Shown: positions 1 through 64,000 of the stretch, piece after piece
Numbering within the stretch: the stretch's first letter is position 1
How the letters are laid out: the number at the start of each line of letters is the position of its first letter
Assembly: GCA_002336975.1 (NCBI GenBank)
Contig: DDFA01000048.1
Location: forward strand, 1 to 64,000
From: Phyllobacteriaceae bacterium UBA1940
GTDB taxonomy: Bacteria; Pseudomonadota; Alphaproteobacteria; Rhizobiales; Rhizobiaceae
Direction: 5' to 3'
Length of the DNA stretch: 64,000 nucleotides
Program-made: the position numbers and the translations under genes
The notes under the pieces: generated by a model
Told to the model about the DNA's origin: nothing
The model's input: the letters and a program-made list of their open reading frames with translations, nothing else
The model's database searches: none

Positions 1-229
1 GAGTCAATTCGTCCACACGGCCTAACGCGCCCATTACATCGAATTAATTTGAAGCCGGCCGGGAAGGTCCTAATTTTCCGGTCAAGGCCGGGAAACGCCG
101 GCGGCCGATGGAGCGAGGCCGCGACCCGACGCGACCAGACGGCTTGTCGATGTCCCACGCTCCCGATGTGACACCGGCCGCAAAAACCCCCGAGGGAAAT
201 GGCGCCCCGGACGGCGCCAGGAGAAGACC

Positions 230-1762
230 ATGTCGAACCAGTCTTTGATCACGAGCCGTATGCGCGTCACGGCGCTGGCAGGCGTTGCCCTGTTGGCCGT
301 CTCGCTTGCCGCAGGCGCCGCGCTGACGGCCGGCGCCAACGCCGCCAATGCGCCGCCGGCGGCTCAGGACATGCATTCCTACGCCGACATCGTCGCGGCA
401 GACAAACCCGCCGTCGTCACCATCATCACCAAGATGAAGGCGCAGGATGTGTCAGGCGCCGACCAGCAACAGTTCGGCTCGAATTCGCCCTATGACGATT
501 TCTTCCGTCAGTTCTTCGGCGACCAGAACCCGTTCAGTCATCTGCCGCAGCAGCGCCAGCCCAGCCAGACCGCCATTGCGCTCGGCTCCGGTTTCATCGT
601 CTCGCCGGACGGCCTGATCGTCACCAACAACCATGTCGTCAGCGACGCTACCGAAATCCAGGTCACGCTCGACGACGGCCATCAATACAAGGGCACGCTG
701 GTCGGCCGCGACGACAAGAACGACCTTGCGGTTGTCCACATCGATGCCGGCAAGCCGCTTCCGACCGTCGCCTGGGGCGATTCGGACAAGCTGAGGGCTG
801 GCGACGCGGTGCTCGCCATCGGCAACCCCTTCGGCATCGGCACCACGGTCACGTCCGGCATCGTCTCGGCGCGCGGACGTGACCTGCACAACGGCCCTTA
901 TGACGACTTCATCCAGGTCGATGCGGCCATCAACCACGGCAATTCAGGCGGCCCTCTGGTCGACGCGCAAGGCAAGGTGGTCGGCATCAACACCGCCATC
1001 TATTCGCCCAACGGCGGCAATGTTGGCGTCGGCTTTGCCATTCCCTCTGACCAGGCCCAGGCTGTCGTCGCCAGGCTGGAGACCGGCGCCCGGATCGAGC
1101 ACGGCTATATCGGCGTCGAGATCCAGCCGGTGACGAAGGACGTCGCCGACGCCATCGGCCTCAATGCCGAATCCGGCGCACTGGTCGCAAAGGTCATCGA
1201 CGGCTCGCCTGCCGCGAAGGCCGGGTTGAAGAGCGGCGACGTTGTCACTGGGCTTGGCGGCAAGGCCGTCGCTTCGCCCAAGGATCTGTCGCGGCTGGTC
1301 GCCGACATGGCTCCCGGCGACAAGGCCGGTATCACCGTCTGGCGTCAGGGCAAGCCGCTCGACCTGATCATCGCCGCCGGCAAGGGCGCCGACGAAAATC
1401 AGGCTCCGGTCGACAATGGCGCCGGCAACGGCGCGCAGCCGGGCCTCGCCGCCCAGTCGACCGATGCAAGGCTCGGCATTGGCCTCGCCGGACTGACGCC
1501 GGCGATACGCCGGCATTTCGGCATCGACCAGTCCGTTGAGGGCGTCATCGTCGCGCAGGTCGCTTCCGGCAAGCCCGCCGCCGACAGCGGCATAGAGCGC
1601 GGCGACATCATTGTCTCCATCAACCAGCAGCCGGTCACCAGCGCCGGGGATGCGATGAAGGAACTGAAGGCGGCCGAGAAGGCAGGCCGCAAGTCGGTGC
1701 TGCTTCAGGTCGAGCGCGGCGACGGCGAAATGTTCGTCGGCGTCCCCTTCGGCAATGCCTGA
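230..1762 (+). CDS. degP: DegP/HtrA-type periplasmic serine endoprotease
   Basis: Periplasmic trypsin-like protease/chaperone that removes misfolded envelope proteins. The 510-residue protein has an N-terminal signal segment (hydrophobic residues about 14-38), then the protease domain with the triad His135 (TNNHVV), Asp165 (KNDLAVV) and Ser239 (GNSGGP), then two PDZ domains (about 290-380 and 410-500). Length and order fit DegP/DegQ of rhizobia. An AGGAGA ribosome site lies 6 nt before the ATG, and a 7-bp inverted repeat (200-219, TGGCGCC/GGCGCCA) sits directly upstream of it, which could fold over the leader. It precedes the mprF-acvB pair on the same strand with a 173-nt gap, so it is probably a separate unit. 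The family is certain; DegP versus DegQ is not. Confidence 0.95.
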   Translation: MSNQSLITSRMRVTALAGVALLAVSLAAGAALTAGANAANAPPAAQDMHSYADIVAADKPAVVTIITKMKAQDVSGADQQQFGSNSPYDDFFRQFFGDQNPFSHLPQQRQPSQTAIALGSGFIVSPDGLIVTNNHVVSDATEIQVTLDDGHQYKGTLVGRDDKNDLAVVHIDAGKPLPTVAWGDSDKLRAGDAVLAIGNPFGIGTTVTSGIVSARGRDLHNGPYDDFIQVDAAINHGNSGGPLVDAQGKVVGINTAIYSPNGGNVGVGFAIPSDQAQAVVARLETGARIEHGYIGVEIQPVTKDVADAIGLNAESGALVAKVIDGSPAAKAGLKSGDVVTGLGGKAVASPKDLSRLVADMAPGDKAGITVWRQGKPLDLIIAAGKGADENQAPVDNGAGNGAQPGLAAQSTDARLGIGLAGLTPAIRRHFGIDQSVEGVIVAQVASGKPAADSGIERGDIIVSINQQPVTSAGDAMKELKAAEKAGRKSVLLQVERGDGEMFVGVPFGNA

Positions 1763-1786
1763 CGCATCTCCCGCCTTTCGCGGAGA

Positions 1787-1816
1787 CGTGCCCGTGGCCT
1801 ATGCGCCGCGGGCACG
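1787..1816 (+). terminator. Possible terminator hairpin after degP
   Basis: An 8-bp perfect stem (CGTGCCCG at 1787-1794, CGGGCACG at 1809-1816) with a 14-nt loop lies 25 nt after the degP stop. There is no clear T run after it, so it is a weak candidate for an intrinsic terminator or a 3'-end stabilising hairpin. Confidence 0.35.
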
Positions 1817-1935
1817 GCCCATTTCGACCGCCAGCCGGAAATCAGGACCGGACGGCGAGGAACAAACCGTCTTCGCCCGTCTTTATGTCGTCTGAGGCTT
1901 CCCGTGTTTCAGAATAAGCGCCTGCCGGGGACGGC

Positions 1936-4554
1936 ATGAATAGTTCTCGCACCTCGATCGGAGACGGCCATGTCGGCGAGGGCGTTGCGCTGTTTGTGCA
2001 GCGTGTCGTCGAGCCCCGCGTGCTCGGTCCAATCGTTGGCGCGGCGGCGGTCGCCATCGCTCTCTTCCTCGTTCACGAGATCGGCGGCAAAGTGCGCCTG
2101 GACGAGATCTTGGCGGCCCTTGCCGCCACGTCGTTCGAAACGGTAGCGCCGGCGCTTGCCTTCACCTTCGTCAGCTTCGTCGCCATGGCCTGTTACGACG
2201 TGATGGCCGTGCGCCGCGTCGCGCCGGCCAAGGTGCCGGCACGCCTCGCTCTGCTCGCGGGCTTCGTCGGCTACGGTTTCTCCAACGCCATCGGCTTCCA
2301 CGTCTTCGTCGGCGGTCCGGTCCGCTACCGCATCTACCAGTCGGCGGGTGCGGACGCCGCCGACGTCGGCCGGATTGTCGGTATTTCGGTGCTTACCTTC
2401 TGGGGCGGGCTGCTGGCCATCGTCGGACTGGCCCTGCTGTTTGATCCGGCCGGTCTGCCGGCGCTTGCCCTGTTGACGCCGGCGGACGGCCGAATCCTTG
2501 GCTTGGTTATTGTCGCCGGCCTCGCCGCCGTCATCTTCTGGCTGTCGCGCGGCAATCGCCAAATTTCCATTTTCGGCTGGGACTTCCTCTTCCCCTCGGC
2601 GGGCAGCGCGCTGGCCCAGATCGTCATCGGCGCCATCGACATCGGCGCGGCGGCCGCCACCCTCTATGTGCTGCTGCCCGCCGACATCACGACAGGCTAT
2701 GCCGCCTTCCTGGTGCTGTTTGTCGCTGCCGTCATCGCCAGCCTGGTCAGCCACGCGCCCGGCGGTCTCGGCGTGCTTGAGGTGACGATCCTGCTCGGTC
2801 TTGGCGTAGGCATGCGTCCCGACGTGGTGGCCGCGCTGGTCGTGTTCAGGCTCGTCTATTACATGCTGCCGCTGTTTCTGGCGGCGCTGGCGTTGCTCGC
2901 ATTCGAGGTCTACCGTGTCCGTGCCGCTGTTTCGACGGTTGCCGGGCGCACACTCGCCGTCACCCGGCATGTCGTGCCGCCGATCACGGCCACGCTCACC
3001 TTTGCCGGCGGCATGGTCCTGCTGCTTTCCGGCAATACGCCCGCCATCGTCGATCGCACCGACTGGTTGAGCGACGTCCTGCCGCTGCCTTTCGCCGAAG
3101 CTTCCCATCTGCTCGCCTCGATCACCGGCCTGCTCCTGATCATCATCGCGCGGGGCCTTTACCGACGTATCGCCTTCGCCCGCATCATCGCGATAGCGCT
3201 TTTGCTGTCGGGCGCCGCCTTCTCGCTGCTGAAGGGCCTCGACTGGGAGGAAGCCGTGGTCCTGCTCGTCGTCGCGATGGTGCTGTTCGTCTACCGCCGG
3301 GCGTTCTACAGGCGTGGCGACTGGCGTTCCTTCCGCCCCGACCTGACATGGATCGGCCTCATCGCCATCGTCGTCGTCGCTGCCACGCTGGTTGGCCTGC
3401 TGGCCTACCGGCATGTCGACTACCAGTCGGATCTATGGTGGCAATTCGCCTGGGACGGCGATGCGCCACGCTTCCTGCGCGCCACGCTGGCGCTTGCCAT
3501 CGTGGCCGCGGCGATCGCCGCCGACGCCATCATCAACCGGCCGGGGCAGACGAAACCGGCCGGGCGCGTGCCAGTGCCCGATGCGGTCTGCCGCATCCTC
3601 GAAACGTCATCCTGCACGCAATCCTGTCTGGCGCTTCTCGGCGACAAGGAGTTCATGGTGTCGCCCTGCGAGAAGGCCTTTCTCATGTACGGCGTTTCGG
3701 GCCACAGCTGGATCGCGATGGGAGATCCCGTCGGAAAGCCTGAGGCGGCGAGGGGGCTGCTCTGGCGTTTCGTCGAAGCGGCCGACGGGGCCGGCGCCCG
3801 GGCCGTGTTCTATGCCGTCAGGCCGGAGTTCCTGCCGTCTTATCTCGACATGAACCTGGCGATCCTGAAGATCGGCGAGGTGGCGCACGTCGAACTGCCG
3901 GGTTTCAGTCTGGAGGGCGCCGCGCGGCAGCCGCTGCGTTACGCCATCGGCAAGGCGACCCGCGAGGGACTGGCTTTTTCGGTCATTCCCAAAGCTGAGT
4001 TAGGCCCCGCGCTGCCGCAACTTCGCGCCGTGTCCGACAGTTGGCTGAAGAGCAAGAGCGGTCATGAGAAGGGGTTTTCGCTCGGCTATTTCGACGACGC
4101 CTACATGAGCGAGTTCGACTGTGCCGCGCTGAGCCGGAACGGCGAGATCGTCGCTTTCGCCAATCTGTGGCGCAGCGGCGACAACGACGAATTGTCAGTC
4201 GACCTGATGCGCTATAGGCCGGGCGTCTCGAAAGTGCTGATGGAGGCGCTGTTCGCGCATCTGCTGCTCTACGGCAAAGCCGAAGGCTATCGCTGGTTCA
4301 ATCTTGGCGCGGCGCCGCTTGCCGGGCTTGCCGAACATCCGCTCGCCTCGACCTGGAACCGTGTCGGCACATTCATCTACCGGCGCGGCGACGAGTTCTA
4401 CAATTTCGAGGGCTTGCGCGCCTTCAAGCAGAAGTTCGATCCCGTCTGGACACCGCAATACATCGCATGCCCCGGCGGCCTCGCGATGGCGCAGGTGCTG
4501 CTCGACGTCACGACCCTCATTTCCGGCAGCCCCATGGGGATATTCAAGCGATGA
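1936..4554 (+). CDS. mprF: MprF/LpiA: lysyl-phosphatidylglycerol synthase and flippase
   Basis: Inner-membrane enzyme that moves lysine from lysyl-tRNA to phosphatidylglycerol and flips the cationic lipid, lowering the negative surface charge and raising resistance to cationic peptides and acid. The 872-residue protein has about 14 hydrophobic segments over residues 20-530 (flippase part) and a soluble C-terminal DUF2156 acyltransferase-like domain (about 545-865, with HSWIAMGDPVG and WFNLGAAPLAGL). Size and two-part structure match full-length MprF; rhizobia call it LpiA (low-pH inducible). The stop overlaps the acvB start as ATGA, so the two are translationally coupled. Nothing looks truncated. 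Confidence 0.95.
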   Translation: MNSSRTSIGDGHVGEGVALFVQRVVEPRVLGPIVGAAAVAIALFLVHEIGGKVRLDEILAALAATSFETVAPALAFTFVSFVAMACYDVMAVRRVAPAKVPARLALLAGFVGYGFSNAIGFHVFVGGPVRYRIYQSAGADAADVGRIVGISVLTFWGGLLAIVGLALLFDPAGLPALALLTPADGRILGLVIVAGLAAVIFWLSRGNRQISIFGWDFLFPSAGSALAQIVIGAIDIGAAAATLYVLLPADITTGYAAFLVLFVAAVIASLVSHAPGGLGVLEVTILLGLGVGMRPDVVAALVVFRLVYYMLPLFLAALALLAFEVYRVRAAVSTVAGRTLAVTRHVVPPITATLTFAGGMVLLLSGNTPAIVDRTDWLSDVLPLPFAEASHLLASITGLLLIIIARGLYRRIAFARIIAIALLLSGAAFSLLKGLDWEEAVVLLVVAMVLFVYRRAFYRRGDWRSFRPDLTWIGLIAIVVVAATLVGLLAYRHVDYQSDLWWQFAWDGDAPRFLRATLALAIVAAAIAADAIINRPGQTKPAGRVPVPDAVCRILETSSCTQSCLALLGDKEFMVSPCEKAFLMYGVSGHSWIAMGDPVGKPEAARGLLWRFVEAADGAGARAVFYAVRPEFLPSYLDMNLAILKIGEVAHVELPGFSLEGAARQPLRYAIGKATREGLAFSVIPKAELGPALPQLRAVSDSWLKSKSGHEKGFSLGYFDDAYMSEFDCAALSRNGEIVAFANLWRSGDNDELSVDLMRYRPGVSKVLMEALFAHLLLYGKAEGYRWFNLGAAPLAGLAEHPLASTWNRVGTFIYRRGDEFYNFEGLRAFKQKFDPVWTPQYIACPGGLAMAQVLLDVTTLISGSPMGIFKR

Positions 4555-5876
4555 AACACCTTGCTCTCATTCCTGCGCTCCTCATTGCCGCAGGCTCGGC
4601 CTGCGCACAGCCGGCGGTCCCCGCCGCCGCCACGGTCAGAGCCGGGCGTCTGGAGAATGTCCGGCTGTTGCCGCCGGAAGGCGACCCGAAGGCGATGGTC
4701 GTGCACTTCTCCGACCGCGGCGGCTGGACGACCGGAGACGACGCCGTCGCCGCCGCGTTGCGTAAGAACGGCGACGTGGTGCTCGGCGTCGATCTTTCCG
4801 CCTATGCGCAGGCGCTCGACAAGGCGGACGGCGAGTGCCTCTATGTCGTCGGCGAGATCACTGATCTTGCCCAGACGGCGCAGCGTCAGCTCGACATCCA
4901 GACCTATCTTCCGCCGATCATGACCGGGCGCGGCGAGGGAGCGACCTTCGCCTATGCGGCGCTGGCAGATGCGCCTGCCAATACGCTGGGCGGCGCCGTC
5001 GCTTCCGGCTTCGCCAACCGGCTGACGCTGCGGCTCCCCTTCTGCCCAGGCTCGAAAGCCACCGCGCTGCCGAACGGCAAGGGCTACGCATACGGCTTCG
5101 ACGTGGCGCTGCCGGAGCCGGCTTCCCTTTTCGTCGACGAGGCTTCGCTGGGCGCAGTGCGCGCTCAGGCTTCCGCCCAAGACGCAATCACTGTGGACGC
5201 GGTGGACGCGGGCGATCCGGCCCGCCAGATCGCCACCGCGGTCTCCTCGCTCGCCGACGCGATCGAACCTTTCGGCAAGTTGCCCGCGGTGGACCTGCCG
5301 TCCGCCGACGGCAAGCCCAAGGCCGTCGCGGTCCTCATTTCCGGCGACGGCGGCTGGCGCGACCTCGACAAGACGATCGGCGAATGGCTGTCCACGCATG
5401 GCGTCCATGTCGTCGGGCTCGACGCGCTGCATTATTTCTGGTCGAAGCGCACCCCGCAGGAATTGGCGACCGACGTGTCCGCGCTCGTCAGGGACGCCGA
5501 CCCGACGGGGGAACTGCCGGTGATGCTGATCGGCTATTCTTTCGGAGCCGACACCATGCCTTTCGCCTTTCCGCTGCTGTCGAAGCCGCTGCAGGATCGC
5601 ACAAAGGTCATCGCCCTGATGGCTCCCGGGCAGACCACCTCGTTTCAGGTGACGATCTCAGGCTGGCTCGGTATCGACGACAGCGGTTACGACATCGCGC
5701 CGGCCATCGCCAGATTGCCGGCGGACCGGGTCATATGCGTTTACGGCAAAGAGGAGGAGGACAGCGCCTGCCGAGACCCGGCATTACCGCGGGTGACACG
5801 CGTCGAAACCGAAGGCGGCCATCATTTCGACGGCAATTACGAGGCGATCGCCCGCAGGTTCATCCAGCGATTGTAG
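4551..5876 (+). CDS. acvB: AcvB/VirJ-family lysyl-phosphatidylglycerol hydrolase
   Basis: Periplasmic serine hydrolase of the AcvB/VirJ/AtvA family. In Agrobacterium AcvB hydrolyses lysyl-phosphatidylglycerol, balancing the product of LpiA/MprF, and is needed for virulence and acid tolerance. The 441-residue protein starts with a signal peptide (hydrophobic residues 3-16, cut near AGSACA-Q). The N-terminal half is a divergent VirJ-like domain and the C-terminal half carries the nucleophile elbow GYSFGAD and a late His (GGHHFDG). The start is set by the 4-nt ATGA overlap with mprF. The length fits AcvB (about 450) rather than the shorter VirJ (about 230). Confidence 0.93.
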   Translation: MKHLALIPALLIAAGSACAQPAVPAAATVRAGRLENVRLLPPEGDPKAMVVHFSDRGGWTTGDDAVAAALRKNGDVVLGVDLSAYAQALDKADGECLYVVGEITDLAQTAQRQLDIQTYLPPIMTGRGEGATFAYAALADAPANTLGGAVASGFANRLTLRLPFCPGSKATALPNGKGYAYGFDVALPEPASLFVDEASLGAVRAQASAQDAITVDAVDAGDPARQIATAVSSLADAIEPFGKLPAVDLPSADGKPKAVAVLISGDGGWRDLDKTIGEWLSTHGVHVVGLDALHYFWSKRTPQELATDVSALVRDADPTGELPVMLIGYSFGADTMPFAFPLLSKPLQDRTKVIALMAPGQTTSFQVTISGWLGIDDSGYDIAPAIARLPADRVICVYGKEEEDSACRDPALPRVTRVETEGGHHFDGNYEAIARRFIQRL

Positions 5877-5900
5877 GCCGAAGGCAGGTCGATCATCGCG

Positions 5901-6044
5901 ATGTCGCCTTTCGCCGCCTACCCGATTCGCCATTATTCCTATACCGGTTCCTTGGGCCCGACTATGTTCACGGTGTTCGACATCATCATCTGGCTGGTCC
6001 GGCTTGTGTATCGGACGGTTCTCAGAACCGTTCACGCAACCTGA
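5901..6044 (+). CDS. Candidate 47-residue membrane microprotein
   Basis: Short open frame between acvB and the DUF1003 gene. It encodes 47 residues with one hydrophobic stretch (FTVFDIIIWLVRLVYRTV, about residues 23-40) and a basic C-terminus. The ribosome site is weak (AGG about 10 nt upstream). Its 3' end overlaps a 17-bp palindrome at 6015-6031 (ACGGTTCT-C-AGAACCGT). I do not recognise a family; it may be a chance frame in a 224-nt gap. Confidence 0.3.
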   Translation: MSPFAAYPIRHYSYTGSLGPTMFTVFDIIIWLVRLVYRTVLRTVHAT

Positions 6045-6100
6045 CAGCGAAAGTCGGCGCGCAATCGCAGGGCGCTGCATGGCAATCGATCGGGAGCCGC

Positions 6101-7012
6101 ATGATGCCAATCAGCCCGAGAGTAAGTGTTCCGGAACCGGGAAACGACGAACATGACACCGGTGGCGAGTATCTTGAAGCCTCCACTGTGCCGATCGACA
6201 AGGATCAGTGGCTTTCGAAAGAACAGCTGGAAGCGCCCGACGTGCCGGATTCGGATCCGGCGGCGCCGGGAAAGACCAAGCGCAAACCTTCGGCGATCAG
6301 CGGCAAAAAGTTCCGCAAGCGCGATCTGGTTCGTGTCGACGACTTGCGCCCCAGCCTTGCGAACCGCATTCGATCCGACCATCCTGATTTGCCGCAGGGC
6401 GCCCGGATCAGCCGGGCAGAACTCGGCCGCTACCGCATGCGTTACCTGGAGGAATTGCTGCAGCAGGAGCATGGCGAATTTTCCGAACTCGACAAGCAAG
6501 TGGTCGAAAGCATCGCCAGACAGGACACGATTTCGGCGAACAGTGAGGACGAATTCGAGGAAAAACGCACGTTTGGCGAACGGGTATCGGACAGTCTTGC
6601 TGGCTTTGGCGGCAGTTGGTGGTTCCTGATTTCCTTCGCGGTGGTCCTCATTCTCTGGATCGGGCTAAATCTCGTGATCGGCGCCGTTCGCGCCTTCGAT
6701 CCATATCCGTTTATCCTCTTGAACCTGCTGCTTTCCTGTATCGCCGCCATCCAGGCGCCGGTGATCATGATGAGCCAGAGGAGGCAGGAGGCGAAGGACA
6801 GGATGCGATCCCTCAACGACTACCGCGTAAACCTCAAGGCGGAACTGGAAGTTCGCCATCTCCACGAGAAGCTCGACTATCTCATCTCGCGCCAGTGGCA
6901 AAGGCTGGCCGAGATGCAGCAGATGCAACTCGACATGATGCAGGAGATGACCAGCGCGAAAGAACATCCCGCAAGACAAAGGGCGCGCACGAAAACTTCG
7001 AATCGAGAGTAG
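6101..7012 (+). CDS. DUF1003 family membrane protein
   Basis: 303-residue protein of unknown biochemical role. The first 150 residues are hydrophilic and charged. Two membrane helices follow (about 172-195 and 205-225, around WWFLISFAVVLILWIGLN and PFILLNLLLSCIAAIQAPVI), and then a charged coiled-coil tail rich in Met and Gln (about 225-290). The helices followed by MMSQRRQEAKDR are the DUF1003 signature. The start is the ATG with GGGAG 6 nt upstream; an ATG directly after it is equally possible. DUF1003 proteins have been linked to divalent cation traffic, but nothing here tests that. It ends 5 nt before the metallophosphoesterase. Confidence 0.88.
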   Translation: MMPISPRVSVPEPGNDEHDTGGEYLEASTVPIDKDQWLSKEQLEAPDVPDSDPAAPGKTKRKPSAISGKKFRKRDLVRVDDLRPSLANRIRSDHPDLPQGARISRAELGRYRMRYLEELLQQEHGEFSELDKQVVESIARQDTISANSEDEFEEKRTFGERVSDSLAGFGGSWWFLISFAVVLILWIGLNLVIGAVRAFDPYPFILLNLLLSCIAAIQAPVIMMSQRRQEAKDRMRSLNDYRVNLKAELEVRHLHEKLDYLISRQWQRLAEMQQMQLDMMQEMTSAKEHPARQRARTKTSNRE

Positions 7013-7017
7013 TGACA

Positions 7018-8112
7018 ATGGGCCGTCATGACGCGCGAGCAATTTCGAGACGGGCCTTTTTGCTGGGATGTGGCGCGTCGCTGGCGCTTCCCCCGCTGGC
7101 CAGGAGCAATGACAGCGCCGTAACGTTCCTCTTTGTCAGCGATATCCATGCCTGCCGCATGGCGGCGGGTCTGGCGCCCAACTGCCTGCAAGAGGGCAAG
7201 ACTGACGCCAATCTGCTCAGGCATGTCAACGCGCTCAATAGTTTGACCGGCAAGTCGTGGCCACGCTCGATCAGGAATGCGCCAACTGATCTGCCGAGCG
7301 CCGGACAGCGCATCGCTACGCCGCGCGGCATTGTCGTTGGCGGGGACATGACCGACGATGGCGGCGGCCAAACAGCCGAGCCGGCGGAGGGTTCTCAGAT
7401 ACTCCAGTTCAGCCACCGGTATCGGCAAGGGGCGGGACCGGACACGGTCCACTACCCGGTATATGCCGGATTGGGCAACCACGACCTCGACCAGGATGGA
7501 CGCCCACCCGACATCGACTGGTACCGGGACGAGCTACGCGACTACGTCCGTCTTGCGCATGAACCGAGCGCATTCTTCAGGGCGGCGGCGCCGGCGAAGA
7601 ATTTCGATCCGTTGAGCGAGAGCTATTCATGGGACTGGGGACCGCTACATCTCATCCAACTGCATCGTTTTGGCGGCGATACGCGCAAGGGGGCGATTAG
7701 CGCCCTGCCGTGGTTGAAGAAGGATCTGGACACGGCTGGGAACATGCCGGTCGTCCTCTTTCAGCACTATGGCTGGGATTCGTTCTCGACCGAGCGCTGG
7801 GACCCCGGCAAGTCGACGTTCGACGACGTCGGCGCCGGCGAAACGCACTGGTGGTCGTCCGAGGAACAAAAGGCGCTGCTCGATACGATCGCCAACGCCA
7901 ATGTGATCGGCATCTTCCACGGCCACCAGCACGAAACGCCGATGATCTACCGCCACGGCTTGCTCGATCTGTTCAAGCCGAAAGCTGCCTATATGGGAGG
8001 CTTTGCGCTCGCGCGGTTCGGAAGCGGCTCCTTTGAAGTCGTTCTCGGTGAAGCCGTTGACGATCGCGGCGGCGTTCTTTTCACCGATGCATTCTCCAAA
8101 GCCGTGGCATAG
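7018..8112 (+). CDS. Tat-exported metallophosphoesterase
   Basis: 364-residue predicted periplasmic calcineurin-like phosphoesterase. Residues 10-30 form a twin-arginine signal (SRRAFLLG, hydrophobic core, then LARS). The metal-site motifs appear in order: FVSDIHA, GGDMTDDGG, GNHDLD, and HGHQHE near the C-terminus. The substrate cannot be read from sequence; relatives act on phosphodiesters or phosphomonoesters. It starts 5 nt after the DUF1003 stop, so the two are probably co-transcribed. It converges with two minus-strand genes for exported proteins. Confidence 0.85.
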   Translation: MGRHDARAISRRAFLLGCGASLALPPLARSNDSAVTFLFVSDIHACRMAAGLAPNCLQEGKTDANLLRHVNALNSLTGKSWPRSIRNAPTDLPSAGQRIATPRGIVVGGDMTDDGGGQTAEPAEGSQILQFSHRYRQGAGPDTVHYPVYAGLGNHDLDQDGRPPDIDWYRDELRDYVRLAHEPSAFFRAAAPAKNFDPLSESYSWDWGPLHLIQLHRFGGDTRKGAISALPWLKKDLDTAGNMPVVLFQHYGWDSFSTERWDPGKSTFDDVGAGETHWWSSEEQKALLDTIANANVIGIFHGHQHETPMIYRHGLLDLFKPKAAYMGGFALARFGSGSFEVVLGEAVDDRGGVLFTDAFSKAVA

Positions 8113-8222
8113 AGCAACCATTGCCGTCGCAAATGGTTGCCGCGTCCCGGATCAGACCCACGAGGTCGGCTCAACAAACCCAGCCGCAAGCCCGCCCGGC
8201 TTGCGTCGGGCGGTTCTGCGTT

Positions 8223-8744
8223 TCAGCCGATGGGACCACAACCGGGATTGCGCGGACCACACTTCCCGGACGAGTGTTTCGCCATTGGGGATACGTAGTT
8301 CCCTGTTGCATATGGCTGGATCGCAGTCACGGCCGGCGGCCTGGCCGGTCTGGCGACCTTGACCGTGTTGCGATGCGGCATCTGATTGGATGAACCAATC
8401 TGTCTCGTGCCTTGATCCTTGTGGGATAAGGTCGCCGCTGTCGGCTTCGGTTCCTTGATCGGCGCGGATCGCACTTTGCGCTCCACAGTCGGAACAGGTG
8501 GATACGTGACCGCCGGTTTCGATCCGGTTGCAACCGGCTGCGCAGACTTTGGCGTCAAGGCCATTTGCTTGACCGCGTCGCCCTTTGCGCGGTTGAGGCG
8601 CGCCTCGACAGCGCCGCCTTTGCGAGGCGGCGCAACGCTTGCTGTCTTCAGCGATGCAAGGGTCGACTTTGGCAGGCGGGAAAGCGCCGGTCCGGCATCG
8701 ACGGTGACGATAGTGATGCCCAGGCGCGCCTTGCGGCCGCCCAT
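8223..8744 (-). CDS. Hypothetical basic, Pro/Ala-rich protein
   Basis: 173-residue frame beginning directly after the stop of the DUF6600 gene. The product is rich in Ala, Pro, Lys and Arg and of low complexity, with no signal or membrane segment and a Cys/Gly-containing end (GKCGPRNPGCGPIG). I do not recognise it. An overlapping frame starts at 8748 with an ATGA junction, but its Arg/Cys/His-heavy composition looks like an out-of-frame reading. Translational coupling is the main support. Confidence 0.45.
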   Translation of the reverse strand: MGGRKARLGITIVTVDAGPALSRLPKSTLASLKTASVAPPRKGGAVEARLNRAKGDAVKQMALTPKSAQPVATGSKPAVTYPPVPTVERKVRSAPIKEPKPTAATLSHKDQGTRQIGSSNQMPHRNTVKVARPARPPAVTAIQPYATGNYVSPMAKHSSGKCGPRNPGCGPIG

Positions 8745-9119
8745 TCATCGCCGGGGACCCAGGACCCAGCCGAGGTCGTCGTCATAGGCCCATTGACCGT
8801 AGTGGAACACGATCGCTCCGAACGGTTCGCCGGACTGCCAGTACCAGCCATCGTCGGTCCATATCCACGCGCCGTCCGTGTAGGGCCGCCAGTTGATGCC
8901 AACGGATGGCGCCCAGACCTCGCCAAACCGCACTGATTTGCGCCAGTTGCCGTAGTTCGAAAGCCGATCGTGCGTGACGACCGAGATCGCCGCCGCGCTG
9001 GCGCTCTGGTAATGAGGAAGGATCAGGGCGCTCCCTGTCGTTGCGCCGATAGCCAAGGTGGTTGCCAGGGCCGCGATACGTCCGCTTTTGCAGATCGACC
9101 ACATGAACGACGCGAACAT
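8745..9119 (-). CDS. DUF6600-like exported protein
   Basis: 124-residue secreted protein. A signal peptide (about residues 12-42, ending SASAA) is followed by a short Trp/Tyr/Gly-rich domain (WRPYTDGAWIWTDDGW, then FHYGQWAYDDDLGW), the hallmark of the DUF6600 family, which resembles small beta-sheet envelope domains. The start is chosen because an AGGAGG ribosome site lies 6-7 nt upstream; a longer frame from 9176 lacks one. Family function is unknown. Its TGA abuts the next minus-strand frame. Confidence 0.75.
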   Translation of the reverse strand: MFASFMWSICKSGRIAALATTLAIGATTGSALILPHYQSASAAAISVVTHDRLSNYGNWRKSVRFGEVWAPSVGINWRPYTDGAWIWTDDGWYWQSGEPFGAIVFHYGQWAYDDDLGWVLGPRR

Positions 9120-9445
9120 GATAGCCTCCTGTACATTGCGCCTGTCCGTCGCGGGCAAGGACGGAAGGATGGTCACACAGTCATGCCCGCGTCGCGATAA
9201 ACGCGCGAGACCGGGTGAGGATCACAGTCGAAACATCACAAGATCGCGACCGGTTCGGTCATCCAATCCGCGCCGGCCGGGGCGGTCACGGGCAGGCTTC
9301 TGACTTGCCGGTTTCAGGACCTGCCCGCACAATTGGGATTGTCGGATATTTTTGTGCGCGAGGCCTGTTTTCGTCACGGGTTGACTGACCTTTCACCCAA
9401 GGCCCGCAGGATGCAAACCGGGTCTTGGCCTCTAGCCATGATAGT
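9120..9445. other. Intergenic region, no gene seen
   Basis: 326 nt between the DUF6600 gene and the end of the LysR gene. It holds the ribosome site and presumably the promoter of the DUF6600 gene near 9121-9180. I see no other convincing coding frame, hairpin or repeat. Confidence 0.5.
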
Positions 9446-10420
9446 CTAGCGATAGTCGCGCTCAGCGAACGGAATGCGCGCGACGGCCTCGCGCAGCATC
9501 GCGATCAGGTTCGCCTCGGCGCGGTTGAAGCGCGTGCCGGGATTGGTCACGACATGAATGTCTATCGCCGGCGGGCCTTCGTAGGGTGGAAGCCGCCATA
9601 GGAGCCCGGCTTCCTCGTCCTTGCGCGCGACATGCACCGGAAGTGGGCCGATGCCGAGGCCGGAGACGATCATGCGCCGCACCTCTTCGAGGCTCGACGA
9701 GACGCCGACGATCCGATCCTCCAGTTCCGCGTGAGCGCGCACGAGAGCGACCGGTCGCAGCGCGTCGGTCAGCCGATCGGTCTTGAACGAGACCGAGGTT
9801 TCGCCGCGTAGGTCGGACAGCGTCAGCTTCTCGCGCCCGAAGAGCCGGTGACGCGGCCCGCAGTAGAAGCCGAAATACTCCCGGAAGAGACGCAGATAGT
9901 CGAGATGCGGCTGTTTCTCATGGACAAGGCAGATGGCGAGACTGGCCTGGCGCTGGCGCACGGCCTGGATCGCGTTCTGGCTGGTGATCACGTCGATCGA
10001 GATCGTCGCGAGGCGGTGCCGCTGGTGAAACTGCGACAGCACTTCGTCAAGCACGGGCGAGACCACATGGCTCGCCATGGCGAGCGTAACATGGCCCGAA
10101 ACCTCCTCGTCCAAGTCGCGTATCAGGGTCCCCAGCCGCGAGATGCTGCCGAAGATCTCGATCGCCTCATTGTAGAGAAGAAGACCGGCGGGCGTCACCT
10201 CGAAGCGGCCAGACCCGCGCAGGATCAGACGTTTCGAAAGGTGCCCTTCCAGCCGTCGCAGCGCGTTCGACACCGTCGGCTGCTTGAGGCGCAGGGCATT
10301 GGCGGCCGCGGTGATTCCGCCCTGTTCGACGATCACCAGAAAGGTTCGGATCAGGTTCCAATCGAGGTTCCACACCATGCGCCCCGAAGGCGAAGGCGGG
10401 GTGGCGAGACGGTCTCTCAT
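9446..10420 (-). CDS. LysR-family regulator of the adjacent amine-catabolism operon
   Basis: 324-residue LysR-type regulator. Residues about 18-80 form the winged helix-turn-helix (AAANALRLKQPTVSNALRRL), followed by the periplasmic-binding-protein-like effector domain to the end. It is divergent from the transporter/aminotransferase operon across 132 nt, the usual layout for a LysR activator and its target. The inducer is therefore probably the operon's substrate (inference). An internal ATG at 10378 (MVWNLDWNL) is a possible alternative start; the upstream one has AGAGAA at a reasonable distance. Confidence 0.92.
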   Translation of the reverse strand: MRDRLATPPSPSGRMVWNLDWNLIRTFLVIVEQGGITAAANALRLKQPTVSNALRRLEGHLSKRLILRGSGRFEVTPAGLLLYNEAIEIFGSISRLGTLIRDLDEEVSGHVTLAMASHVVSPVLDEVLSQFHQRHRLATISIDVITSQNAIQAVRQRQASLAICLVHEKQPHLDYLRLFREYFGFYCGPRHRLFGREKLTLSDLRGETSVSFKTDRLTDALRPVALVRAHAELEDRIVGVSSSLEEVRRMIVSGLGIGPLPVHVARKDEEAGLLWRLPPYEGPPAIDIHVVTNPGTRFNRAEANLIAMLREAVARIPFAERDYR

Positions 10421-10552
10421 TCAGTCATTCTCTGAAACTATGTCAAACATTTTCATTATGTATTTTGAGAATGAGCGGCCAGTGAGTCAAATTGCTTTCA
10501 CTGAAGAGGACAGAGCCGACAGCAAGCGGCCAGCCAGGACGGAACGAAGACG
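10421..10552. promoter_or_regulatory. Divergent promoter/operator region between LysR gene and transporter operon
   Basis: 132 nt, clearly more AT-rich than its flanks. It contains an inverted repeat CATTCTC (10426-10432) / GAGAATG (10467-10473) spaced by 34 nt, and several T-N11-A candidates. This is a plausible LysR-binding region, but no single box stands out. Confidence 0.4.
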
Positions 10553-11419
10553 ATGGGAGAACCAGCGGGCTCGGCGCGCCCCTTCATATTGCTTTCTCCG
10601 GCGCTGGGCGCGATCACCTTCCTGCTGATCGTGCCGGTGTTCTTCGTTCTGGTCTATTCGTTCTGGCTGCGCTCCTCCGTCGGTGCGGAAATCCCAGGCT
10701 TCCACCTCGACAACTGGCGCGAAGTGATCGGTGATGCCTTCTACCGCCACATCCTGTTTTCGACGCTGCGCATCGGGGCGATCACCACCGTCCTGTGCGC
10801 GCTGCTCGGCTACGTGCCGGCCTATTTCATCGCCATGTCGAAGACGCGTCACAGAACGCTGCTTCTGCTTCTTCTGATCCTGCCATTCTGGATCAGCTAC
10901 ATCATCCGCACCATGTCGTGGATCAACATTCTCGGTGTCAGCGGCGCCGTGAACCAGGTTCTAATGGCGCTCGGCCTCGTCTCCGAACCGGTGCAGATGC
11001 TCTATAATGAAGCCACCGTGATACTCGGCCTCGTGCATTTCCTGCTGCCGTTCATGGTGCTGAACGTCTATGTCAGCCTCGACGCCATCGATCCCAATCT
11101 CGCCGACGCCTCGCGCTCGCTCGGGGCTACGGACTTCCAGACATTCCGCGAGGTGACGCTGCCGCTGTCGCTTCCCGGTCTGGCCGCCGGCGGCCTCCTG
11201 TGCTTCGTGCTCGCCGCCGGCACCTACATCACCCCGCTGGTGCTGGGCGGGCCGCGCGACGCGATGTTCGCCAACCTCGTCTTCGAGGCGATCATAACGC
11301 AGCTCAACTGGCCGCTCGGTTCGGCGCTGTCGATCGTCCTGCTGCTGGTGCTGGGCTCGATCGTCACCGTCTACAACCGCCTGGTCGGTCTCGGCCAGAT
11401 CGCCAAGTCGTTCGGGTGA
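10553..11419 (+). CDS. Polyamine-type ABC transporter permease (PotB-like)
   Basis: 288-residue inner-membrane permease of the spermidine/putrescine (PotB/PotH) class with six hydrophobic helices. The EAA loop conserved among importer permeases is visible around residues 175-205 (DASRSLGATDFQTFREVTLP). It starts the operon and is followed after 4 nt by the second permease. With the PotC-, PotD- and PotA-like genes it makes a complete importer. Polyamine specificity is only the family default; the operon context suggests a cationic amine. Confidence 0.92.
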   Translation: MGEPAGSARPFILLSPALGAITFLLIVPVFFVLVYSFWLRSSVGAEIPGFHLDNWREVIGDAFYRHILFSTLRIGAITTVLCALLGYVPAYFIAMSKTRHRTLLLLLLILPFWISYIIRTMSWINILGVSGAVNQVLMALGLVSEPVQMLYNEATVILGLVHFLLPFMVLNVYVSLDAIDPNLADASRSLGATDFQTFREVTLPLSLPGLAAGGLLCFVLAAGTYITPLVLGGPRDAMFANLVFEAIITQLNWPLGSALSIVLLLVLGSIVTVYNRLVGLGQIAKSFG

Positions 11420-11423
11420 CGCG

Positions 11424-12209
11424 ATGAGCGGCTGGTTCTTCATCAGACTCTACACGATCGGCGTCTACCTCTTCATGTTCCTCCCGGTCGGGGTGGTGGT
11501 GCTGCTGTCGTTCAACTCCAGCCAGTTCGGTTCCTTTCCGATGGAAGGGCTCAGCCTGCGCTGGTTCGTCGAATTGTGGAACAACGACGCGATCATCCGC
11601 GCCTTTCGCGTGTCGCTGCTGCTCGGCGCGCTCGCGGCCGTCATCTCGACAGCGCTCGGTGTGCTCGCCGCGCTGGCGCTGGTGCGCTATCGTTTTCGCG
11701 GCAAGAACGCGATCACCACGCTGCTGATTGCACCGATCCTGATACCGGAAGTGGTGCTGGCGGTTGCGCTTCTGCTCTTCCTGCGCTGGCTCAGCCTGCC
11801 GCGCAGCTTCGTGCTGCTGCTTCTGGGCCACGTCATCTTCACGCTGCCTTTCGTGCTTCTGGTCGTTCAGGCGCGGCTGGTGGCGATCAGGCGCGAATAT
11901 GAGGAGGCGGCATTGAGCCTCGGCGCCGGGCCGGTTCAGACTTTCTTCGCCGTGACGCTGCCACTGCTGATGCCGGCCGTCTTCGCCGGCATGATCTTCG
12001 CCTTCACCGTTTCTTTCGACGACATCACCGGAACGATGTTCTGGAAGCCGGGTGGCGTCGAAACCGTGCCCACGCAGATCTTCGCCATGCTGCGCAATTC
12101 GATCTCGCCGGAGATCAACGCGCTCGGAACGGTGATGATCGCGATGACCGTCGCGCTTCCCGTACTCGGCATGGCGGTGGCGCGGTGGATGGCGGCGCGC
12201 CGCGGATAA
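11424..12209 (+). CDS. Polyamine-type ABC transporter permease (PotC-like)
   Basis: 261-residue second permease with six membrane segments and an EAA loop (EEAALSLGAGPVQTFFAVTLP, about residues 157-177). It pairs with the upstream PotB-like subunit, separated by 4 nt. The C-terminal segment (about 235-255) is the last helix. The sequence appears complete. Confidence 0.92.
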   Translation: MSGWFFIRLYTIGVYLFMFLPVGVVVLLSFNSSQFGSFPMEGLSLRWFVELWNNDAIIRAFRVSLLLGALAAVISTALGVLAALALVRYRFRGKNAITTLLIAPILIPEVVLAVALLLFLRWLSLPRSFVLLLLGHVIFTLPFVLLVVQARLVAIRREYEEAALSLGAGPVQTFFAVTLPLLMPAVFAGMIFAFTVSFDDITGTMFWKPGGVETVPTQIFAMLRNSISPEINALGTVMIAMTVALPVLGMAVARWMAARRG

Positions 12210-12272
12210 CAAGAGGAGCATCGCCCGCGGCTCCAAGGGAAATAGCGGGCGCAGGCAATCGATGGGAGCAAG

Positions 12273-13421
12273 ATGATGGACAACACGAAACGTTACGAAA
12301 GACTGCTGGACCGGTATCGCCACGGCGATGTCAGCCGGCGCAACTTCCTGGGACTGATCGGCGCTTCGACCGCCACCTATGGCGTGATGGGCAGCCCGTT
12401 CACGAAATTCGCCCGCGCCGCCAATCCGGACCAGGTCCGTTTCGACGGGTGGGGCGGCGTTGTCTCCGAAGCCTTCCGCGAGCATGCCTTCAATCCCTAC
12501 ACCGAAAAGACCGGCATCTCCGTCGTCGATGGCACCTTCGGCGGCGCGGACGAATATCTCGCCCGCGTGCGCGCCAGCCAGGACGGCGAGTTCAACCTGG
12601 CCCACCTCTCGGGCGTTTTCGATTATGCGCGCTATCATTCGCTGGGGCTGACTTCCGAAATCAACGAGAACAACATCCCCAATCTCGCCAACGTCATCCC
12701 GGCGCTGCAGCGGGTGTTCCGCGACATCACCGACGGCAAGCTGTCGGCCGTTCCCTACAATTACGGCACCACCAGCATCGCCTACAACCGAAAGTTCATC
12801 TCCGACGATGAGGTCAAGGAGAAGGGCGCCAAGGTGATGGTCGACAAGGCGCACAAGGGAAAAATTGGTGGTTGGAGCGACTGGAAGACGCGCATCTGGT
12901 ACGGCGCGCTACAGACCGGCCAGGATCCGAACAACATCGAGGACGTCGAGGCCGTGTGGGCCGCGATCCGCACCAATCGCGACCTTGTCCTGAAATACTG
13001 GGCCTCTGGAGCCGAACTGATGAGCCTGCTCGCCGAGGAGGAAATCCACGTCACCGAGGGATGGTCGGGACGCATCAAGGCGCTGCAGAACCAAGGCCAC
13101 GATATCGGCTACTACGACCCGCCGAATGGTCTCGGCTGGCAGGAGTGCATCTTCGTCATCAAGGGCAGCCCGATGGAAGCCTGCGAGGAACTGGTGAACT
13201 TCATGCTCGAGCCGGAGGTGGCGATCGCCGTCGCTGAAGGCCAGAGCTACCCGCCGTCGCTCGATCCGCTGAAGGTTGAACTGACCGACAAGGTCAAGGG
13301 GCTTCCGGCGTTTGATCCGAGCGGAACGCTGTCGGGCCTCACCTTCTTCAACGCCGATTACTGGAACGGCCACGAGGCGGAATGGGCCAAGCAGTATTCT
13401 CGCGTCGAACGCGGCTACTGA
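12273..13421 (+). CDS. Extracellular solute-binding protein (PotD-like) with Tat signal
   Basis: 382-residue periplasmic binding protein of the PotD/PotF class. A twin-arginine motif lies at residues 21-26 (SRRNFL), unusual for the family in enterics but common in rhizobial paralogues, followed by a hydrophobic stretch ending near FARAA. The mature part shows the family motifs YNYGTTSIAYN and EGWSGRIKALQ. It delivers the ligand to the two permeases. The start is the first of two adjacent ATG codons; the residue numbers follow the upstream one. The 63-nt gap before it is the longest inside the transporter part. Confidence 0.9.
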   Translation: MMDNTKRYERLLDRYRHGDVSRRNFLGLIGASTATYGVMGSPFTKFARAANPDQVRFDGWGGVVSEAFREHAFNPYTEKTGISVVDGTFGGADEYLARVRASQDGEFNLAHLSGVFDYARYHSLGLTSEINENNIPNLANVIPALQRVFRDITDGKLSAVPYNYGTTSIAYNRKFISDDEVKEKGAKVMVDKAHKGKIGGWSDWKTRIWYGALQTGQDPNNIEDVEAVWAAIRTNRDLVLKYWASGAELMSLLAEEEIHVTEGWSGRIKALQNQGHDIGYYDPPNGLGWQECIFVIKGSPMEACEELVNFMLEPEVAIAVAEGQSYPPSLDPLKVELTDKVKGLPAFDPSGTLSGLTFFNADYWNGHEAEWAKQYSRVERGY

Positions 13422-13488
13422 ACGGAAAGGCGGACGCCGCGAGCCGCATTCGGGTCTCGTGGCGTCCCGACGGCGCAAGAGGTTGGAC

Positions 13489-14592
13489 GTGACCAGGCTA
13501 GGCAACGCAGTTTCTCTCAAGGGCATCGTCAAGCGGTTCGGCGGAGTGACCGCCGTCCATCGTTTCGACCTCGACGTCGAGGAGGGCGGCTTCATCACGC
13601 TGCTCGGGCCGTCCGGCTGTGGCAAGACGACAACCTTGCGCATGATCGCGGGGCTGCTCGATCCCAGCGAGGGTGAGATCGAGATCAAGGGACGCAGCGT
13701 TACGCGCGTGCCGATCTACAAGCGCAATCTCGGTATCGTCTTCCAGAACTACGCGCTGTTTCCGCACAAGACGATCTTCGACAACGTCGCCTTCGGGTTG
13801 AAATACCGGGACGTGCCACGCGGCGAGATCGCCGGGCGCGTGAAGGCGGCGCTTGACCTCGTCCAGCTTCCCGATGTCGGCGAACGCCATCCGCGCCAGC
13901 TCTCCGGCGGCCAGCAACAGCGCATCGCGCTCGCCCGCGCCATCGTGGTGGAGCCGGATGTGCTGCTTCTCGACGAGCCGCTGTCGGCGCTCGACGCCAA
14001 TCTGCGCGAGGACATGCGCGTCGAACTCAAGCGCATCCAGTCGCAGCTCGGCATCACCACCATTTTCGTTACGCACGATCAGGCCGAGGCCCTGGCGATG
14101 TCAGATCGCATCGTCGTGATGAGCGCTGGCCATATCGAGCAGATCGGCGCACCGGAAGATGTCTACACCGCTCCGTCCTCAGCCTTCGTCGCCAGGTTCC
14201 TCGGCAATTCAAACCTGCTTCCCTGCAAGGTGGTCGCTCGCAATGGCGCACGTGTCGATGTGGAGGTGCAAGGGTTCGGAATGCTGGGCATCCCGGCGGC
14301 GCGCGGTGGCGACATGCAGCCGGGCGCCGACGCGATGGTCGTTCTTCGCGCCGAACGGCTAGACCTTGCCGGAGACGAGAAGCAGATCGCCGAGGATGCG
14401 CTGGCGCTGCCGGGGAAGGTGACCGCAGTCGACTATCAGGGTCAGGCCGCACGTTATTTCGTCACCGTAAACGGCCTCAATCTTCAGGCCCTCAATCCGA
14501 TCGGCGAGCGTCCGCACAGGCGAGGCGAAAAGGTGAGCGCCGTCGTCCGCGGTCGTGACTGCGCGCTCGTCGCAGCGGAAGGGCGGCCATGA
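13489..14592 (+). CDS. ABC transporter ATP-binding protein (PotA-like)
   Basis: 367-residue ATPase energising the importer. It has Walker A (GPSGCGKTT), Q-loop ([10 protein letters not shown]), signature (LSGGQQQR), Walker B ([12 protein letters not shown]) and switch His (THDQ), then a C-terminal TOBE-type domain from about residue 240. I chose the GTG start at 13489 because AAGAGG lies 6 nt upstream and the family motif begins soon after; the open frame extends further upstream but overlaps the binding-protein gene out of frame. The stop overlaps the aminotransferase start (ATGA). Confidence 0.9.
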
Positions 14593-15950
14593 ACATTCGC
14601 GGCGCGCCTGCGCCCTCCAACCTGTTTTACCAATCGCGCCAGCGAAGGCCGCTCGTTGGCGAGGCGCGGGGCATCTACATCTGGGATGCGGACGGCCGCC
14701 GCTACATTGACGGGTCGAGCGGTGCGATGGTCGCCAATATCGGCCATGGCAACGAACGCGTGCTCGCCGCGATGCGGGCGCAGATGGACAAGGCCACCTT
14801 CGCCTATCGCCTGCATTTCGAGAACGAGCCAGCCGAGCGCCTGGCGCGGCTGACGGCGTCGAAGATGCCGAAGGGGCTCGACCGCGTGTTCTTCGTGTCC
14901 GGCGGCTCGGAAGCGGTCGAAAGCGCGATCAAGCTCGCGCGGCAATATACGCTCGCGGCGGGGAAGCCCGATCGCTGGAAGATCATCTCGCGCTACCCTT
15001 CCTATCACGGCTCGACTCTCGGAGCGCTGGCGTTGACCGGCATGGAACTGATGAGCGCGCCGTTCGAGCCGATGCTGCGGCAGATGCCCAAGGTGCCCGC
15101 GCCGACCGCCTATCTCGATCGCGACGAGCTTACCATGGAAGAGCGGGGCGTCCGCTATGCGGACATGCTGCGCGAGGAGATCGAGCGGCAAGGTCCCGAA
15201 AGCGTCCTCGGCTTCATCATGGAGCCGGTGGGCGGCGCCGCGACCGGAGCGCTTGTCGCGCCGGACAGTTACTACCTCCGCGTTGCCGAGATCTGCCGGC
15301 AATACGGTATCCTGCTCATCCTCGACGAGGTGATGACGGGGGCGGGCCGGACCGGCAAGTTCCTCGCCGCCGAACATTGGAACCTCCAGCCCGACATCGT
15401 CGTCCTTTCGAAGGGGTTCGCCGCCGGCTACGCGCCGCTCGGCGCTATGGTCGCGCATCGCGACATCGTCGAACCGGTTCTGGCGGCCGGTGGCTTCATC
15501 CACGGCTATACCTATGCCGGCAATCCGCTTGCCTGCGCGGCAGGCCTCGCCGTTCTCGAGGAAGTCGACCGGCTCGACCTCGCCGCCAATGCGGCCGAGG
15601 CGGGTGAGGCGCTGAAATGCGCACTGGCGGGCCTGAAGGCGCGCTATCCCTTCATCGGCGACGTGCGCGGGAAAGGGCTTCTGCTCGCATTCGAACTCGT
15701 CTCCGATGCCGGGACCATGGCGCCACTGCCCAAGGAGTTCGACGCTCACATCCATCTCGTCGAGGAGGCCTATTCGCGCGGCCTCATCATCTATTCGCGG
15801 CGCACGCGCGGCGGACTTGAAGGCGACCATTTCATGGTCTGCCCGCCGCTGATCGTCAGCAACGAGCAGATCGGCGAGATCATGGAGGTTCTCACCGACA
15901 GCCTCGACGCATTCGCAGGCCGGTTCGGCCTGCCGCGCGGAAACGGCTGA
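14589..15950 (+). CDS. Class III aminotransferase (PLP-dependent)
   Basis: 453-residue omega-aminotransferase of the class III fold. PLP contacts are visible: Asp246 in the DEVMTGAGRTG motif and the Schiff-base Lys275 in LSKGFAAGY, plus the phosphate-binding SGGSEAVES near residue 105. Family members act on polyamines, omega-amino acids, beta-amino acids or diaminobutyrate, usually with pyruvate or 2-oxoglutarate as acceptor. Coupling to the ABC transporter (ATGA overlap) and to a beta-keto acid cleavage enzyme 3 nt downstream suggests that it makes a beta-keto acid or aldehyde from the imported amine (inference). Confidence 0.9.
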   Translation: MNIRGAPAPSNLFYQSRQRRPLVGEARGIYIWDADGRRYIDGSSGAMVANIGHGNERVLAAMRAQMDKATFAYRLHFENEPAERLARLTASKMPKGLDRVFFVSGGSEAVESAIKLARQYTLAAGKPDRWKIISRYPSYHGSTLGALALTGMELMSAPFEPMLRQMPKVPAPTAYLDRDELTMEERGVRYADMLREEIERQGPESVLGFIMEPVGGAATGALVAPDSYYLRVAEICRQYGILLILDEVMTGAGRTGKFLAAEHWNLQPDIVVLSKGFAAGYAPLGAMVAHRDIVEPVLAAGGFIHGYTYAGNPLACAAGLAVLEEVDRLDLAANAAEAGEALKCALAGLKARYPFIGDVRGKGLLLAFELVSDAGTMAPLPKEFDAHIHLVEEAYSRGLIIYSRRTRGGLEGDHFMVCPPLIVSNEQIGEIMEVLTDSLDAFAGRFGLPRGNG

Positions 15951-15952
15951 GC

Positions 15953-16885
15953 ATGGCCGATCCCGTCATCATCACCTGCGCGCTCACCGGCTCGATCCAC
16001 ACGCCCACGATGAGCCCGCACCTGCCGGTCACCGCCGACGAGATGGTGAACCAGGCGCTCGGCGCGGCGCGGACAGGCGCCTCGGTGCTGCACCTTCACG
16101 CTCGCGATCCCGAAACCGGCAGACCCAGCGCGAACGTCGAGGATTTCATGGCGTTCCTGCCGCGCATCCGCCAGCAGACGGACGCGGTGATCAACGTCTC
16201 GACTGGAGGATCTTCGCAGATGAGCCTTGCCGAGCGCCTTGCTCCGGCGCTGGCCGCACGGCCGGAAATGTGCTCGCTCAACATGGGTTCGATGAATTTT
16301 GGCATCTTTCCGCTCGCCTCGAAACACGAAGCATGGAAGCATGATTGGGAGAAGGGCTTTCTCGAAGCCACTCGCGACGTTGTCTTCAAGAATACCTTCG
16401 CCGACATCGAGCATATTCTGAACGAACTGGGGGAGGGCTGTGGCACGCGGTTCGAATTCGAATGCTATGATGCCGGACACATCCAGACTGTCGCCTACTA
16501 TCTGAAGCAAGGCCTGGTCAGGCCGCCGGTATTCATCCAGTTCGTGCTCGGTATTCTAGGCGGCATCGATGCCAGCCCCGAAAGCCTGATCTTCATGAAG
16601 GCGACCGCGGACCGCCTGCTCGGCGACAGTTACCGTTTCTCCGTTCTTGCCGCCGGACGCCACCAGATGCGGCTCGGCACGATGGGCGCCGTACTTGGCG
16701 GCAATGTGCGCGTTGGGCTGGAGGACAGCCTGACCGACGGCGCGGGACGCGGCTTCGCGCCGGACAACGCATTTCAGGTCGCGCGCATCCACCGCATCCT
16801 CGACGAGATGGGTTTCGCCGTCGCGCGTCCCGATGAAGCGCGCATCATGCTCGATCTTAAAGGTGGTGACCGGGTCGCATTCTGA
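15953..16885 (+). CDS. BKACE family beta-keto acid cleavage enzyme
   Basis: 310-residue TIM-barrel enzyme of the DUF849/BKACE family (3-keto-5-aminohexanoate cleavage enzyme and relatives). Such enzymes condense a beta-keto acid with acetyl-CoA to give acetoacetate and a new acyl-CoA. The metal-binding HLHARDP motif (His47, His49) and the nearby GRPS segment are intact, as is the later GNVRVGLEDS motif. Known substrates of the family include 3-keto-5-aminohexanoate, 3-dehydrocarnitine and beta-ketoadipate; which applies is not readable. It lies 3 nt after the aminotransferase stop. Confidence 0.92.
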   Translation: MADPVIITCALTGSIHTPTMSPHLPVTADEMVNQALGAARTGASVLHLHARDPETGRPSANVEDFMAFLPRIRQQTDAVINVSTGGSSQMSLAERLAPALAARPEMCSLNMGSMNFGIFPLASKHEAWKHDWEKGFLEATRDVVFKNTFADIEHILNELGEGCGTRFEFECYDAGHIQTVAYYLKQGLVRPPVFIQFVLGILGGIDASPESLIFMKATADRLLGDSYRFSVLAAGRHQMRLGTMGAVLGGNVRVGLEDSLTDGAGRGFAPDNAFQVARIHRILDEMGFAVARPDEARIMLDLKGGDRVAF

Positions 16886-16917
16886 TTGTTCAAATCTCAT
16901 CCACCAGGTAGTTCAAG

Positions 16918-17949
16918 ATGAAGTTCGTATTTCACGAGGCTCAGCGCCGGCATGATCCGAAGCACTTTCTGTCCTCGGGGGCGCCGCAGCCCAATCCGGA
17001 AGCGCCCGAACGGGTCGAGCGTCTGCGCGCAGGCGCGCAGGCGGCCGGATTGGAACAGGTGCAACCGACAGACCATGGCCTCGGCCCGATTGCTGCCGTG
17101 CATTCGCCCGAATATCTGAGCTTTCTCCGGACGATCCACGAGCGCTGGCGACGCATTCCCGAGGCCTCCGCCGAGGTGGTGCCGAATATCCATCCCGACA
17201 GGCGCGACCTGTCCTATCCGGCATCCGCCGTCGGGCAAGCCGGCTATCACATGGCGGATACGGCCTGCCCGATCTCTGCCGAGACATGGCAATCGGCCTA
17301 CTGGAGCGCGCAGACTGCCGTTCAGGCCGCGCTGATGGTGGGCGAAGACGACGGCTCGGTCTATGCGCTCAGTCGTCCGCCGGGGCATCATGCCTTTGCC
17401 GACCTTGCAGGCGGTTTCTGCTTCCTCAACAATTCCGCGATCGCCGCGCAGGCGCTTCGCCGCTCTCACCAGCGGGTCGCCATCCTTGACGTTGACCTGC
17501 ACCACGGCAATGGAACGCAGGGCATTTTTTATGCGCGCGACGATGTGCTGACGGTATCGATCCATGCCGATCCTGTCCGGTTCTACCCGTTCTTCTGGGG
17601 CCACGCTGCAGAGCGCGGCGAGGGGCCGGGCCTCGGTTACAATCTCAATCTGCCGCTGCCGCGCGGCTCAGGCGACGATGCGTTTCTTGTCGCACTGGAT
17701 GCCGCCCTTGCCCGCATCGCCGCGTTTGCGCCGGGCGCCGTCGTCATCGCCCTCGGGCTCGACGCCTTCGAGGGCGACCCATTCGGCGGGCTGGCGGTTT
17801 CGACCGATGGTTTCCGCCGCATCGGCGAGCGCTGCGCCGCCATTGCGGCGCCGGTCGCAATCGTGCAGGAGGGCGGCTATGTCTGCGATGAGTTATGCGA
17901 CAATCTGACGGCTTTCCTGTCCGGATTTCGCGACAGGGCGGGATTGTAG
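16918..17949 (+). CDS. Acetylpolyamine amidohydrolase (class II HDAC-like)
   Basis: 343-residue zinc deacetylase of the histone deacetylase fold. Catalytic His157-His158 (RPPGHHA), zinc ligands Asp193 and His195 (DVDLHHGNG) and Asp282 (GLDAFEGDP), and the transition-state Tyr321 (EGGY) are all present. Their spacing is practically that of acetylpolyamine amidohydrolase of Mycoplana ramosa, also about 340 residues. It probably removes an N-acetyl group from an imported polyamine or amino-acid-like amine. It closes the operon, 32 nt after BKACE. Downstream is a scar of broken genes. Confidence 0.92.
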   Translation: MKFVFHEAQRRHDPKHFLSSGAPQPNPEAPERVERLRAGAQAAGLEQVQPTDHGLGPIAAVHSPEYLSFLRTIHERWRRIPEASAEVVPNIHPDRRDLSYPASAVGQAGYHMADTACPISAETWQSAYWSAQTAVQAALMVGEDDGSVYALSRPPGHHAFADLAGGFCFLNNSAIAAQALRRSHQRVAILDVDLHHGNGTQGIFYARDDVLTVSIHADPVRFYPFFWGHAAERGEGPGLGYNLNLPLPRGSGDDAFLVALDAALARIAAFAPGAVVIALGLDAFEGDPFGGLAVSTDGFRRIGERCAAIAAPVAIVQEGGYVCDELCDNLTAFLSGFRDRAGL

Positions 17950-17951
17950 CT

Positions 17952-18044
17952 GAACGTTCGATCACGGTTTCGACCGATATTCTGATCGACGGAACCGGCA
18001 TTGCCGGCGGGGGGCTTGCGGCGGCGCTTGCATCGCTCTCATAG
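17952..18044 (+). pseudogene. Possible N-terminal remnant of an FAD/NAD oxidoreductase
   Basis: Directly after the amidohydrolase, a short frame reads like the start of a flavoprotein: a beta strand, then GTGIAGGG (a GxGxxG dinucleotide-binding loop), then LAAALASLS and a stop at 18042-18044. It has no ATG and ends 35 nt before the palindromic repeats. It may be the surviving 5' piece of one more operon gene cut off by the rearrangement downstream. The evidence is one motif, so confidence is low. Confidence 0.3.
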
Positions 18045-18078
18045 GGGGCGGAACAACAACCGTCCAGAATCGTAGGCG

Positions 18079-18124
18079 ACTGCATCGGTCCGAAAATCGA
18101 TTCCGATTTTCGGACCGATGCAGT
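18079..18124. repeat. Perfect 21-bp inverted repeat (palindromic element)
   Basis: Two perfect 21-nt arms (18079-18099 and 18104-18124) separated by 4 nt (ATTC). The arm core is GCATCGGTCCGAAAATCG. Similar palindromes recur in many Mesorhizobium-type genomes (from memory). There is no T run, so it is more likely a dispersed repeat than a simple terminator. Confidence 0.8.
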
Positions 18125-18135
18125 AGATTCAAAGA

Positions 18136-18185
18136 GTTAGAGCGTCCTTTGCGCGTCCAATTGGACGCGCAAAGGACGCTCTAAC
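18136..18185. repeat. Perfect 50-bp palindrome (25-bp arms, no loop)
   Basis: Positions 18136-18160 and 18161-18185 are exact reverse complements, with core GAGCGTCCTTTGCGCGTCC. It is 11 nt from the preceding inverted repeat. Such GAGCGTCC palindromes are, to my memory, a dispersed repeat type of Mesorhizobium and relatives. It marks the left edge of the decayed island. Confidence 0.85.
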
Positions 18186-18198
18186 GCCGAACGAAATA

Positions 18199-18438
18199 TC
18201 AACATGGCGCCGCCCGTCGCATTGGTGCCGGCAATCGAAGCGATCTGAATCCTTCGGGCATCGGGTGTTCAGAATCCCAGGTCGAGATGCCTGTGAGACT
18301 GACGTATTCCCAACTGGACGGCGAGACGCGTTTGAGCAGGTCATCGCGGATCGTTCGACTTGCCTGCGCAGGTGTGTGGCTGCTGGTCGCGAGGGCTTTG
18401 ATGTCGGGCGCTGCACGGTTGGGCGGCTGATAAGTCAA
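18199..18438 (-). pseudogene. Fragment of a Tn3-type transposase C-terminus
   Basis: Minus-strand frame of 79 codons. Its middle (DDLLKRVSPSSWEYVSLTG, then W and EGFRSLR) resembles the last 40 residues of Tn3/Tn21-family transposases, where the pattern is SPLGWEHINLTGDYxW followed by FRPLR. Only the tail is present; the roughly 900 preceding residues are absent. It lies downstream, in the same orientation, of the integrase remnant. I see no inverted terminal repeats, so this is a relic. Confidence 0.6.
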
Positions 18439-18439
18439 T

Positions 18440-18890
18440 TCCGGTCTTCACGGCGTCATTCGCGGCAGGCCGGTCCGAAGGTCATGGAAAATGCAGGTCC
18501 CTGATACCGAGTTCGGCGCAGCCATGCCGCAACGCAGTTCCGGCTCATCGTCCATTGCAGTGGAAGATGCGGGGGGCTTTCGTTGCGGCGGACGGCTCGC
18601 CGTTCCTCGATGATTGCCCCGGCGTCATAACCGGTCGCCACAAGGAGCGGAATGCGCTGGGTGTTGCCATCTTTGTTGCGCGGATCCTTGCGGTCTCGGA
18701 TGGTCAGCATGTTGGTTCGAATATCCACGTCCGACGAGACTGCCGGGCCGCTTTCGTCCTGCCGCATGGCGGCGGCGACGGCAAATCGGATGATGCGGGC
18801 TTCTGTGTCTGGCGCCCAACGGCGCACATCGACTCGACGCGCGAATGTCTCATTGACGTATCGTTCCTCATGGTGGATTTGGACCGCCAT
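18440..18890 (-). pseudogene. Decayed tyrosine recombinase (phage-type integrase)
   Basis: Minus-strand remnant of a site-specific integrase. The stretch SDVDIRTNMLTIRDRKDPRN, then KDGNTQRIPLL, then AIIEERRAVRRN has the spacing of the integrase catalytic region after the first Arg. The next catalytic motif can be recovered only with a frameshift: near 18480 the DNA encodes CTGCATTTT followed by CATGACCTTCGG, the LHFHDLRH-like box split between frames. The N-terminus and the final Tyr region are missing. Its position just upstream of dusA fits a relic of a dusA-targeting island. Confidence 0.65.
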
Positions 18891-19032
18891 GAACCGGATG
18901 CAAGTTTGGTGTAGCTCGGCAAAGTCGCGTGCTTTCCGTGTGCACAGAAACGTAAATCTGTGGCGAACCGCGTCGTAAATTGGCGTAGAATTGAGCTTGA
19001 TTGGGTGACGCGATCACTCTGACATGTAAAAA

Positions 19033-20028
19033 ATGCTTAAACACCAACAACATAGACTGGCTATTGCGCCGATGATGGACTGGACGGACCGGCATTGCCG
19101 GTTCCTGCACCGCCAACTGACGCGGCGCTCGCTGCTCTACACCGAAATGGTGGTGGCCGACGCGGCGATCCATGGCGACCGCCAGCGGCTGCTCGGCTTC
19201 GATGCGGTCGAGCATCCGGTCGCGCTGCAACTGGGCGGGTCGGAGCCTGCCAAGCTGGCGCTCGCCGCCCGGATCGGGGCCGATTTCGGCTATGACGAGA
19301 TCAATCTGAACTGCGGCTGCCCGTCCGACCGGGTGCAGTCCGGCACGTTCGGCGCCTGCCTGATGCGCACGCCGGGCGTCGTCGCCGACTGCGTCGCGGC
19401 GATGAAGTCGGCTGTGTCGGTCCCGGTGACGGTCAAGTGCCGGCTGGGCGTCGACGATCAGGACACCGGGCCGGCGCTCGACGAGATGGCCGACGCGGTG
19501 TTCGCCGCCAGCGCCGACGCCCTGTGGGTGCATGCGCGAAAGGCCTGGCTGCAGGGGCTGAGCCCGAAGGAAAACCGCGACGTGCCGCCGCTCGACTATC
19601 CGCGCGTCTATCGGCTCAAGACGCGTTTTCCCAATGAATTCATCGGCATCAATGGCGGGATTGAATCGATTTCGCAGGCGCGAGAACATCTTGAGCACGT
19701 CGATGGCGTCATGCTCGGCCGCGCCGCCTATCATGCGCCGCTGCTGCTGGCCGACGTCGACAGCGCCATCTATGGCGAGCCGCCGAACGCGTTCGACCCC
19801 GACGCCTTGATCGATGCGATGGTCGCCTACACGGCGCGCCATCTCGAGGCCGGCGGTAAGCTGGGCCATGTCGCGCGCCACATGGTCGGCCTGTTTCACG
19901 GCCAGCCCGGCGCGCGCCGGTTCCGGCAGATCCTGTCCACCGACGCGACGCGACCGGGCGCGGGCGCCGAGGTTATCGTCCGCGCCTACCAGGCGCTGCG
20001 CGACGCCGCGCGCGACCAGGCGGCGTAG
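19033..20028 (+). CDS. dusA: tRNA-dihydrouridine(20/20a) synthase DusA
   Basis: 331-residue FMN enzyme reducing uridine in the tRNA D-loop. The N-terminal IAPMMDWTDRHCR and the catalytic-Cys box NLNCGCPSDRVQSG (Cys96) are the DusA hallmarks, followed by KCRLGVDD, WVHARKAWLQGLSPKENR and the phosphate-binding INGGI motif. The length is normal, so the gene appears intact. The 5' end of dusA is a known integration site of genomic islands, and an integrase relic lies 143 nt upstream. The start ATG has no strong ribosome site; the region upstream is AT-rich. Confidence 0.95.
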   Translation: MLKHQQHRLAIAPMMDWTDRHCRFLHRQLTRRSLLYTEMVVADAAIHGDRQRLLGFDAVEHPVALQLGGSEPAKLALAARIGADFGYDEINLNCGCPSDRVQSGTFGACLMRTPGVVADCVAAMKSAVSVPVTVKCRLGVDDQDTGPALDEMADAVFAASADALWVHARKAWLQGLSPKENRDVPPLDYPRVYRLKTRFPNEFIGINGGIESISQAREHLEHVDGVMLGRAAYHAPLLLADVDSAIYGEPPNAFDPDALIDAMVAYTARHLEAGGKLGHVARHMVGLFHGQPGARRFRQILSTDATRPGAGAEVIVRAYQALRDAARDQAA

Positions 20029-20048
20029 ACGCCTTGGCGCTTGCCGAC

Positions 20049-20849
20049 ATGGCGCTGTTTGCCGCCACGATCGCGCTGGCGGGCGTCGTATCCGGCCTGT
20101 TTGCCGGCGCTTTCGGCATCGGCGGCGGCGCGGTGCTGGTGCCGGTGTTCTATCAGCTGTTCGGAATGCTCGAGGTCAGCGACCTGGTGCGCATGCACCT
20201 GTCGGTTGGCTCGTCGCTGGCGATCATCGTGCCGACGTCGCTGCGCTCGACCCTGGCGCACCGCGCGCGCGGCGCGGTCGACGAACAGCTGCTGCGCTCC
20301 TACCTCGTTTCGGTGCCGGCGGGCACGGTGCTGGCCTCCTTGTCGGCGGCGTATATTTCCAGCGGCCAGCTGCGCATCCTGTTCACGGTGTTCACGCTGC
20401 TGTTCGGGCTGAAAATGCTGCTCAACCGCCAGACATGGCGCATCGGCTCGCAGCTGCCGGGCAATCCGGCCCGCTCGATTTTCGGGATTGCGCTCGGCTT
20501 TTTCTCGACGCTTCTGGGCATCGGGGGCGGCATCATGAACAGCACGTTCATGACCATGTATGGCCGGCCGATCCACCAGGCGGTGGCGACGTCGGCGGGG
20601 GTGGGCACGCTGATCGCGGTGCCCGGCACGATCGGCTATATGTGGGCGGGATGGGGCAATCCACTGCTGCCGCCAGGCTCGACCGGTTTCGTCAACTGGA
20701 TCGCGGTGGCGCTAGTGATCCCGATCGCGTGGATGGTGACGCCGCTCGGCGTTCGGCTGGCGCACCGGCTGAGCAAGCGACAGCTGGAAATCGGCTTCGG
20801 CCTGTTCTGCCTGGCGGTATCGATCCGGTTCTTCGCCAGTCTTCTTTAG
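20049..20849 (+). CDS. TauE/SafE-family membrane permease
   Basis: 266-residue membrane protein with about eight helices and the paired family motifs GLFAGAFGIGGGAVLVP (N-terminal half) and LLGIGGGIMNSTFMTM (C-terminal half). TauE/SafE proteins export sulfite, sulfoacetate or other small organic anions; the substrate here is unknown. An in-frame TTG at 20034 would add five residues. It starts 20 nt after dusA and its stop overlaps the convergent aspartic protease gene by 4 nt. Confidence 0.88.
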   Translation: MALFAATIALAGVVSGLFAGAFGIGGGAVLVPVFYQLFGMLEVSDLVRMHLSVGSSLAIIVPTSLRSTLAHRARGAVDEQLLRSYLVSVPAGTVLASLSAAYISSGQLRILFTVFTLLFGLKMLLNRQTWRIGSQLPGNPARSIFGIALGFFSTLLGIGGGIMNSTFMTMYGRPIHQAVATSAGVGTLIAVPGTIGYMWAGWGNPLLPPGSTGFVNWIAVALVIPIAWMVTPLGVRLAHRLSKRQLEIGFGLFCLAVSIRFFASLL

Positions 20850-21547
20850 TCGATCAGCACCATGCGGTCGCCGCGCACATTGTAGCCCGCCAGCGTCGAC
20901 AGGAAGCTCATGCCGAGCAGGCTCTGGTCCAACTGGCCGGGGCCAGCGACAAACACGGGCTGCCGGTTGCGGAACACGTCGCCGATACGAATTTCGTCTG
21001 CGGTGACGCGCGCCGCGCGGGTCATGCCGTTGGCGGTCGAGACCGGAATGTTGAAGGTCAGCGCATCAACGTCGTAGCCGACCGCGCGTGCGTCGCGCTC
21101 GCTTAGGACGGTTGTGGTCGCCCCGGTGTCGACCATGAACCTTACCGGCTGGCCGTTGACCGCGCCGAGCGTCTGGAAGTGGCCGGACCCATCCTTCTCG
21201 ATCACCGTCGACCTGCGGCCGTCCGCATCGGTCACCGAAAGCGGACTGCCGGGCGCCAGCCCGGCCGTGAGGCGGCTGGCGACGTCCTGAAGTTCGTAAC
21301 GATACTGGTAGGACGCGGCCATCGCCACGGCGACGGCCAGCCAGATCGCGATGTTGCGGCTGGCCTCGCCGAACCGGATGCCCGACCCGAGCAGGGCGGC
21401 GCCGGCGGCGATGCCGATCAGGCCGAGATAGATCGCCCGCACCACATTGTCGGCGTCCGATCCGTAGATGCTGCCGCCGTCGCCGGAAAAATACAGCAGC
21501 GCGACGAGCGCCAGCGCCAGCAGCGCGACGATGAACCACAGCCGCAT
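20846..21547 (-). CDS. TIGR02281-type clan AA (retropepsin-like) aspartic protease
   Basis: 233-residue membrane-anchored protein. There are three hydrophobic segments (about 3-20, 37-55, 65-80), then a single retropepsin-like domain (about 110-233) with the active-site box FMVDTGATTTVLS and the later LLGMSFLS. Such one-domain aspartic proteases are expected to work as dimers. This subfamily is common in Rhizobiales; its substrate is unknown. It directly follows the DUF1289 gene (1-nt overlap at 21547). Confidence 0.88.
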   Translation of the reverse strand: MRLWFIVALLALALVALLYFSGDGGSIYGSDADNVVRAIYLGLIGIAAGAALLGSGIRFGEASRNIAIWLAVAVAMAASYQYRYELQDVASRLTAGLAPGSPLSVTDADGRRSTVIEKDGSGHFQTLGAVNGQPVRFMVDTGATTTVLSERDARAVGYDVDALTFNIPVSTANGMTRAARVTADEIRIGDVFRNRQPVFVAGPGQLDQSLLGMSFLSTLAGYNVRGDRMVLID

Positions 21548-21882
21548 CAGTCATTCTCCCCACGCTCGCGCGCCATGCGCGCGCGCCGGGTCTCGCGCCG
21601 CGGCCGTCGTTCGACGGTTTCCAGGCGCGCCGGCAACTGGCTCATCACCTCGCGGCGCTGTTGCGGCGTCATCGCCAGCCACGCGCCGATCTCTGTCGAC
21701 GTGCGGCCGCAGCCGAAGCAGTAGCCCGTCTTCATGTCGATTGAGCAGACGAGGATGCAGGGCGATTCGATGGCGGTCAAAATACGTCGATCCGGCTCAT
21801 TTGCTTCGCATGTGGGGCAAACAGCCGCCGGTTGCAAGGCGCAGACCGGGCCGGCGAATGCGCCAGCGGCGTCCAGGCGCAT
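21547..21882 (-). CDS. DUF1289 family Cys-rich protein
   Basis: Small protein with the DUF1289 core: SPCILVCSIDMKTGYCFGCG with four spaced Cys (probably a metal knuckle), then TSTEIGAWLAMTPQQRREVM, then an Arg-rich tail. The start is uncertain. I give the ATG at 21882 (111 residues), but the conserved part begins only at about 21770 and no ribosome site is visible; a TTG at 21780 is possible. Function is unknown. It is divergent from the CobT-like gene across about 50 nt. Confidence 0.8.
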   Translation of the reverse strand: MRLDAAGAFAGPVCALQPAAVCPTCEANEPDRRILTAIESPCILVCSIDMKTGYCFGCGRTSTEIGAWLAMTPQQRREVMSQLPARLETVERRPRRETRRARMARERGEND

Positions 21883-21934
21883 TGTGCGCGACCGCGTCAA
21901 TGGCTACAGCGGCGGTGCAATCCAGGACCATGAC

Positions 21935-22900
21935 ATGACCGTTTCCCCGCTTGACGATTTTCGCGCACTGCTTGCGGCGCTGCCGCCCCTTGACGATGTG
22001 GCGCGCGATGCCGCGTTGGCGCAGTTCGTCAATTCAGGCATCGCCGGTTCGCGTCTGGCCGCGATTGCGGCGCAGGTGGCGGCAACCGCCGGCCGCAAGC
22101 CGTCAGTGTCGCGGCCGCAGCTGGCGCTGTTTGCCGGCGCCCATGGCGTCGCCCGGCTGGGCGTCTCGGACCGCCGGATTGACGCCACCATGTCGGCGGT
22201 GGCCGCCTTCGGATCCGGCGATGCGCCAGCCAGCCATTTGTGCGCCGCCAACATGGTGGGGTTGAAAGTCTACGATCTGGCCCTGCATCTGCCCACCGGC
22301 GACATCTCACGGCAGCCGGCGATGGATGAACGCAGCTGCGCCGCGACGCTGGCCTTCGGCATGGAGGCGATCGCCGGCGGCCCCGACCTGGTCATCGTCT
22401 CCGCCGTGCGCTCGGCCGGCGACGACGTCGTCGCTCATGCGCTGCTGGGGGCGCTGTTCGCCAACCTGCCTGCCGACGCCGGCCTGTCGCAGCAGGGCGC
22501 GCTTGCGGTCGCCGACGCATTGAAGCGCCACGCGGGCGGCGCGTCCGACGCGCTTTCGGCGCTTGCCGATTTAGGCGGGCGCGAGATCGCCGCCTGCGTC
22601 GGCGCCATCGTGGCGGCCCGCAGCGAAAAGCTGCCAGTAATCCTGGACGGCCTGACGGCGCTGACCGCAGCGGCGGTCGTGCATGCGCTGAACGCCGACG
22701 CCGTCGGCCACTGCATGATCGCCGAGGTTGACGGCGCGGTGTCCAAGCTTGTCGTCGCCCGGCTTGGCCTGACGCAATTGCTTGGCGGCGGATATGAGGC
22801 GGGCGAGGGGACCGCGGGCGTCGTGGCAGTGGGGTTGGTCAAGGATGCGCTGTCGCTCCAGGCGGGCCTGTCTGCGCATGCGCGCGCCACGGCTCACTGA
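21935..22900 (+). CDS. Divergent CobT-like protein (nicotinate-nucleotide:DMB phosphoribosyltransferase homologue)
   Basis: 321-residue homologue of CobT/CobU, the enzyme that makes alpha-ribazole phosphate for the lower ligand of cobalamin. Collinear similarity is clear in GLKVYDLALHLPTGDI, ATLAFGMEAIAGGPDL, LGGREIAACVGAIVAAR and AGEGTAGVVAVGLVKDA. However, the canonical LTKPPGSLGRLE box is replaced by FVNSGIAGSRLA, FAGxHGV carries Ala (AGAHGV), and the GEMGIGNTT substrate loop is replaced by SAVRSAGDD. The protein is about 15-20 residues shorter than usual. No cobS or other cob gene is nearby. It may be inactive or have another role. Confidence 0.75.
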   Translation: MTVSPLDDFRALLAALPPLDDVARDAALAQFVNSGIAGSRLAAIAAQVAATAGRKPSVSRPQLALFAGAHGVARLGVSDRRIDATMSAVAAFGSGDAPASHLCAANMVGLKVYDLALHLPTGDISRQPAMDERSCAATLAFGMEAIAGGPDLVIVSAVRSAGDDVVAHALLGALFANLPADAGLSQQGALAVADALKRHAGGASDALSALADLGGREIAACVGAIVAARSEKLPVILDGLTALTAAAVVHALNADAVGHCMIAEVDGAVSKLVVARLGLTQLLGGGYEAGEGTAGVVAVGLVKDALSLQAGLSAHARATAH

Positions 22901-22922
22901 CAGTCCGGTCGCCGCTTTTCGC

Positions 22923-24476
22923 CTACGCGACGCTGTCGAGCGCCGGCATCGCCTCGATGACGCGGGCGCGCGGGAAAATCGCGATCGCCTCGGTGCCCTC
23001 GCGCAGTTTCGAGTGCAGTTCGAACTCGCCGCCATGAATGGCGACCAGGCCCTGGACGATCGGCAGGCCGAGACCGGTGCCCTGTTCGGCGTTCTTGATG
23101 GCGATCGAACCCTGGCCGAACGATGACAGCACGATCGGGATTTCCTCGGCGGGAATGCCCGGACCGTTGTCGCGCACCGACAGATACTGGCCGCCGCCCG
23201 CCGTCCAGCCGACCCGCACCCTGACCCAGCCGCCCGCAGGCGTGAACTTGATGGCGTTGGCCAGCAGGTTCAGCGTGATCTGGCGGATGGCGCGCTCGTC
23301 GGCCCTAAGCTTCGGCAGCCTGGCGTCGATTTCCTGGATGATCCTGATGTCCTTGGCCCGCGCCTTCAGCTCGACCAGGTGGCAGCAGTCCTCGACCGTG
23401 GCGGCGAGCGAAAGGCTTTCCTCGTGCAGCGCGTAGCGGCCGGCCTCGATGCGCGACAGGTCGAGGATTTCGTTGATCAGGTCGAGAAGATGTTGCCCCG
23501 AACGATGGATGTCGCCGGCATAGTCGCGATAGGTCTCGTTGCCGATCGGCCCCAGCACTTCGGTGGTCATTACCTCCGAAAAGCCGAGAATGGCGTTGAG
23601 CGGCGTCCGCAATTCATGGCTCATCGACGCCAGGAAGCGCGATTTGGCCAGATTGGCCTCTTCGGCCCGCCGCCGCGCCTCATCCGACATCGATTTGGCG
23701 GTCTCGAGTTCGGCGATCAGCCAGTCCTTCTCGCTGCGAAACGCCAGCAGCGCGTGGGTCGACTTGTTGAGGCTGCTGGAAATGTAGACGAAGAAGGGCA
23801 GCGCCGCGACCAGCAGCGCCGCCATCGCCACCGACGACGATTCCGGATCCCGCGCCGCCAGCGCGACGGCGACCGCGACGGGTGCGGCGAACGTCGCCAG
23901 CAATGCGCCGCGCAGCGCGTAGCCGATGATCGCGGTGGCCGACATAGCGATCAGCAGCAGCACCGCCTTGATCGTCGCGATGTTGTCGATGCCGCACGTT
24001 TCGCAGCCCATGGTGGCGAAATAGATCCAGCCGAGGCCGGAAATGGCGTGCGAGATCAGGAAATTGCGGCGTAGCGACGCGACCTGGCCGTCGTCGATCT
24101 CGCTGGCGAGCACTTTTCGCGCAATCTGGCTGAGCGGCAGGTAGCAGAGCGCCGCGACGATTGCCCAGATCAGGATTTCCGGCCCGACGCCGACGATGAA
24201 GCCGCCGGTCGAGATCAGGATCAGCAGCACCGGGAACGCAAAGGCGCTGCCGGTCATCGCCTGGCTGTGCAGCTTCAGCAATTCGCGTTCGAAATCGGGA
24301 TTTCCGGTCTGCTGCGCCAATTGCTCGCGCGTCTTGCGCACGGCGCGCGCGACATCGCTGTTGCGGCGCACATTGGTGCGGTCCACAATGTTCTTGTCGG
24401 TCAGGTTGGACCGTGAAGGCGCCATCGCGTCAGGGTTGCCGGGTTTTCCTATGCTGAATGAATTCTTACTTTCCAA
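22923..24476 (-). CDS. Membrane sensor histidine kinase (PdhS/DivJ-like core)
   Basis: 517-residue kinase. About five or six membrane helices (about 75-235) form an unrecognised sensor, followed by a short coiled coil and the DHp domain with His287 (SHELRTPLNAILGFSEVM). The ATPase domain has an N box (LLANAIKFTPAGG), G1 (VRDNGPGIP) and G2 (GTGLGLPIV). The wording of the DHp region, with GPIG and DYAGDIHRSGQHLLDLINEI, resembles the PdhS/DivJ/PleC kinases that control cell-cycle regulator DivK in Rhizobiales. No response regulator is adjacent. An alternative start is the internal Met18. Confidence 0.87.
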   Translation of the reverse strand: MESKNSFSIGKPGNPDAMAPSRSNLTDKNIVDRTNVRRNSDVARAVRKTREQLAQQTGNPDFERELLKLHSQAMTGSAFAFPVLLILISTGGFIVGVGPEILIWAIVAALCYLPLSQIARKVLASEIDDGQVASLRRNFLISHAISGLGWIYFATMGCETCGIDNIATIKAVLLLIAMSATAIIGYALRGALLATFAAPVAVAVALAARDPESSSVAMAALLVAALPFFVYISSSLNKSTHALLAFRSEKDWLIAELETAKSMSDEARRRAEEANLAKSRFLASMSHELRTPLNAILGFSEVMTTEVLGPIGNETYRDYAGDIHRSGQHLLDLINEILDLSRIEAGRYALHEESLSLAATVEDCCHLVELKARAKDIRIIQEIDARLPKLRADERAIRQITLNLLANAIKFTPAGGWVRVRVGWTAGGGQYLSVRDNGPGIPAEEIPIVLSSFGQGSIAIKNAEQGTGLGLPIVQGLVAIHGGEFELHSKLREGTEAIAIFPRARVIEAMPALDSVA

Positions 24477-24498
24477 TGATTAAGAGACCCTTCTTCCG

Positions 24499-25113
24499 AT
24501 GAGCCCTGCCGACCGATCCTGGCGCTACGCCCGGCGCGGCCGGGCGCCGCGAAGCAGGGCGAGACGCTATGCCGAATATGCGCTGACGCTTGCGATGCTG
24601 CTGGCGTTACTGGCTGTCGTCACCAGACTGGAACGCTTGCAGACCAGGACGCTTGGCGGCCATGCGATCGTCAATGACGGCGATTCGCTGACGCTCGACG
24701 GCGAGCGCATTCGCCTGCGCGGCATCGATGCGCCGGAATATTTGCAGACCTGCACGCGCGCCGGCCGCGACTATCCGTGCGGCCGCGAGGCGAGGCAGGC
24801 GCTGCAAACGGCGCTCGGCGCGGGAAAACTCGCCTGCCAGGGCTGGGAGCGCGACAAGTTCGACCGCCTGCTGGCGGTGTGCACCGCCGGCGCCGTCGAT
24901 CTGAACCGCCGCCAGGTCGAGAACGGCTGGGCGGTGTCCTATGGCGACTATCTCGACGCCGAGCGGCAGGCGCGGGCGGCGCGGCGCGGCGTTTGGGCCG
25001 GCGAGTTCGAGCGGCCGCGCGACTGGCGTCAGCGCCACGGCCATGCCGGCGAGGCGGAACACGGTGCGATGGGGGCGATGATGAATTGGCTTCGCCAGCT
25101 GGTCGTCTGGTAA
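24499..25113 (+). CDS. Thermonuclease (SNase)-family nuclease, membrane-anchored
   Basis: 204-residue protein. A basic N-terminus and one hydrophobic segment (about 26-42) act as anchor or signal, followed by an SNase domain (about 54-170) with DGDSLTLDGERIRLRGIDAPE and VNG-like WAVSYGDYL elements. Staphylococcal-nuclease relatives cleave DNA/RNA using Ca2+ with Asp, Arg and Glu residues; equivalents appear in RLRGIDAPE and DKFDRLLAVC. It is divergent from the kinase (22 nt between starts). Confidence 0.85.
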   Translation: MSPADRSWRYARRGRAPRSRARRYAEYALTLAMLLALLAVVTRLERLQTRTLGGHAIVNDGDSLTLDGERIRLRGIDAPEYLQTCTRAGRDYPCGREARQALQTALGAGKLACQGWERDKFDRLLAVCTAGAVDLNRRQVENGWAVSYGDYLDAERQARAARRGVWAGEFERPRDWRQRHGHAGEAEHGAMGAMMNWLRQLVVW

Positions 25114-25139
25114 GGTCGCGGGGGCAAATGGAGGATCGC

Positions 25140-25751
25140 ATGAAACTGTTCGACGGAGGCAAGGCTCCAAATCCGCGCCGGGTGCGCATCTATCTCGCCG
25201 AAAAAGGCCTGTCGGCGCCGCTCGAGCCGGTCGACATGGGGGCGATGGAGCACCGGCAGCAGCCGGTGGCGTCGCGCAATCCGCTGCGCCGCCTGCCGGT
25301 TCTGGAACTCGACGACGGCACGGTGATCGCCGAATCGATCGCCATCTGCCGCTATTTCGAGGAACTCAACCCGGATCCGCCGCTGTTCGGCAGCGGCGCC
25401 GTGGGCAAGGCGGTGGTGGAGATGTGGCAGCGCCGCCTCGAGCTCAACCTGTTTCTGGTCGTCGCCAACGCCTTCCGCCACACCCATCCGGCGATGAAGG
25501 ACTGGGAAGTGCCGCAACTGCCGGAATGGGGCGAGATCAACCGCCCCAAGGCGATCGAGTTCCTGCGGATTCTCGACACGGAACTGGCGTCGCGCCAGTT
25601 CGCCGCCGGCGACGATTTTTCGGTCGCCGACATTACCGGGCTGGTGGCGATGGATTTCATGAAGCCGGCGCGGATCGCCGTGCCCGATGAACTGGTCAAT
25701 GTGCGGCGCTGGCATGCCGAGCTTCGCGCCCGGCCGAGCGCCGACGCCTGA
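25140..25751 (+). CDS. Glutathione S-transferase family protein
   Basis: 203-residue cytosolic GST-like protein. The N-terminal thioredoxin-like domain carries the GSH-binding region LPVLELDDGTVIAESIAICRY (cis-Pro and the Glu-Ser pair), and the C-terminal helical domain carries FSVADITGL. The start is the ATG at 25140, preceded by GGAGG at 5 nt; another in-frame ATG lies 12 nt upstream. It is 3 nt upstream of the glycosylase gene, so both are probably co-transcribed. Confidence 0.88.
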   Translation: MKLFDGGKAPNPRRVRIYLAEKGLSAPLEPVDMGAMEHRQQPVASRNPLRRLPVLELDDGTVIAESIAICRYFEELNPDPPLFGSGAVGKAVVEMWQRRLELNLFLVVANAFRHTHPAMKDWEVPQLPEWGEINRPKAIEFLRILDTELASRQFAAGDDFSVADITGLVAMDFMKPARIAVPDELVNVRRWHAELRARPSADA

Positions 25752-25754
25752 ACC

Positions 25755-26378
25755 GTGACGCGGGCGGCCGACCTCGACCGGCTGTGGCGCGACGTCAGGA
25801 CGTGCCGCATCTGCCGCGACGCTCCCGTCGGTCCGCCACTGCCGCACCAGCCGCGCCCGGTGCTGCAGCCATCGGCGACCGCGCGCATCCTCATCGCTGG
25901 CCAGGCGCCGGGATTGCGTGTGCACCAATCGGGCGTGCCGTTCGACGACCGCTCCGGCGACCGGCTGCGCGATTGGCTCGGCGTCGACCGCGCCCGGTTC
26001 TACGACCGCGACAATTTCGCCATTCTGCCGATGGGGTTCTGCTTTCCCGGCTACAATGCCAGCGGCCACGATTTGCCGCCGCGGCGCGAATGCGCGCCGG
26101 CCTGGCGTCGGGCTTTGCTTGATCTGATGCCGCAGATCGATCTTGTCCTCGCCGTCGGCCGATACGCCCAGACGTGGCATCTGGGCGGGCAGAGCCGCAA
26201 AAGCGTCAACGAGACAGTCGCCGCCTGGCGCTCTATCTGGCGCGAGGACGGCGCGCCTGGCCTGCTGCCGCTGCCCCATCCGTCATGGCGCAACACCGGC
26301 TGGCTGAAGCGCAATCCATGGTTCGAAGCGGAACTGCTGCCGGCGCTGCGGCGCGCGGTGGCGCTGCGCATTTCCTGA
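25755..26378 (+). CDS. Uracil-DNA glycosylase family protein
   Basis: 207-residue member of the UDG superfamily (UdgA/family-4-like group). It has the N-terminal CRICRD, the water-activating loop GQAPGLRVHQSGVPFDD and the C-terminal LPHPSWRN motif that contacts DNA. It probably excises uracil or a related base. Only two of the four Fe-S cysteines of family 4 are obvious, so it may lack the cluster. The start is a GTG 3 nt after the GST stop. Confidence 0.82.
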   Translation: MTRAADLDRLWRDVRTCRICRDAPVGPPLPHQPRPVLQPSATARILIAGQAPGLRVHQSGVPFDDRSGDRLRDWLGVDRARFYDRDNFAILPMGFCFPGYNASGHDLPPRRECAPAWRRALLDLMPQIDLVLAVGRYAQTWHLGGQSRKSVNETVAAWRSIWREDGAPGLLPLPHPSWRNTGWLKRNPWFEAELLPALRRAVALRIS

Positions 26379-26485
26379 CGTTTGAGAAATCCGTCCTAGA
26401 GAACGCTGCATTGACGTGACGATTTTTCTTGTGAAACTCGTTTGAGCTGGGCAGATAGCACATCTTTCCAAATTGGGAGCCAAAG

Positions 26486-26971
26486 ATGGACCGTCTCGAC
26501 CGCAAGATCCTGCGCCTGCTCCAGGAGGACGCAACGCTGGCCGTGGCCGATGTCGCCAAAAAAGTCGGCCTGTCAACGACGCCATGCTGGCGGCGCATCC
26601 AGAAGTTGGAGGAGGAGGGCGTCATCCGCCGCCGCGTCGCGGTGCTTGATCCGGTCAAGGTCAATACGCGCGTCACCGTCTTCATCTCGATCCGCACCGC
26701 CTCGCACAGCCTCGAATGGCTCAAGCGCTTTTCGGAAGTGGTCCAGGAGTTTCCCGAGGTCGTCGAATTCTACCGCATGAGCGGCGACGTCGACTACCTG
26801 ATCCGCGTGGTGGTGCCCGACATCGCTGCCTATGACGCCTTCTACAAGCGGTTGATCGCCAAGATCGAGATCCGCGACGTGTCGTCGTCATTTGCGATGG
26901 AGCAGATCAAATACACCACCGAACTGCCGCTGGACTACATGGTGCTCGACAAGGACGGGTCTACCGCCTAG
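26486..26971 (+). CDS. Lrp/AsnC-family transcriptional regulator
   Basis: 161-residue regulator with an N-terminal helix-turn-helix (LDRKILRLLQEDATLAVADV, then STTPCWRRIQKLEEEG) and a RAM effector domain (about 70-155, with MSGDVDYLIRVVV). The 107-nt AT-richer gap upstream is the likely promoter. It ends 11 nt inside the 3' end of the convergent DNA alkylation repair gene. The target is unknown. Confidence 0.93.
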   Translation: MDRLDRKILRLLQEDATLAVADVAKKVGLSTTPCWRRIQKLEEEGVIRRRVAVLDPVKVNTRVTVFISIRTASHSLEWLKRFSEVVQEFPEVVEFYRMSGDVDYLIRVVVPDIAAYDAFYKRLIAKIEIRDVSSSFAMEQIKYTTELPLDYMVLDKDGSTA

Positions 26972-27695
26972 CCGACTTTTTCGCGTCTTTCTTGGCGTCC
27001 TTCTCGCGCAATTGCTCGATCCGCTTCGGGTCGCTCAGTTCGCGGATCGCGTCCTTGCCGTTCCAGCGCGCCGTCTTGTCGCTGGACGCCGCCAGTTGTT
27101 CGGCCAGCGCCAGCGCGGCCCGGTTCAGCATCAGCGAGCGTTTTCCCACCGAACGCAGCGCCCAGTTGACGGCCTTCTTGACGAAGTTGCGCGGGTCGGT
27201 GGCATGGCGCTCGACGACCACCAGCAGGGCGAGGAATGTCTCGTCCGGTTCCTTCTTGCGGTGCACCGCCGCCCAGGCGATCATCGCAAACGCCGTGCGG
27301 CGCACGAACTCGCGTTCATCGTCGGCGAACTCGTCGATCAGCATGCGCCAGTGGTCGGTGTCGACGAACAGGTCCGAGACGCCGTCGACCATGTCCCAGC
27401 TCTGAAAATCGGCGGCCCAGCGGCGAGCATCGGCGACGGTCATCCGCTTCGGGTCGGCGGTCAGGCCGGAGATGAAGCGCGCCTCGCCAATGCCGCTCTC
27501 CCACAGCGTCATCGCCCGCTCGTGGTTGCGCTTGATCTGCCTGGCGATGTCGCGCTGCACCGGATTGGGGATGCCCAGCACATTGTCGACATTGATGCCG
27601 TAGCGCTTTTTGCCCTCGCGGTTCTTTTCCGAATACAGCGTGCGCAGATGCGCGATCACCTCGTCGCTGGTCGATGCTGGCGACAGCGCGGTCAT
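26961..27695 (-). CDS. DNA alkylation repair protein (AlkD-like)
   Basis: 244-residue HEAT-like repeat glycosylase of the AlkD family, which removes bulky or cationic N3/N7-alkyl purines. Motifs seen include YGINVDNVLGIPNPVQRDIAR near the N-terminus (split here by family helices), RRTAFAMIAWAAVHRK, and NFVKKAVNWALRSVGKR near residue 180. The tail is strongly basic (KDAKKDAKKSARR). It is separated by 1 nt from the oxidoreductase upstream on the same strand. Confidence 0.9.
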   Translation of the reverse strand: MTALSPASTSDEVIAHLRTLYSEKNREGKKRYGINVDNVLGIPNPVQRDIARQIKRNHERAMTLWESGIGEARFISGLTADPKRMTVADARRWAADFQSWDMVDGVSDLFVDTDHWRMLIDEFADDEREFVRRTAFAMIAWAAVHRKKEPDETFLALLVVVERHATDPRNFVKKAVNWALRSVGKRSLMLNRAALALAEQLAASSDKTARWNGKDAIRELSDPKRIEQLREKDAKKDAKKSARR

Positions 27696-27696
27696 G

Positions 27697-28566
27697 CTAC
27701 TTTTCCAGCCGCGCCAGCAGCGAGGACGTGTCCCAGCGCCGGCCGCCCATCTGCTGCACGTCCTTGTAGAACTGGTCGACCAGCGCCGTCACCGGCAGTT
27801 TTGCGCCGTTGCGGTCGGCTTCCGCCAGGCAGATGCCAAGGTCCTTGCGCATCCAGTCGATGGCGAAGCCGAAATCGTATTTGCCGGCATTCATGGTCTT
27901 GTGGCGGTTCTCCATCTGCCACGATCCGGCCGCGCCTTTGGAGATCACGTCGACCACCTTTTCGATGTCGAGCCCGGCGCGCTTGCCGAAATGAATGCCT
28001 TCGGCCAGTCCCTGGACCAGGCCGGCGATGCAGATCTGGTTGATCATCTTGGTCAGCTGTCCGGCCCCGGCTTCGCCCATCAGACCGACCATCTTGGCGT
28101 AGGCGGCGATGACCGGCTTGGCCTTGTCGAACGCGGCTTCGTCGCCGCCGCACATCACCGTCAGCTGGCCGTTTTCGGCGCCTGCCTGGCCGCCCGATAC
28201 GGGGGCGTCGATGAAATCGAATCCGGCCGTCTTGGCCGCGGCATGGAGTTCGCGCGCCACTTCGGCGGATGCGGTGGTGTTGTCGATGAAGATCGCGCCC
28301 TTGGCCATCGAGGCGAACGCGCCCTGTGCGCCGACCGTCACTTGCCGCAGATCGTCGTCATTGCCGACGCAGGCGAACACGAAATCCTTGCCTTTCGCGG
28401 CCTCGGCGGGCGTAGCGGCGAAAGCGCCGCCATGTTCGGCTGCCCATTTTTCGGCCTTGGCGGCAGTGCGGTTGTAGACGGTGACGTCGTGTCCGCCCTT
28501 GTGCTTGAGATGCGCAGCCATGGGGTAACCCATGACGCCGAGGCCGAGAAATGCGACTTTTGCCAT
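27697..28566 (-). CDS. 3-hydroxyisobutyrate dehydrogenase-like NAD(P)-dependent oxidoreductase
   Basis: 289-residue beta-hydroxyacid dehydrogenase. It has the Rossmann motif GLGVMGYPMA (residues 8-17), the substrate-binding DAPVSGG (120-126) and catalytic Lys173 in TKMINQI. Relatives oxidise 3-hydroxyisobutyrate, tartronate semialdehyde or similar acids; the exact substrate is not readable. I start at the ATG at 28566 because the protein then begins with MAKVAFLGLG; the longer open frame upstream runs antisense-like through the permease gene. It is 77 nt downstream of an amino acid permease gene. Confidence 0.9.
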   Translation of the reverse strand: MAKVAFLGLGVMGYPMAAHLKHKGGHDVTVYNRTAAKAEKWAAEHGGAFAATPAEAAKGKDFVFACVGNDDDLRQVTVGAQGAFASMAKGAIFIDNTTASAEVARELHAAAKTAGFDFIDAPVSGGQAGAENGQLTVMCGGDEAAFDKAKPVIAAYAKMVGLMGEAGAGQLTKMINQICIAGLVQGLAEGIHFGKRAGLDIEKVVDVISKGAAGSWQMENRHKTMNAGKYDFGFAIDWMRKDLGICLAEADRNGAKLPVTALVDQFYKDVQQMGGRRWDTSSLLARLEK

Positions 28567-28643
28567 TACTTGCGTTCCAGATGATTGATGCGGCGACCCT
28601 ATCGCCGATCGCCGCGAGCGGCAAACGGCGACTGCTGGTCCAG

Positions 28644-29489
28644 CTAGTGCCTGAACAGGTGCCTTGTTATGCGCCGTTCGATCCAGTCGACCAGATGGCG
28701 CAGCGTTTCCACCAGCGCCAGATAGATGATGGTGGCCCACAGATAGGTCTGGAAATCGAAGCTGCGCGAATAGGCGCGGCGGGTTTCGCCCATCAGGTCG
28801 AAAATGGTGATCAGCGCCACGATGGCCGAGCCCTTGATCATCAGCACCAGTTCGTTGGCGTAGGGCCTCAGCGCCACGATCATCGCTTGCGGCAGGATCA
28901 CCTTGCGCAGCGTCACGCAACGCGACAGGCCAAGCGACGTCGCCCCCTCCCACTGGCCGCGCGGCACGCTTTCGATCGCTCCGCGCAGGATTTCCGCCTG
29001 GTAGGCCGCGGTGTTGAGCGTGAAGGCCAGAACCGCATAGGGCCAGGCGTCGCGCAGGAAATTCCACAGACCCAGTTCCTGCAGCGTCGGGCGGATCGAG
29101 GCGAAATATTCGCCGAGGCCGTAATAGACGAGGAATGTCTGCGCCAGCAGGGGCGTGCCGCGGAAAAAATAGACATAGCCGTAGGCGAGCGCCGAGGCGA
29201 TGCGGTTCTTCGACATGCGCGCCCAGGCGATCGGGATCGCCAGCAGCGAGCCGAGCACCATCGACACCGCCACCAGCTTCACCGTGACCCAAAGGCCGCG
29301 CATATAGGCCGGGAAGGTCCGGTCGAACAGTTCCGGGTTCCAGGCCCCAACCAGGTAGACGATCAGGCCGACGCCAAGCAGCGCCCAGAGCAGAAGCAGC
29401 GCGACGCCTAAAATGCGCGCGCCGGTCCAGGGTTTCGGTATAGCCGGCGGCCGTTCGATCGCCGCCGAGACTTGGCCAGAGACCGTCAT
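28644..29489 (-). CDS. Polar amino acid ABC transporter permease (HisM-like)
   Basis: 281-residue permease of the His/Glu/Gln (HisQ-HisM) class. It has an extended N-terminus with one helix, then the core with the permease motif (GAIESVPRGQWEGATSLGLS, about residues 165-185, and LPQAMIVALRPYANELV). The start overlaps the stop of the second permease by 4 nt. No ATPase gene lies in the cluster. Confidence 0.9.
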   Translation of the reverse strand: MTVSGQVSAAIERPPAIPKPWTGARILGVALLLLWALLGVGLIVYLVGAWNPELFDRTFPAYMRGLWVTVKLVAVSMVLGSLLAIPIAWARMSKNRIASALAYGYVYFFRGTPLLAQTFLVYYGLGEYFASIRPTLQELGLWNFLRDAWPYAVLAFTLNTAAYQAEILRGAIESVPRGQWEGATSLGLSRCVTLRKVILPQAMIVALRPYANELVLMIKGSAIVALITIFDLMGETRRAYSRSFDFQTYLWATIIYLALVETLRHLVDWIERRITRHLFRH

Positions 29490-30190
29490 CGCGCGCCCTC
29501 CTGCCGTTGCGTCCAGCGTTCGATCCAGCCGATCGCAAACGACGAGAGGATGGCGAGCGCCAGATAGATCAGGCAGGCGAAGCCGAAGAACAGGAATGCT
29601 TCCTTGGTCACCCGCGCTGCGATGCTGGTCTCGCGGATGATGTCGGCGAGGCCAATCGCCGAGACCAGCGACGTGTCTTTGAGCAGGATCAGCCAGAGAT
29701 TGGTCAGGCCGGGCAGGGCGATGCGCACCAGTTGCGGCAGGATGACCAGGCGCATGGTCTGGCCATGCGTCAGTCCTATGGCGTAGGCGCCCTCGTACTG
29801 GCCGCGCGGGATGGCGCGAAATGCCGACAGGAATACCTCGGAGGCATAGGACGAGAACACGAATGCGAGCGCCACCACGCCGGCGCCGAAACTGGAAATA
29901 TTGACGGTGGCGTTGATCCCGAGCGCGTTGACCAGTTGCTGCGCGCCGATCTGCACGCCGTAGTAGATCAGGAAAAGCGTCAGCAGTTCCGGCAGTCCTC
30001 GGAAGATCGTGGTGTAGATGTTTCCCGCGGTTCTGAGCGACGGTTCGGACGACTGTTTCGCCAGCGCGATCACGAATCCCAACAGCAGGCCGAACGGCAA
30101 CGTGACAAGCGCCAGCGACACGGTGACGCCGACGCCGCGAGCGATCTCGTCAAGCCAGCCCTCGGCCCCCCAACTCAGTAACGATAGCAC
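29486..30190 (-). CDS. Polar amino acid ABC transporter permease (HisQ-like)
   Basis: 234-residue partner permease with five or six helices. Motifs include TIFRGLPELLTLFLIYYG and the EAA-type AFRAIPRGQYEGAYAIGLTH. It lies 70 nt downstream of the binding-protein gene on the same strand and is translationally coupled to the next permease. Confidence 0.9.
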   Translation of the reverse strand: MLSLLSWGAEGWLDEIARGVGVTVSLALVTLPFGLLLGFVIALAKQSSEPSLRTAGNIYTTIFRGLPELLTLFLIYYGVQIGAQQLVNALGINATVNISSFGAGVVALAFVFSSYASEVFLSAFRAIPRGQYEGAYAIGLTHGQTMRLVILPQLVRIALPGLTNLWLILLKDTSLVSAIGLADIIRETSIAARVTKEAFLFFGFACLIYLALAILSSFAIGWIERWTQRQEGAR

Positions 30191-30260
30191 GCCAGATCTT
30201 CCCCTTGACTGGCTTCAGATTCGAAGACGGCGGCCACAGGGGCCGCCGCCGAATTGGTCG

Positions 30261-31043
30261 TCACTCGCCGCCGTAAGCGTCAAAGGTGAAGTATTTGTCG
30301 TTGATTTCCTTGTATTTTCCGTTCTCGCGTATCGCCTTGATCGCTGCCGAGAACTCATCTGCCAGCTTGGTGTCGCCCTTGCGAACCGCAATGCCGGCGC
30401 CAGGACCATGGATCTCGACGACGGGCGTCACCGGGCCGACCAGCACGCAGCATGCCTTGCCGGCGTCGGTGTCGAGGAAGCCCTGGGTGACGATGATGTC
30501 GTCATTGATGGCGTCGACGCGGCCGTTGGCGAAATCGGCGTGCATCTCGTCAGCCGTCGGATACGGCTTGATGGTCGAGTCGGTGTAGGTCTTTTCCGAA
30601 TAGTTGAAGTGCGTGGTGCCGGACTGCACACCGATCGTCTTGCCGGCGAGAGCTTCCTTGGTGACGCCGGTGATGCCGGAATCCTTCAGCGCGGCGATCG
30701 ACGGCGGCGTGTTGTAGTATTTGGCCGAGAAGTCGACCTGCTTCAGACGTTCCGGGGTGATCGACATCGAGGCGATGAACGCGTCGAACTTGCCGGCCTG
30801 CAGCGCGGGGATAGCGCCGTCCCAGTCCTGCGTCACCCACTCGCACTTGACCTTCATCTGCTCGCACAGCGCATTGCCGATATCGATGTCGAAGCCCTGG
30901 AGCTTGCCGTCGGCGGTGACGCTGTTGAAAGGAGGGTAGGCGCCTTCGGTACCCATCTTGATGGTGCGATCCTGCGCCTGCGCGGCGCCGATGGCGATCA
31001 TCGCGGCCGTTGCGCCAAGCGCGATGGAAGTTAGTATACGCAT
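30261..31043 (-). CDS. Amino acid ABC transporter substrate-binding protein (HisJ/ArgT class)
   Basis: 260-residue periplasmic binding protein. A signal peptide (residues 1-24, ending AAQAQ) precedes the SBP_bac_3 fold with EGAYPPFNSVTADGKLQGFD near the N-terminus and two Cys in KACCVLV. The class binds Lys/Arg/ornithine/His. The start is the ATG at 31043, which has GAGAGGAA about 6 nt upstream. It is a close paralogue of the binding protein encoded next to it at 31213-31998. Confidence 0.92.
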   Translation of the reverse strand: MRILTSIALGATAAMIAIGAAQAQDRTIKMGTEGAYPPFNSVTADGKLQGFDIDIGNALCEQMKVKCEWVTQDWDGAIPALQAGKFDAFIASMSITPERLKQVDFSAKYYNTPPSIAALKDSGITGVTKEALAGKTIGVQSGTTHFNYSEKTYTDSTIKPYPTADEMHADFANGRVDAINDDIIVTQGFLDTDAGKACCVLVGPVTPVVEIHGPGAGIAVRKGDTKLADEFSAAIKAIRENGKYKEINDKYFTFDAYGGE

Positions 31044-31139
31044 AGTGTTCCTCTCTGTTTTGTCTTGGGCGCCTGCCGTCCTTGAGGGCGACTGATTATC
31101 GCGCCGCTGCGGCATACTCCCATTGTTTGCCGGCAGATG

Positions 31140-31161
31140 ACAACTGCAAATGCACAGTTGT
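31140..31161. promoter_or_regulatory. Inverted repeat between the two binding-protein genes
   Basis: ACAACTG (31140-31146) and CAGTTGT (31155-31161) form a perfect 7-bp dyad with an 8-nt spacer, 97 nt upstream of the 31043 start and downstream of the other binding-protein gene. It is a candidate operator for the downstream cluster; the regulator is unknown. Confidence 0.3.
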
Positions 31162-31212
31162 TGCGACAGTCCATATCTTCGGGGAAGCGTGGGAAATTGA
31201 ACGCCGATCACT

Positions 31213-31998
31213 TTAGCGTCTTACCGCATCCCCATAGATATCAAAGGAAAAATAGCGGTCATTGATCGCTTTGTAGGTTCCGTTCTGGAGGATGGTCTTG
31301 AGCGCCGCGTTGAACCTGGCGACATTTTGGTCGCCCTTGCGCAGCGCGATGCCAGCGCCATCGCCGAGGAGCGCCGGATCGTGGGGTACGACGCCGAGCA
31401 GTTTGCAGCAGGCGCCTTGCGGCGATTTGAGGAATTCGTCGATGACGATCCGGTCGTCATTGACCGCATCGAGACGTCCGTTGGCGAGGTCGGACAACAT
31501 GTCCTCGACCGATCCGTAGGCCCTGATGTCGCTGCCGCCGAGCAGTTTTTCGGCGTAGTTGAAATAGACGCTCGAACTCTGGACTCCGACCGTGTGACCG
31601 CCGAGGTCGGCCGGGGCTACATCGGCGATGCTGGAGTCTTTGGGAACCGCGACCGCCGCGGGCGTGCGGTAATAGGGGTCGGTGAAGTCGACCTGCGTCT
31701 TGCGCTCGGCGGTGATGAACATCGACGCCACCGCCGCGTCGAATTTTCCGGTGACGAGCGCGGGGATCATCCCATCCCAGTCCTGCACCACCCATTCGCA
31801 GGTCACCTTCATCTCGGCGCACAGCGCGTTGCCGATGTCGATGTCGAAACCCTGGAGTTTTCCGTCCGCCGTAACGCTGTTGAAAGGCGGGTAGGCGCCC
31901 TCGGTGCCAAGCTTCAGCGTCGCGGTCTGGGAGAGGGACGGGCCCGCCCACACGCAGGCGAGCATTGTCAGGGCGGCGTGTGGAAAGGAGATGCGCAT
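31213..31998 (-). CDS. Second amino acid ABC transporter substrate-binding protein (paralogue)
   Basis: 261-residue periplasmic binding protein with a signal peptide (about 1-23, ending PSLSQ). It shares EGAYPPFNSVTADGKLQGFD and most of the ligand-pocket frame with its neighbour at 30261-31043, so the pair arose by tandem duplication. It differs in several pocket-near stretches (for example KDSSIADVAPADLGGHT versus KDSGITGVTKEALAGKT). I chose the ATG at 31998 because the signal peptide follows at once; the ribosome site is poor. Confidence 0.9.
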   Translation of the reverse strand: MRISFPHAALTMLACVWAGPSLSQTATLKLGTEGAYPPFNSVTADGKLQGFDIDIGNALCAEMKVTCEWVVQDWDGMIPALVTGKFDAAVASMFITAERKTQVDFTDPYYRTPAAVAVPKDSSIADVAPADLGGHTVGVQSSSVYFNYAEKLLGGSDIRAYGSVEDMLSDLANGRLDAVNDDRIVIDEFLKSPQGACCKLLGVVPHDPALLGDGAGIALRKGDQNVARFNAALKTILQNGTYKAINDRYFSFDIYGDAVRR

Positions 31999-32011
31999 GT
32001 GAAGGGTCCGC

Positions 32012-32539
32012 TCAGCGCGGCCTGGAAAGTCCAACCGTCGCGGCGACGAAATCGGCAATTGCCGCCACGTCGTCAAGTGCAAACAGCGGCAGGGTGCCCG
32101 CGTCGGTCGCGTGATCGGCGGCGACCGCGACGATGTTGGGGTCGTGTGGCGCGAGCGGCGCGTCGTCTTTGGAGCCAAGACGCCGGCATTCGATCTTGGC
32201 ATGGGCCTCGCGCTTGTAGCCCTCGACCAGGACCAGGTCGCAGGGCGCGAGCCGTTCCAGGATCCGCTCCAGGATCCGCTCCAGCTGCGGCTCGGCTTCG
32301 TCGCGCAATTCGTGCATCAGCGCCCAGCGGTTGGAAGATACGATGGCGACTTCGCCGGCGCCGGCCGCTCTGTGGCGAAAGCTGTCGCTGCCCGGTCTGT
32401 CTACATCAAAACCGTGATGGGCGTGCTTGACAGTTGAAACGCTGAAGCCACGGCGCACGAATTCGGCCACCAGCCGCTCCGTCAACGTGGTCTTGCCAGA
32501 ATTCTTCCAGCCGGTGACGCCAAAAACGCGGTGCGTCAT
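32012..32539 (-). CDS. mobB: Molybdopterin-guanine dinucleotide biosynthesis protein MobB
   Basis: 175-residue GTP-binding accessory protein that works with MobA in attaching GMP to molybdopterin. The P-loop GWKNSGKTTL (residues 10-19) is intact, followed by VKHAHHGFDVDRPGSDS and LVLVEGYKREAHAK. A 12-bp tandem duplication at 32257-32280 gives the repeated ERIL units in LERILERILERL. The start overlaps the mobA stop by 4 nt. Confidence 0.95.
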   Translation of the reverse strand: MTHRVFGVTGWKNSGKTTLTERLVAEFVRRGFSVSTVKHAHHGFDVDRPGSDSFRHRAAGAGEVAIVSSNRWALMHELRDEAEPQLERILERILERLAPCDLVLVEGYKREAHAKIECRRLGSKDDAPLAPHDPNIVAVAADHATDAGTLPLFALDDVAAIADFVAATVGLSRPR

Positions 32540-33153
32540 GGCGCGAGCCTGTCGGCGATCAGGCGGGCTTCGGCAAGGTCCTGAGGCGTGTTGACGTTGA
32601 AGAATGGATCGACGCTTTCGCCGTCCAGAACCGTATCGGTGACATCGACCCGGATCGAGGCATGGTTGTCGATGAAAGAGCCGAGCCGACGCTGGCCCGT
32701 GGCAAGCTGGTCTTCGACTTCGCGGGCAAGCGCGGTCGGCCACAATGCAAATGCCGGGTGGAGGCGGCCGCGCGAAGCGGCGACAGCAATTGTCGGCGGC
32801 CTGGCGGCCCGCGCCAGCCGGGCGGCGAGATCCCGCGGAAAAAACGGCGTATCCGCCGCTGCCGTCAGAACCCGATCGAAGCCGAGGTTTTGCGCCCAGT
32901 TCATGGCTGCGAAAACGCCGGCGAGCGGGCCATCGAATGTCGCGCTGTTGTCGCCGATCACAGGAAGCGCGAACGCGGCGAATCTGGCGGGATCGCCATT
33001 GGCGTTGATCGCAACCAGGTCGGCCGTCGGGCCGATCCGGTCGATAACATGCGCCAGCATCGGCCGGCCGGCGATCTCCAGCAGGCATTTGTCGCCGCCG
33101 CCCATGCGGCTCGAGCGGCCGCCCGCCACGATGACCGCCGCGAGACCGCTCAT
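32536..33153 (-). CDS. mobA: Molybdenum cofactor guanylyltransferase MobA
   Basis: 205-residue nucleotidyltransferase converting Mo-molybdopterin and GTP to the guanine dinucleotide cofactor. Signature VAGGRSSRMGGGDKCLLEI near the N-terminus and AAADTPFFP around residue 100 (metal-binding Asp). It begins with an ATGA overlap on the MFS transporter stop and ends overlapping mobB, so transporter, mobA and mobB form one coupled transcript. Confidence 0.95.
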   Translation of the reverse strand: MSGLAAVIVAGGRSSRMGGGDKCLLEIAGRPMLAHVIDRIGPTADLVAINANGDPARFAAFALPVIGDNSATFDGPLAGVFAAMNWAQNLGFDRVLTAAADTPFFPRDLAARLARAARPPTIAVAASRGRLHPAFALWPTALAREVEDQLATGQRRLGSFIDNHASIRVDVTDTVLDGESVDPFFNVNTPQDLAEARLIADRLAP

Positions 33154-34364
33154 TCGAGTTCGCCGACCTTGGCGGTGCGGCGGATCACCCAGTAGGACGC
33201 TAGTACGCTGAGCAGGGCCGACGCGAGCGCCACATGGATCAGCGGGAAGGGGCCGGTATCGGGACCCAGTAGCGACGACGCCGTGGCGGCCGCCAGCGCG
33301 CCGCCGGCGATCATCAGCGAGCCGCCGAGACCGGATGCCGAGCCGGCGAGGTGAGGGCGCACGCTGACGATGCCGGCATTGGCGCTCGGCAACGCCATGC
33401 CGTTTCCAACGCCGACAAGCGCCGCTGGCCCGAACAGCGAGATCGGGTGGTAGAACCCCGCGGCGAAGCACGCCAGCGACAGCAGCATGCCGGCGACGCC
33501 GACGAGGCTTCCCAACATCATCATGCGGTTCATGCCCCAGGCTTTGGTGAACCGCCCGGAGAGAAAATTGCCGGCCATGTAGCCGAAGGAGACGATGCCG
33601 AAATGAATGCCGTATTGCGACGGCGTCATCTGCAGGATCTCCGTCGATACGTAGGGTCCGCCGCCCAGAAAGGCGAAAAACGTGCCCGACGCGAAGGTCG
33701 CCGTGGCGGTGTAGCCCCAGAAGCGGGGGGATCGCAGCAGTTCGGGATAGGCGTGAAACTGCGCCCGCATCGATGGCGAAGGGTCGAGATTGGTCTCTTC
33801 CAGGTCGAACCACAGCACGACCACCGCCACCAGTCCGAAGCCGAACGACAGCCAGAAGCTCGCCTGCCAGCCAAAATGCTCGTCGAGATAGCCGCCGATG
33901 AACGGCGCGATCATCGGCGTCACGCTCATGCCCATGGTGATGTAGGCGATCTTCGATGCCGAATCCTCGGCCGCGAACACATCGCGCACGATGGCGCGCG
34001 ACAAGACGATGCCGGCGGCGCTGAGCGCCTGGATGAGCCGCCAGCCCAGCAGCGCCGAAAAACTCGGCGAAAAGATCGCCGCCAGCGTCGCCAGACAGAA
34101 CAGCGAGAAGCAGATCAGCAGCACCGGACGGCGCCCGTATCTGTCGGACGCTGGTCCGATGAACAATTGCGTCACCGCCAGCGCGACCAGGTAGAGCGAG
34201 ATCAGCAGTTGCACGACCGCGTAGTCGACCTGGAAATGTCTCGACATGGTCGGCAGCGACGGCAGGAACACGTTCATCGCAAGCGGGCCGACCGACGCCA
34301 TCAGCACCAGCGTCGCCAGTTTTGGCGGATTGGCGCGCCTTGTCGTGTTTGTCGCGTCCATCAT
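33150..34364 (-). CDS. Bcr/CflA-type MFS drug exporter
   Basis: 404-residue 12-helix major facilitator. It has the DHA1 loop motif GPASDRYGRRPVLL (between helices 2 and 3) and the motif C-like stretch SVTPMIAPFIGGYL in helix 5, typical of Bcr/CflA drug/H+ antiporters (bicyclomycin, chloramphenicol class). Its substrate is unknown. It overlaps the EamA gene by one base upstream and mobA downstream. Confidence 0.9.
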   Translation of the reverse strand: MMDATNTTRRANPPKLATLVLMASVGPLAMNVFLPSLPTMSRHFQVDYAVVQLLISLYLVALAVTQLFIGPASDRYGRRPVLLICFSLFCLATLAAIFSPSFSALLGWRLIQALSAAGIVLSRAIVRDVFAAEDSASKIAYITMGMSVTPMIAPFIGGYLDEHFGWQASFWLSFGFGLVAVVVLWFDLEETNLDPSPSMRAQFHAYPELLRSPRFWGYTATATFASGTFFAFLGGGPYVSTEILQMTPSQYGIHFGIVSFGYMAGNFLSGRFTKAWGMNRMMMLGSLVGVAGMLLSLACFAAGFYHPISLFGPAALVGVGNGMALPSANAGIVSVRPHLAGSASGLGGSLMIAGGALAAATASSLLGPDTGPFPLIHVALASALLSVLASYWVIRRTAKVGELE

Positions 34365-35284
34365 TAGGCCCTGTCGCCGGCTGTCGGCGCGCCGATGGCT
34401 TCGGCCGCCGGTTTTGCGCCGCCCACGACCCGTTCGCGGTACAGCATGTAGACGCCCGACAAGACGACAATCGCGGCCCCGGCAAGCATCATCGTGTCAG
34501 GGATCGAGCCGAAGACGAGATATCCGGCGACGGTCGCCCAGATCAGCGATACGTAACGGAACGGCGCAACGAAGGACAGTTCGCCGACCCGCATTGACTG
34601 GATGATGGCTTGGTAGCCGGCGAGAACGAAAATGGCGGCCGCTGCCAGCAGCCCAACATATTCCGCAGTCAATGGCGTCCATCCGCCCGTCGCCGGAACG
34701 ATGACCAGGCCGAACGCCGCCACCGATCCGGCAGTGAGCAGCGACACAAAGCCGGTCGGGATGTCGGCCGGAATGCGCCGCGTCGCCAGGTCGCGGAAGG
34801 CGCAGCAGACCACGCAGGCCAGCACGTAGATCGAGTAGGAATTGAACCCCTCCATGCCCGGTCGCACGATGATCAGCACTCCGACGAAGCCAACAAGGAT
34901 CGCGGTCCAGCGGCGCGGCCCGACCTGCTCGCCGAAGAACAGCGCTGCGGCGACGGTGATCACCAGCGGCAGCGACTGGAATACGGCCGAGACATTGGCC
35001 AGCGGCAGGTTGGCCAGCGCCAGCAGGAAGAATGTCGTGCCGCCAAGCTCGCCGACTACCCGCGCCAGCACGGCGGGATGTTTCAGGCTGGCCATCGGCG
35101 GCCATTGCCGCAACCGCCACACCAAGACTGCCATCAGCACGGTCGCGAAAACGCCGCGCACAAACATGATCTGGCCGACGCCAAGATGCTGCGATACCAG
35201 CTTGACCAGCGTGTCGTTTGTCGTGAATGCGGCTTGCGAGAGCGCCATCAGCGTGGCGCCGCGCATGTTTGGAGAAAGTGCCAC
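34364..35284 (-). CDS. DMT-family EamA transporter
   Basis: 306-residue membrane protein with ten helices and two EamA repeats (about 10-140 and 155-290). The family exports amino acids, nucleotides or other small metabolites; no substrate can be assigned. The one-base overlap with the MFS gene places it first in the transporter-mobA-mobB transcript. Its start is 118 nt from the 3' end of the small exported protein gene upstream. Confidence 0.88.
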   Translation of the reverse strand: MALSPNMRGATLMALSQAAFTTNDTLVKLVSQHLGVGQIMFVRGVFATVLMAVLVWRLRQWPPMASLKHPAVLARVVGELGGTTFFLLALANLPLANVSAVFQSLPLVITVAAALFFGEQVGPRRWTAILVGFVGVLIIVRPGMEGFNSYSIYVLACVVCCAFRDLATRRIPADIPTGFVSLLTAGSVAAFGLVIVPATGGWTPLTAEYVGLLAAAAIFVLAGYQAIIQSMRVGELSFVAPFRYVSLIWATVAGYLVFGSIPDTMMLAGAAIVVLSGVYMLYRERVVGGAKPAAEAIGAPTAGDRA

Positions 35285-35401
35285 CAGGCAGGATCCGGTT
35301 TCAGTTCCGGATTTAGCATCCAGTGGCGCGCTGGCAACCGTAAATGACTGGTCCAGCGGTGCTGAATCGACCGCCGCCGAACCTGACGGGCGATTTCGGG
35401 G

Positions 35402-35758
35402 TCAGTGGACCGGCGTGAGTATTTCCGTGCCGGTGCCGCCTTCGCCGCTGATGGTCCACAGGCCGTTCAGGCTGCCGTCGGGCAGCACCTTGTAGATCAC
35501 CAGTCCGAACACATCCTCCATCACATAGGCGGCCGCGAAGGAATCGCCGTTGCGGCTGCATATGCCGTCCGAGACGTTCGGCGTCTTCCACTCGATCACG
35601 CAGGTCGTGTCGCTGGTCAGCGTGATTTGCGCGGTGCCGGAATAGGAGGACCCGTCATGATTGGTTCCTTCGACGGTGTAGGACCCGCCGATGTCTTGCG
35701 CATTTGCAATGCCCGCCATCGCCAGGACGGCGAGCCCGGCTCCAAGATAGCTTTTCAT
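35402..35758 (-). CDS. Small exported protein of unknown function
   Basis: 118-residue periplasmic protein. A signal peptide (residues 1-21, MKSYLGAGLAVLAMAGIANA) precedes a beta-rich domain (GSYTVEGTNHDGSSYSGTAQ, later GLVIYKVLPDGSLNGLW) with two Cys that could form a disulfide. It resembles small alphaproteobacterial proteins loosely labelled fibronectin-binding; I would not assign a role. The start has GGGGA at 8 nt; Met codons 6 and 15 nt upstream are in frame. Confidence 0.78.
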   Translation of the reverse strand: MKSYLGAGLAVLAMAGIANAQDIGGSYTVEGTNHDGSSYSGTAQITLTSDTTCVIEWKTPNVSDGICSRNGDSFAAAYVMEDVFGLVIYKVLPDGSLNGLWTISGEGGTGTEILTPVH

Positions 35759-35875
35759 GTGCATGTTCCCCAAAGGCCGCGAGATGCGGCCCGCAGGCCG
35801 ACGCTATTCTGCTCGACAGCGCGTGTAAATCGGGACGGACGCAGCCTTGCCCCGACGTTGTCCGGTCCGCGGGCG

Positions 35876-36910
35876 TCAGCCGCCGGTCATGCTCATATGC
35901 CGCGACACGGCGGGCTTTTTGGTCGCCCGGTCGATGACGAAATCATGGCCTTTGGGTTTGCGCCCGATAGCTTCGTCAATGGCGCGCGCCAGCAGTTCGC
36001 CACCCTCCGAGGCGCGCAGCGGCGCGCGCAGGTCGGCGGCGTCTTCCTGCCCAAGGCACATGAACAGCGTTCCGGTGCAGGTGATGCGCACCCGGTTGCA
36101 GCTCTCGCAGAAATTATGCGTCATCGGGGTGATGAAGCCGAGCCTGCCGCCTGTCTCGCCAACCTCGACATAGCGCGCCGGACCGCCGGTCTTGTAAGGG
36201 ATGTCGGTCAGCGTGAATTGCCGCTCCATATCCGCGCGCAATTGCGACAGCGGCAGATATTGATCGGTGCGGTCGGCGTCGATTTCGCCCAGCGGCATGG
36301 TTTCGATCACCGTCATGTCCATGCCCCGGCCATGCGCCCAGCGCATCAGCTCGGGAATCTCGCGGTCGTTGAAATCCTTCAGCGCCACCGCGTTGAGCTT
36401 GATCCTGATGCCCGCCGCCTGGGCCGCGTCGATTCCTTCCAGCACCTTGTCGAGGCTGCCCCAGCGCGTCACCTGGCGAAATTTGTCGGGATCGAGCGTG
36501 TCGACCGAGACATTGATGCGCCTGACGCCGCACTCGGCGAGTTCCGACGCGAAACGGGACAGTTGCGAACCATTGGTCGTCAGCGTCAGTTCTTCCAGCG
36601 CCCCGCTGTCGAGATGGCGCGACAATTGCCGCACGAGGTGCATGACATTCTTGCGCACCAGCGGCTCGCCGCCGGTGAGGCGCAGCTTCTTCACGCCCTT
36701 GTCGACGAAGGCGGCGCAAAGCCGGTCGAGTTCCTCCAGCGACAGAAGGTCCTTTTTCGGCAGGAAGGTCATGTCTTCCGCCATGCAATAGGTGCAGCGG
36801 AAATCGCACCGATCAGTGACGGAAACGCGCAGATAGGTGATCGCCCGCCCGAACGGGTCGATCATCGGCAGGTCCGGTTCGGCGGTCAGCATCTTGGTGC
36901 GGTTGTCCAT
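35876..36910 (-). CDS. moaA: GTP 3',8-cyclase MoaA
   Basis: 344-residue radical SAM enzyme of the first step of molybdopterin synthesis. The N-terminal cluster motif is Cys35-x3-Cys39-x2-Cys42 (CDFRCTYC), and the second cluster lies near the C-terminus ([13 protein letters not shown] with a later Cys in LFMCLG). The protein ends in Gly-Gly, as required of MoaA. With mobA and mobB 3 kb away this is a partial Moco locus; moaC, moaE, moeA and others are not in the window. Confidence 0.96.
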
Positions 36911-37045
36911 TTGTCGCGGTATTTGGCCTTATGCACAGTTTCATACAACGATGTGGCGCATTCAAGGGCGATCGGCATGGCAAAAGGTAGCAATGGGACA
37001 GGCGCTGCCGCTTCCCTTCCGCCCGCCATTGTCGTAGCCAAAGCC

Positions 37046-37399
37046 ATGACCGCACCGACCGAACTCCGCGTCTCCAAAGACCGCAAACTGCTGACGATCA
37101 CCTTTCCGGCGCACCAGCCGGTGGAACTCAGCGCCGAACTGCTGCGGGTGGCGTCGCCGTCGGCGGAAGTCCAGGGCCATTCGCCCGCGCAGCGCGTCAC
37201 GGTGCCGGGCAAACGCAATGTGGCGATCGCCGACATGGTCCCGACCGGCAACTACGCGGTCAGGATCGTCTTCGACGACGGCCACGCCACCGGCATCTTC
37301 ACCTGGGATTATCTGCACCGCATGGCGCATGACAAGGCGACGATGTGGCAGTCCTATCTCGACGAACTGGCCGCCAAGGGCCTGTCGCGCGACCGATGA
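37046..37399 (+). CDS. DUF971 (gamma-butyrobetaine hydroxylase N-terminal-like) protein
   Basis: 117-residue protein made almost wholly of a DUF971 domain ([20 protein letters not shown] to FTWDYLHRM). The domain occurs at the N-terminus of gamma-butyrobetaine hydroxylase and in apbC/Mrp-type Fe-S proteins; alone its role is unknown. An in-frame ATG at 36977 with AAGGG upstream would add 23 residues. It is divergent from moaA and overlaps the next gene as ATGA. Confidence 0.85.
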
Positions 37400-37713
37400 C
37401 GGCGGCGATCTACACGCTTGCCGCACTCGCCGAGATCGCTGGCTGCTTCGCCTTCTGGTCCTGGCTGAAGCTCGGCAAATCGGTATGGTGGCTGGTCCCA
37501 GGCGCGGCATCGCTGGTCGCATTCGCCTGGCTGCTGACGCTGATCCCGGCGGAAGCCGCCGGCCGCGCCTTCGCCGCCTATGGCGGCGTATATATCGTCG
37601 CGTCTTTGATGTGGATGTGGAGCGTGGAACAGGTCGCGCCGGACCGCTTCGACCTCGCCGGGGCGGCGCTGTGCCTTGTCGGCGCCGCGGTGATCGTCGC
37701 CGCTCCCCGCTGA
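37396..37713 (+). CDS. YnfA/UPF0060 family small membrane protein
   Basis: 105-residue inner-membrane protein with four helices. [18 protein letters not shown] and [19 protein letters not shown] are the YnfA signatures. The fold is related to small multidrug resistance transporters, but the function is not established. The start is fixed by the ATGA overlap with the DUF971 gene. It converges with the MarR gene, 1 nt between stops. Confidence 0.93.
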
Positions 37714-37714
37714 A

Positions 37715-38170
37715 CTATTCGTCCTTGGCCAGCATCTCCGACACCCGCCGCATCACGTCGCCCATCGAATCGCACTGCGCCGGCGTCGACTGGCTCATCA
37801 CCCGGTCGATCAGCGCCGAATAGGCTTTTAGCGCCTCGCGCAGCTTGGTTTCGCCGGCGGGGGTCAGATAAAGGCGCAGTACGCGCTTGTCCTTTTCGTC
37901 GCCTTCGCGGCGGATCCAGCCCTGTTCCTCGAGCTGCGGCAGCAGCATGGTGATGTTGGAGCGACCGACCAGCAGCTTCTGCGCGATGTCATTTTGCGAG
38001 GCGCCGGGGTGGCGCAGCAGGTTCATCATCAGGTCGAGCTGGACGATCTTCAGGTCGAAGGGCTCGAGCGCCTTTCCCAGCGCGCGCGTGATCGCCTTCT
38101 CGGCCTGGACGACGGAGATCCAGTTGCGAAAACGCGGATTGTCCCACGGCAGCTCTTGCGATTTGTTCAT
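37715..38170 (-). CDS. MarR-family transcriptional regulator
   Basis: 151-residue winged-helix repressor. The recognition region ASQNDIAQKLLVGRSNITMLLPQLEEQGWIRRE spans about residues 58-90, followed by the wing DEKDKRVLRLYLT. It is divergent from an alpha/beta hydrolase gene, and its own start codon lies within a double palindrome (38165-38198), so autorepression and control of the hydrolase are likely. The ligand is unknown. Confidence 0.92.
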   Translation of the reverse strand: MNKSQELPWDNPRFRNWISVVQAEKAITRALGKALEPFDLKIVQLDLMMNLLRHPGASQNDIAQKLLVGRSNITMLLPQLEEQGWIRREGDEKDKRVLRLYLTPAGETKLREALKAYSALIDRVMSQSTPAQCDSMGDVMRRVSEMLAKDE

Positions 38171-38198
38171 GATTGAACAATAATGTTCATGCTTGAAC
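38165..38198. promoter_or_regulatory. Double MarR-type operator
   Basis: Two perfect 14-bp dyads, GTTCATGATTGAAC (38165-38178) and GTTCATGCTTGAAC (38185-38198), have centres 20 nt apart, two helical turns. The junction forms a third dyad, TGAACAATAATGTTCA (38174-38189). The array covers the MarR start codon and lies 23 nt before the hydrolase start. Confidence 0.75.
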
Positions 38199-38220
38199 GT
38201 TCCCGATGGAGATGCATTCG

Positions 38221-39171
38221 ATGGCGTCCTTCGCTTTGACAATGACTCGCGGCCTGTTTGGCATGGCGGACGCCGTCGCGCCAAGCCTGGCGGGTCGTAT
38301 AGCATTTGAACTGTTCTGCCGCACCAGCGATCCGGCGAAGATTCTGGCGGCCGAAAAGCGCGTCATCGACCGCGCCGCGCCGTTCATGGCCGAGGCCCGC
38401 CATCATCGCCTGACCGTCGGCAGGAGCTGCGTTTCGGCCTACGAGTTCCGGCCGCAGTCCGGACGCTATTCGCGCACCGTGCTCGTCATTCACGGCTGGC
38501 GCTCGCGCGCCGAACACATGCGCCATCTGGTCGACGGTTTTCGCGACGCCGGCGCGCGCGTCATCGCCATCGACCTGCCCGGGCACGGGAAATCGAGCGG
38601 TCGCCGTCTCAACATGGCCAATGCGGTTGCGGCGGCTCAGGCGGCAGACCTGTGGTTCGGCCCGTTCGAGGCGGTCGTCGGCCATTCCTTCGGCGGCGCA
38701 GTCGCCATCAATGCGGTCGTCGGGTCGATAGCCGATGTGCCGGCGGTTCGCGCCGGTCGACTCGTCGTGATCGCCGCGCCGAGTTCGATGCCGATGGTGT
38801 TCGAGGATTTTGGTAGATTCCTCAATCTGGGGCCGCGCAGCCAGACCGCGATAGCGGACATTGTCGAGCGTTTCGCCGGCAGCCCGTTGTCCGCCTTCGT
38901 CGGCAAGGACCAGCTCGAGCAAGATCCGGTCGAGACGCTGGTGCTGCATGCCGCCGACGACAAGGAAGTGTCGCCCGACCACGCCCGTCAACTGTCCGCC
39001 GCCGGTCGGCATATCGACCTGCGCTGGGTCAACGGGCTTGGCCATCGCCGCATCATCTCCGATCCGTCGGTGGTCGTTCAGGCGGTCGACTTCGTCTTGC
39101 GCGACGCGCTTGACGCGACCACGCCGCGGCCGGTCGGCGCGCGCGCGGCAACTTCCAGGACGAAGAGCTAA
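38221..39171 (+). CDS. Alpha/beta hydrolase
   Basis: 316-residue alpha/beta hydrolase. It shows the oxyanion region VLVIHGWRSRAEHM, the nucleophile elbow GHSFGGA (Ser near residue 160), the acid in HAADDKEVS and the late His in GLGHRRII. The substrate is unknown; MarR control suggests a lipid or aromatic ester. The start has GGAG 9 nt upstream; an ATG 15 nt further upstream is in frame. It converges with the rhodanese gene (4-nt overlap). Confidence 0.88.
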   Translation: MASFALTMTRGLFGMADAVAPSLAGRIAFELFCRTSDPAKILAAEKRVIDRAAPFMAEARHHRLTVGRSCVSAYEFRPQSGRYSRTVLVIHGWRSRAEHMRHLVDGFRDAGARVIAIDLPGHGKSSGRRLNMANAVAAAQAADLWFGPFEAVVGHSFGGAVAINAVVGSIADVPAVRAGRLVVIAAPSSMPMVFEDFGRFLNLGPRSQTAIADIVERFAGSPLSAFVGKDQLEQDPVETLVLHAADDKEVSPDHARQLSAAGRHIDLRWVNGLGHRRIISDPSVVVQAVDFVLRDALDATTPRPVGARAATSRTKS

Positions 39172-39563
39172 CCGGGCTGCTTGTCGCTCGACACCGGCAG
39201 TTCGGCTTTCTTCCATGCCGCCATGCCGCCCTCGATATGAGTGACCTTTTCAAGTCCCATGTCCTGGGCGGTCTTGGCCGCCAGCGCCGAGCGCAGGCCG
39301 CCGGCGCAGAAAAACACAAACTCACGGCCGGTCGAAAAATAGTCCTTGTGGTAGGGGCTCTCCGGGTCGATCCAGAATTCCAGCATGCCGCGCGGACAAC
39401 TGCGCGCGCCGTCGATGCGGCCCTCGATCTCAAGCTCGCGCGGGTCGCGCAGGTCGACGAGCACGACCCCCTCGCGGCCGCGCCGTTGATTTGCTTCGTC
39501 GGGTGAGATCGCCGTGATTTCCGCATTCGCCTCGGCGACCAGTTGCTTGAATCCCTTCTTCAT
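39168..39563 (-). CDS. Rhodanese-domain sulfurtransferase
   Basis: 131-residue single rhodanese domain. The active-site loop is FFCAGGLRS (catalytic Cys near residue 89), preceded by VVLVDLRDPRELEIEG. It moves sulfane sulfur, acceptor unknown. The start ATG has AAAGGAGG about 6 nt upstream. It is divergent from the BASS transporter gene. Confidence 0.92.
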   Translation of the reverse strand: MKKGFKQLVAEANAEITAISPDEANQRRGREGVVLVDLRDPRELEIEGRIDGARSCPRGMLEFWIDPESPYHKDYFSTGREFVFFCAGGLRSALAAKTAQDMGLEKVTHIEGGMAAWKKAELPVSSDKQPG

Positions 39564-39690
39564 CTCAGTCCTCCTTTCGCTCAATTCGATCATGCGCCCC
39601 GAAGACGACTGGCGCAACCGAACGGCGGCCAAACTGGCGGTGGCGAGACGAGTCTGTTAAGCATGCCGCCGTCATGGAAAGGGGGCAGTC

Positions 39691-40608
39691 ATGACGCCGC
39701 TCGACGACGTTGCGCTGAACTTCAATCCGTCCAGTCTGGTCCTGCTCAACCTGATCCTCGCCTTTGTCATGTTCGGCGTGGCGCTGGACCTCCAGGTCGA
39801 GGATTTCGTCCGGCTCAAAAAGACCAAGCGGGCGTTCCTCGTCGGCATTTTTGCGCAATTCGTCTTCATGCCGGCGGCGACGCTCGGTCTGGTCTATCTG
39901 ATCGAGCCTGCGCCCAGCGTCGCGCTTGGGATGATCATTGTCGCCGCCTGTCCCGGCGGCTCGATCTCCAATTTCGTCGCGGCGCGCGCCAACGCCAATG
40001 TGGCGCTGTCGGTCAGCCTGTCGGGCGTCACGACGGTGCTGTCGGTCGTGATGACGCCGTTGAACATCGCCCTTTACGGCGGCCTCTACGCGCCCGCGGC
40101 CGGGCTGCTGCGCGAGATCGCGGTCGATCCCGGGGATATGGCGCTGGCCGTCGCTGTATTGCTGGCGGCGCCGCTTGCGCTGGGCATGGCGGTCAACCAC
40201 TGGCTGCCCGCCCTGGCCGGGAAGCTGCGCCGGCCGATGCGGCTGGCGTCGCTGGCCATCTTCTCGTTTTTTATTGCCGCGGCGCTTGCCGCCAACTGGC
40301 GACCCTTTGTCGGCCATGTCGCCGACATCTTTCTGATCGTGATGGTTCACAACGCGATCGGCCTGGCAGGCGGCTATGGCCTGGCGTGGATCGGCAGGCT
40401 CGCCGAAGACGACCGGCGTTCGATCGCGATCGAGGCAGGCATGCAGAATACCGGTTTTGGATTGGTGCTGATCTTCACCTTCTTCTCGGGTATCGGCGGC
40501 ATGGCGATCATTGCCGCATGGTGGGGCGTGTGGCACCTGATTTCTGGCATGGCGCTCGCCGCCTGGTTCCGGGGCCACGACGCTGCAATGGTCGGGCGCG
40601 CCGCGTGA
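39691..40608 (+). CDS. Bile acid:sodium symporter (BASS) family transporter
   Basis: 305-residue membrane protein with nine or ten helices. ACPGGSISNFVAARANANVALSV in helices 4-5 (broken here by the membrane crossover) and EAGMQNTGFGLVLIF in helix 9 are the BASS sodium-binding motifs. Bacterial members carry bile acids, pantoate or other organic anions; the substrate is unknown. The ATG has GGGGG about 8 nt upstream. Confidence 0.88.
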   Translation: MTPLDDVALNFNPSSLVLLNLILAFVMFGVALDLQVEDFVRLKKTKRAFLVGIFAQFVFMPAATLGLVYLIEPAPSVALGMIIVAACPGGSISNFVAARANANVALSVSLSGVTTVLSVVMTPLNIALYGGLYAPAAGLLREIAVDPGDMALAVAVLLAAPLALGMAVNHWLPALAGKLRRPMRLASLAIFSFFIAAALAANWRPFVGHVADIFLIVMVHNAIGLAGGYGLAWIGRLAEDDRRSIAIEAGMQNTGFGLVLIFTFFSGIGGMAIIAAWWGVWHLISGMALAAWFRGHDAAMVGRAA

Positions 40609-40752
40609 TCACATCTCCTTGAGTCAACCAAAGCATGACGGCCAAAGGTTCGACTTATGGGGGCAAATGACTATAGTCGCGGCCGCGCCGACTGCTTCGC
40701 GGTTTCATCGATACGGCTCGACTGCAGGCGCGGCTGACGGGGAGATTGCAGC

Positions 40753-42639
40753 TTGAACACCAGCAGACTTGGCCTGCGCCGGCGTGTCGCCGCATTGGTC
40801 CTGACCGTTGTCGCAGCCGGCATGACGGCCCAGGAAGCCCACGCCCAGACGTTTTTCGACTATCTGTTCGGCGGCGGCGCCAGGCGTCAGCAGGAACGCA
40901 ATCGCGACCGGGGCGTCCAGTCCTGGCCGGATGAGTGGCGCGGTGAGCGCAAGACGCAAAGCAAGCCGGCGCAAATCTCGGCTCCCGCCTACTACACCTA
41001 CAGAGCCGATGCCCTGGTGCGCGTCAAGGCGCCGAAAATTGTCGCGGCGGGTGGCGTCGTCGTTGGCCCGCAACTGATGCCGGCCGGCGCCGATTTCGGC
41101 GAAGCGGTCGCCGCCTTGGGCGACTTCGACCTGACCGCCGAAAAGGAGATCGCCGCGGCGATCGCCAGCCACTATTCGAAATCGCCGCAATTTATCTGGG
41201 TGTCGGGTTTTGGTCCCAATGGACGCGCCGAACAGGCGGTGCGCGTGCTTGGTGATGCCGCCAGTCACGGGCTTGATCCGGCCGACTACTCGGTCACCGT
41301 GCCCGCCGCGACATTCGACGCAACCGACATGGCGGCGCGGCAGAAGGAACTCGCCGCCTTCGAACTGGCGCTGTCGGCCCGGGTGCTGCGTTATGTCGAG
41401 GACGCCACGCGCGGCCGCATCGATCCCAATCGCATCTCCGGCTACCACGATTTCGCGCCAAAGCCGCTCGACCTGGATCAGGCGCTCGACCGGCTGTCGC
41501 ACACCCAAGACGTGGCGGTGCTGATCGAATCCTACCATCCGCGGAACGCGGAATATCAGGAGTTGCGGGTGGAACTCGAAACCCTGCGCGGCCAGGCGGA
41601 AAACGACATCGTCGTCGACCCGAAACTTCTGCTCAAGCCGGGTCAGTCCAGTCCCGAACTGCCAAAGATCATCGCCTTGATCGAACGCACGGCGACAGCC
41701 GATTTCGCCACCAAATATGCGGTCGCGCTGGCGATCAACCGCAACGCCGAAACATATTCCGAGGAACTCGTCCCGCTTGTGAAGGAGGCCCAGCAGGCTG
41801 CCGGCCTCAAGGGCGACGGGGTGATCGGGCCACGCACGGTCCAGGCGCTGGCCGGCGTGTCGAAGGCGGATCGGATCGTCAAGGTCGAGGTCGCGCTCGA
41901 GCAGTTGCGCTGGCTGCCGTCCGATCTCGGGGCGCGACGGGTGTTCATCAACCAGCCGGCCTACACTGCCGCATATTTCGAGAACGGCGCCGAAAAACTG
42001 TCGATGCGCACGGTCATCGGCAAGAAGTCCAACCAGACCAGCTTTTTCCAGGATGTGATCGAGCAGGTCGACTACAACCCTTACTGGGGCGTGCCGCAGT
42101 CGATCATCGTCAACGAGATGCTGCCGCGATTGCGCCGCGATCCGGGCTACCTCGACAGGGCCGGCTACGAGGTGACCGATTCGAAGGGACGCAAGATTTC
42201 GTCCTCGTCGATCGACTGGGGCGCGTATGGCGGCAAGGTGCCCTACAGCGTGCGCCAGACGCCGAGCGAGGCCAATGCGCTGGGCGAACTGAAGATTCTG
42301 TTCCCCAACAAGCACGCCATCTACATGCACGATACGCCGCAAAAAGCGCTGTTCAAGCGCGACATGCGGGCGTTCAGCCACGGTTGCGTGCGGCTGGCCG
42401 AGCCGCGCGAGATGGCCGCCGCGCTGCTTGGCAAGGACGTGTCCTATGTCGCGCGCAAGCTGGCTGCCGGCCATTCCTCGGAAAAGATCCCCGGCAACAT
42501 TCCGGTCTATGTCGCCTATTTCACCGCCTGGCCGGACAAGACCGGCGCGGTCCAGTTCTACGACGACGTCTATGATCGCGACGCCCGGGTGATGGACGCG
42601 ATCGAGACAACCGAAGCGGTGCGCGCGCCTGCGTCGTAA
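40753..42639 (+). CDS. YkuD-type L,D-transpeptidase (LdtD/YcbB-like)
   Basis: 628-residue periplasmic enzyme forming 3-3 crosslinks in peptidoglycan. Signal segment (about 8-30), an N-terminal scaffold domain, a peptidoglycan-binding domain (about 330-375, GLKGDGVIGPRTVQAL), then the catalytic YkuD domain (about 395-590) with His in KHAIYMHDTP and Cys545 in FSHGCVRL. A long YcbB-like form is expected in Hyphomicrobiales, which rely heavily on L,D-crosslinks. The start is a TTG with GGGGAG about 9 nt upstream; the first ATG is far downstream. Confidence 0.92.
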   Translation: MNTSRLGLRRRVAALVLTVVAAGMTAQEAHAQTFFDYLFGGGARRQQERNRDRGVQSWPDEWRGERKTQSKPAQISAPAYYTYRADALVRVKAPKIVAAGGVVVGPQLMPAGADFGEAVAALGDFDLTAEKEIAAAIASHYSKSPQFIWVSGFGPNGRAEQAVRVLGDAASHGLDPADYSVTVPAATFDATDMAARQKELAAFELALSARVLRYVEDATRGRIDPNRISGYHDFAPKPLDLDQALDRLSHTQDVAVLIESYHPRNAEYQELRVELETLRGQAENDIVVDPKLLLKPGQSSPELPKIIALIERTATADFATKYAVALAINRNAETYSEELVPLVKEAQQAAGLKGDGVIGPRTVQALAGVSKADRIVKVEVALEQLRWLPSDLGARRVFINQPAYTAAYFENGAEKLSMRTVIGKKSNQTSFFQDVIEQVDYNPYWGVPQSIIVNEMLPRLRRDPGYLDRAGYEVTDSKGRKISSSSIDWGAYGGKVPYSVRQTPSEANALGELKILFPNKHAIYMHDTPQKALFKRDMRAFSHGCVRLAEPREMAAALLGKDVSYVARKLAAGHSSEKIPGNIPVYVAYFTAWPDKTGAVQFYDDVYDRDARVMDAIETTEAVRAPAS

Positions 42640-42711
42640 TGGCGAACAGGGACGGTTGACGGCGACGCCGTCGTCGCACTATATCGCCGGCAGCCGGGGG
42701 CGACCCCAGGC

Positions 42712-42786
42712 GGGCGATTAGCTCAGCGGGAGAGCACACCCTTCACACGGGTGGGGTCGTAGGTTCAATCCCTACATCGCCCACCA
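42712..42786 (+). tRNA. tRNA-Val (anticodon CAC)
   Basis: Complete cloverleaf: acceptor stem GGGCGAT/ATCGCCC, D-arm GCTC-AGCGGGA-GAGC, anticodon stem CACCC/GGGTG with loop TTCACAC (anticodon CAC), five-base variable loop, T-arm GTAGG-TTCAATC-CCTAC. CCA is encoded in the DNA (42784-42786). No integrase or duplicated 3' end is next to it. Confidence 0.98.
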
Positions 42787-42827
42787 TTTCCTTTTCAGCT
42801 TGTAGCGGATTGTGGCCAACGCTGGCG

Positions 42828-43508
42828 TTATCGCGTCGGCGAAAGCAGCCTTTCGGCAAGCGACACCGTCAACTCGTCGAAATGCGAGATCACATTGCTC
42901 GGCTCGAACGCGCGCACATGCCGGTCGGTGTAGCCGAAATCGACCGCGACGACCGGAATGCCGCCGGCCTTGGCCGCATCGATGTCGGTGCGCGAATCGC
43001 CGATCATCACGATGTGGGCGACGTCGCCGCCGGCCAGACGCGCGGTCTCGACGATGTGGCGCGGATCGGGTTTGCGGAACGCGAACGTGTCCTGGCCGCA
43101 GATCGCGCCGAATCGCGTCGCCAGCCCCAGCCCGTCGATCAGCCGTTTGGCTGACTTTTCCAGCTTGTTGGTGCAGATGGCCAACAGGTAGCCGGCATCC
43201 TCGAACCGGTCGAGCGCTGCGACGGCGCCGGGGAAGGGGAGCGACTGGCCGGGCATGTTGTCGATGTAGTGACGCATGAACAGGTCAAACAGCCGATCGA
43301 GCTCCCCGGCCGGCAAATCGACGTTCTGCGTCGCAAACGCTCGCTCGATCATCGCCCGCGCGCCCATCCCCAGTTGCGGCCGCAGCGCCGCCGGGTCGGC
43401 CGGCTGCAAGCCTCCCGCCTTGATCGAGAAGTTCAGCGCCGCCAGAAGGTCCGGCGCGGTGTCGACAAGCGTGCCGTCGAGGTCGAAGACGATGATCGAT
43501 TTGCCCAT
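42828..43508 (-). CDS. gph: Phosphoglycolate phosphatase
   Basis: 226-residue HAD-superfamily phosphatase removing phosphate from 2-phosphoglycolate. Motif [15 protein letters not shown] with nucleophile Asp, motif II ICTNK, motif III Lys in FRKPDP and motif [13 protein letters not shown] are present, with a helical cap (about 15-85). The start is the ATG at 43508 (MGKSIIVFD); an ATG 9 nt upstream is in frame. It is divergent from rpiA. Confidence 0.92.
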
Positions 43509-43597
43509 GCGCTGCACTTAGCGACCCGGCGGCGCGCATGCAACGCGGCTTGCTTCGCCCGTCAACCGTGCTAGACCGCAGGCGAAGGGAAGGGCAG

Positions 43598-44296
43598 ATG
43601 GACGCAAAAGCCTTGAAAATCGAATCCGCGCGCGCGGCCCTGGCCCATGTCGAGGACGGCATGCGGCTGGGAATCGGCACCGGCTCGACGGCGGAGGAAT
43701 TCGTCAAGCTGCTTGCCGAGCAGGTTGCGGCGGGACTGAACGTGATCGGCGTGCCGACCTCTGAGCGCACCGCGGCGCTGTGCGTCGAACTGGGCGTGCC
43801 GCTGTCGACGCTGGACGAGACGCCGGAACTGGATCTGACCATCGACGGCGCCGACGAGATCGATCCCGACCTCAGCCTCGTCAAGGGCGGCGGCGGCGCG
43901 CTGCTGCGCGAGAAGATCGTCGCGTCAGCGTCCGATCGCATGATCGTGATCGCCGACGAGACCAAGCTGGTCGACATGCTGGGCCGTTTTCCGCTGCCCA
44001 TCGAGGTCAACAGGTTCGGGCTGAAAGCGACGGAACTGGAGATCGCCGCTGGCGCCTATCTGCTCGGCCTCGACGGCCCGCTGAAATTGAGGATGACGCG
44101 CGACGGCCCGTTTGTTACAGACGGCGGCCATCTGATCATCGATGCATCTTTTGGCCGCATTCCCGACGCAATAGCGCTGTCTGACGTGCTGCACGCCATT
44201 CCTGGCGTTGTCGAACATGGTCTATTTTTGGGTCTGGCGGATTTGGCGATTGTCGCAGGTCCACGTGGGATTCGTGAGCTGACCGCAGCTCTCTGA
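43598..44296 (+). CDS. rpiA: Ribose-5-phosphate isomerase A
   Basis: 232-residue enzyme interconverting ribose 5-phosphate and ribulose 5-phosphate. [21 protein letters not shown] and [12 protein letters not shown] are the substrate and catalytic motifs of RpiA. The ATG has AAGGGAAGGG upstream. It is 19 nt before the DUF2059 gene, an arrangement common in Rhizobiales. Confidence 0.97.
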
Positions 44297-44315
44297 ACAA
44301 GGAGTTTGACTGAAC

Positions 44316-44882
44316 ATGGTTCTCTTCAACCATAATCGTTTCTTCGGGTCGATTGTCGCGGCGGCGGTTGTCCTGTCGGGCATCGGCTTTGCGTCCGCGC
44401 AGGAGATCAGCGCGTCGCATCTCAAGGCTGCGCGCGCGGCGATCGCCTCGACCCATGCGACGGACCCGATGGATTCGATCCTGCCGCAGGCCAATCAGAT
44501 GCTCAAGATCGAGCTGATCCAGAAGAATCCCGATCGCGAGCCGGAGATCGTTCAGGTCGTCGACGACGAGACCCTTGCGCTCGCATCGCGCCGCGGCGAT
44601 CTCGAGAACGAAGTCGCGACCGTGTTCGCCAAGATATTCACCGAGCAGGAACTGAACGAAATCGCCGCGTTCCACAATTCGCCGGCCGGCAAGAAGTTCA
44701 TTTCGGAAACCCCGATCATCGGGCGCGAGGTCGAAAAGGCCGTCAATATCTGGCAGGTCGGTATCGCCCGCGACCTGTCGGAGTCGGTTGCCAAGAAACT
44801 TGCGGCCGACGCGCCGCCGCCGGCCCCGGCGCCGATCCCGCCCCAGACGGCGGAACCGGCGAAGGAAGCGCCGAAGCAGTAA
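44316..44882 (+). CDS. DUF2059 exported protein
   Basis: 188-residue periplasmic protein. Signal peptide (about 1-28, ending FASAQ), a DUF2059 helical domain (about 85-145, with FTEQELNEIAAFHNSPAGKK), and a Pro/Ala-rich tail. Function unknown. A strong terminator follows 19 nt after the stop, so rpiA and this gene form one unit. Confidence 0.9.
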   Translation: MVLFNHNRFFGSIVAAAVVLSGIGFASAQEISASHLKAARAAIASTHATDPMDSILPQANQMLKIELIQKNPDREPEIVQVVDDETLALASRRGDLENEVATVFAKIFTEQELNEIAAFHNSPAGKKFISETPIIGREVEKAVNIWQVGIARDLSESVAKKLAADAPPPAPAPIPPQTAEPAKEAPKQ

Positions 44883-44901
44883 CCGCATCGTGTAGAGTTC
44901 A

Positions 44902-44931
44902 GAAAAGCCCGGCCCTTGCGCCGGGCTTTTC
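44902..44931 (+). terminator. Intrinsic terminator after rpiA-DUF2059
   Basis: Perfect 12-bp stem (GAAAAGCCCGGC at 44902-44913, GCCGGGCTTTTC at 44920-44931) with a 6-nt loop CCTTGC. The T run lies in the 3' arm and continues into CATTTC. Confidence 0.9.
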
Positions 44932-44980
44932 ATTTCGGCCGCGACCATCTACCTGCAAGGGTACACCGGAGAATGGCGGC

Positions 44981-46372
44981 ATGGCGAAATTTGACTACGA
45001 CCTGTTTGTGATCGGCGGCGGCTCCGGCGGCGTGCGCGCGGCCAGGGCGTCGGCGTCGCTCGGCAAACGCGTCGGCATCGCAGAGGAATACCGGTTCGGC
45101 GGCACTTGTGTCATTCGCGGCTGTGTACCGAAAAAACTGTTCGTCTACGCCTCGCAGTTTCCGGAGCATTTCGAGGATGCCGCAGGTTACGGCTGGACGG
45201 TTGGCGAAACCTCGTTCGACTGGCCGACCCTGATCGCCAACAAGGACAGGGAGATCGCCCGGCTCGAAGCCGTCTACCGTTCGGGCGTCGACAAGGCCGG
45301 CGGCGAGATTTTCGACAGCCGCGCCGTGCTTGAAGGTCCCAATCAGGTGAGGATCGTCTCGGAGGACCGGGTGGTGACGGCCGAGACCATTCTGATCGCC
45401 ACTGGCGGACGGCCCAACCCGCATCCCGCAATGCCCGGCCACGAGCTTTGCATCGTCTCCGACAACGCCTTTCACCTGACGCAATTGCCGAAATCGATCG
45501 TCATCGGCGGCGGCGGCTATATCGCTGTCGAGTTCGCCAACATCTTTCACGGGCTCGGCGTCGAGACGACGCTGGTCTATCGCGGCAGGGAAATACTCGG
45601 CCGTTTCGACGGCGACCTGCGCCGCATGCTGCACGAGACGATGGAAGCAAAAGGCATCCGCATCGTGCTCGAAACCAATTTTGGCAGCGTCGTGCGTCGT
45701 CCCGACGGCCAGTTGACGGCGACCCTGACGAGCGGCGGCGAGCTTGTCGCCGACCAGATCATGCTGGCGATCGGGCGGCTTCCCAACACCGAGCGCCTCG
45801 GCCTCGACAATGCGGGCGTCAAGACCGGACCGCGCGGCGACATCATCGTCGACGATTATTCGCGCACCAATGTGCCCGGCATCTACGCGATCGGCGATGT
45901 CACCGATCGGGTGCAGCTGACGCCGGTCGCGATCCATGAGGCGATGTGCCTTGTCGACACGCTCTATCGCGGCAAGCCGACAAAGCCAGATCTCGACAAG
46001 ATCGCCACGGCTGTGTTCTCGCAGCCGGAGATCGGCACGGTCGGCCTCAGCGAGGAGGATGCCGCGAAAAAGTTCGCCGAGGTCGAAATCTATCGCGCCG
46101 CCTTCCGGCCGATGCGCAACATCCTGCCGGGCCGCCGCGAAAAAATGCTGACCAAACTGGTGGTCGACGCCGGGAGCCGCGTCGTCGTCGGAGCCCATAT
46201 TCTTGGCCCCGACGCCGGCGAGATGGCGCAACTGCTGGGCATCGTCATCAAGGGCGGACTGACCAAGGACGTCGTCGATGCGACCATGGCGGTGCACCCG
46301 ACCGCGGCCGAGGAATTCGTGACGATGTACCAGCCGAGCTACAGGATCGTCGACGGCAAGCGTGTCGACTGA
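44981..46372 (+). CDS. gor: Glutathione-disulfide reductase
   Basis: 463-residue FAD/NADPH flavoenzyme. N-terminal FAD loop GGGSGGVRAAR, redox disulfide Cys43/Cys48 (GGTCVIRGCVPKK), NAD(P) loop GGGYIAVEFA with downstream Arg residues that fit NADPH, and the C-terminal HPTAAEEFVTM motif with catalytic His-Glu. It keeps glutathione reduced. It has its own promoter region after the terminator. It converges with the hydrolase gene, stops adjoining. Confidence 0.96.
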   Translation: MAKFDYDLFVIGGGSGGVRAARASASLGKRVGIAEEYRFGGTCVIRGCVPKKLFVYASQFPEHFEDAAGYGWTVGETSFDWPTLIANKDREIARLEAVYRSGVDKAGGEIFDSRAVLEGPNQVRIVSEDRVVTAETILIATGGRPNPHPAMPGHELCIVSDNAFHLTQLPKSIVIGGGGYIAVEFANIFHGLGVETTLVYRGREILGRFDGDLRRMLHETMEAKGIRIVLETNFGSVVRRPDGQLTATLTSGGELVADQIMLAIGRLPNTERLGLDNAGVKTGPRGDIIVDDYSRTNVPGIYAIGDVTDRVQLTPVAIHEAMCLVDTLYRGKPTKPDLDKIATAVFSQPEIGTVGLSEEDAAKKFAEVEIYRAAFRPMRNILPGRREKMLTKLVVDAGSRVVVGAHILGPDAGEMAQLLGIVIKGGLTKDVVDATMAVHPTAAEEFVTMYQPSYRIVDGKRVD

Positions 46373-47290
46373 TCAATCGGGTTGGCCGAGCCGGGCAGGG
46401 GTTCCATGCAGCAGCCAGCCGATCAGATCGGGCCATAGCGTTGTCGCGAAGCGGGAACGGAAATAGCCGAGATGGCCGATCGGAGCGCCGGCGTCCTGCG
46501 GGCTCACATGGCGAATTTCGACCGGCGCGTTGGCGTAGTGGCGCACCAGCCCCTTGATCGCGCGCGGCGTGCCCCAGGCGTCGTCCGTCATGCCCAGCGC
46601 CAGGATCGGCGTCGTCACCTCGGCGAAGCGGCTGGTTTCGGGAACCATCGGATCGCCGAAAAAATAGTCCGGACGCGAGCACCAGCGCGCCCAGTCGCGA
46701 AAAACGGTCGACGGGATCGGATCGCCGATCCCCAGGCTCTTGGGGATGTCGCGGAACAGATATGACGTCGGCACGCCGACGCCGAGCATCTTCCAGCGCG
46801 CGCCGCGATCGTCCAGGCCGCCGAAATAGCCGGACAGGGTGGCGACCATCCCATACCTGGCGAACCGGCCGGAAATGCCGCACAAGCCCAGCGCCTGGCC
46901 ACCGAAAGACTGGCCAAGGCCGACCATCTCGTGGCCCGGCTGAACCATGTCGAGCGCCCGCGCCGCGGCCGGCAGGTCGAGCACCGCCCAGTCCTTCATG
47001 CCGATGCGCTTGCGCCAGCCCGTTGGGCGCACCGAACCGCCCGACCCGCGATAATCGTAGATCAGCGCCGCCCGCGCACCGGCTTGAACCGCCGCCGCGG
47101 CGAACGATGCATAGAAACCGCGCGGTACCGCGGTCGCGGACGAGATCAGCAGCAGCGGGCCGTTTCCGGCGCCGTCGAACAGGGTGCCGGCGAGCGGAAA
47201 GCCGTCCTCGGTCGCAATGACGATCTCGCGCTTTACGGGCGCGTCGGCCCCCGCTGCAGCACCAAGCGCGCGCGACGCATGTACGTTCAT
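46373..47290 (-). CDS. Alpha/beta hydrolase
   Basis: 305-residue alpha/beta hydrolase of the COG4757-like group. It has YDYRGSGGS, the nucleophile region GLGQSFGGQ (Ser near residue 128), an acid in LGMTDDAWG and late His in IGHLGYF. Substrate unknown. Its promoter region contains the dyad TTTGACG/CGTCAAA (47368-47385), 78 nt upstream, matching a dyad upstream of the sterol desaturase-like pair at 57.8 kb. Confidence 0.86.
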   Translation of the reverse strand: MNVHASRALGAAAGADAPVKREIVIATEDGFPLAGTLFDGAGNGPLLLISSATAVPRGFYASFAAAAVQAGARAALIYDYRGSGGSVRPTGWRKRIGMKDWAVLDLPAAARALDMVQPGHEMVGLGQSFGGQALGLCGISGRFARYGMVATLSGYFGGLDDRGARWKMLGVGVPTSYLFRDIPKSLGIGDPIPSTVFRDWARWCSRPDYFFGDPMVPETSRFAEVTTPILALGMTDDAWGTPRAIKGLVRHYANAPVEIRHVSPQDAGAPIGHLGYFRSRFATTLWPDLIGWLLHGTPARLGQPD

Positions 47291-47367
47291 CTTGATCTTC
47301 CCGTGTCCGCTTCCGCGCGTGGCGACATGGCGCCAGTGGCAAGGTTGTTTAGTAGTTGAACAATAAA

Positions 47368-47385
47368 TTTGACGCGAACGTCAAA
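47368..47385. promoter_or_regulatory. Palindromic operator TTTGACG-N4-CGTCAAA
   Basis: Perfect 7-bp dyad with a 4-nt centre (CGAA) in the AT-rich region upstream of the minus-strand hydrolase. It matches the 57759-57774 site at 12 of 12 arm positions. The form resembles MerR-family LiuR sites, but the regulator is unknown. Confidence 0.6.
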
Positions 47386-47535
47386 GTCAATTGGTATCTG
47401 ATGGCGGCCCCAAGCCTCGGCGAGACGATGAAAGATAATCGTGGGTAGTCATCAAACCAAAAGAAACAACTCCAAATTTATTGAGGCTACCCTGAGGTTG
47501 TTGGACCTTTGGTGCAGGGTTCATCGGGACAGGGC

Positions 47536-49331
<1,796 letters not shown>

Positions 49332-49333
49332 TG

Positions 49334-50092
49334 ATGCGGATTCTTTTGACAAACGACGACGGCATTCACGCCGAGGGGCTGGCGGTGCTGGAGCGCATCG
49401 CCCGCACACTGTCGGACGATGTGTGGGTCGTTGCGCCCGAGGCCGACCAGTCTGGCTTTGCGCACTCCCTGTCGATTTCCGAGCCGCTGCGCATGCGCAA
49501 GGTCGGCGAGCGGCATTATTCGGTGCGCGGAACGCCGACCGACTGCGTCATCATGGGGGTCAAGAACATCCTGTCCGACCCACCCGACCTGATCCTCTCA
49601 GGAGTGAACTCGGGCGCCAACATCGCCGACGACGTGACCTATTCCGGCACGGTCGCCGGCGCGATGGAAGGCGCCTTGATCGGCATCCGCTCGATCGCCA
49701 TCAGCCAATCCTATCATTTCTTTGACGACGCCCGCGTCGTGCCCTGGCATACCGTCGAGGAACTGGCGCCGGCGCTTCTCGAAAAACTGATCGCGACCGA
49801 CCTGCCGCGCGGCGTGTTCCTCAACGTCAATTTTCCCAATTGCGAACCGGGCGACGTCAAGGGCGTCGAGGTGACGGCCCAGGGCAAATATGTCCACGGC
49901 CTTTGGATTGACGAACGCAAGGACGGCCGCAACTTTCCATATTACTGGATGCGTTTCTCCAAGCAGCAGGAGCCGCCGGTTCCCGGCACCGACATTCACG
50001 CGCTGGCCCATGATCGTGTCTCGATTACTCCGCTTCAGCTCGACCTGACCGCGCATGAAGTGCGAGACTATCTTTCGTCGGTGGTTGGATGA
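49334..50092 (+). CDS. surE: 5'/3'-nucleotidase SurE
   Basis: 252-residue survival protein E, a metal-dependent nucleoside monophosphatase. Metal ligands Asp8 and Asp9 (LLTNDDG), Ser in ADQSGFAHS and Asn in SGVNSGAN are present. The start is the second of two adjacent ATG codons, giving [10 protein letters not shown]; the first overlaps the serS stop. It is coupled to pcm by an ATGA overlap, the classic surE-pcm pair. Confidence 0.97.
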
Positions 50093-50742
50093 CTACCGGC
50101 GGCAGCGATCGAGAGGCGTTTGCCGCATTCCTTCTGCGCATGCGCGCAAGGGGGATTGCAAACAAGGAACTGATCGCTGCGATCGAGGCGACGCCGCGCC
50201 GTCTGTTCATCCCCGGGCAGCACCAGTCCCTGGCCTGGTCGGCAAGGATGCTGCCGATCGAATGCGGCGAGACCATCGAGGGCGTCGACATGCAGGCCGC
50301 GATCATCGCAGCGCTGGATCTGGACGCGGCGCATCGCGTACTGGAGGTCGGCACCGGCACCGGCTTTACCGCGGCCGTGATCGGCCGCAAGGCCGCCCGC
50401 GTCCTCACCCTTGAGCGCTACCGGACGCTGGCCGCCAACGCCCGGCAGCGCATCGAGGCGCTTGGCCTGCTCAATGTATCGGTGCGCCATGCCGACGGTT
50501 CGGGCGGCATGGCCAGCGAAGGCCCTTTCGACCGCATTGTCGCGTGGGCGGCTTTCGACAGTCTTCCAAGGACCTTTGTCGACCAGATTTCGAGCGGCGG
50601 GGTGCTGATTGCGCCGATCGGTCCGGCTGAAGGCGAACAGGTCTGGGCGAAGCTGACAAAGGTCGGCAGCCGCTTTGAACGCGTCGACATCGGCACTGTG
50701 CGCCTGCAGCCTCTGGCGTCTGGTCCGGCCGCCGCGATCTGA
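50089..50742 (+). CDS. pcm: Protein-L-isoaspartate O-methyltransferase
   Basis: 217-residue SAM-dependent enzyme that starts repair of isoaspartyl residues in aged proteins. The SAM loop [14 protein letters not shown] (about residues 84-97) and GGVLIAPIG are intact, as is the N-terminal substrate segment [11 protein letters not shown]. It overlaps surE by 4 nt. A 7-bp dyad (TAAAGTC/GACTTTA, 50753-50771) lies 11 nt after the stop. Confidence 0.95.
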
Positions 50743-50831
50743 ACAAATTTGCTAAAGTCTGCCGGACTTTAAGGGACCGGTAAGATTAACGCGCTTTAAT
50801 CTCGCAATGTTCGTTTGAGTGCGTGCGGGTA

Positions 50832-52382
50832 ATGGGTATGCGAGTTCGTTCCTTGAAAGGCAGTCAGCGCGCCTTGCTGCGCGGCGCGACCCTTGTTCTG
50901 GTGGGCAGCATGGCTGCGGGCTGCAGCTCGGGCGTGTCGCGCTTCACCGACGGCATGTTCACCGGCGCCACCGACAATCAGCGCCAGATGATCCGCAAGG
51001 ACAATCAGCCATTTCCCGGGGACGTCGCGCGTCCGTCGGCCGCAAGCGGCGCTTACAATTCGTCGCCGGCTCGCGCCGCGGTTGAGCCCGCACCGGTGTC
51101 GCAGCCGGTCAAGCGCACGGCGCTGGCCCCGGTCGACGCTCCGCCCAAACATCTGCCGTCGCCCGCCCGGCCCGAGCCTCGGGTCGCCAAGGCCGAGCCG
51201 GTCAAGCCTGCGCTTGACCGCACGTCGACCGGAACGATCAAGCCGCCCCCGGTGAAGACCGAGACGTCCGCGCCGAAGCCGGCGTCGGCGCCGCCGTCGG
51301 CGACGTCGGATGGCTGGGTCGCCGAAGGCGGCCGCCTGGTGACGCTCAAGGACGGCGAATCGCTTGGAACCATTTCCGATCGCTACGGCGTGCCGGTGAA
51401 GGCGATCGTCAACGTCAACGGCTTTGCCGACGCCAATTCTGTGCGGGTCGGCCAGCGCGTCATCGTGCCGGTCTATGTCTATGCCCGCGACAAGTCTGAG
51501 AAGCCGAAACCGGTTGCCGCCAAGCCCGCCGAAAAGACGCCCGCGCCCAAGCAGGAGCCAGCGGAAAGCGTCGCCGTGCTGCCAAAACAGCCGCGTCTGA
51601 AGGAAAAGCAGCCGCAGGCTGAAGACCAGCGCAACGATGCAAAGGTGGCGAGCTCCGATCGCGGCGTCTACACCGTCGCGTCGGGCGATTCTCTCTATGC
51701 GATCGCCAGGAAGAACGGCGTCACGACCGAGGCGCTGCGCCAGGCCAACGGACTGGACAAATCCGCGACGCTGAAGATCGGCCAGAAGTTGCGCATCCCG
51801 TCCGGTTCTGTCGCTGCCGCTCCGAAGGTCGACCCGACCAGCACCGGTTCGACGCCTCCCGCCAAGCAGACCCAGACCGCGGCGGTCGAGAAGCCGGCCG
51901 CCAAGGCGAAGGAGCCTGCCGAGAGCAAGCCGCTGGCCGTCTACACGCCGCCCAAGCGGGATGGCAAGGAAATCAAAGCCGCCGCCGCTTCCTCGTCCGA
52001 GGAGGCGCCTGACACCACGGGCATCGGCAAAATGCGCTGGCCGGTGCGCGGCCGGGTCATTTCGAGCTACAGCAGCAACGGCGAAGGCATCGACATCGCG
52101 GTGCCGGAGGGAACGACGGTCAAGGCGGCCGAAAACGGCGTTGTCATCTTTGCCGGCGACGGCCTCAAGGATTTTGGCAAGACCGTTCTCGTGCGCCACG
52201 CCGACGGCAAGGTCACCGTCTACGGCCACACCAGCGAGATCATGGTCAATCGCGGCGATACCATCCGCCGCGGCCAGGAAATCGCCCGGTCGGGCATGAC
52301 CGGCAACGCCGACACGCCGAAACTGCATTTTGAAGTCCGGGAAAACTCGAACCCGGTCGATCCGCAGAAATACCTCGAATGA
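50832..52382 (+). CDS. NlpD-like lipoprotein: LysM plus degenerate M23/LytM domain
   Basis: 516-residue envelope lipoprotein. The lipobox is LVGSMAAGC (lipidated Cys near residue 34). Two LysM domains (about 160-210 and 280-325) bind peptidoglycan, separated by Pro/Lys-rich linkers, and a C-terminal LytM/M23 domain (about 400-516) follows. The first zinc ligand is missing: the canonical HxGIDIA box reads GEGIDIA, so this is probably an amidase activator like NlpD/EnvC rather than an endopeptidase. The start is the ATG at 50832; a GTG 9 nt upstream is in frame. Confidence 0.88.
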   Translation: MGMRVRSLKGSQRALLRGATLVLVGSMAAGCSSGVSRFTDGMFTGATDNQRQMIRKDNQPFPGDVARPSAASGAYNSSPARAAVEPAPVSQPVKRTALAPVDAPPKHLPSPARPEPRVAKAEPVKPALDRTSTGTIKPPPVKTETSAPKPASAPPSATSDGWVAEGGRLVTLKDGESLGTISDRYGVPVKAIVNVNGFADANSVRVGQRVIVPVYVYARDKSEKPKPVAAKPAEKTPAPKQEPAESVAVLPKQPRLKEKQPQAEDQRNDAKVASSDRGVYTVASGDSLYAIARKNGVTTEALRQANGLDKSATLKIGQKLRIPSGSVAAAPKVDPTSTGSTPPAKQTQTAAVEKPAAKAKEPAESKPLAVYTPPKRDGKEIKAAAASSSEEAPDTTGIGKMRWPVRGRVISSYSSNGEGIDIAVPEGTTVKAAENGVVIFAGDGLKDFGKTVLVRHADGKVTVYGHTSEIMVNRGDTIRRGQEIARSGMTGNADTPKLHFEVRENSNPVDPQKYLE

Positions 52383-52440
52383 CCAGTTAGCCAGGAAGAG
52401 CATAAGCGCCAGAGTATTCCAGTCCTCGGCGCCAACTGAC

Positions 52441-52500
52441 TGCCCCATTTCGAACCTGCGCCGCGTCCTGGCCGCAGGTCCGCAATGGGGCAAATTTTTT
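52441..52500 (+). terminator. Strong intrinsic terminator after the NlpD-like gene
   Basis: Outer stem TGCCCCATT (52441-52449) / AATGGGGCA (52484-52492), inner stem ACCTGCG (52454-52460) / CGCAGGT (52473-52479), then AATTTTTT. It separates the convergent NlpD-like and DUF815 genes. Confidence 0.92.
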
Positions 52501-53365
52501 AGCCCTCGAGCCTCTGGCCGAGCCGGCCGGCCAGGTCCTGGATGAACTGCCAGGCGACGCGGCCCGAACGACTGCCGCGCGTCGCCGCCCATTCCAGCGC
52601 TTCGGCGCGCAGTTGCGCCTCGTCGATGCGAAGCCCGAAATGGCTCGCGTAACCGTCGATCATCTCGAGATATTCGTCCTGGCTGCATTTATGGAAGCCG
52701 AGCCACAGGCCGAACCGGTCCGACAGCGAAACTTTTTCCTCCACCGCCTCCGACGGATTGATCGCGGTCGACCGTTCGTTCTCGATCATGTCGCGCGGCA
52801 GCAGATGTCGGCGGTTGGAGGTGGCGTAGAGGATGACATCGTCGGGACGTCCCTCGACGCCGCCGTCAAGCGCCGCCTTCAACGACTTGTAGGACGTATC
52901 GTCATTGTCGAAGGACAGATCGTCGCAAAACAGCACGAAACGGCTGGGCGAGGCTTTCAGCAGCGTCATCAATTTCGGCAGCGAGGCGATGTCTTCGCGG
53001 TGGATCTCGATCAGCTTCAGCGGCTTGCCGGCGGCGTTGGCCAGCGCGTGGGCGGCCTTCACCAGCGACGATTTGCCCATGCCGCGCGCGCCCCACAGCA
53101 GCACATTATTGGCCGGCAGGCCGTCGGCGAAACGCATCGTGTTGTCGACGAGGATGTCGCGCACGCGGTCGACGCCCTTGATCAGCGAGATGTCGACCCG
53201 GCTGACTTTCGCCACCGGCTGCGCCTGGCAGGATTCGGCGTCCCACACAAAACAGTCGGCGGCGTCGAAGTTTGAAACCGGCGCCGGCGTCGTCGACAGG
53301 CGGGTGACCGCATCGATCAGCCGGTCGAGCTTTTGGTTGAGCGATTCGAGTGTCTGGTCCGTCAT
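52499..53365 (-). CDS. DUF815 family AAA-type ATPase
   Basis: 288-residue P-loop ATPase. Walker A is GARGMGKSSLV (about residues 93-103), Walker B FVLFCDDLSF (about 145-154) and the arginine-finger area NERSTAINPSE. DUF815 proteins are widespread and linked to the yajC/secDF neighbourhood in Rhizobiales; their role is not established. The start is the ATG at 53365 (MTDQTLES); one at 53383 is in frame. It is divergent from yajC. Confidence 0.9.
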   Translation of the reverse strand: MTDQTLESLNQKLDRLIDAVTRLSTTPAPVSNFDAADCFVWDAESCQAQPVAKVSRVDISLIKGVDRVRDILVDNTMRFADGLPANNVLLWGARGMGKSSLVKAAHALANAAGKPLKLIEIHREDIASLPKLMTLLKASPSRFVLFCDDLSFDNDDTSYKSLKAALDGGVEGRPDDVILYATSNRRHLLPRDMIENERSTAINPSEAVEEKVSLSDRFGLWLGFHKCSQDEYLEMIDGYASHFGLRIDEAQLRAEALEWAATRGSRSGRVAWQFIQDLAGRLGQRLEG

Positions 53366-53541
53366 GCAGGTCGCCGATGTCACAAAATTGAGCCGGTTGC
53401 GGCCTTAACACGCGCATTGTGGCGACGAAAGCGTCGGCTGGCGCATGCGGCGCAGTTGGCATTGCGGAGCCGAGCGACTATATAGCCCCCACATTCGCCG
53501 GCCCGCAGGCCGGCCTTTTCACTGTTGGCGGGAGATATTTG

Positions 53542-53883
53542 ATGTTCGTTACACCGGCTTATGCCCAGACTGGAGGCGCCGGCGGCGCAGACATGCTGAT
53601 CAGCATCCTGCCGTTCCTGCTGATCTTCGTGATCATGTATTTCCTGATCATCCGGCCGCAGCGCTCCCAGATGAAGTCGCGCGAGGAAATGCTGAAGAAT
53701 ATTTCCCGCGGCGACACCGTCGTCACCGGCGGCGGCCTCGTCGGCAAGGTCACCAGGGTGATCGAGGACAAGGGCGAACTGGAAGTCGACCTTGGCGGCA
53801 TGAAGGTGACGGCCGTCCGCGCCATGGTCGCCGAAGTGCGCAACAAGGGCGAGACGGTCGCCAACCAGAACACCAAGAAGTGA
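53542..53883 (+). CDS. yajC: Sec translocase accessory subunit YajC
   Basis: 113-residue single-pass inner-membrane protein of the SecDF-YajC complex. The helix (about residues 18-38) with FLLIFVIMYFLIIRPQ and the cytosolic RGDTVVTGGGLVGKV motif are typical. The start ATG has GGGAGA about 6 nt upstream. It is 64 nt before secDF. Confidence 0.96.
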   Translation: MFVTPAYAQTGGAGGADMLISILPFLLIFVIMYFLIIRPQRSQMKSREEMLKNISRGDTVVTGGGLVGKVTRVIEDKGELEVDLGGMKVTAVRAMVAEVRNKGETVANQNTKK

Positions 53884-53947
53884 CGCCGCGTCGGGTGACG
53901 CGTCTGCGCCGCCCGACAAGGACGAAACGGCGCAAGCGAGTTAGCCA

Positions 53948-56506
53948 ATGCTGCATTTTACCCGCTGGAAGACCATCTCGATCTGGCTGACCGTCCTGTT
54001 GGGCGTGATCTTCGCCGCGCCGAACATGTTTTCGCAGCAGATGCTCGACGCGTTGCCGTCCTGGGCGCCGAAGAAGTCGATGACGCTCGGCCTCGACCTG
54101 CAGGGCGGGTCGCACATTCTGCTGCAGATCGATCACAAGAGCCTGATCGCCGACCGGCTGGAAACGTTGCGCAACGACATCCGCACCGGCCTCAGGGACG
54201 CAAGGGTCGGCTATACAGGCCTGTCAGGCGCCGGCAATTCCGTGCAGGTGCGCATCCGCGACGCCGCCGACGCCGACAAAGCCAAGGCCGCACTCGAAAA
54301 TCTGACTTTGCCGGTCACAGCCGGGTTCCTGACCGGAGGTTCGGTCACCGAAGTCGAGATGACCGAACCGGAGCCCGGCCTGCTGCGCTTCACGCTGACC
54401 GACGCCGGCATCAACTACCGCCTGAGCAGCGCGCTGTCGCAGTCGATCGAGGTCGTGGGCCGGCGCGTCAACGAACTCGGCACCACCGAGCCGATCATCC
54501 AGCGCCAGGGCAATGACCGCATCCTGGTGCAGGTGCCGGGCCTGCAGGACCCGGACCGCCTCAAGGACATTCTCGGCCAGACCGCCAAGCTGACGTTCCA
54601 GATGGTCGACACGTCCGTGCCCGTCACCGAGGCGATCGAGGGCCGCCCGCCGGTCGGCACGGTGGTGATGTATTCCACCGACGACCCGCCGCGGCCTTAT
54701 CTGATCGAAACCCGCGTCATCGTCTCCGGCGAAAACCTCGTCGACGCGCAGGCTTCATTCGACCATCGCACCAACGAGCCGGTCGTGTCGTTCCGGTTCG
54801 ACGGGCAGGGCGCCAGTCGCTTCGGCCAGGCGACACAGCAAAATGTCGGCAGGCTGTTTGCGATCATTCTCGACAATCAGGTGATTTCCGCGCCGCAGAT
54901 CCGCGAGCCGATCCTTGGCGGCTCCGGCCAGATCTCCGGCAATTTCACCGTCCAGGGCGCAAACGACCTTGCGGTGCTGCTGCGCGCCGGCGCGCTTCCG
55001 GCGACGCTGACCATCATCGAGGAACGCACCGTCGGGCCGAGCCTCGGCGCCGACTCGATCGCGGCGGGCAAGATGGCGTCGGCCATCGGCGCCAGCCTTG
55101 TCATCCTCTCCATGCTGCTCGTCTACGGCAAGCTCGGCGTCATCGCCAACATTGCGCTCGCGGCCAACGTGGCGCTGATCATCGCGGTGCTGTCGCTGCT
55201 TGGCGCGACGCTGACCTTGCCCGGCATCGCCGGCATCGTGCTGACCATGGGCATGGCGGTCGACTCCAACGTCATCATCTTCGAGCGCGTCCGAGAGGAG
55301 CGGGCGCAGGGGCGATCGATGGTGCAGTCCTTCGACGCCGGTTTCGGCAAGGCGCTGGCGACCGTGGTCGACGCCAATGTCACCACGCTGATGGTCGCCG
55401 TCATCCTGTTTTACATGGGCACCGGACCGGTGCGCGGTTTCGCCGTGACGCTGGGCATCGGCATCATCACGACGGTGTTCACCGCCTTCACCCTGACCCG
55501 CTGGCTGGTGGCCTTCTGGCACCGCCGCTGGCGTCCTACCGAGTTCCCCAAGGGACTGGTGCACTACCTGCCGCTCAACCCCACCATTCCGTTCATGCAA
55601 TACCGCAACTGGGGTTTCCTGCTCTCGGGCGCCTTGTCGGTTGCGATCATCGGCATGATGTTCGTCAAGGATTTCAACTACGGCATCGACTTCAAGGGCG
55701 GGTCGATGATCGAAATCCAGGCCAAGAACGGCCACGCCAATCCCGGCGACGTGCGCAACCGTCTGAACGATCTCAACCTGGGCGAAGTCCAGGTCCAGGA
55801 GATCGGCGCCGACGGGTCGCTGATGGTGCGCCTCGGCGCGCAGGAAAGCGGCGACAATGCCGAGCAGTCGGTGGTCAACCTGGTGCGCGGCGAATTGCAG
55901 GACGATTACCAGTTCCGCCGCGTCGAGGTTGTCGGCCCGACCGTCTCGAGCGAACTCGCCACCACCGGGGCGATCGGCATTGCGCTGTCGATGCTTGGCC
56001 TGTTGATCTATGTGTGGTTCCGCTTCGAATGGCAGTTCGGCGTCGGCGCGGTCATCTCCACCATCCACGACGTCATCGTCATCGTCGGCGTCTACGTGTT
56101 CCTCGGGCTCGAATTCAACCTGTCGAGCATCGCGGCGATCCTCACCGTCGTCGGCTACTCGATCAACGATACGGTCGTCATCTATGACCGCATTCGCGAA
56201 ATGTTGCGACGATACAAGAAGATGCCGCTCGAGGACGTGATCAACATCGCCTTGAACCAGACACTGTCGCGAACCTTCCTGACCGGTCTCACCGTGCTGC
56301 TGGCGCTGTTTGCGCTGTATTTCTTCGGCGGCGAGGTGATCTCGTCCTTCGTCTTCGCGATCATCGTCGGCGTCTTTGTCGGCACCTATTCGTCGCTGTT
56401 CATCGCCGGCCCGATGTTGATCCTGTTCAAGCTGCGTCCCGATCTTTTCGACAAGCAAGAGGACCGTAAGCTGGAATCGACCGGCAAGGCGCCGGCCAAG
56501 GCCTGA
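53948..56506 (+). CDS. secDF: SecD-SecF fusion protein translocase subunit
   Basis: 852-residue single-chain SecDF, which uses the proton gradient to pull secreted proteins across the inner membrane. SecD part (about 1-535): first helix, large periplasmic domain with LGLDLQGGSH and NRRVNELGT-like elements, then helices with GMAVDSNVIIFERVREE. SecF part (about 540-850): FNYGIDFKGGSMIE and SINDTVVIYDRIRE. Fusion is common in Hyphomicrobiales. All twelve helices appear intact. Confidence 0.97.
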   Translation: MLHFTRWKTISIWLTVLLGVIFAAPNMFSQQMLDALPSWAPKKSMTLGLDLQGGSHILLQIDHKSLIADRLETLRNDIRTGLRDARVGYTGLSGAGNSVQVRIRDAADADKAKAALENLTLPVTAGFLTGGSVTEVEMTEPEPGLLRFTLTDAGINYRLSSALSQSIEVVGRRVNELGTTEPIIQRQGNDRILVQVPGLQDPDRLKDILGQTAKLTFQMVDTSVPVTEAIEGRPPVGTVVMYSTDDPPRPYLIETRVIVSGENLVDAQASFDHRTNEPVVSFRFDGQGASRFGQATQQNVGRLFAIILDNQVISAPQIREPILGGSGQISGNFTVQGANDLAVLLRAGALPATLTIIEERTVGPSLGADSIAAGKMASAIGASLVILSMLLVYGKLGVIANIALAANVALIIAVLSLLGATLTLPGIAGIVLTMGMAVDSNVIIFERVREERAQGRSMVQSFDAGFGKALATVVDANVTTLMVAVILFYMGTGPVRGFAVTLGIGIITTVFTAFTLTRWLVAFWHRRWRPTEFPKGLVHYLPLNPTIPFMQYRNWGFLLSGALSVAIIGMMFVKDFNYGIDFKGGSMIEIQAKNGHANPGDVRNRLNDLNLGEVQVQEIGADGSLMVRLGAQESGDNAEQSVVNLVRGELQDDYQFRRVEVVGPTVSSELATTGAIGIALSMLGLLIYVWFRFEWQFGVGAVISTIHDVIVIVGVYVFLGLEFNLSSIAAILTVVGYSINDTVVIYDRIREMLRRYKKMPLEDVINIALNQTLSRTFLTGLTVLLALFALYFFGGEVISSFVFAIIVGVFVGTYSSLFIAGPMLILFKLRPDLFDKQEDRKLESTGKAPAKA

Positions 56507-56510
56507 CGCG

Positions 56511-56900
56511 ATGAGCAGGGGCATAGTGGTCCGGGAGGCGCATTTCCCGGGCCGTGCGCCGATCGATGCTTACGGAAACGGCGGCTTCCGCTTTGCCGAC
56601 ATGTCGCATCGCGGCTCTATCCAGTGCCTGCCGTCCGGCATCCACGGCTGGCAGCCTGCCGATCCGCACAATATCGGCGCGGCCGATCTCTCCCGCGTGC
56701 TCGACGAAGCCGCCGACATCGAGGTTCTGCTGGTCGGCACGGGCCCTGAGTTGAAGCGGTTGCCGGCCGAATTGCGCGAGCAGTTGCGCGCCGCCGGCGT
56801 CAAGGTCGACTCGATGTCGACGGGCGCGGCGCTGCGCACCTACAATGTGCTGCTGGCCGAAAACCGCCAGGTCGCTGCCTGTCTCGTGGCTGTCGACTGA
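56511..56900 (+). CDS. Mth938/DUF498 protein (NDUFAF3-like)
   Basis: 129-residue protein of the Mth938-like (DUF498) family: IDAYGNGGFRFADMSHRGS near the N-terminus, LLVGTGPELKRLP, then DSMSTGAALRTYNVLLAENR. The human relative NDUFAF3 is an assembly factor of respiratory complex I. It lies 4 nt after secDF and 8 nt before the squalene-synthase-like gene, whose human relative NDUFAF6 has a related role. A membrane-insertion or complex I assembly role is inferred from that context. Confidence 0.9.
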   Translation: MSRGIVVREAHFPGRAPIDAYGNGGFRFADMSHRGSIQCLPSGIHGWQPADPHNIGAADLSRVLDEAADIEVLLVGTGPELKRLPAELREQLRAAGVKVDSMSTGAALRTYNVLLAENRQVAACLVAVD

Positions 56901-56908
56901 TCCCGCCG

Positions 56909-57739
56909 ATGCGACACACGACCCTGATCGACGATGTGCGGCGGCTCGACCACGACCGCTTCCTGTCCTTGCTCTATGCGCCGCAGGACAGGCGCGATGC
57001 GCTGGCCGCGCTCTATGCCTTCAATGCCGAACTCGCCACAATCCGCGACCGGGCGCGCGAGGCGCTGCCTGGCGAGGTGCGCATCCAGTGGTGGCGCGAT
57101 CTGCTGGCCTCCGGCAATGAAGACGCAGCCGGCGGGCATCCGCTGGCGACGTCCCTGTTGCGCGCCATCCGTCAGCACCGGCTGCCGCTCTCCGCATTCG
57201 ACAACATGCTCGATGCGCGTGTCTTCGACCTCTATGACGACGCCATGCCCTCGCGCGGCGACCTTGAAGGTTATCTCGGCGAAACCGCGTCGGCGCTGAT
57301 CCATCTGTGCTGCCTGGTGCTTGACCCGGAGAAAGCGATGCAGGCGGCGGATCTCTCCGGTCATGCCGGCTGCGCCCAGGGGATCGCCGGGCTGTTGCGC
57401 CTGCTGCCGCTGCACAAGGCGCGCGGCCAGTGCTACGTGCCCGCCGAAATCCTCGCCGCAGCTGGAACCAGCCGTGACGGCCTTTTCAAGGACAAGGCCG
57501 CGGCAGGCAGGGTGGTGGCGCAGATGATCGCCCTTGGCCGCGAGCACTGGAAGGCGTTTGCATCCAATGCGGAGTCGCTGCCGCCGCTGCTGCGGCCGGC
57601 GTTCCTGCCGGCCGGCCTCGCGCCCGGCTATCTGGACGCAGTGCAGCGCAGCGGCGGCGAGGCGATCGAGCATCCAGCCGACATGTCGCCGCTGCGCAAG
57701 CAGGCGACGGTGTTTTATCGCGCGACACGCGGATGGTGA
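56909..57739 (+). CDS. Squalene/phytoene synthase-like protein (NDUFAF6-like)
   Basis: 276-residue all-helical protein with the trans-isoprenyl synthase fold (FNAELATIRDRAREALPGEV, RIQWWRDLL, GHAGCAQGIAGLLRLLP). The Asp-rich metal motif of true squalene/phytoene synthases (DDxxD after the first conserved helix) is not present, and no other carotenoid or hopanoid gene is nearby. It therefore probably belongs to the non-catalytic NDUFAF6-like branch tied to complex I assembly. Confidence 0.85.
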   Translation: MRHTTLIDDVRRLDHDRFLSLLYAPQDRRDALAALYAFNAELATIRDRAREALPGEVRIQWWRDLLASGNEDAAGGHPLATSLLRAIRQHRLPLSAFDNMLDARVFDLYDDAMPSRGDLEGYLGETASALIHLCCLVLDPEKAMQAADLSGHAGCAQGIAGLLRLLPLHKARGQCYVPAEILAAAGTSRDGLFKDKAAAGRVVAQMIALGREHWKAFASNAESLPPLLRPAFLPAGLAPGYLDAVQRSGGEAIEHPADMSPLRKQATVFYRATRGW

Positions 57740-57758
57740 CCGGACCGACGCGAATTCT

Positions 57759-57774
57759 TTGACGTAAACGTCAA
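57759..57774. promoter_or_regulatory. Palindromic operator TTGACG-N4-CGTCAA
   Basis: Perfect 6-bp dyad (TTGACG at 57759-57764, CGTCAA at 57769-57774, centre TAAA), 48 nt upstream of the next gene. It has the same arms as the site at 47368-47385. It may also span the 3' junction of the preceding operon. Confidence 0.6.
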
Positions 57775-57821
57775 TTGTGCTAGATGAATTGGGCTGGCGC
57801 GCCGCCCGAGGAATTTTTGGC

Positions 57822-58241
57822 ATGAGCCTTCCCATTCTTGTCACACTGGTCGTCGTCGGCATCACCGCCGCCGTGCTGGCCGTGCATCTGACCGGCGGGT
57901 CGAAACTGTCGATCATTCGCGATGCCGCGCATGCGCGCGACCTGTTCGCCGCCGATTTTCCCGACGAGCACACCGGCGAGGCGACGCTGACCAGCGACCG
58001 TCATTCCGCCTTCATGACCTTGCCGGGCGGCCGCACCGCCATCGTCCAGAGTTTTGGCGACGGCTTTTTTACCCGCATCGTCACCGCAGCCGACATCGCC
58101 TCGATCAGTCTGCGCGATCCCGCGATCGTCTCGATCCGGTTCCGGGATTTTACCTGGACGGGCGGACATTTTCATTTCGACCGTCCCGAAACCGCGCGCA
58201 CGGTCGGCGCGCTGCTCGGTGGCGGCAAGGCGAGGGCGTGA
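57822..58241 (+). CDS. Hypothetical membrane-anchored protein
   Basis: 139-residue protein with one N-terminal helix (about 3-25, LPILVTLVVVGITAAVLAVHL) and a soluble domain (about 30-139) with FAADFPDEHTGEATLTSD and FRDFTWTGGHFHFDRP. No family recognised. It is 1 nt from the sterol desaturase-like gene, probably one unit under the upstream dyad. A GTG at 57777 would extend the frame by 15 residues. Confidence 0.75.
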   Translation: MSLPILVTLVVVGITAAVLAVHLTGGSKLSIIRDAAHARDLFAADFPDEHTGEATLTSDRHSAFMTLPGGRTAIVQSFGDGFFTRIVTAADIASISLRDPAIVSIRFRDFTWTGGHFHFDRPETARTVGALLGGGKARA

Positions 58242-58242
58242 C

Positions 58243-59208
58243 ATGCACGACTATCATTTCCCGAAAGTCACCGAACTGGCGATCCCGTTCTTCGTCGCCG
58301 CCATCCTGCTCGAACTGTGGATGGTGCGCACCCGGCGCGCGCAAGGTTCGTTCGAGACCCGCGACACGCTGACCAGCCTGATGATGGGCACCGGCAACGT
58401 CGTCGCCGGCCTGCTGCTCGGCGCGGTCTCCTACGCCATTCTGATGTGGTTCTGGCAATTCCGCCTGGTCGATCTCGGCGCGTCGTGGTGGGTGCTGCTG
58501 ATCGCCTTCCTGATCGACGACATGCGCTATTATTTCTACCACCGTATCGCCCACCGCGTGCGCTGGGTGTGGGCCGAACACGTCAACCATCATTCCAGCC
58601 AGCACTACAATCTGTCGACGGCGCTGCGCCAGAGCTGGACCGGCCTGTTCACCGGCATGCTGGTGCTGCAGATCCCGCTGGTGCTGCTCGGCTTCCATCC
58701 GGCCGTGATCCTGTTCGTCTTCGGCTTCAATCTGGTGTGGCAGTTCTGGATCCACACCGAGGCCATCGACAAGATGCCGCGCTGGTTCGAATTCATCTTC
58801 AACACGCCGTCGCATCATCGCGTCCACCACGCCACCAATGCGCGCTATCTCGACGCCAATTACGCCGGCACGCTGATCATCTGGGACCGGATGTTCGGCA
58901 CATTCGTGCCCGAGGAACAGGCCGACAAGCCGCGCTACGGCATCGTCAAGAATCTCGGCACCTTCAATCCGCTTCGGGTGGCGTTCCACGAATATGTCGG
59001 CATCTGGAAGGACGTCACCCAGCCGGGCCTCAGTTTTGGCCAGCGGCTCCGCTATGTATTCATGCCGCCGGGCTGGAGCCATGACGGCTCGCGCGACACC
59101 ACCGAAAGCCTCAAGGCGGGATATGTGCGGCGCAATCCCGGCGAAGCCGGCAAGCCGGGGCTGCCCGCGGCTGAACCTTCGTCTGGCGGCGTTGCCCCGG
59201 CCGAATAG
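58243..59208 (+). CDS. Sterol desaturase/fatty acid hydroxylase-family membrane protein
   Basis: 321-residue membrane di-iron oxygenase-like protein. The His clusters HRIAH, HVNHHSSQH and HHRVHHATN in order are the eight-His metal site of the ERG3/fatty acid hydroxylase superfamily. There are about four helices before and between the clusters. The substrate (lipid or carotenoid-like) is unknown. The start is the ATG at 58243; the longer open frame overlaps the upstream gene. Confidence 0.88.
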   Translation: MHDYHFPKVTELAIPFFVAAILLELWMVRTRRAQGSFETRDTLTSLMMGTGNVVAGLLLGAVSYAILMWFWQFRLVDLGASWWVLLIAFLIDDMRYYFYHRIAHRVRWVWAEHVNHHSSQHYNLSTALRQSWTGLFTGMLVLQIPLVLLGFHPAVILFVFGFNLVWQFWIHTEAIDKMPRWFEFIFNTPSHHRVHHATNARYLDANYAGTLIIWDRMFGTFVPEEQADKPRYGIVKNLGTFNPLRVAFHEYVGIWKDVTQPGLSFGQRLRYVFMPPGWSHDGSRDTTESLKAGYVRRNPGEAGKPGLPAAEPSSGGVAPAE

Positions 59209-59209
59209 G

Positions 59210-60052
59210 TCAGCCGGGGATTTTTGACGGCCGCAGGTCCGCGAAGGCAGCGTCGCGTTTCGCCATTTTCGACTGGATCGCCTCCATCAGGTCGCCGGAG
59301 CGCAACATGCCGCCGTTCCAGGTGGCGATGTAGTCGAGACCGTCGGCGACGCTATGGTCGCGCGCATAGGTCAGGTTGCGCTTGATGCCGGCGATCGCCA
59401 GCGGCGAGCGCGCCGCGATCTGTCCGGCCAGGTCCAGCGCCGCGTCGCGCAGCGTCTGGGCGTCGGCATGCAGCGACGACGTCAGCCCGATCCGTCTCGC
59501 TTCCTCGGCGTCGAAACGCCGGCCGGTAAAGGCCAGTTCGGCGGCGACCGACGGCGCGATCAGTTTCGGCAGCCGCTGCAGCGTGCCGACATCGGCCGCC
59601 ATGCCGATATTGATTTCCTCGATGGCGAAATAGGCGTCGGCGCTGGCGAGGCGAATGTCGCAGGCGGTGATCATGTCGATGCCGCCGCCGATGCACGCGC
59701 CGTGGATCGCCGCGATCACCGGGAATCTGGCGCGCTCGATCGCCGAAAAACTGTCCTGCAGCTTGAGGATCACCTCGCGGAACGCATAGGCGGCGCGGCC
59801 GGGCTCATCTTTGAAAAGTGCCGCCAGATTGCCGAAGGTCGACAGGTCCATGCCGCTGGTGAAGTGTTTGCCGGCGCCCGTCACCACCGCGGCGCGGACC
59901 GACTGGTCGGCCGAAAGCTCGCCGAGCAGCCGCGGCAGGTCGACCCAGAAATCCGGCGACATGGCGTTGGCCCTGTCGGGCTTGTTCATGACGATTTCGG
60001 CCACCGCGCCGTGGCGGCGAACCTCGAAGAAGGAGGAGGCGAGGGTGGTCAT
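59210..60052 (-). CDS. Crotonase/enoyl-CoA hydratase-isomerase family protein
   Basis: 280-residue crotonase-fold enzyme acting on acyl-CoA. The oxyanion hole segments are GKHFTSGMDLS and HGACIGGGIDMI. The pattern with Asp/Glu around DVGTLQRLP resembles dienoyl-CoA isomerases (ECH1). It starts 4 nt after the trmFO stop on the same strand. The substrate is not readable. Confidence 0.9.
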   Translation of the reverse strand: MTTLASSFFEVRRHGAVAEIVMNKPDRANAMSPDFWVDLPRLLGELSADQSVRAAVVTGAGKHFTSGMDLSTFGNLAALFKDEPGRAAYAFREVILKLQDSFSAIERARFPVIAAIHGACIGGGIDMITACDIRLASADAYFAIEEINIGMAADVGTLQRLPKLIAPSVAAELAFTGRRFDAEEARRIGLTSSLHADAQTLRDAALDLAGQIAARSPLAIAGIKRNLTYARDHSVADGLDYIATWNGGMLRSGDLMEAIQSKMAKRDAAFADLRPSKIPG

Positions 60053-60056
60053 GATC

Positions 60057-61481
60057 CTACTCCGCAGCTTGAACCGCAGGCTCGACCCCCAGCCAGGCCC
60101 GGCAGTCGGCGAGCGCGCGGCGCGTCATCGCCTTCTTCTTCGCCACCGACTTGTCCTTGCCGCGGAACCGGCCCTCGAAATCGTCGGGTTTCAGCTTTGT
60201 CCCCGGCGCCAGCGGCGGGAACAGGCCGAAATTGACGTTCATCGGCTGGAACGAACGCTTGCCCGGCTCGTCGTCGGAGGTGATGTGGCCGCCGGTGATG
60301 TGGCCGAGCAGCGCCCCGAACGCGGTCGTTGGCGGCGGCGGCGAGGGTGAGCGGCCAAGCGCCTGCGCGGCCGCGAAACGGCCGGCCAACAGGCCGATCG
60401 CGGCCGACTCGACATAACCCTCGCAGCCGGTGATCTGGCCGGCAAAGCGCAGGCCGGGCCGCGACTTCAGTTGCAGGTCGGGCCCCAGCAATGTCGGGGA
60501 ATTGATGTAGGTGTTGCGGTGCAGCCCGCCCAGCCGGGCGAACTCAGCGTTCTCCAGCCCCGGAATGGTGCGGAAGATGCGCACCTGCTCGCCATGCTTC
60601 AGCTTGGTCTGGAAGCCGACCATGTTGTAGAGCGTGCCCAGCGCATTGTCTTGCCTGAGCTGCACCACCGCATAGGGCTTGACTGTCGGATTGTGCGCGT
60701 TGGTCAGGCCCATCGGCTTCATCGGCCCGTGCCGCAGCGTTTCGACGCCGCGCTCCGCCATCACCTCGACCGGCAGGCAGCCGTCGAAATAGGGCGTGCC
60801 TTCCCACTGCTTGAACTCGGTCTTGGCGCCGGCGTTCAACGCCTCGACAAAGGCCAGATACTGCTCCTTGTCCATCGGCAGGTTGACATAATCCTTGCCG
60901 GTGCCGCCGGGACCAACCTTGTCGTAGCGCGACTGGAACCACGCGACGTTCATGTCGATCGTGTCGAAATGGACAATCGGCGCGATCGCGTCGAAAAACG
61001 CCAGCGCATCCGCGCCGGTTTCGCTGGCAATGGCGCTGGCGAGCGTCGCGGCAGTCAGCGGGCCGGTGGCGATAATCGTCTGTTTCCAGTCGCTTGGCGG
61101 CAGGCCTTGAATCACTTCGCGACGGATCTCGATCAGCGGATGGGCCTCTAACCTCGCTGTCACCGCGTCCGAAAATCCGTCGCGGTCGACCGCCAGCGCC
61201 CCGCCGGCCGGCACCTGGTTTGCGTCGCCGCACGCCATGATCAGCGAGCCGGCCAGCCGCATCTCGGCGTGCAGCAGCCCCACCGCATTGGTCTCGGCGT
61301 CGTCGGAACGGAATGAATTGGAGCAGACCAGTTCGGCCAGCCCGTCGGTCTTGTGCGCGTCGGTGCCCTGGACGCCGCGCATTTCGTGCAGGACGACGCG
61401 CACCCCAGCGGACGCCGCCTGCCAGGCCGCTTCGGAGCCGGCGAGACCGCCGCCGACGATGTGAATTGGTTCGCTTGACAT
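60057..61481 (-). CDS. trmFO: TrmFO: folate/FAD-dependent tRNA(uracil-54) methyltransferase
   Basis: 474-residue flavoprotein that methylates U54 of tRNA with methylenetetrahydrofolate as carbon donor. It has the N-terminal FAD loop [27 protein letters not shown], and the C-terminal [20 protein letters not shown] and NFGLFPP motifs. This GidA-like group uses a nucleophilic Cys. The start is the ATG at 61481 ([12 protein letters not shown]); a longer frame to 61532 exists. Confidence 0.95.
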
Positions 61482-61590
61482 GTGTCTCACATAAAGAAAT
61501 TGGGGTTTGCCGGCAACGCCAAACGCCGCCATTGCAGGAGTAACGCCGGGACGCTACTAGATGGGCATCGACGGTCTTCGGCAGCGCATC

Positions 61591-62187
61591 ATGAATCGAC
61601 GTTTGGGATTTTTTGCGGCCATCTCGATGGCTGTCGCCGGTTGCACAAGTTCCTCGTCCAACAATGCGGCGGTGCTCGCCGGCAGCGGCGTGACGCAACT
61701 GGTCGTTTGCCACGGTTTCGATTGCCGCAATCGCACCACACTGGCGCTCGGCGGCGCGGACGCCAGGAAATTCGCCTCGATCATGTCGGGCTCGTCGTCG
61801 GCGGCGGCCGAACGGACCGCCATCGGACGCGCCATCGCCTATTTCGAGCAGCGGTCGACCCAGGCCGTCGGCGTCAAGGACGAGCCCAAGTCGGACATCT
61901 CCCAGTCAGGCCGCCGGGGCCAGATGGATTGCATCGACGAATCGACCAATTCGCGCACGCTGCTGCGCTATCTCGAATCGCGCGGACTGCTGAAATTCCA
62001 CAAGGTTCTCGGCAATGTGTCGCGCGGCTTCTTCGCCGACGGCCGCTACCCGCATTCGACCGCGGTGGTTCAGGATGCGAGCGGCGAGAAATGGGCCGTC
62101 GACAGCTGGTACGAGCCGGCCGGCGGGACGCCTGACATCATGTTGTTGTCGCAATGGCTGAAGCGCGGCGTCATGGGCGTGCGCTGA
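61591..62187 (+). CDS. Hypothetical lipoprotein
   Basis: 198-residue protein. A lipoprotein signal (MNRRLGFFAAISMAVAGC, lipidated Cys at 18) is followed by a Ser-rich linker and a domain with two conserved-looking Cys (VVCHGFDC) and DCIDESTNSRTLL. It is found in rhizobia in similar form, to my memory, with no known role. The start at 61591 is chosen for the lipobox spacing; an ATG at 61561 is in frame. It is divergent from trmFO. Confidence 0.75.
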   Translation: MNRRLGFFAAISMAVAGCTSSSSNNAAVLAGSGVTQLVVCHGFDCRNRTTLALGGADARKFASIMSGSSSAAAERTAIGRAIAYFEQRSTQAVGVKDEPKSDISQSGRRGQMDCIDESTNSRTLLRYLESRGLLKFHKVLGNVSRGFFADGRYPHSTAVVQDASGEKWAVDSWYEPAGGTPDIMLLSQWLKRGVMGVR

Positions 62188-62230
62188 CGGCGACGTCGGT
62201 CCGCGATTCGCGTCAACCGAGCCCTGAAAC

Positions 62231-62270
62231 GCGAAACACCCGCCGGGGGAGGAGATCCGGCGGGTGTCGC
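62231..62270 (-). ncRNA. CcsR/cuckoo-type hairpin C
   Basis: Stem ACACCCGCCGG (62236-62246) / CCGGCGGGTGT (62257-62267), extended by GCG/CGC across a two-base bulge. On the minus strand the 10-nt loop reads ATCTCCTCCC. It is the third and last of a tandem series downstream of the DUF1127 gene and the most stable, so it may also end the transcript. Confidence 0.7.
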
Positions 62271-62278
62271 TTGTAACA

Positions 62279-62309
62279 AGCCGCGTTCGGGAGGAGGTGA
62301 ACAGCGGCT
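62279..62309 (-). ncRNA. CcsR/cuckoo-type hairpin B
   Basis: Two-part stem: GCCGC (62280-62284) / GCGGC (62304-62308) and GTTC (62285-62288) / GAAC (62299-62302), with one bulged base. The minus-strand loop is ACCTCCTCCC, identical to that of hairpin A although the stems differ. The loop complements the Shine-Dalgarno consensus, the hallmark of CcsR small RNAs. Confidence 0.75.
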
Positions 62310-62312
62310 CTA

Positions 62313-62348
62313 TCTCGATTGGCCTGGGAGGAGGTAGGCCGGTCGAGA
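62313..62348 (-). ncRNA. CcsR/cuckoo-type hairpin A
   Basis: Upper stem GGCCT (62321-62325) / AGGCC (62336-62340), lower stem TCTCGA/TCGAGA (62313-62318 and 62343-62348) with a 2x2 internal mismatch on the minus strand. The minus-strand loop is ACCTCCTCCC. It begins 12 nt after the DUF1127 stop. Confidence 0.75.
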
Positions 62349-62360
62349 ATTCATGCTACG

Positions 62361-62501
62361 TCAGACTGCCTTGCGGGCGACGTAGGGAATTTCGCTGCGA
62401 TTGATGCCCAGGTCGGACAGTTCGCGGTTCGACAGGCGGTTCAGCTCGGAGACGGTCTCGCGGTAGCGGCGCCAGTTGCGGTAGTTGCGGATGATGTTCA
62501 T
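62361..62501 (-). CDS. DUF1127 small basic protein
   Basis: 46-residue Arg-rich protein: a basic N-terminus (RNYRNWRRYRET) and the DUF1127 motif VSELNRLSNRELSDLGINRS. Such small proteins bind RNA in alphaproteobacteria; the Rhodobacter sphaeroides homologue (CcaF1) is co-transcribed with CcsR small RNAs and influences their processing. The three CCTCCTCCC hairpins directly downstream reproduce that arrangement. The ATG at 62501 begins the domain; the upstream frame extends to 62606 without a ribosome site. Confidence 0.9.
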   Translation of the reverse strand: MNIIRNYRNWRRYRETVSELNRLSNRELSDLGINRSEIPYVARKAV

Positions 62502-62554
62502 TATCGGTCTCGTTTCGTCTTTGCTTCTGAATTCGTCAATTCTTGTATGAGCTG

Positions 62555-62584
62555 AAGATAGGTCGGGCCGTTCCCGCTTTGAAG
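62555..62584 (-). promoter_or_regulatory. Possible RpoH-type promoter of the DUF1127-small RNA unit
   Basis: On the minus strand CTTCAA (62579-62584) lies 16 nt before CCTATCTT (62555-62562). This resembles the alphaproteobacterial heat-shock sigma pattern CTTGAA-N17-CCTATNT, with one mismatch in the -35. It is about 54 nt upstream of the DUF1127 start. Confidence 0.35.
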
Positions 62585-62725
62585 AGGTAATGTTGCATGA
62601 CAGCATTGCAGATTGTGCATTGCAACATTAACGAGACCTTAATGTGCGGCGACGGCTTGACCACCGTCGAGAAATCGCCGTTTTGTTGACAAGGCTTGAC
62701 GTCGGCGGGAGCCGGGAGGAAGCAG

Positions 62726-63820
62726 GTGGCCTATCTCGATAAACTTGGCGCTGACGTCGCCAGATGGCAGGGCAAGGGGTTGCTGAGCGCCGAGCAGGCG
62801 TCGATCCTCGTCGCCGAAGCGCGCGACAATCATCGCTCCGGCATCGGCATCGGCTCGGTGCTGGCGATTCTTGCCGGCCTGTTGCTGGCCGCGGCGATCC
62901 TCATCTTCATCGCGGCGAACTGGGAGGCGATCCCGCGGCTCTGGCGGGTCGCGGCGCTGTTTGCGCTGCTCGCGGCGAGCTATCTCGGCGGCGCGCTTCT
63001 CAAGCTCAACGGGCAGGACGGCTTTGCCGAATCCGCCTGGCTGGTGGGCGCCGCGACCTTCGGCGGCGCGATCGCGCTGATCGGCCAGATGTACCACATG
63101 AGCGGCGACGAGACCCAGGCGATCCTGGTCTGGTGCCTCGGCGCGGCGGTTGCCGCGGCGGCGCTCCGCTCGCCGGCGCTGACCATCGCCGCGGTGGTGC
63201 TGGCGATGCTGTGGGGCGTGTGGCCGGCCTACAGTATTTTCCGGTTCGACGCGCCGCTCGGCTATTTGCCGCTCGCCGCAGCGCTGTGGGCCATCGCCAT
63301 GTGGACCCGGTCGATCTCGGCGCGATACCTGATCCTGCTGTCGCTGATCCCCTATGCGATCCTGCTCTACTTGCAGCACGACAATATCGTTCTCCTTATT
63401 GCGCTGACCCTTGTCTCGGCAGGCTTGTTCGCCGCGGTGATCCTTGCCGGCGACATGGTGGAACAACTGATCGGGCTCGGCGGCGGATTGGCGTCGGTCG
63501 CGCTGATCGGCGTCTTTTCGGGACTGGTGGCGCTGCAGGCCGTGTTCGCCGACACGGGTCATTTTCTCTGGCTGTCGATCGTCGCGCTGGCGGCGTCGAT
63601 TGCGGCGCTTGCCTACGGCGGCCGGCTTGGCCGCGGCGTCAGGTGGCTGGCCTACGCCGCCTTCGCCGTCGAAATCGCGCTGATCTATCTGCAGACCGTC
63701 GGTTCGATGCTTGGCACCGCCGGGTTCTTCCTTGTCGCCGCGCTTGGCCTGGGCCTGCTGGCGTTCTTCATCATCCGCATCGAGCGGCGAATGGCCGTAT
63801 CGGCGCAGGGAGGTTCGTGA
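62726..63820 (+). CDS. DUF2157 domain membrane protein
   Basis: 364-residue polytopic protein with about eleven helices. The N-terminal soluble segment (about 1-45, WQGKGLLSAEQASILVAE) is the DUF2157 signature, followed by SVLAILAGLLLAAAILIFIA. Function unknown. It is typically next to a GDYXXLXY-domain gene, as here. The start is a GTG at 62726 with GGGAGGA about 5-6 nt upstream; an ATG does not fit. The stop overlaps the next start (TGATG). Confidence 0.88.
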   Translation: MAYLDKLGADVARWQGKGLLSAEQASILVAEARDNHRSGIGIGSVLAILAGLLLAAAILIFIAANWEAIPRLWRVAALFALLAASYLGGALLKLNGQDGFAESAWLVGAATFGGAIALIGQMYHMSGDETQAILVWCLGAAVAAAALRSPALTIAAVVLAMLWGVWPAYSIFRFDAPLGYLPLAAALWAIAMWTRSISARYLILLSLIPYAILLYLQHDNIVLLIALTLVSAGLFAAVILAGDMVEQLIGLGGGLASVALIGVFSGLVALQAVFADTGHFLWLSIVALAASIAALAYGGRLGRGVRWLAYAAFAVEIALIYLQTVGSMLGTAGFFLVAALGLGLLAFFIIRIERRMAVSAQGGS

Positions 63821-64000
63821 TGCGTCGCCCGTCCGTTCTGATCATCGCCGCCGCGGTCGTCGCCGCCTTGCAGATCGGTTTCCTCGCCTGGACGATTTCG
63901 ACCCGCGCGTCTGTCCTGCGCGACGGCCGCGAAGTGGTGCTCAAGGTCGAGCCGATTGACCCGCGCGACCTGCTGCGCGGCGACTATGTCACCCTTGGCT
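63820..64000 (+). CDS. GDYXXLXY-domain protein (5' part only)
   Basis: The first 60 codons are in the window; the gene continues beyond the right edge. Residues 6-26 form a signal or anchor helix (VLIIAAAVVAALQIGFLAW). Around residue 45 the sequence reads PIDPRDLLRGDYVTLG, the family's defining GDYxxL motif. It is coupled to the DUF2157 gene by the overlap of its ATG with the upstream TGA. Confidence 0.85.
   Translation, partial: MRRPSVLIIAAAVVAALQIGFLAWTISTRASVLRDGREVVLKVEPIDPRDLLRGDYVTLG

Follow-up and report, generated by a model that had tools for sequence, protein, structure and literature searches.

A DUF1127-linked ar14-type anti-Shine-Dalgarno RNA in a Rhizobiaceae genome and its predicted LsrB/VtlR-type promoter with an overlapping PhaR-like site

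Introduction

Which kind of small RNA (sRNA) is formed by the three hairpins that follow a 46-codon DUF1127 gene on the minus strand of the window (the whole 64,000-nt stretch of DNA that was analyzed), and under whose control would it be produced? The original prediction assigned the hairpins to a three-copy version of the CcsR RNAs of Rhodobacter sphaeroides and counted them among the anti-Shine-Dalgarno (aSD) RNAs of the "cuckoo" group. It inferred a Hyphomicrobiales genome as their host and selection acting on near-identical loops carried by unrelated stems.

CcsR RNAs of R. sphaeroides carry aSD loops, and RNAs of the ar14 type are about 123-nt, Hfq-independent transcripts. The ar14 family (Rfam RF02344; Sinorhizobium meliloti Smr14C2) was founded by NfeR1 of S. 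meliloti, an RNA of three hairpins whose stems differ strongly but whose CCUCCUCCC aSD motifs are ultraconserved and identical (PMC10746234). CcsR RNAs are reported to be produced from an RpoHI/RpoHII promoter, their linkage with DUF1127 genes is in print as the "CIN1 locus", and the protein CcaF1 is described as involved in CcsR maturation (PMC10253847).

The regulators relevant to this study have been characterized in related bacteria. The nfeR1 promoter of S. meliloti has CTTAGAC-N17-CTATAT as its core and is bound by LsrB near TGCA-N6-GCAT (-72 to -60); LsrB activates nfeR1 and is required for its expression in free-living cells, and NtrC represses it (PMC10746234). VtlR is the Brucella name of LsrB (PMC11975290). 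Its reported binding sequence is CAATGCAGCCATGCA, and deletion of vtlR in B. melitensis lowers three DUF1127 transcripts about 17-, 50-, and 100-fold (PMC12595884). VtlR also binds and activates atu1667, the orthologue of two of the three Brucella DUF1127 genes, and the account of this gene leaves open whether Atu1667 is an sRNA (PMC7486931). The PhaR-binding consensus of Bradyrhizobium diazoefficiens is TGCRNYGCASMA, and phasins are strongly derepressed there without PhaR (PMC6201568).

Results

Locus structure and RNA identity

On the minus strand, read 5' to 3', the DUF1127 gene (62501-62361) is followed by three hairpins between 62348 and 62236. The gene encodes a small protein of 46 aa, nine of them arginines (62361..62501, minus strand; Pfam PF06568, 60.5 bits versus a cut-off of 23.3). 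Folding of the minus strand gave exactly three hairpins with different stems and with the 10-nt loops ACCUCCUCCC, ACCUCCUCCC, and AUCUCCUCCC; the fold of the array has an energy of -56.6 kcal/mol (z -6.4), and none of 200 shuffles was as low. By sequence and folding, hairpin 1 occupies 62313..62348 (minus strand; loop ACCTCCTCCC, aSD CCTCCTCCC at 62326-62334) and hairpin 2 occupies 62278..62310 (minus strand; loop ACCTCCTCCC, aSD CCTCCTCCC at 62289-62297), while hairpin 3, located by folding at 62236..62267 (minus strand; loop ATCTCCTCCC at 62247-62256), has a GC-rich stem followed by a T-rich stretch and is a probable terminator. The CCTCCTCCC 9-mer occurs twice in the window versus 0.52 expected, and 8 of 100 shuffles reach two occurrences; the 9-mer by itself is therefore weak, and the strength rests on the array. 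Sequence, folding, and Pfam agree on three minus-strand hairpins with near-identical 10-nt loops behind a 46-codon DUF1127 gene, which confirms that this initial observation was correct and not due to chance.

A divergent DUF2157 membrane protein gene (62726..63820, plus strand; Pfam and fetched loci of relatives) is a conserved neighbor. On the other side, trmFO and the ar14 RNA are separated by a 208-aa reading frame with no Pfam match (61561-62187, plus strand), which runs convergently to the RNA.

A covariance search had been proposed as a check of the original prediction, and cmscan of the window against Rfam identified RF02344 (ar14) at 62231..62353 on the minus strand with 80.3 bits (gathering score 58.8, E = 7e-13). 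The match is full length (model 1-123 of 123), spans all three hairpins, and starts 7 nt after the DUF1127 stop codon, so that a same-strand DUF1127 gene lies directly upstream, as in the CIN1 type. Two of the unpaired aSD motifs in the loops are CCUCCUCCC and the third is UCUCCUCCC, one base off; stems 1-2 vary and stem 3 is conserved. Judged from these features, the RNA is a canonical three-hairpin ar14/NfeR1/"cuckoo" RNA. Hence, the assignment to the cuckoo-group aSD sRNAs in a Hyphomicrobiales genome was borne out by the Rfam match, as was the placement of such an RNA behind a DUF1127 gene, whereas the three-copy CcsR version was rejected because the three hairpins are accounted for by a single full-length ar14 match.

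The genome of the window, a draft of 144 contigs that is 81% complete, contains four ar14 matches, three of them above the cut-off. The strongest in the genome, on contig C88 (L001 1134-1625; 102.8 bits), carries four aSD motifs, one of them beyond the extent of the Rfam match, and has a DUF1127 gene 220 nt upstream with a terminator-like hairpin in between. The copy on C42 (L003 1501-1616; 78.6 bits) is standalone, shows an exact TGCA-N6-GCAT box 64 nt ahead of the model start, and sits, as read by eye, downstream of an apparent tRNA gene. The copy on C53 (L004 1501-1602; 50.6 bits, below the gathering score) lies directly 3' of a phasin-like gene. Across 61 genomes (the window's own and 60 relatives), a match at E <= 0.001 was found in 45 and a match above the cut-off in 37. 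Six copies are reported for S. meliloti (PMC7143759), and several copies per genome are therefore usual. Longer tandem arrays were also observed: L114 (G029 C12) is a long tandem aSD hairpin array with 11 CTCCTCCC motifs around the cluster, and the tandem aSD arrays of L197 and L224 contain 9 and 12 TCCTCCC within 900 nt, respectively.

Conservation of loops and stems

The locus is kept in all six same-genus genomes, and the triple array pattern was not found in 237 of 239 other genomes, a class sample without further members of the window's family; the two matches in that sample are apparently repeats in protein-coding sequence, as judged by eye. In an alignment of 12 RNAs from 11 genomes, which we chose from the DUF1127-linked set, 27 of 30 loop columns are invariant; among stem columns, the figure is 4 of 44 for hairpins 1-2 and 22 of 28 for hairpin 3. 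When the window's structure was imposed on the 10 distinct rows of the alignment, 17 of 36 pairs were changed on both sides, which none of 500 shuffles reached, and slid structures scored lower. Under the window's structure, 75% of the cells are paired overall and 57% in hairpin 2, the pairing being incomplete because stems are offset between species. Independently, RNAalifold gave two-sided change in 14 of 30 pairs.

The loops are thus under selection, in line with the original prediction, and the outcome that it had named as speaking against it, namely loss of the loops with retention of the stems, is contradicted by the 12 aligned RNAs, which keep the loops while stems 1-2 drift. The stems are indeed unrelated between the hairpins and, for hairpins 1-2, across species, but not in the case of hairpin 3, the stem of which is conserved. 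The 32 DUF1127-linked loci comprise 27 with three or more CTCCTCCC motifs and five with one or two (G007, G010, G016, one of the two in G022, and G034). Some loops in this set are shortened, and loops decay in some relatives.

Host genes of ar14-type arrays

The search yielded 140 RF02344 hits, 127 of which were fetched, forming 103 clusters in 38 genomes; the 13 left out were weak and most lay outside the family. A DUF1127 gene ends <=90 nt upstream of the cluster in 32 of the 103, the remaining 71 being otherwise placed. Eleven further ar14-type clusters lie 2-29 nt behind a gene with a phasin-like C-terminus (L004 1501-1602, i.e., the C53 copy of the window's own genome, G000, together with L105, L108, L084, L097, L081, L119, L089, L102, L123, and L116); these hosts were chosen by eye, a strict pattern recovers nine of them, and Pfam on one gave Phasin_2. 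Phasin mRNAs are therefore seen as a second host class for ar14-type arrays. Nothing relevant on a phasin-linked anti-Shine-Dalgarno sRNA was found in a literature search that did not pair PhaR with ar14, NfeR1, or DUF1127.

Loci fetched through the neighboring DUF2157 gene contain a DUF1127 gene with aSD motifs behind it in 29 of 30 cases, the exception being a partial gammaproteobacterial hit. G034 and L125 are apparently one genome, and this set therefore overlaps with the relatives found by the ar14 search. L151, a record labeled Bacillus subtilis strain SK6B4, has a VtlR-like box as in Pseudochrobactrum loci, and its label is probably wrong.

These distributions bear on whether the hairpins could be a mere stability or terminator element of the DUF1127 mRNA, devoid of any action in trans. 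Their position immediately 3' of the stop codon and the terminator-like character of hairpin 3 would suit such a role, but stems 1-2 have drifted, with compensatory changes, around conserved loops, aSD arrays occur elsewhere too (71 of 103 clusters, 11 of those behind phasin genes), and NfeR1, a member of the same family, acts in trans (PMC10746234). We therefore consider a purely structural role very improbable and treat the array as a trans-acting RNA candidate below.

LsrB/VtlR-type box and core promoter

A sigma-70-like promoter, CTTCAA-N17-CTATCT, is located at 62556..62584 on the minus strand, with a predicted start near 62549. At about -70 from this start lies an LsrB-type box, TGCA-CAATCT-GCAA (62606..62619, minus strand), in which the final T of the published GCAT (TGCA-N6-GCAT) is replaced by A; in both sequence and distance the box resembles the published sites of the LsrB/VtlR regulon. 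It is accompanied by a VtlR-like 15-mer, CAATGCTGTCATGCA (62594..62608, minus strand), with two mismatches to the VtlR-binding CAATGCAGCCATGCA.

Counts for the promoter elements use published motifs or new genomes, and a position matrix trained on the scored loci was not relied on. The VtlR 15-mer is unremarkable in the window as a whole. With <=3 mismatches allowed, it precedes 21 of the 32 DUF1127-linked loci and occurs in 9 of 640 first-order Markov sequences and in none of the 32 reversed sequences; <=4 mismatches are reached by 68 of 640 Markov sequences. Seven of the 32 loci have it only at >=5 mismatches; in two of these, which have tandem DUF1127 genes, the extracted region was too short. 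In the set of 70 other clusters, from which L114 (array at a contig end, no usable upstream sequence) was excluded, the 15-mer occurs upstream with <=3 mismatches in 23 and in none of the reversed sequences (0/70). Considering the first DUF1127 gene of each of the 29 DUF2157-fetched loci, 18 have <=3 mismatches, nine have four, and two have five.

The window's genome has both a phaR gene and an lsrB/vtlR-like gene. The neighborhood of the latter consists of a trxB fragment truncated by a contig end (212.7 bits versus a full-length cut-off of 343.45), the LysR gene, and an ar15/AbcR RNA; the order trxB, LysR (vtlR), abcR is reported for A. tumefaciens (PMC7486931). The promoter of the genome's own abcR (L173) shows the VtlR 15-mer only at five mismatches, though abcR genes are reported VtlR targets; the looser GCAnnGCnGnnATGC form is present there, as read by eye.

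A separate promoter for the RNA, a feature of NfeR1 and not part of the Rfam model, was also considered and is unsupported: the TGCA-N6-GCA box lies upstream of DUF1127, approximately 266 nt before the RNA, with none just before the RNA, and nearly all DUF1127-linked loci having a box carry it upstream of DUF1127 and not of the RNA. With the divergent DUF2157 gene approximately 100 nt away, the LsrB-type box might act on that gene.

The promoter may also set the locus apart from the CcsR/CcaF1 locus of Rhodobacter, which is RpoH-driven and would make the array part of a general response to oxidative and heat stress. The gene order, a DUF1127 gene followed by aSD hairpins, is identical and the CIN1 association has been stated (PMC10253847), but the conserved promoter here is sigma-70-like with LsrB/VtlR-type sites, and the ar14 model fits at full length; we therefore regard a CcsR/CcaF1 locus as an unlikely interpretation. 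With LsrB/VtlR- and PhaR-type sites at a sigma-70-like promoter, as opposed to RpoHI/RpoHII, stress control predicted from the promoter sequence may differ from that of CcsR.

PhaR-like site and composite pattern

An exact match to the PhaR consensus TGCRNYGCASMA, TGCAATGCACAA at 62613..62624 on the minus strand, overlaps the LsrB-type box by 7 bases, placing the promoter among candidates for the PhaR regulon. Of the 32 DUF1127-linked loci, 24 have the exact consensus in their upstream region, 21 of them on the sense strand, compared with 9 of 960 Markov sequences and none of the 32 reversed ones. All 11 phasin hosts also have it upstream, and it lies <=140 nt from 25 of the 70 other clusters (reversed 0/70). 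In the whole window, two exact sites were found versus 1.24 expected; as both motifs are unremarkable window-wide, their weight comes from position and conservation and not from rarity.

The composite pattern, defined as the PhaR consensus, a 3-base spacer, and the VtlR core, was searched in 151 family genomes and gave 50 sites in 49 genomes, with none for the reversed pattern; 102 genomes have no exact site, and a near-miss form (one extra spacer base, S for G at one position) was found in one of the 151. Forty-six of the 50 sites precede DUF1127, three lead directly into an aSD array (L211, L217, and L218), and one does neither. A DUF1127 gene was detected downstream of 45 sites, in 44 cases with aSD motifs behind it; in the 46th case, L194, the contig ends inside the DUF1127 reading frame, as read by eye. 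Genomes not used to derive the pattern contribute 38 of the 50 sites (34 before DUF1127, three before arrays, one neither). In the 44 composite loci, the box has a mean of 1.66 bits, a value partly fixed by the search pattern, CTATcT has 1.27, and the surroundings have 0.37-0.50; both CTT and CTATcT of the promoter are conserved. Two individual sites depart from the common arrangement: L216 (G034 C12 near 791323) shows a composite site and a DUF1127 gene with no aSD array behind it, and L185 (G321 C17 near 72046), alone among the 50, is followed neither by DUF1127 nor by an aSD array.

Co-occurrence with phaR

The phaR gene (PF07879) is present in 17 of the 29 DUF2157-fetched relatives. The PhaR-like half on the sense strand is exact in 15 of these 17 genomes and has one mismatch in two, and in the 12 genomes without phaR it has two mismatches in two and three in ten. 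A PhaR-like half at <=1 mismatch is associated with phaR (Fisher 2e-8), with clade as a confounder; the one-mismatch class is soft, since a VtlR half can by itself come that close to the PhaR consensus. The 12 genomes without phaR (Brucella, Ochrobactrum, Falsochrobactrum, Paenochrobactrum, Pseudochrobactrum, and two with doubtful or generic labels) are essentially one clade, and loss of phaR and of the site may therefore be one event. They carry the VtlR-like 15-mer with 2-3 mismatches in six cases and with four in the other six. Elsewhere, G022 and G032 have neither phaR nor the exact site; G003 and G036 have the exact site with phaR undetected, in fragmented assemblies of 780 and 140 contigs, respectively; and phaR is present without an exact sense-strand site in G007, G016, G021, G046, G051, and two of the three G024 paralogues.

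LysR proteins often use two T-N11-A half sites. As read from the sequence, T-N11-A fits both halves of the box, including the PhaR-like TGCATTGCACAA half, and for this reason the PhaR-like 12-mer could belong to an extended LysR site. The whole 30-bp box would then be an extended LsrB/VtlR site serving the same RNA and operon, with a coincidental match to the PhaR consensus, which is a serious rival to PhaR gating, given that LsrB and VtlR control of such promoters is experimentally known and that several genomes have a VtlR half differing from the PhaR consensus by no more than one base. Two observations speak against it. All 11 phasin hosts have a 12-mer of this form upstream, and the phaR-less genomes keep the VtlR-like 15-mer (2-4 mismatches) while the PhaR-like half has two or more mismatches in 12 of 12, a comparison that is confounded and in which four mismatches are near chance. 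We hold the extended LysR site to be possible, albeit rather doubtful, and retain PhaR gating in the model discussed below.

Discussion

We propose that a single transcript, activated by LsrB/VtlR and probably gated by PhaR, is likely to encode both a DUF1127 protein and an aSD riboregulator. The model starts from the observed family, structure, conservation, gene order, DNA sites, and regulator genes; its transcription, processing, binding, and target steps, which we infer, would proceed as follows. A minus-strand transcription unit would start from the sigma-70-type promoter near 62549, be activated by the redox-responsive LysR regulator LsrB/VtlR, and be gated, probably, by the PHB-sensing PhaR at the overlapping site; by analogy with phasins, PhaR would act as a repressor. 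The transcript, predicted to be approximately 320 nt long and to end at hairpin 3, would serve as mRNA for the 46-aa DUF1127 protein, with the ar14 RNA forming its 3' portion, probably freed by RNase E with the aid of the DUF1127 protein, as suggested for CcaF1. Base pairing of the three aSD loops to G-rich Shine-Dalgarno stretches would then block the translation of target mRNAs, ABC transporters and ntrB being the candidate targets by analogy with NfeR1.

The RNWUU motif, used here as a check for RNase E processing, occurs within 30 nt of the stop codon in 20 of 32 loci, a count made without a control. RNA binding by DUF1127 proteins is disputed: those of A. tumefaciens reportedly act through PhoR, and no RNA binding is seen for Salmonella YjiS (PMC12501420). 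Self-silencing of DUF1127 by its own loops was also considered and seems unlikely: GGAGG is absent from 31 of 32 leaders, and pairing of the window's leader reaches only -3.0 kcal/mol, values obtained without a control gene set.

Compared with known systems, the locus shares with ar14/NfeR1 the three hairpins, CCUCCUCCC loops, and variable stems, the LsrB-type box near -70, and a -35-N17-CTATxT promoter. It differs in that the RNA lies directly behind DUF1127 and the box precedes this gene, in combination with a PhaR-like site. CcsR1-4 with CcaF1 of R. sphaeroides ("CIN1" type) likewise consist of a small DUF1127 gene followed by same-strand RNAs, but comprise four RNAs under RpoHI/RpoHII, in contrast to one ar14 RNA with an LsrB/VtlR-type promoter here. 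The VtlR-activated genes Brucella BAB1_0914, BAB2_0512, and BAB2_0574 and Agrobacterium atu1667 resemble the locus in combining a small DUF1127-type gene with a VtlR site; an array behind them is not mentioned in the sections of the reports concerned with these genes (PMC12595884, PMC7486931), whereas aSD motifs are present in 29 of the 30 relatives' loci examined here. The RNA and its DUF1127 linkage are both of known kinds, the RNA being a further member of a curated family. Less expected are the composite promoter and the phasin-hosted copies, which we do not claim to be unpublished.

We tentatively extend the model to PHB-storing Rhizobiaceae in general, an extension that we consider conceivable but somewhat less than probable. 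The DUF1127-ar14 operon would be a coincidence gate, activated by LsrB/VtlR and repressed by PhaR, which is freed when PHB granules form. Together with ar14-type arrays in the 3' UTRs of PhaR-controlled phasin mRNAs, aSD RNAs would be an output of carbon-storage status, lowering the translation of strongly Shine-Dalgarno-dependent mRNAs, such as those of nutrient transporters; lineages that lost phaR would have lost the PhaR half of the box and kept the VtlR half.

The locus thus offers a concrete regulatory hypothesis for a widespread and poorly understood pair, small DUF1127 proteins, the RNA- or protein-binding role of which is debated, and aSD RNAs. Should aSD arrays prove general in the 3' UTRs of DUF1127 transcripts driven by VtlR/LsrB, the RNA may account for part of the phenotypes assigned to the protein or the regulator. 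The composite PhaR/LsrB site, if true, would link redox state and carbon storage to a translation-level brake.
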